From an uncultured Ideonella sp. (GTDB lineage Bacteria; Pseudomonadota; Gammaproteobacteria; Burkholderiales; Burkholderiaceae): 10,457 nucleotides of DNA. Each line of letters begins with the position of its first letter. Within the stretch, counting starts at the first letter, position 1. A program made the position numbers and the translations under genes. Location: NCBI GenBank assembly GCA_946479475.1, contig CAMLGG010000187.1:1-10457 (forward strand), read 5' to 3'. Under the pieces are notes generated by a model. The model saw only the letters and a list, made by a program, of their open reading frames with translations, made no database searches and was not told the origin of the DNA. Below are positions 1 to 10,457 of this stretch, piece after piece.

Positions 1-1142
1 CCGCCGAAGCCGAAGGAATTGCTCGCGACCGTGCGCAGCGATGCCGCGCGTCCTTCGGCGAGGTAGTTCGCCGTCAGTTGCGGATCGCGGGCCTGCAGGG
101 TGGCGCCGCCGGGCATCCACCCTTGCTGCAAGGACAGCAGCGAGATGCCCGCCTCCAGGGCGCCCGCCGCGCCCAGGGTGTGGCCGGTGGCGCCCTTGGT
201 CGAACTGCAAGGAATCCGCGGGCCCATCACCGCCCGGACAGCCTGGTCCTCGGCCGCGTCGTTGTTGGGCGTGGCGGTGCCGTGCAGGTTGAGGTAGTCC
301 ACCGAACCCAGGCCCGCCCGATCAAGCGCCTGCTGCATGGCGGCCGCCGCGCCGGCGCCATCCGGCAGCGGCGTGCTCATGTGGTAGCCATCGCTGCTTT
401 CGCCGAAGCCGAGCAGCCAGCCCGCAGGCGCAACGGCATCGCGATCCAGCAGCGCGAAGGCCGCTGCCTCGCCAAGCGAGAGGCCCTTGCGGGCCGCGTC
501 CCACGGGCGGCAGATCTCGGGCGACAGCAGCTCCAGCGAGTTGAAGCCGTACAGCGTCGTCAGGCACAGGCTGTCCACGCCGCCGACCACGGCCGCGTCG
601 ATCATGCCGAGCGAGAGCAGGCGGGCCGCCGTCGCGAACACCTTGGCGCCCGACGAGCAGGCCGTCGACACCGCCCAGGCCGGCCCGGCCAGGCCGAGGG
701 CCTCCTGCGTGAAGCGTGCGACCGAGGCGGTGTTGTGGGTGTGGGGGTAGTCGTGCCACGCGGGCAGTGCGCCGGTGGAGGCGTCACGCTCCCGATAGGC
801 CTTTTCGGTCTGCAGGATGCCCGAGGTGCTGGTGCCGATGAAGACCCCGACGCGATCCGCGCCGTGCCTGGCCGCCGCTGCCTCCACGGCCGCCATGAAG
901 CCATCGGCCTGCAGGCCCATCCAGGCGAGGCGGTTGTTGCGGCAGTCGTAGGCTTGCAGCCGCTCGGGCAACGTCACCTCGTCCACGCCTTCGGCCAGCC
1001 CCAGCCAGGCCTCGAAATGCGCCGTCTCGAAGCGTTGCAGGCGCAGGCCGCTGGCGCCGGCACGCAAGGCGTCGCCGTGCGCTGCGATGCCCTGGCCGAG
1101 CGCGCTCGTCATCGTGTATGCGGCCACCGGCCACCTGTTCAT
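1..1142 (-). CDS. Beta-ketoacyl-ACP synthase (KAS I/II type), aryl polyene type, 3' end cut by window edge
   Basis: This condensing enzyme extends an ACP-bound acyl chain with malonyl-ACP. About 380 residues are present and the frame stays open to base 1, so only a short C-terminal tail is missing for a family of about 400. The Cys-His-His triad is visible: Cys162 in STACSSG, His287 in LHGTAT, and His321 in TKGATGHTLGAAGA; the closing NSFGFGG motif sits at the window edge. The intact Cys means it is an active synthase rather than a chain-length-factor partner. The start is ATG at 1142, which overlaps the methyltransferase stop as ATGA, with GGAGAG at 1148-1153 as ribosome binding site. Its place behind the exporter and methyltransferase suggests an aryl polyene elongation synthase (ApeO- or ApeR-like), not housekeeping FabB/FabF. 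Synthase identity is certain; the exact Ape subclass is inferred. Confidence 0.93.
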   Translation of the reverse strand, partial: MNRWPVAAYTMTSALGQGIAAHGDALRAGASGLRLQRFETAHFEAWLGLAEGVDEVTLPERLQAYDCRNNRLAWMGLQADGFMAAVEAAAARHGADRVGVFIGTSTSGILQTEKAYRERDASTGALPAWHDYPHTHNTASVARFTQEALGLAGPAWAVSTACSSGAKVFATAARLLSLGMIDAAVVGGVDSLCLTTLYGFNSLELLSPEICRPWDAARKGLSLGEAAAFALLDRDAVAPAGWLLGFGESSDGYHMSTPLPDGAGAAAAMQQALDRAGLGSVDYLNLHGTATPNNDAAEDQAVRAVMGPRIPCSSTKGATGHTLGAAGALEAGISLLSLQQGWMPGGATLQARDPQLTANYLAEGRAASLRTVASNSFGFG

Positions 1143-1876
1143 GCCGTCTCTCCGGCTGGCGCGCCGAGGTCGGCCACCAGCAACACGTTCGCGAAAGGGG
1201 TGCCCTGGCTCATGGGCACGGGTTGCACGCGGAAGTCCAGGCTCTCCAGCAGCTGCCGCCAATCGTCCAGCGGGCGGCAGAAGGTCGGCGTCACGCGGTG
1301 GCCGCGCACCCGCGTCACGGTCCGGTCGACCCACTGGCTGATGCGGAATCGCCGCTGATCCGCCGCGTCGCCGATGCGAAGCAGGAGCCGCCCCGAGCGA
1401 CCCAGGGCCTGGCGGACGCGATGCAGCACCTCGGCCTGGGCCGCATGGGGAAAGTAGTGCAGCACATCGAGGATCACCACCACGTCGCTGGCGGGCAGAG
1501 CGACCTCGCGGATGTCTGCGCACAGCACCGCGGCCTGGACGCCCGAGGCCGCGAACGCGGCGCGCGCACGGTCTACATCGCGCGGCATCAGCTCGATGCC
1601 GGTATAGCGGGCCTGCACCGGAGGATGGGGCCAGTCCTGCGGCCAGCCATGGTCGCGATGGTGTTGATCGACCGCCGCCAGCAGGCTGGCCAGCAGGCCC
1701 TGGCCGCAGCCGAGGTCGAGCACCCGCGCGCGCGCCGGCAACAGCCCGCGCCGGAGCATGGCCTCGAAGACCGGGTCGCGGCCCAGCTTGCCGCGTGCGA
1801 AATGCCAGGCGAAGCGGCCGGCGCCGCGATAGGGCCGGCTGGCGCGCTCGTGCAGGGCCCGCCAGGTCCTATCCAT
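1139..1876 (-). CDS. Class I SAM-dependent methyltransferase
   Basis: A 245-residue Rossmann-type methyltransferase. Motif I, VLDLGCGQG, lies at about residues 52-60 and binds S-adenosylmethionine. The strand-2 acidic region is YTGIELMPRD (91-100), a CADI stretch sits at about 119-122, and the motif IV-like segment is VVVILDVLHYFPH (132-144). The C-terminal part (about 170-235) probably forms the substrate side. I chose ATG at 1876 because GGGAG lies about 10 bases upstream and the first residues look like a normal N-terminus; a GTG at 1903 has no ribosome binding site and would extend deep into the previous gene. The start overlaps the deacetylase stop by 8 bases and the stop overlaps the ketosynthase start. 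In APE pathways a methyltransferase can modify the aromatic head group; that role here is inferred, and O- versus C-methylation cannot be told. Confidence 0.9.
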   Translation of the reverse strand: MDRTWRALHERASRPYRGAGRFAWHFARGKLGRDPVFEAMLRRGLLPARARVLDLGCGQGLLASLLAAVDQHHRDHGWPQDWPHPPVQARYTGIELMPRDVDRARAAFAASGVQAAVLCADIREVALPASDVVVILDVLHYFPHAAQAEVLHRVRQALGRSGRLLLRIGDAADQRRFRISQWVDRTVTRVRGHRVTPTFCRPLDDWRQLLESLDFRVQPVPMSQGTPFANVLLVADLGAPAGETA

Positions 1877-2756
1877 GGGCGATGGCTCCCGGAAGGACGT
1901 CACCGAGCAGGACTGGACGAAGGCCAGCCCTGCGGCAATCTTCCAGCAGGCGCGGCAACACCTGCAGGATCACCGGCTCGCCTTGCGCGGTGCGGGCGGC
2001 GTGGCCATCGTGCAGCAGCAGGATGTCGCCGGCAGCCAGTCCGCGGGTCAGCCGCTGCAGCACGCGCTGCGGGTCGCCCTCGCGCGTGTCGAAGCCGCGC
2101 CGGGTCCAGCTCACCAGCGTCAGGCCCATGCGCGCCAGCACGGGCGCGAGGAAGGGATTGCGAAAGCCCGCCGGTGCGCGAAAGCACCGCGGGCGCTGCC
2201 CGGTCACCGACTCGATCAGCCGCTGCCCGCGGGCCAGTTCATCGGCATAGCCGCGAGGGCCGAGGAAGGAGAAGCTGTGGCGGTGCGAGGCCGTGTGGTT
2301 CTGGATCTCGTGGCCGCGGGCGACGATCTCGCGCGCCAGCTCGGGGTGCGCCGCAACGCGATCGGCGATGCAGAAGAAGCTGGCACGCGCGCCAACCTGG
2401 TCCAGCAGGGCCAGCACCTTGGGCGTCACCGCCGGATCGGGCCCGTCGTCGATCGTGATGGCGACTTCGCCCCTGCGCTGCGACGCCTCGGGCAGGCGGA
2501 CCAGGTTGAGACCGAACCAGGGGCTGCGCGGCCAAAGGGTGGCGCCGACGATGAGCCCATGGTTGGACAGCAGCAGCGCGAGCGCCCAGGCCGGCTGCCA
2601 CCAGGCCAGGGCCGCTGCGGTGGCATGGCAGATGAGCGTGGCCCGCAGGAACCAGGTCAGGCGCCGGGGAGCAGGCAAGGCGGATTGGTGATCGAGGGCG
2701 AGGGACATCGTCGGCAGGGCCCGGCGGCCGGCGCGCTCTCGTGGCGCGGCCGGCAT
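1869..2756 (-). CDS. Membrane-anchored polysaccharide deacetylase (NodB/CE4 family)
   Basis: A 295-residue protein with two likely N-terminal membrane segments (about 36-55 and 57-75) followed by a NodB homology domain. Visible CE4 motifs are TIDDGPDP (catalytic-base Asp103 and metal-ligand Asp104), NHTASH with metal ligands His154 and His158, RAPAG at 193-197, and ILLLHDGH around His249. All the residues needed for metal-dependent N- or O-deacetylation are present, so it should be active. It follows the exporter stop by 2 bases if ATG 2756 is used; GTG 2762, overlapping that stop as GTGA, is the alternative, and neither has a strong ribosome binding site. Its 3' end overlaps the methyltransferase start. 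The substrate is unknown. In this setting it could trim an acetylated sugar on the glycolipid carrier of the polyene, but that is inference. Family certain, role uncertain. Confidence 0.9.
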   Translation of the reverse strand: MPAAPRERAGRRALPTMSLALDHQSALPAPRRLTWFLRATLICHATAAALAWWQPAWALALLLSNHGLIVGATLWPRSPWFGLNLVRLPEASQRRGEVAITIDDGPDPAVTPKVLALLDQVGARASFFCIADRVAAHPELAREIVARGHEIQNHTASHRHSFSFLGPRGYADELARGQRLIESVTGQRPRCFRAPAGFRNPFLAPVLARMGLTLVSWTRRGFDTREGDPQRVLQRLTRGLAAGDILLLHDGHAARTAQGEPVILQVLPRLLEDCRRAGLRPVLLGDVLPGAIAHG

Positions 2757-2758
2757 TG

Positions 2759-5137
2759 TCACACAGGGGTTGCAGCGCCTTCGCCTTGCTTCCTAGGGGC
2801 AAACGCGGCCGAGATGACGAGGGCCAGCAGGGCCCCGGGCGCCACCACCTGGCCGATGGCGGCCAGCACCGGGATCCTGGACAAGGCGATGAGGCCGAAG
2901 GACAGCACCGCCGTGGCGTTGGCCAGCAGCAGCGAAGCCAGCGTGTCCTCGTCGTAGCCGCCGGCCGCAGGGGCATCGAAGAACAGCGCGTAGTTGGATC
3001 CGACGGCCACCACCAGCATCAGGCCGACCCAATGCAGGACCCCCAGCGGCACCTCGAGGGCTCGCAGGCCCCCCAGCACGAGCAGGACGGCCAGCGACAG
3101 CGGCAAGGCGACGCGCCAGGCCCGACGCAGGCTGCGCCGCCAGGCGGCCAGCAGCCCCAGCACGGCCAGCGCCCCGAGCGCGGCCTGCCAGCGCGCCGCC
3201 GACAGGTAGCCGGCATAGAGGCGGTCCAGCGCGGGCTTGACCTCCAGCACCTGGGCGCCCTGCACGTCGGCCAGCAGGCGACCGAGGGCCGCCGCATCCA
3301 TCGACTTCCCCGCCACCGGATGAACGGGCAGCAGCGCCGTCCAGGAGCCGTCGCCGCGGCTCAGCAGCATCGTCGACAGCAAGGGGCCGAGCGGGGAAGC
3401 GAGGATGTCGTCCCGATCGACCAGCGGTGCGCGCCGGGCCTGTTCGACCTCGGCCAGGAACGCGTCCAACGCAGCACCTTCCAACGGACCACCGCGCGTG
3501 GCCTGACGCAGGTTGGCGGCCAGGACGGGGGCCTCCGGCAGGCTCGCGCGACGGGCCGCCTGGGTGGCCTGGCTGGGCAGCAGGCGGGCGGGCGAATCGA
3601 AACCGGCCACCCGGCCGTCCGACACCGCCTGCTCCAGCCGCTGGCCGGCGGCCTCGGCGCCGCGCAGCGCCGCTTCGAGGTCGGCTCCGCGCACGAGCAC
3701 CAGGCCGCTGTCGTCGGCGGCCGAAAGGTCGCTGCGCAACTCCGCATCGAGGGCCAGCTCCGACTGCGGAACCGGGCTCAGGGCGGACAGCTCGGCCTGC
3801 CACAGGTGCCCGGGCGATGCCACCACCAGGGCCAGCGCGATCCCCGCCAGCACCAGCCAGGCCACGCGGCTGCGCTGGAGCCAGGGCAGCGCGCGCGCCA
3901 GTCCGCGGCCCAGGGGCCGGCGCCAGCGCGAGGGTGGAGCACCGTCCGGCATCAGCCGCGGCAGCAACCAGCGGGCGGCCGCGGCTGCGGCGACCAGCCC
4001 GCTCATCGAGAACACGCCGAGCTGGGCCAGCCCGGGGAAGCCGGAAAAGGCCAGCACGATGAAGCCGGTGAGCGAGGTGAACAGGCCCAGGCGGACCGTC
4101 GGCCAGCTTTCCTTCAGCCAGCGCCGCCAGCCGCTGGCGGGCGCTTCGGCCGCAGACCGCGGCTGCGCCTGGATGAGGTAGTAGATCGCGTAGTCCACCG
4201 CCTCGCCGATCAGGGTGCTGCCGAAGCCGAGCGTCATGCCGTGCACCTGGCCGAAGCCGGCGGCGACCGCCGCGATGCCGGCCAGCACGCCAGTCGCCAC
4301 CGGCAGGGCCGCAACCACGAGCGCGCGCAGCGAGCCGAAGGCCAGCCACAGCAGCCCGCCCATCAGCACCGCGCCGCTGGCCGCGAGCCAGACGACCTCG
4401 TGATGGATGCGCTCGCGGCTGCCGACGGCAAACACCGGAGCGCCGCTGAGCTGCAACTGCAGGCCATCGCGAGCCGATGGCGAGAAGGCGTCGCGCACCC
4501 GCTGCAGCGCACGCGCCTGGCCGTCCAGGTCCGACCCGGCGGCCCGTGTGCTGGCGAGCAGGAGCGCACGCGGGGCCTGGCGCGAGACCCACACCCCATC
4601 CTCCATCCGCGGCGCCTCGGCCGGGATCAGCGTCTCGGCGATGCGTTGCGTCTCGCCGGTGGGATCGCGGCCGAGCAAGGGCTTGATCGCCGAGCCGGCC
4701 GGCGTGCCGAGCAGCGAAAGGCTTTCGTCGATGGCATCGCGCAGGCCTTCGACCGTGAAGCGCGCCGGCGTGACGGCCGGGCTCAGGAGGTAGCGGTGGG
4801 CGACTATCCATTCGCCGGACTCGCGCCACGCGCCACGCTCGCCGTTCTGCACCTGCTCGAACAGGCCGCTGGCGCGCAGCTCGCGGGCCAGCGCCCTCGA
4901 GGCCTCGGCCCGCCGCGCCGCATCGCCGCCCGTGATGCCGATCAGCAGGGTGCGCGAAGGAGCACCTTGCTGGATCTGCTCGATCAGCAGTTGCTGGCCC
5001 GGGTCGGGGCTGGCGGGCAGGAAGGCCGACATGTCCGCCACGAAGGGGGCGCGGGCGATGAGCAGCGCACACGCCAGCAGGAAGGCCAGCCACGCGGCCA
5101 GCACCGGCCCGCGGCGCAGCGGCTTCATGCCTGTCAT
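2759..5137 (-). CDS. MMPL/RND-superfamily exporter (COG4258-like), aryl polyene transport
   Basis: A 792-residue inner-membrane transporter with the duplicated RND/MMPL layout. One membrane segment (about 11-29) precedes a large periplasmic loop (30-245), then five segments (about 248-396, including GEAVDYAIYY at 311-320). A second half follows: one segment (about 424-442), a periplasmic loop (445-648) and about five segments (652-780). Asp315 in the VDY motif is the likely proton-relay residue; the equivalent place in the second half reads VGSNYALFF and has no acid. The start is ATG 5137, overlapping the LolA-like stop as ATGA; a second ATG three codons on (5128) is possible. Exporters of this kind accompany LolA-like proteins in APE clusters (ApeM) and are thought to move the finished lipid or polyene from the inner membrane. 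Family sure, substrate inferred. Confidence 0.92.
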   Translation of the reverse strand: MTGMKPLRRGPVLAAWLAFLLACALLIARAPFVADMSAFLPASPDPGQQLLIEQIQQGAPSRTLLIGITGGDAARRAEASRALARELRASGLFEQVQNGERGAWRESGEWIVAHRYLLSPAVTPARFTVEGLRDAIDESLSLLGTPAGSAIKPLLGRDPTGETQRIAETLIPAEAPRMEDGVWVSRQAPRALLLASTRAAGSDLDGQARALQRVRDAFSPSARDGLQLQLSGAPVFAVGSRERIHHEVVWLAASGAVLMGGLLWLAFGSLRALVVAALPVATGVLAGIAAVAAGFGQVHGMTLGFGSTLIGEAVDYAIYYLIQAQPRSAAEAPASGWRRWLKESWPTVRLGLFTSLTGFIVLAFSGFPGLAQLGVFSMSGLVAAAAAARWLLPRLMPDGAPPSRWRRPLGRGLARALPWLQRSRVAWLVLAGIALALVVASPGHLWQAELSALSPVPQSELALDAELRSDLSAADDSGLVLVRGADLEAALRGAEAAGQRLEQAVSDGRVAGFDSPARLLPSQATQAARRASLPEAPVLAANLRQATRGGPLEGAALDAFLAEVEQARRAPLVDRDDILASPLGPLLSTMLLSRGDGSWTALLPVHPVAGKSMDAAALGRLLADVQGAQVLEVKPALDRLYAGYLSAARWQAALGALAVLGLLAAWRRSLRRAWRVALPLSLAVLLVLGGLRALEVPLGVLHWVGLMLVVAVGSNYALFFDAPAAGGYDEDTLASLLLANATAVLSFGLIALSRIPVLAAIGQVVAPGALLALVISAAFAPRKQGEGAATPV

Positions 5138-5736
5138 GGGGACGAGGCGCTGCGGGCCGCCGCCACCGGCTCGATGGTCATCACCGAGCGGTCGCCGTCG
5201 GCCATCTGCATCTCCATGCCCCGCACCTCGCCGCGGCGGCCGCTGACCAGGATGTAGCTGATCTGTGCCCCCAGGCGGGCGTCCTGCGGCTCCATCTGCA
5301 GCGTCCATTGCGCGGCGTTGCCGAGCAGCGTGAGCTTGAAGGCCTGGCGCAAGCTGGCGCCGTCGCCGGTGAGCGTGCCGCGGATCGCCTTGACCGTCAG
5401 GGCCAGTTCGGGGACGGCGTCGAGCGTCATCTGCCGCGTGCGGCCGTTGCGGGTGAGGCTGATCCGGTCGCCGTCGACCACCATCGATTCGGGCTTGGGC
5501 TCCAGGGTCTGCCGGGCGAACCGGGCGGGTGCCGTGAAGCTCAGCGTGCCGCTGGATTGCAGAGGCCGGGCCAGGCCCTGCACCTGCCGCTTCTCGACGA
5601 AGCGGGCCTCACCGGCCTTGTTCTGGGCCAGCAGGCCCATCAGTTCGGGCAGGTCCAGCGCCCAGGCCGGCGCCGCCGTCGTCAGTGCGCAGGCCAGTGC
5701 CGCCAGCCGGCGCTGCGTCTTCTTGCCAGAAGTCAT
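5134..5736 (-). CDS. LolA-like periplasmic outer-membrane lipoprotein carrier-related protein
   Basis: A 200-residue secreted protein. The N-terminus has a basic n-region (GKKTQRR), a hydrophobic core and an AWA cleavage site at about residue 26. The mature part resembles the LolA/LolB half-barrel: a FVEKRQVQGLARPLQSSGTL stretch is followed by alternating short strands (PARFARQTLEPKPESMVVDGD, typical of LolA-fold proteins) and a C-terminal GMEMQMADGDRSVMTIEP strand pair. LolA proteins shuttle lipids across the periplasm. In APE clusters such a protein (ApeL-like) pairs with the MMPL exporter that follows, with which it shares an ATGA overlap. The start at 5736 gives the only sensible signal peptide, but no Shine-Dalgarno sequence precedes it and it begins 128 bases inside the acyltransferase gene. 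Fold assignment is likely; precise cargo is inferred. Confidence 0.88.
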   Translation of the reverse strand: MTSGKKTQRRLAALACALTTAAPAWALDLPELMGLLAQNKAGEARFVEKRQVQGLARPLQSSGTLSFTAPARFARQTLEPKPESMVVDGDRISLTRNGRTRQMTLDAVPELALTVKAIRGTLTGDGASLRQAFKLTLLGNAAQWTLQMEPQDARLGAQISYILVSGRRGEVRGMEMQMADGDRSVMTIEPVAAARSASSP

Positions 5737-6658
5737 GGAAGTTGAACCAGTTGTACGGCGCGGCGCGGCAGATCGACTCGAGCCGCGCCGCGTAGGCGCG
5801 CGCTGCGTCGTGCAGCGCCCGCTCGCGCCCGTCGGCGTCCGGCGGGCTCGTGCCGAAGTCGGCCAGCGGCTCGAAGCGAAGCTCGTAGCGGCGGCCGCCA
5901 TTGTAGAGACCGGCCATGAAGACGACCGGCCGCCTCAGAAGCTGAGCCAGTCGCCAGGGGCCGAGCGCGAAAGGCGCCTCGCGGCCGAGGAAGGGGACGA
6001 GCAGCGTGTCGGTCCGGCCATCGGCGCCCGGCAGGCTGCGGTCGGCGAGCAGGCCCACCACGCCGCCGCCGTCGAGCCAGTCGCGGATGGCGAGCATGGC
6101 CGAGCGCTGGCCCAGCGCGATGATGCGCATCCGGAAGTCCGGCGCGATGGCCTGCAGCGTCTCGTTGATGAGGCGCGCGTTGTCGGGGTACATCGCCATC
6201 GCGATGTCCAGGCCGGCGAACTCGCGCCCGGCCGCCGAGAGCGCCTCGAAGCTGCCGACGTGGCCGCCGACGAGGATGGCGCCCCGGCCCTGCGCGAGCA
6301 CTTCATGCAGGTGCTCGGCGCCGGTGATCTCGAGATCGAAGCAGCGGCGCATGTCGCGCAGGAAGTAGACGCGGTCCAGCACCGTGGCGGCGAAGGTGAA
6401 CACGTGCCGCCAGCCATCGCGCCAGGTGGCCGGGCGGCCGAGGGCGCGCGGCAGGTAGCGGCGCGACTGACGCCGCGCCCCGCCGGAGAAGAGGAAGAAG
6501 TACGCGGTGATCGGCCACAACAGGCACCGCGCCACCGGCCGGCCGAGGTGCACCGCGATCCAGGCCATCAGCCTCAAGGTGCCGCGGTTGCTGCGCTCGC
6601 GCGTGCGGCTCCAGTCGGCGGACGACGGGGGCTGGTGCGCGCTCGGCGTGCGTGCCAT
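5609..6658 (-). CDS. LpxL/HtrB-type lysophospholipid acyltransferase family protein
   Basis: A 349-residue inner-membrane acyltransferase. A membrane-associating stretch (about 43-58, LLWPITAYFFLFSG) is followed by the acyltransferase domain with the HX4(D/E) catalytic motif as GGHVGSFEAL (His133, Glu138). Further family-like segments are MYPDNARLINETL and the closing YNWFNFHDFW that usually lies at the C-terminus of LpxL relatives. Here the frame runs about 43 codons past that motif in a Gly/Ala/Pro-rich tail inside the next gene. ATG 6658 follows the dehydratase stop by 5 bases, with GAGG about 9 bases upstream. In E. coli-type APE clusters this domain is fused behind a glycosyltransferase (ApeJ); here it stands alone. 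It probably transfers the polyene acyl chain to a lipid or glycolipid acceptor; acceptor and donor are inferred. Confidence 0.9.
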   Translation of the reverse strand: MARTPSAHQPPSSADWSRTRERSNRGTLRLMAWIAVHLGRPVARCLLWPITAYFFLFSGGARRQSRRYLPRALGRPATWRDGWRHVFTFAATVLDRVYFLRDMRRCFDLEITGAEHLHEVLAQGRGAILVGGHVGSFEALSAAGREFAGLDIAMAMYPDNARLINETLQAIAPDFRMRIIALGQRSAMLAIRDWLDGGGVVGLLADRSLPGADGRTDTLLVPFLGREAPFALGPWRLAQLLRRPVVFMAGLYNGGRRYELRFEPLADFGTSPPDADGRERALHDAARAYAARLESICRAAPYNWFNFHDFWQEDAAPAGGTGLRTDDGGAGLGAGPARTDGPAGPEQGR

Positions 6659-6663
6659 GGCGA

Positions 6664-6990
6664 TCAGCCTCGCAACTGGCCGCGCACGGCGACCACGGCG
6701 CCGCAGTGGAGCTCGAAATCCACGCCGGCGTCCCGCTGCATCAGCACGACCGTGACCGGCAGGTCCTGCCCGGTGGGCATCAGCGGGCTGAGGAACTTGA
6801 CGTTGTCGATGCGCGGCGAACTGCCCAGCGAGCTCTTCAGCGGGTCGATCGAGACCGCCGCTTCGAGCACCTCCCCGAGCAACACCACGCCGGGGTAGAC
6901 CGGCTGCCCCGGGAAGTGCCCGGCGAGACTGGGATGCGCGGCCGGCAGCCGGCGATCCACTTGCCAGCGCTGGCCGGCGGAAGCGGTCAT
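6664..6990 (-). CDS. FabZ/FabA-like hotdog dehydratase, ApeI-like
   Basis: A 108-residue single hotdog domain, shorter than FabZ (about 150) and close to the small dehydratase subunit of APE systems. The signature is HPSLAGHFPGQPVYPGVVLL, with catalytic His25 in HFPG. FabZ carries its catalytic Glu 14 residues after this His; that position is Gly39 here, with Glu40 next to it. The family removes water from 3-hydroxyacyl-ACP to give the trans-enoyl chain that makes the conjugated polyene. APE dehydratases work as heterodimers (ApeI with ApeP), so a partner is expected outside the window. The ATG overlaps the ligase stop as ATGA, with AGGA just upstream. Function is well supported by family and context; catalytic details are inference. 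Confidence 0.9.
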   Translation of the reverse strand: MTASAGQRWQVDRRLPAAHPSLAGHFPGQPVYPGVVLLGEVLEAAVSIDPLKSSLGSSPRIDNVKFLSPLMPTGQDLPVTVVLMQRDAGVDFELHCGAVVAVRGQLRG

Positions 6991-8360
6991 GTCCTGGCCC
7001 GGGCGAGCTGCGCCTGCGCGAACGTGCGCAGCGTGGCGGACGTGAGCTTGCCGGTCGCCTCGCGCGGCAGCTGCTCGACATGCACGACCTTGCGCGGCAC
7101 GAACGCCGGCTCCAGCACCTGACGCAGGCCGGCGATCACCTGGGCGGCGCTGAGCTCGGGCGCGACGACGAAGGCCACCGGGCGCACGACCCCCTCGACC
7201 ACCTCGTCGGGCATCCAGAAGCAGCCGTCCTGCACGCCCGCAAGCCGGTTGAGCTGGAAATTGAGGAAGGCCAGCGAGCTGCGCTTGCCGGCCACGTGGA
7301 TCAGGTCGTTGGAGCGGCCCAGCAGCCGGAAGCGCTGCTCATCCTGCAACTCCAGCACGTCGGCCAGCGGCGTCGGCTCGACCACGTGGCCGCCGTGCAC
7401 GAGGAAGCGCTCGCCTTCTGCACCCTCCTCCCGCCACACGCGCAGGCCGCTGAACGTGCGCCACTGGTCGCCTTGCGAGGTGCGGCGCGTGGCCACCTGG
7501 CCGGCCTCGGTGCAGCCATAGATCTCGACCAGCACGCCGCTGAAAGCGGCCTCCGCCTGCTCGGCCAACTGGGGCGACAGCGGCGCGGTGGCGCTCAGCA
7601 CGAGATCGGTCGGCGGCAGGGCGACGCCGGACTGCAGCAGCGTCTTCAGGTGGAACGGCGTCGTCACCAGCGCGCGCGGGCGCGGCACGCGGGCCAGCGC
7701 ATCGGCAATGTCCGCCGGGTAGAACGGGCGGCCGCTGTCGAAGGCGGCGCCGCCCAGCAGGGGCAGCAGCACGCTGGATTCGAGGCCGTAGCTGTGCTGC
7801 GGGGGTACGGAGGCGACGACCGTCAGGCCGGACAGGTCGGACTGCCCGAGCCACTCGGCCAGCCGCTCGGCCTCGGCCGCGATGTTGGCCCGCAGCGGCC
7901 CCCACGCCTTGGTGTGGGGCTGCGGCACACCGGTCGAGCCGGAGGTCATCAGGCAGACGGCCCCGGCGCTCTCGTCGAGGCTCGGCATCCCGGCCGGCGC
8001 CCCGGCATCGGGCCAGGGCGCATCGACGAGTTCCACCGCCAGGCCCGGCGGGGGCGCGAAGGCCGGGTCGTCGACCAGGGCCACCAGCGATTCGCCGGGG
8101 CGCGCCACCTGCGCCAGCGTCTGCGGCATGGCATTGGGCGGCAGGAGGCAGACGTCGCCGCGGGTCCAGGCGGCCGCCAGTGCGACGGCGAAGGTATAGC
8201 GATCGGCGCAGAGGTTCACCACCCGCGCCGCCGGCGGCAGGCGGCTCGCCAGGCGTTGCGCATCGGCCAGCAACTGCGCGCCGCTGACCGGCTCGCCGTG
8301 GCGCCAGGCGACCGGCGATCGGAGGTCGCGCCCCTGCCAGAGGGGCTGCGGGCCGCTCAT
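6987..8360 (-). CDS. AMP-dependent acyl/aryl-CoA or ACP ligase (ANL superfamily), ApeH-like
   Basis: A 457-residue adenylating enzyme, short for the ANL family. Visible core motifs are LMTSGSTGVPQPHTK (P-loop-like A3, about 137-151), EIYGCTEAG (A5, 279-287), LLGRSNDLIHVAGKR (A7/A8 hinge, 347-360) and LPREATGKLT with the A10 lysine Lys438. These show that it can form an acyl-adenylate and pass the acyl group to a thiol. In APE pathways this enzyme activates the aromatic starter (such as 4-hydroxybenzoate or a coumarate-type acid) and loads it onto the ACP, whose gene lies two genes upstream. The start is ATG 8360, overlapping the membrane-protein stop as ATGA. The substrate cannot be read from the sequence, and no starter-making enzyme such as chorismate lyase or an aromatic ammonia-lyase is in the window. 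Confidence 0.92.
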   Translation of the reverse strand: MSGPQPLWQGRDLRSPVAWRHGEPVSGAQLLADAQRLASRLPPAARVVNLCADRYTFAVALAAAWTRGDVCLLPPNAMPQTLAQVARPGESLVALVDDPAFAPPPGLAVELVDAPWPDAGAPAGMPSLDESAGAVCLMTSGSTGVPQPHTKAWGPLRANIAAEAERLAEWLGQSDLSGLTVVASVPPQHSYGLESSVLLPLLGGAAFDSGRPFYPADIADALARVPRPRALVTTPFHLKTLLQSGVALPPTDLVLSATAPLSPQLAEQAEAAFSGVLVEIYGCTEAGQVATRRTSQGDQWRTFSGLRVWREEGAEGERFLVHGGHVVEPTPLADVLELQDEQRFRLLGRSNDLIHVAGKRSSLAFLNFQLNRLAGVQDGCFWMPDEVVEGVVRPVAFVVAPELSAAQVIAGLRQVLEPAFVPRKVVHVEQLPREATGKLTSATLRTFAQAQLARART

Positions 8361-8980
8361 GGCGCCTCGGCCGCGGGCGACCGGCGGAAGGCGCGCATCG
8401 CGGTGACGATCGGCACCCGTTCGAACTCGGGGTGCAGCCAGTAGCGCAGGCGCCACTCGCCGACCATCATCAGCACCATCGCCACCGGCGTGACGAGGTT
8501 GGCGAAGGCCGACCACCAGGCCCACGGCGCCCAGGCGTAAAGCGCCAGCGAGGCCGCCACCATGGCCGTGAAGTAGGCGACCCAGGCCTGCGTCACTGCA
8601 CGGGTGTACGCATGCTTCGCCTCGGGCATGTGGCCACCATGCACCCGCAACGCCACCTTGGTGATCATCGGGACCTGCCCCGTGCGCAGGGTGGCGGCAA
8701 AGGCCACGCCGAGCGCGGCGTGGATGCCGGCGTGCTGCAGGAGGTACATGCGCTGGAGGTCGGACATGCTGCCCGCGACCGCCAGGTAGACGAGGCCCCC
8801 GGCCGCCCCCAGCAGCATCAGCCAGCGACGCTTGGCCACGGCGTAGCCCGCGAGCGAAAGCAGCAGCGGCCCCCAGACGATGGCCAGCGCCCAGGCCGAG
8901 CCGGCCGCATGGACCGTCAGCCAGTGGGCGAGCAGCTCGTACACGACGACCGCGAGCGCCACGACCGCGAGGCGCCCCAT
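8357..8980 (-). CDS. COG4648-type integral membrane protein of aryl polyene clusters
   Basis: A 207-residue inner-membrane protein with about six predicted membrane segments (roughly 5-24, 27-47, 53-71, 84-98, 131-150, 155-175). A conserved-looking polar loop lies at about 100-128 and holds several His and basic residues (LRVHGGHMPEAKHAYTR). This matches the predicted membrane protein that sits between ACP and ligase in APE and xanthomonadin-type clusters; its biochemical role is not established. I chose ATG 8980, 9 bases after an AGGTGGAG ribosome binding site; a GTG at 8995 inside that site is the alternative. It starts 19 bases after the ACP stop, and its stop overlaps the ligase start. 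The identification rests on topology, length and position, so the function stays open. Confidence 0.85.
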   Translation of the reverse strand: MGRLAVVALAVVVYELLAHWLTVHAAGSAWALAIVWGPLLLSLAGYAVAKRRWLMLLGAAGGLVYLAVAGSMSDLQRMYLLQHAGIHAALGVAFAATLRTGQVPMITKVALRVHGGHMPEAKHAYTRAVTQAWVAYFTAMVAASLALYAWAPWAWWSAFANLVTPVAMVLMMVGEWRLRYWLHPEFERVPIVTAMRAFRRSPAAEAP

Positions 8981-8989
8981 GTTCCCGTG

Positions 8990-8997
8990 CTCCACCT
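8990..8997 (-). promoter_or_regulatory. Ribosome binding site of the COG4648-type gene
   Basis: AGGTGGAG on the minus strand lies 9 bases before ATG 8980. It decides that start over GTG 8995, which falls inside the site itself. Confidence 0.6.
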
Positions 8998-8999
8998 CT

Positions 9000-9299
9000 T
9001 CAGCGCGTGCGGTGGGCCGCCACGTGGGCGGCCAGGGTGCGCAGCGACTGGAAGATCTCGTGGTTGCGCTCGTCGTCGGAGCGCAGCTCGAAGCCGTACT
9101 TGCGCGACACCTCGAGCGCGAGCTCGAGGATGTCTATCGAATCGAGGCCAAGGCCGTCGCCGTACAGTTGTGCAGCGGGGTCTATCGTCTCGGCGGCCTG
9201 CTCCAGGTTCAGCGCGCTCACGCAGAGCTCGGCGAGCTCGCGTTCCAGCCCCGACAGGTCCGTGCCGCCGGCCTGGTTCGCTGCGTTGGCTGCTGTCAT
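9000..9299 (-). CDS. Acyl carrier protein, ApeE-like
   Basis: A 99-residue ACP, first gene of the operon. The phosphopantetheine attachment site is Ser54 in GLGLDSIDILEL, with Ile after the Asp-Ser where many ACPs have Leu. The surroundings fit a four-helix ACP: helix 1 at about residues 14-34, the loop with LYGDGLGLD, helix 2 from 55 and a C-terminal helix near 84-97. The first 12 residues are a flexible Ala/Asn-rich lead. It should carry the aryl starter and growing polyene chain after 4'-phosphopantetheinylation. The ATG at 9299 has GAGAGGG 8 bases upstream. Classical APE clusters have two adjacent ACP genes; only one is present here. ACP identity is secure; the subtype follows from the neighbours. 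Confidence 0.95.
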   Translation of the reverse strand: MTAANAANQAGGTDLSGLERELAELCVSALNLEQAAETIDPAAQLYGDGLGLDSIDILELALEVSRKYGFELRSDDERNHEIFQSLRTLAAHVAAHRTR

Positions 9300-9307
9300 C
9301 GTGTCAT

Positions 9308-9314
9308 CCCTCTC
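9308..9314 (-). promoter_or_regulatory. Ribosome binding site of the acyl carrier protein gene
   Basis: GAGAGGG on the minus strand lies 8 bases before ATG 9299. It is the strongest ribosome binding site in the operon, as fits the leading gene. Confidence 0.65.
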
Positions 9315-9357
9315 TCGCCTGGGTCCGGCGCTCGATCAGCTGAATTCCGAACCAGGC

Positions 9358-9363
9358 ATTTTA
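9358..9363 (-). promoter_or_regulatory. Candidate -10 element for the pigment operon
   Basis: TAAAAT on the minus strand matches the sigma-70 -10 consensus at five of six bases and is the only AT-rich hexamer in the spacer. No good -35 lies at 16-18 bases; TCGACG at 19 bases matches four of six. It would put the transcript start about 50 bases before the ACP ATG. An 8-base palindrome TCAGCTGA (9336-9343) lies in the predicted leader and could be an operator. Weak evidence. Confidence 0.3.
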
Positions 9364-9368
9364 CGTCG

Positions 9369-9395
9369 CGGCCCGCCCCAGTCGTCGACGGGCCG
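9369..9395 (-). terminator. Inverted repeat behind tex, possible transcription terminator
   Basis: CGGCCCG at 9369-9375 and CGGGCCG at 9389-9395 form a perfect 7-base-pair stem with a 13-base loop. No T-tract follows in the minus direction (the next bases read CGACGTAAAAT), so it is not a classical intrinsic terminator. It could slow polymerase behind tex, or be the left part of the larger repeat next to it. Confidence 0.35.
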
Positions 9396-9448
9396 CCCCT
9401 GGGCGACTGACGCCCTTGGGGGACCGACGCCGAAGGCGGCGCAGGGGC
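9395..9448. repeat. Nested palindromic intergenic element behind tex
   Basis: GCCCCTG at 9395-9401 pairs with CAGGGGC at 9442-9448 (7 base pairs). Inside lie two further hairpins: GGGCG/CGCCC (9401-9415, 5-base loop) and CGCCG/CGGCG (9428-9441, 4-base loop). Together they could fold as a three-way junction beginning 9 bases after the tex stop. It looks like the GC-rich palindromic elements found between genes in many Burkholderiales, but whether copies occur elsewhere in this genome cannot be seen here. Confidence 0.5.
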
Positions 9449-9456
9449 TCGGTTTC

Positions 9457-10457
<1,001 letters not shown>

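Follow-up and report, generated by a model that had tools for sequence, protein, structure and literature searches.

The locus raises the question of whether an aryl-polyene-type operon that departs from the layout of the Escherichia coli ape cluster encodes a variant pathway or follows a layout that has already been described. An earlier note on this DNA had favored the former, calling the operon rearranged and non-standard.

A minus-strand operon of ten genes

In the window (the whole stretch of 10,457 nucleotides that was analyzed), the open reading frames show ten tightly packed genes on the minus strand, running from position 9299 to the left edge at base 1. In order of transcription, they encode an acyl carrier protein (ACP), a COG4648-like protein, an AMP ligase, a short hotdog dehydratase, an LpxL-like acyltransferase, a LolA-like protein, an MMPL exporter, a polysaccharide deacetylase, a methyltransferase, and a ketosynthase. 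Family assignment with Pfam and NCBIfam, together with homology, confirmed the ten genes and the single direction that the note had named. As far as sequence can tell, this succession of ten families is not a matter of chance, because the same order recurs in other genomes. A gene caller based on codon usage recovered 9 of the 10 genes, and several start codons in the operon are uncertain.

The ACP (9000..9299, minus strand, as are all genes below; PF00550 (PP-binding), and NF006617 above its cut-off) is the counterpart of ArcV and ApeE and shares 44% identity by BLAST with the first ACP of the E. coli ape cluster. The COG4648-like protein (8357..8995, ArcU/ApeG counterpart) had no match in Pfam or NCBIfam; it shares 37–54% identity with stretches that occupy this position in relatives and a weak similarity (26%, E 9e-9) with the protein found there in E. 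coli. The AMP-forming aryl acid:ACP ligase (6987..8360, ArcT/ApeH counterpart; PF00501 and PF13193) is 46% identical to the Azospirillum ligase, and its stop overlaps by 4 nt with the frame of the short hotdog dehydratase (6664..6990, ArcS/ApeI counterpart). The dehydratase matched PF21089, PF07977, and FabZ models, all below their cut-offs; the Pfam matches (PKS_DH_N and FabA/FabZ) are weak, both just under the curated cut-off, and the similarity to the E. coli counterpart is 37% over 60 residues (E 3e-6). We assigned the dehydratase and the COG4648-like protein as given because position and same-position relatives support both. Searches of the PDB with the ligase and with the dehydratase returned weak or partial matches only. 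The LpxL-like acyltransferase (5609..6658; PF03279 (Lip_A_acyltrans)) corresponds to ArcR and to the C-terminal half of ApeJ.

The LolA-like periplasmic carrier (5134..5736, ArcQ/ApeL counterpart) matched PF19574 (LolA_3) and PF03548 (LolA), and NF053544 below its cut-off. This is the gene left out by the gene caller, a consequence of its 128-nt overlap with the acyltransferase frame; its call is based on these family matches and on homology. The MMPL/RND exporter (2759..5137, ArcP/ApeM counterpart; PF03176) is 82% identical to an Ideonella protein, its closest named match, and 92% identical to one further protein; in searches of 299 and 149 genomes, the best full-length exporter match was 62% identical (one fragment, 70%) and the best ligase match 65%. 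The polysaccharide deacetylase family protein (1869..2762, ArcN counterpart; PF01522 (Polysacc_deac_1)) contains the stretches TIDDGPDP and HTASH, which we take to be catalytic motifs, and is followed by the SAM-dependent methyltransferase (1139..1903, ArcM counterpart; PF13649 and PF13489). The β-ketoacyl-ACP synthase (3..1142, ArcK/ApeO counterpart) runs into the left edge of the window and so lacks its last ∼12–13 residues. It is of the ArcK/ApeO type, as it matched NF006618 above the cut-off and its translation contains STACSSG, LHGTATP, and GATGHT, presumably carrying the Cys-His-His residues. Its second-best match in the PDB (E 3.5e-68) was 6qsp_A, which we take to be ApeO of X. doucetiae.

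Upstream of the operon, and outside the pathway, lies the C-terminal part of an S1/HHH protein (9457..10455, minus strand; PF12836, PF17674, and PF00575), presumably Tex. A scan of positions 9200-9560 for promoters and terminators found neither.

Comparison of the operon with described clusters

We compared the window with the Azoarcus arc clusters, an Azospirillum plasmid, the E. coli ape cluster, and a Lysobacter cluster. The part of the arcuflavin (arc) report used here places the two clusters of Azoarcus sp. BH72 at azo0253-0264 and azo3910-3921 (PMC3949708). Genes azo0253-0262 correspond to the first nine genes of the window in the same order (ACP, hypothetical protein, ligase, dehydratase, acyltransferase, LolA, exporter, deacetylase, and methyltransferase), plus arcO (PMC3949708). 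The arcO gene, which carries no annotation in that part of the report, lies between the exporter and the deacetylase, whereas the window is without arcO and has no room for one. The other difference concerns the ketosynthase, which in Azoarcus is found in a second locus and in the window directly follows the methyltransferase. Arc locus 1 is described as ketosynthase, chain-length factor (CLF), dehydratase, and ketoreductase, plus glycosyltransferase, acyltransferase, chorismatase, and halogenase, the last being arcA (PMC3949708). Mutants in arcT (the ligase of the nine-gene locus) and in arcK (the ketosynthase of the other locus) were colorless, the product arcuflavin is a xanthomonadin-dialkylresorcinol hybrid, and such clusters are also named in Variovorax paradoxus, Dechloromonas aromatica, and Sideroxydans lithotrophicus (PMC3949708). 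A yellow aryl-polyene pigment is reported for Azoarcus. As far as this part of the report goes, the layout is thus already linked to a product, arcuflavin, although the Azoarcus layout is only almost the same and belongs to a more distant genus.

All ten genes of the window recur, in unchanged order, on the plasmid of Azospirillum ramasamyi (NZ_CP029832.1, 56978-82270), and the ten proteins are 34–62% identical between the two. They are followed on the plasmid by genes for a CLF, a dehydratase, a FabG-like reductase, a GT2 glycosyltransferase, an acyltransferase, and an oxidoreductase. The gene at the position of the window acyltransferase is annotated "acyl-CoA synthetase," yet its product is 45% identical to the window protein.

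The E. coli ape cluster (apeA-R), in the portion of its description used here, shares with the window the relative order of ACP, COG4648, ligase, dehydratase, acyltransferase, LolA, and exporter, followed by the ketosynthase (PMC8253772). Unlike the window, it has a second ACP, a glycosyltransferase fused to the acyltransferase, a thioesterase, and a DUF3261 protein; it is described there without a deacetylase, and its methyltransferase lies near the other cluster end (PMC8253772). In the xanthomonadin-like cluster of Lysobacter enzymogenes, ORF6-11 (ACP, hypothetical protein, dehydratase, acyltransferase, LolA-like carrier, and exporter) follow the relative order of the window, whereas the next ORFs encode a dehydratase, a ketoreductase, a hypothetical protein, a dolichyl-phosphate mannose synthase-like protein, a CLF-like protein, and a ketosynthase (PMC3691225). 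The part of that report used here describes the methyltransferase as missing and names no deacetylase, both of which the window carries; it lists a ketosynthase with a short CLF-like partner, an ACP, two dehydratases, and no thioesterase, and it reports protection from light and peroxide (PMC3691225).

Conservation of the gene order in related loci

Related stretches were confirmed at least 572 times in species genomes, and the best 80 of these, picked by exporter similarity, were analyzed; this choice skews the sample toward close relatives, and 41 of the 80 loci are from Variovorax. The window has the order ACP, COG4648, ligase, dehydratase, LpxL-type acyltransferase, LolA, MMPL exporter, deacetylase, and methyltransferase of an arc/xanthomonadin-type cluster, and at E 1e-8 these nine genes stood in window order in 65 of the best 80 of at least 572 loci. 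The remaining 15 of the 80 are loci cut by a contig end, loci missing a match to one gene, or two loci (L043 and L044) that represent another cluster. Of the best 80 of at least 572 loci, 77 retain the deacetylase, and in 77 loci of this sample no more than 350 nt separate the exporter and deacetylase matches, which would not accommodate a protein as large as ApeN (194 aa). These results do not support the description of the operon as a rearranged, non-standard set pointing to a variant pathway, as the layout is that of the described arc/xanthomonadin-like branch. The aryl-polyene type named in the earlier note is supported, and the layout does differ from the E. coli ape cluster; the operon looked rearranged because it was compared with the E. 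coli layout.

The ketosynthase gene directly follows the methyltransferase gene, as in the window, in 16 of the 65 ordered loci (from the best 80 of at least 572). In 15 of these 16, it is followed by a CLF-like gene, a second dehydratase, and a ketoreductase; the sixteenth locus (L068) stops after the CLF-like match. Azohydromonas caseinilytica (L055) and Aquabacterium terrae (L031) are examples of strains that share the window's layout. The 41 Variovorax loci, all among the 65, are without a ketosynthase at that place. The layout is thus not uniform: in 51 of the best 80 loci (41 of them Variovorax), the methyltransferase is followed by a dehydratase and a ketoreductase with no ketosynthase on that strand, and in one Variovorax genome the best ketosynthase match (53% identical) lies elsewhere in the genome.

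Positions of the seemingly missing genes

Between the ACP and the ketosynthase of the window, we found no ApeF (the second ACP), no glycosyltransferase-acyltransferase fusion (ApeJ), no ApeK (thioesterase), and no DUF3261 protein (ApeN). The observation therefore stands that the window, in the places where E. coli has them, carries neither a second ACP nor an N-terminal glycosyltransferase domain, and neither a thioesterase nor a small lipoprotein. It is also what would be expected of a true E. coli-type ape cluster that had lost these four functions and acquired a new carrier or release step, when judged against the portion of the E. coli gene set used here (PMC8253772, Table 1).

The related loci show where such functions are encoded. 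In a Methylibium locus (L057), the ketosynthase is followed by a PF13723 (CLF-like) protein, a protein at the dehydratase position without a Pfam match, a FabG-like reductase, and an Na/H exchanger. The opposite strand encodes a GT2 glycosyltransferase, an acyltransferase, MipA, a chorismatase of the FkbO/Hyg5 type, and a protein without a Pfam match that is cut by the end of the locus. This order equals arcK-J-I-H-G and arcE-D-C-B-A of Azoarcus, with arcF not seen. L057, in which the methyltransferase had no match, joins both Azoarcus gene sets in one locus. Across the best 80 of at least 572 loci, some of which end early, matches were found to a XanB2-type chorismatase in 34, to the stand-alone GT2 in 43, and to the second acyltransferase in 43.

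Genes of an E. coli locus (L093) were named by position against Table 1 of PMC8253772 and compared by BLAST. Residues 1–244 of its ApeJ-position protein (558 aa) matched the stand-alone GT2 of L057 (38%, E 4e-49), and residues 235–550 matched the window acyltransferase (30%, E 4e-34). A separate gene matching the glycosyltransferase half of ApeJ occurs in 43 of the best 80 of at least 572 loci, a number of which end before this position. Both halves were present in 40 of the 80, in all 40 on opposite strands and 7.4 to 13.2 kb apart. Queries with the L093 proteins at the ApeF, ApeK, and ApeN positions found no match at E 1e-3 in the best 80 of at least 572 loci; these were single-sequence searches, which distant forms could escape. 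In two further loci (L094 and L095, the latter from Caballeronia), the same queries found one match each to the second ACP and none to the thioesterase or the DUF3261 protein.

The suggestion that the missing genes might lie beyond the left edge was borne out in part by the relatives: the CLF-like partner, second dehydratase, and ketoreductase are directly downstream and the glycosyltransferase is further away on the other strand, but an E. coli-type second ACP, thioesterase, or lipoprotein was not found in the best 80 of at least 572 loci. Because they had no match in this sample, the lack of these three looks, from sequence comparison, typical of the arc/xanthomonadin-like branch. Loss from an E. 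coli-type cluster is accordingly very improbable, as, in single-sequence searches of the best 80 of at least 572 loci, the lack of ApeF, ApeK, and ApeN is not confined to one genome and the glycosyltransferase half of ApeJ has a stand-alone counterpart. The sources in the parts used here point the same way: an arc cluster has been published in nearly the form of the window (PMC3949708), and the Lysobacter cluster is likewise described without a thioesterase (PMC3691225).

Discussion

We conclude that the operon is very probably the upstream half of an aryl-polyene cluster of the ordinary arc/xanthomonadin type, carried by a Burkholderiales bacterium. That the full ten-gene order, ketosynthase included, is limited to 16 of the 65 ordered loci (from the best 80 of at least 572) counts against this explanation. 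A cluster of the flexirubin type, a kind that carries an ammonia-lyase, is hardly credible: the LolA-like protein does match the LolA2 model for flexirubin, with a score under the cut-off, but the named relatives in the sample, like the order of the ten genes, fall within the proteobacterial arc/xanthomonadin-like branch.

For the arc/xanthomonadin-type cluster, the relatives lead us to expect the CLF-like partner, the reductase, and the second dehydratase just left of base 1. If the published homologues are a guide, the ligase would load a hydroxybenzoate onto the single ACP. The ketosynthase and its short CLF partner, acting with a ketoreductase and two dehydratases, would extend it to a conjugated polyene, whose aryl head the methyltransferase would methylate. 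Anchoring of the polyene to a lipid may then fall to the LpxL-like acyltransferase, the separately encoded glycosyltransferase, and the second acyltransferase; the MMPL exporter and LolA-like carrier are predicted to move the product to the outer membrane.

A more speculative and rather unlikely proposal is that, in this branch, an amino-sugar lipid anchor is made jointly by the deacetylase and the stand-alone glycosyltransferase: an N-acetyl hexosamine would be placed on the lipid and deacetylated, and the LpxL-like acyltransferase would join the polyene to the amine so exposed. Such an anchor would explain a deacetylase that is present in 77 of the 80 loci (the best 80 of at least 572) and absent from the E. 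coli set. The co-conservation of the genes is consistent with it, as is the similarity of the L057 glycosyltransferase to the PpgS model, which is weak (41 bits; cut-off, 370). A literature search for aryl polyenes with Burkholderiales and polysaccharide deacetylase found no paper.

The main use of these findings is to keep the arc/xanthomonadin-type layout from being misread as an E. coli-type cluster that has been rearranged. A smaller gain is that two separate genes here correspond to E. coli ApeJ, which makes it easier to relate gene functions in one branch to those in the other.

Ketosynthase genes and second clusters in related loci

When the best 80 of at least 572 relatives (chosen by exporter similarity) were analyzed, a ketosynthase gene was not found after the methyltransferase gene in 51 of these loci, the Variovorax locus L001 among them; 41 of the 51 are Variovorax by title. 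In one Variovorax genome, the best ketosynthase match sits elsewhere in the genome (53% identity).

A cluster of a second type was observed in L043 (9-18.5 kb) and L044. In L043, this cluster contains an ACP, a COG4648-like protein, an exporter, a ketosynthase, and a chain-length-factor (CLF)-like protein, together with a FAD/halogenase-like protein, PAP2, a second ACP, and a second ketosynthase. Matches to ACP, COG4648, exporter, ketosynthase, and CLF-like proteins were found in L044. A search for the ligase gave no match in the L043 cluster or in L044. Six other loci (L046, L047, L054, L059, L060, and L070) contain a further pair of genes for a ketosynthase and a CLF-like protein downstream of the first cluster.

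Gene boundaries within the operon

In the window, the acyltransferase frame (5609-6658, minus strand) enters the LolA-like gene (5134-5736, minus strand) over 128 nt (5609-5736), and the acyltransferase ends in a C-terminal extension that is absent from six aligned relatives. This overlap, extrapolated from matches, is at most 31 nt in 74 of the best 80 of at least 572 relatives.

The window ligase (6987-8360) and dehydratase (6664-6990) are encoded by two distinct minus-strand genes that overlap at 6987-6990, whereas a single stop-free open frame spans both in 57 of the 72 loci matching both (among the same best 80 of at least 572), Variovorax supplying 41 of the 57. Because the two share one open frame in these loci, their arrangement points to close cooperation between ligase and dehydratase.
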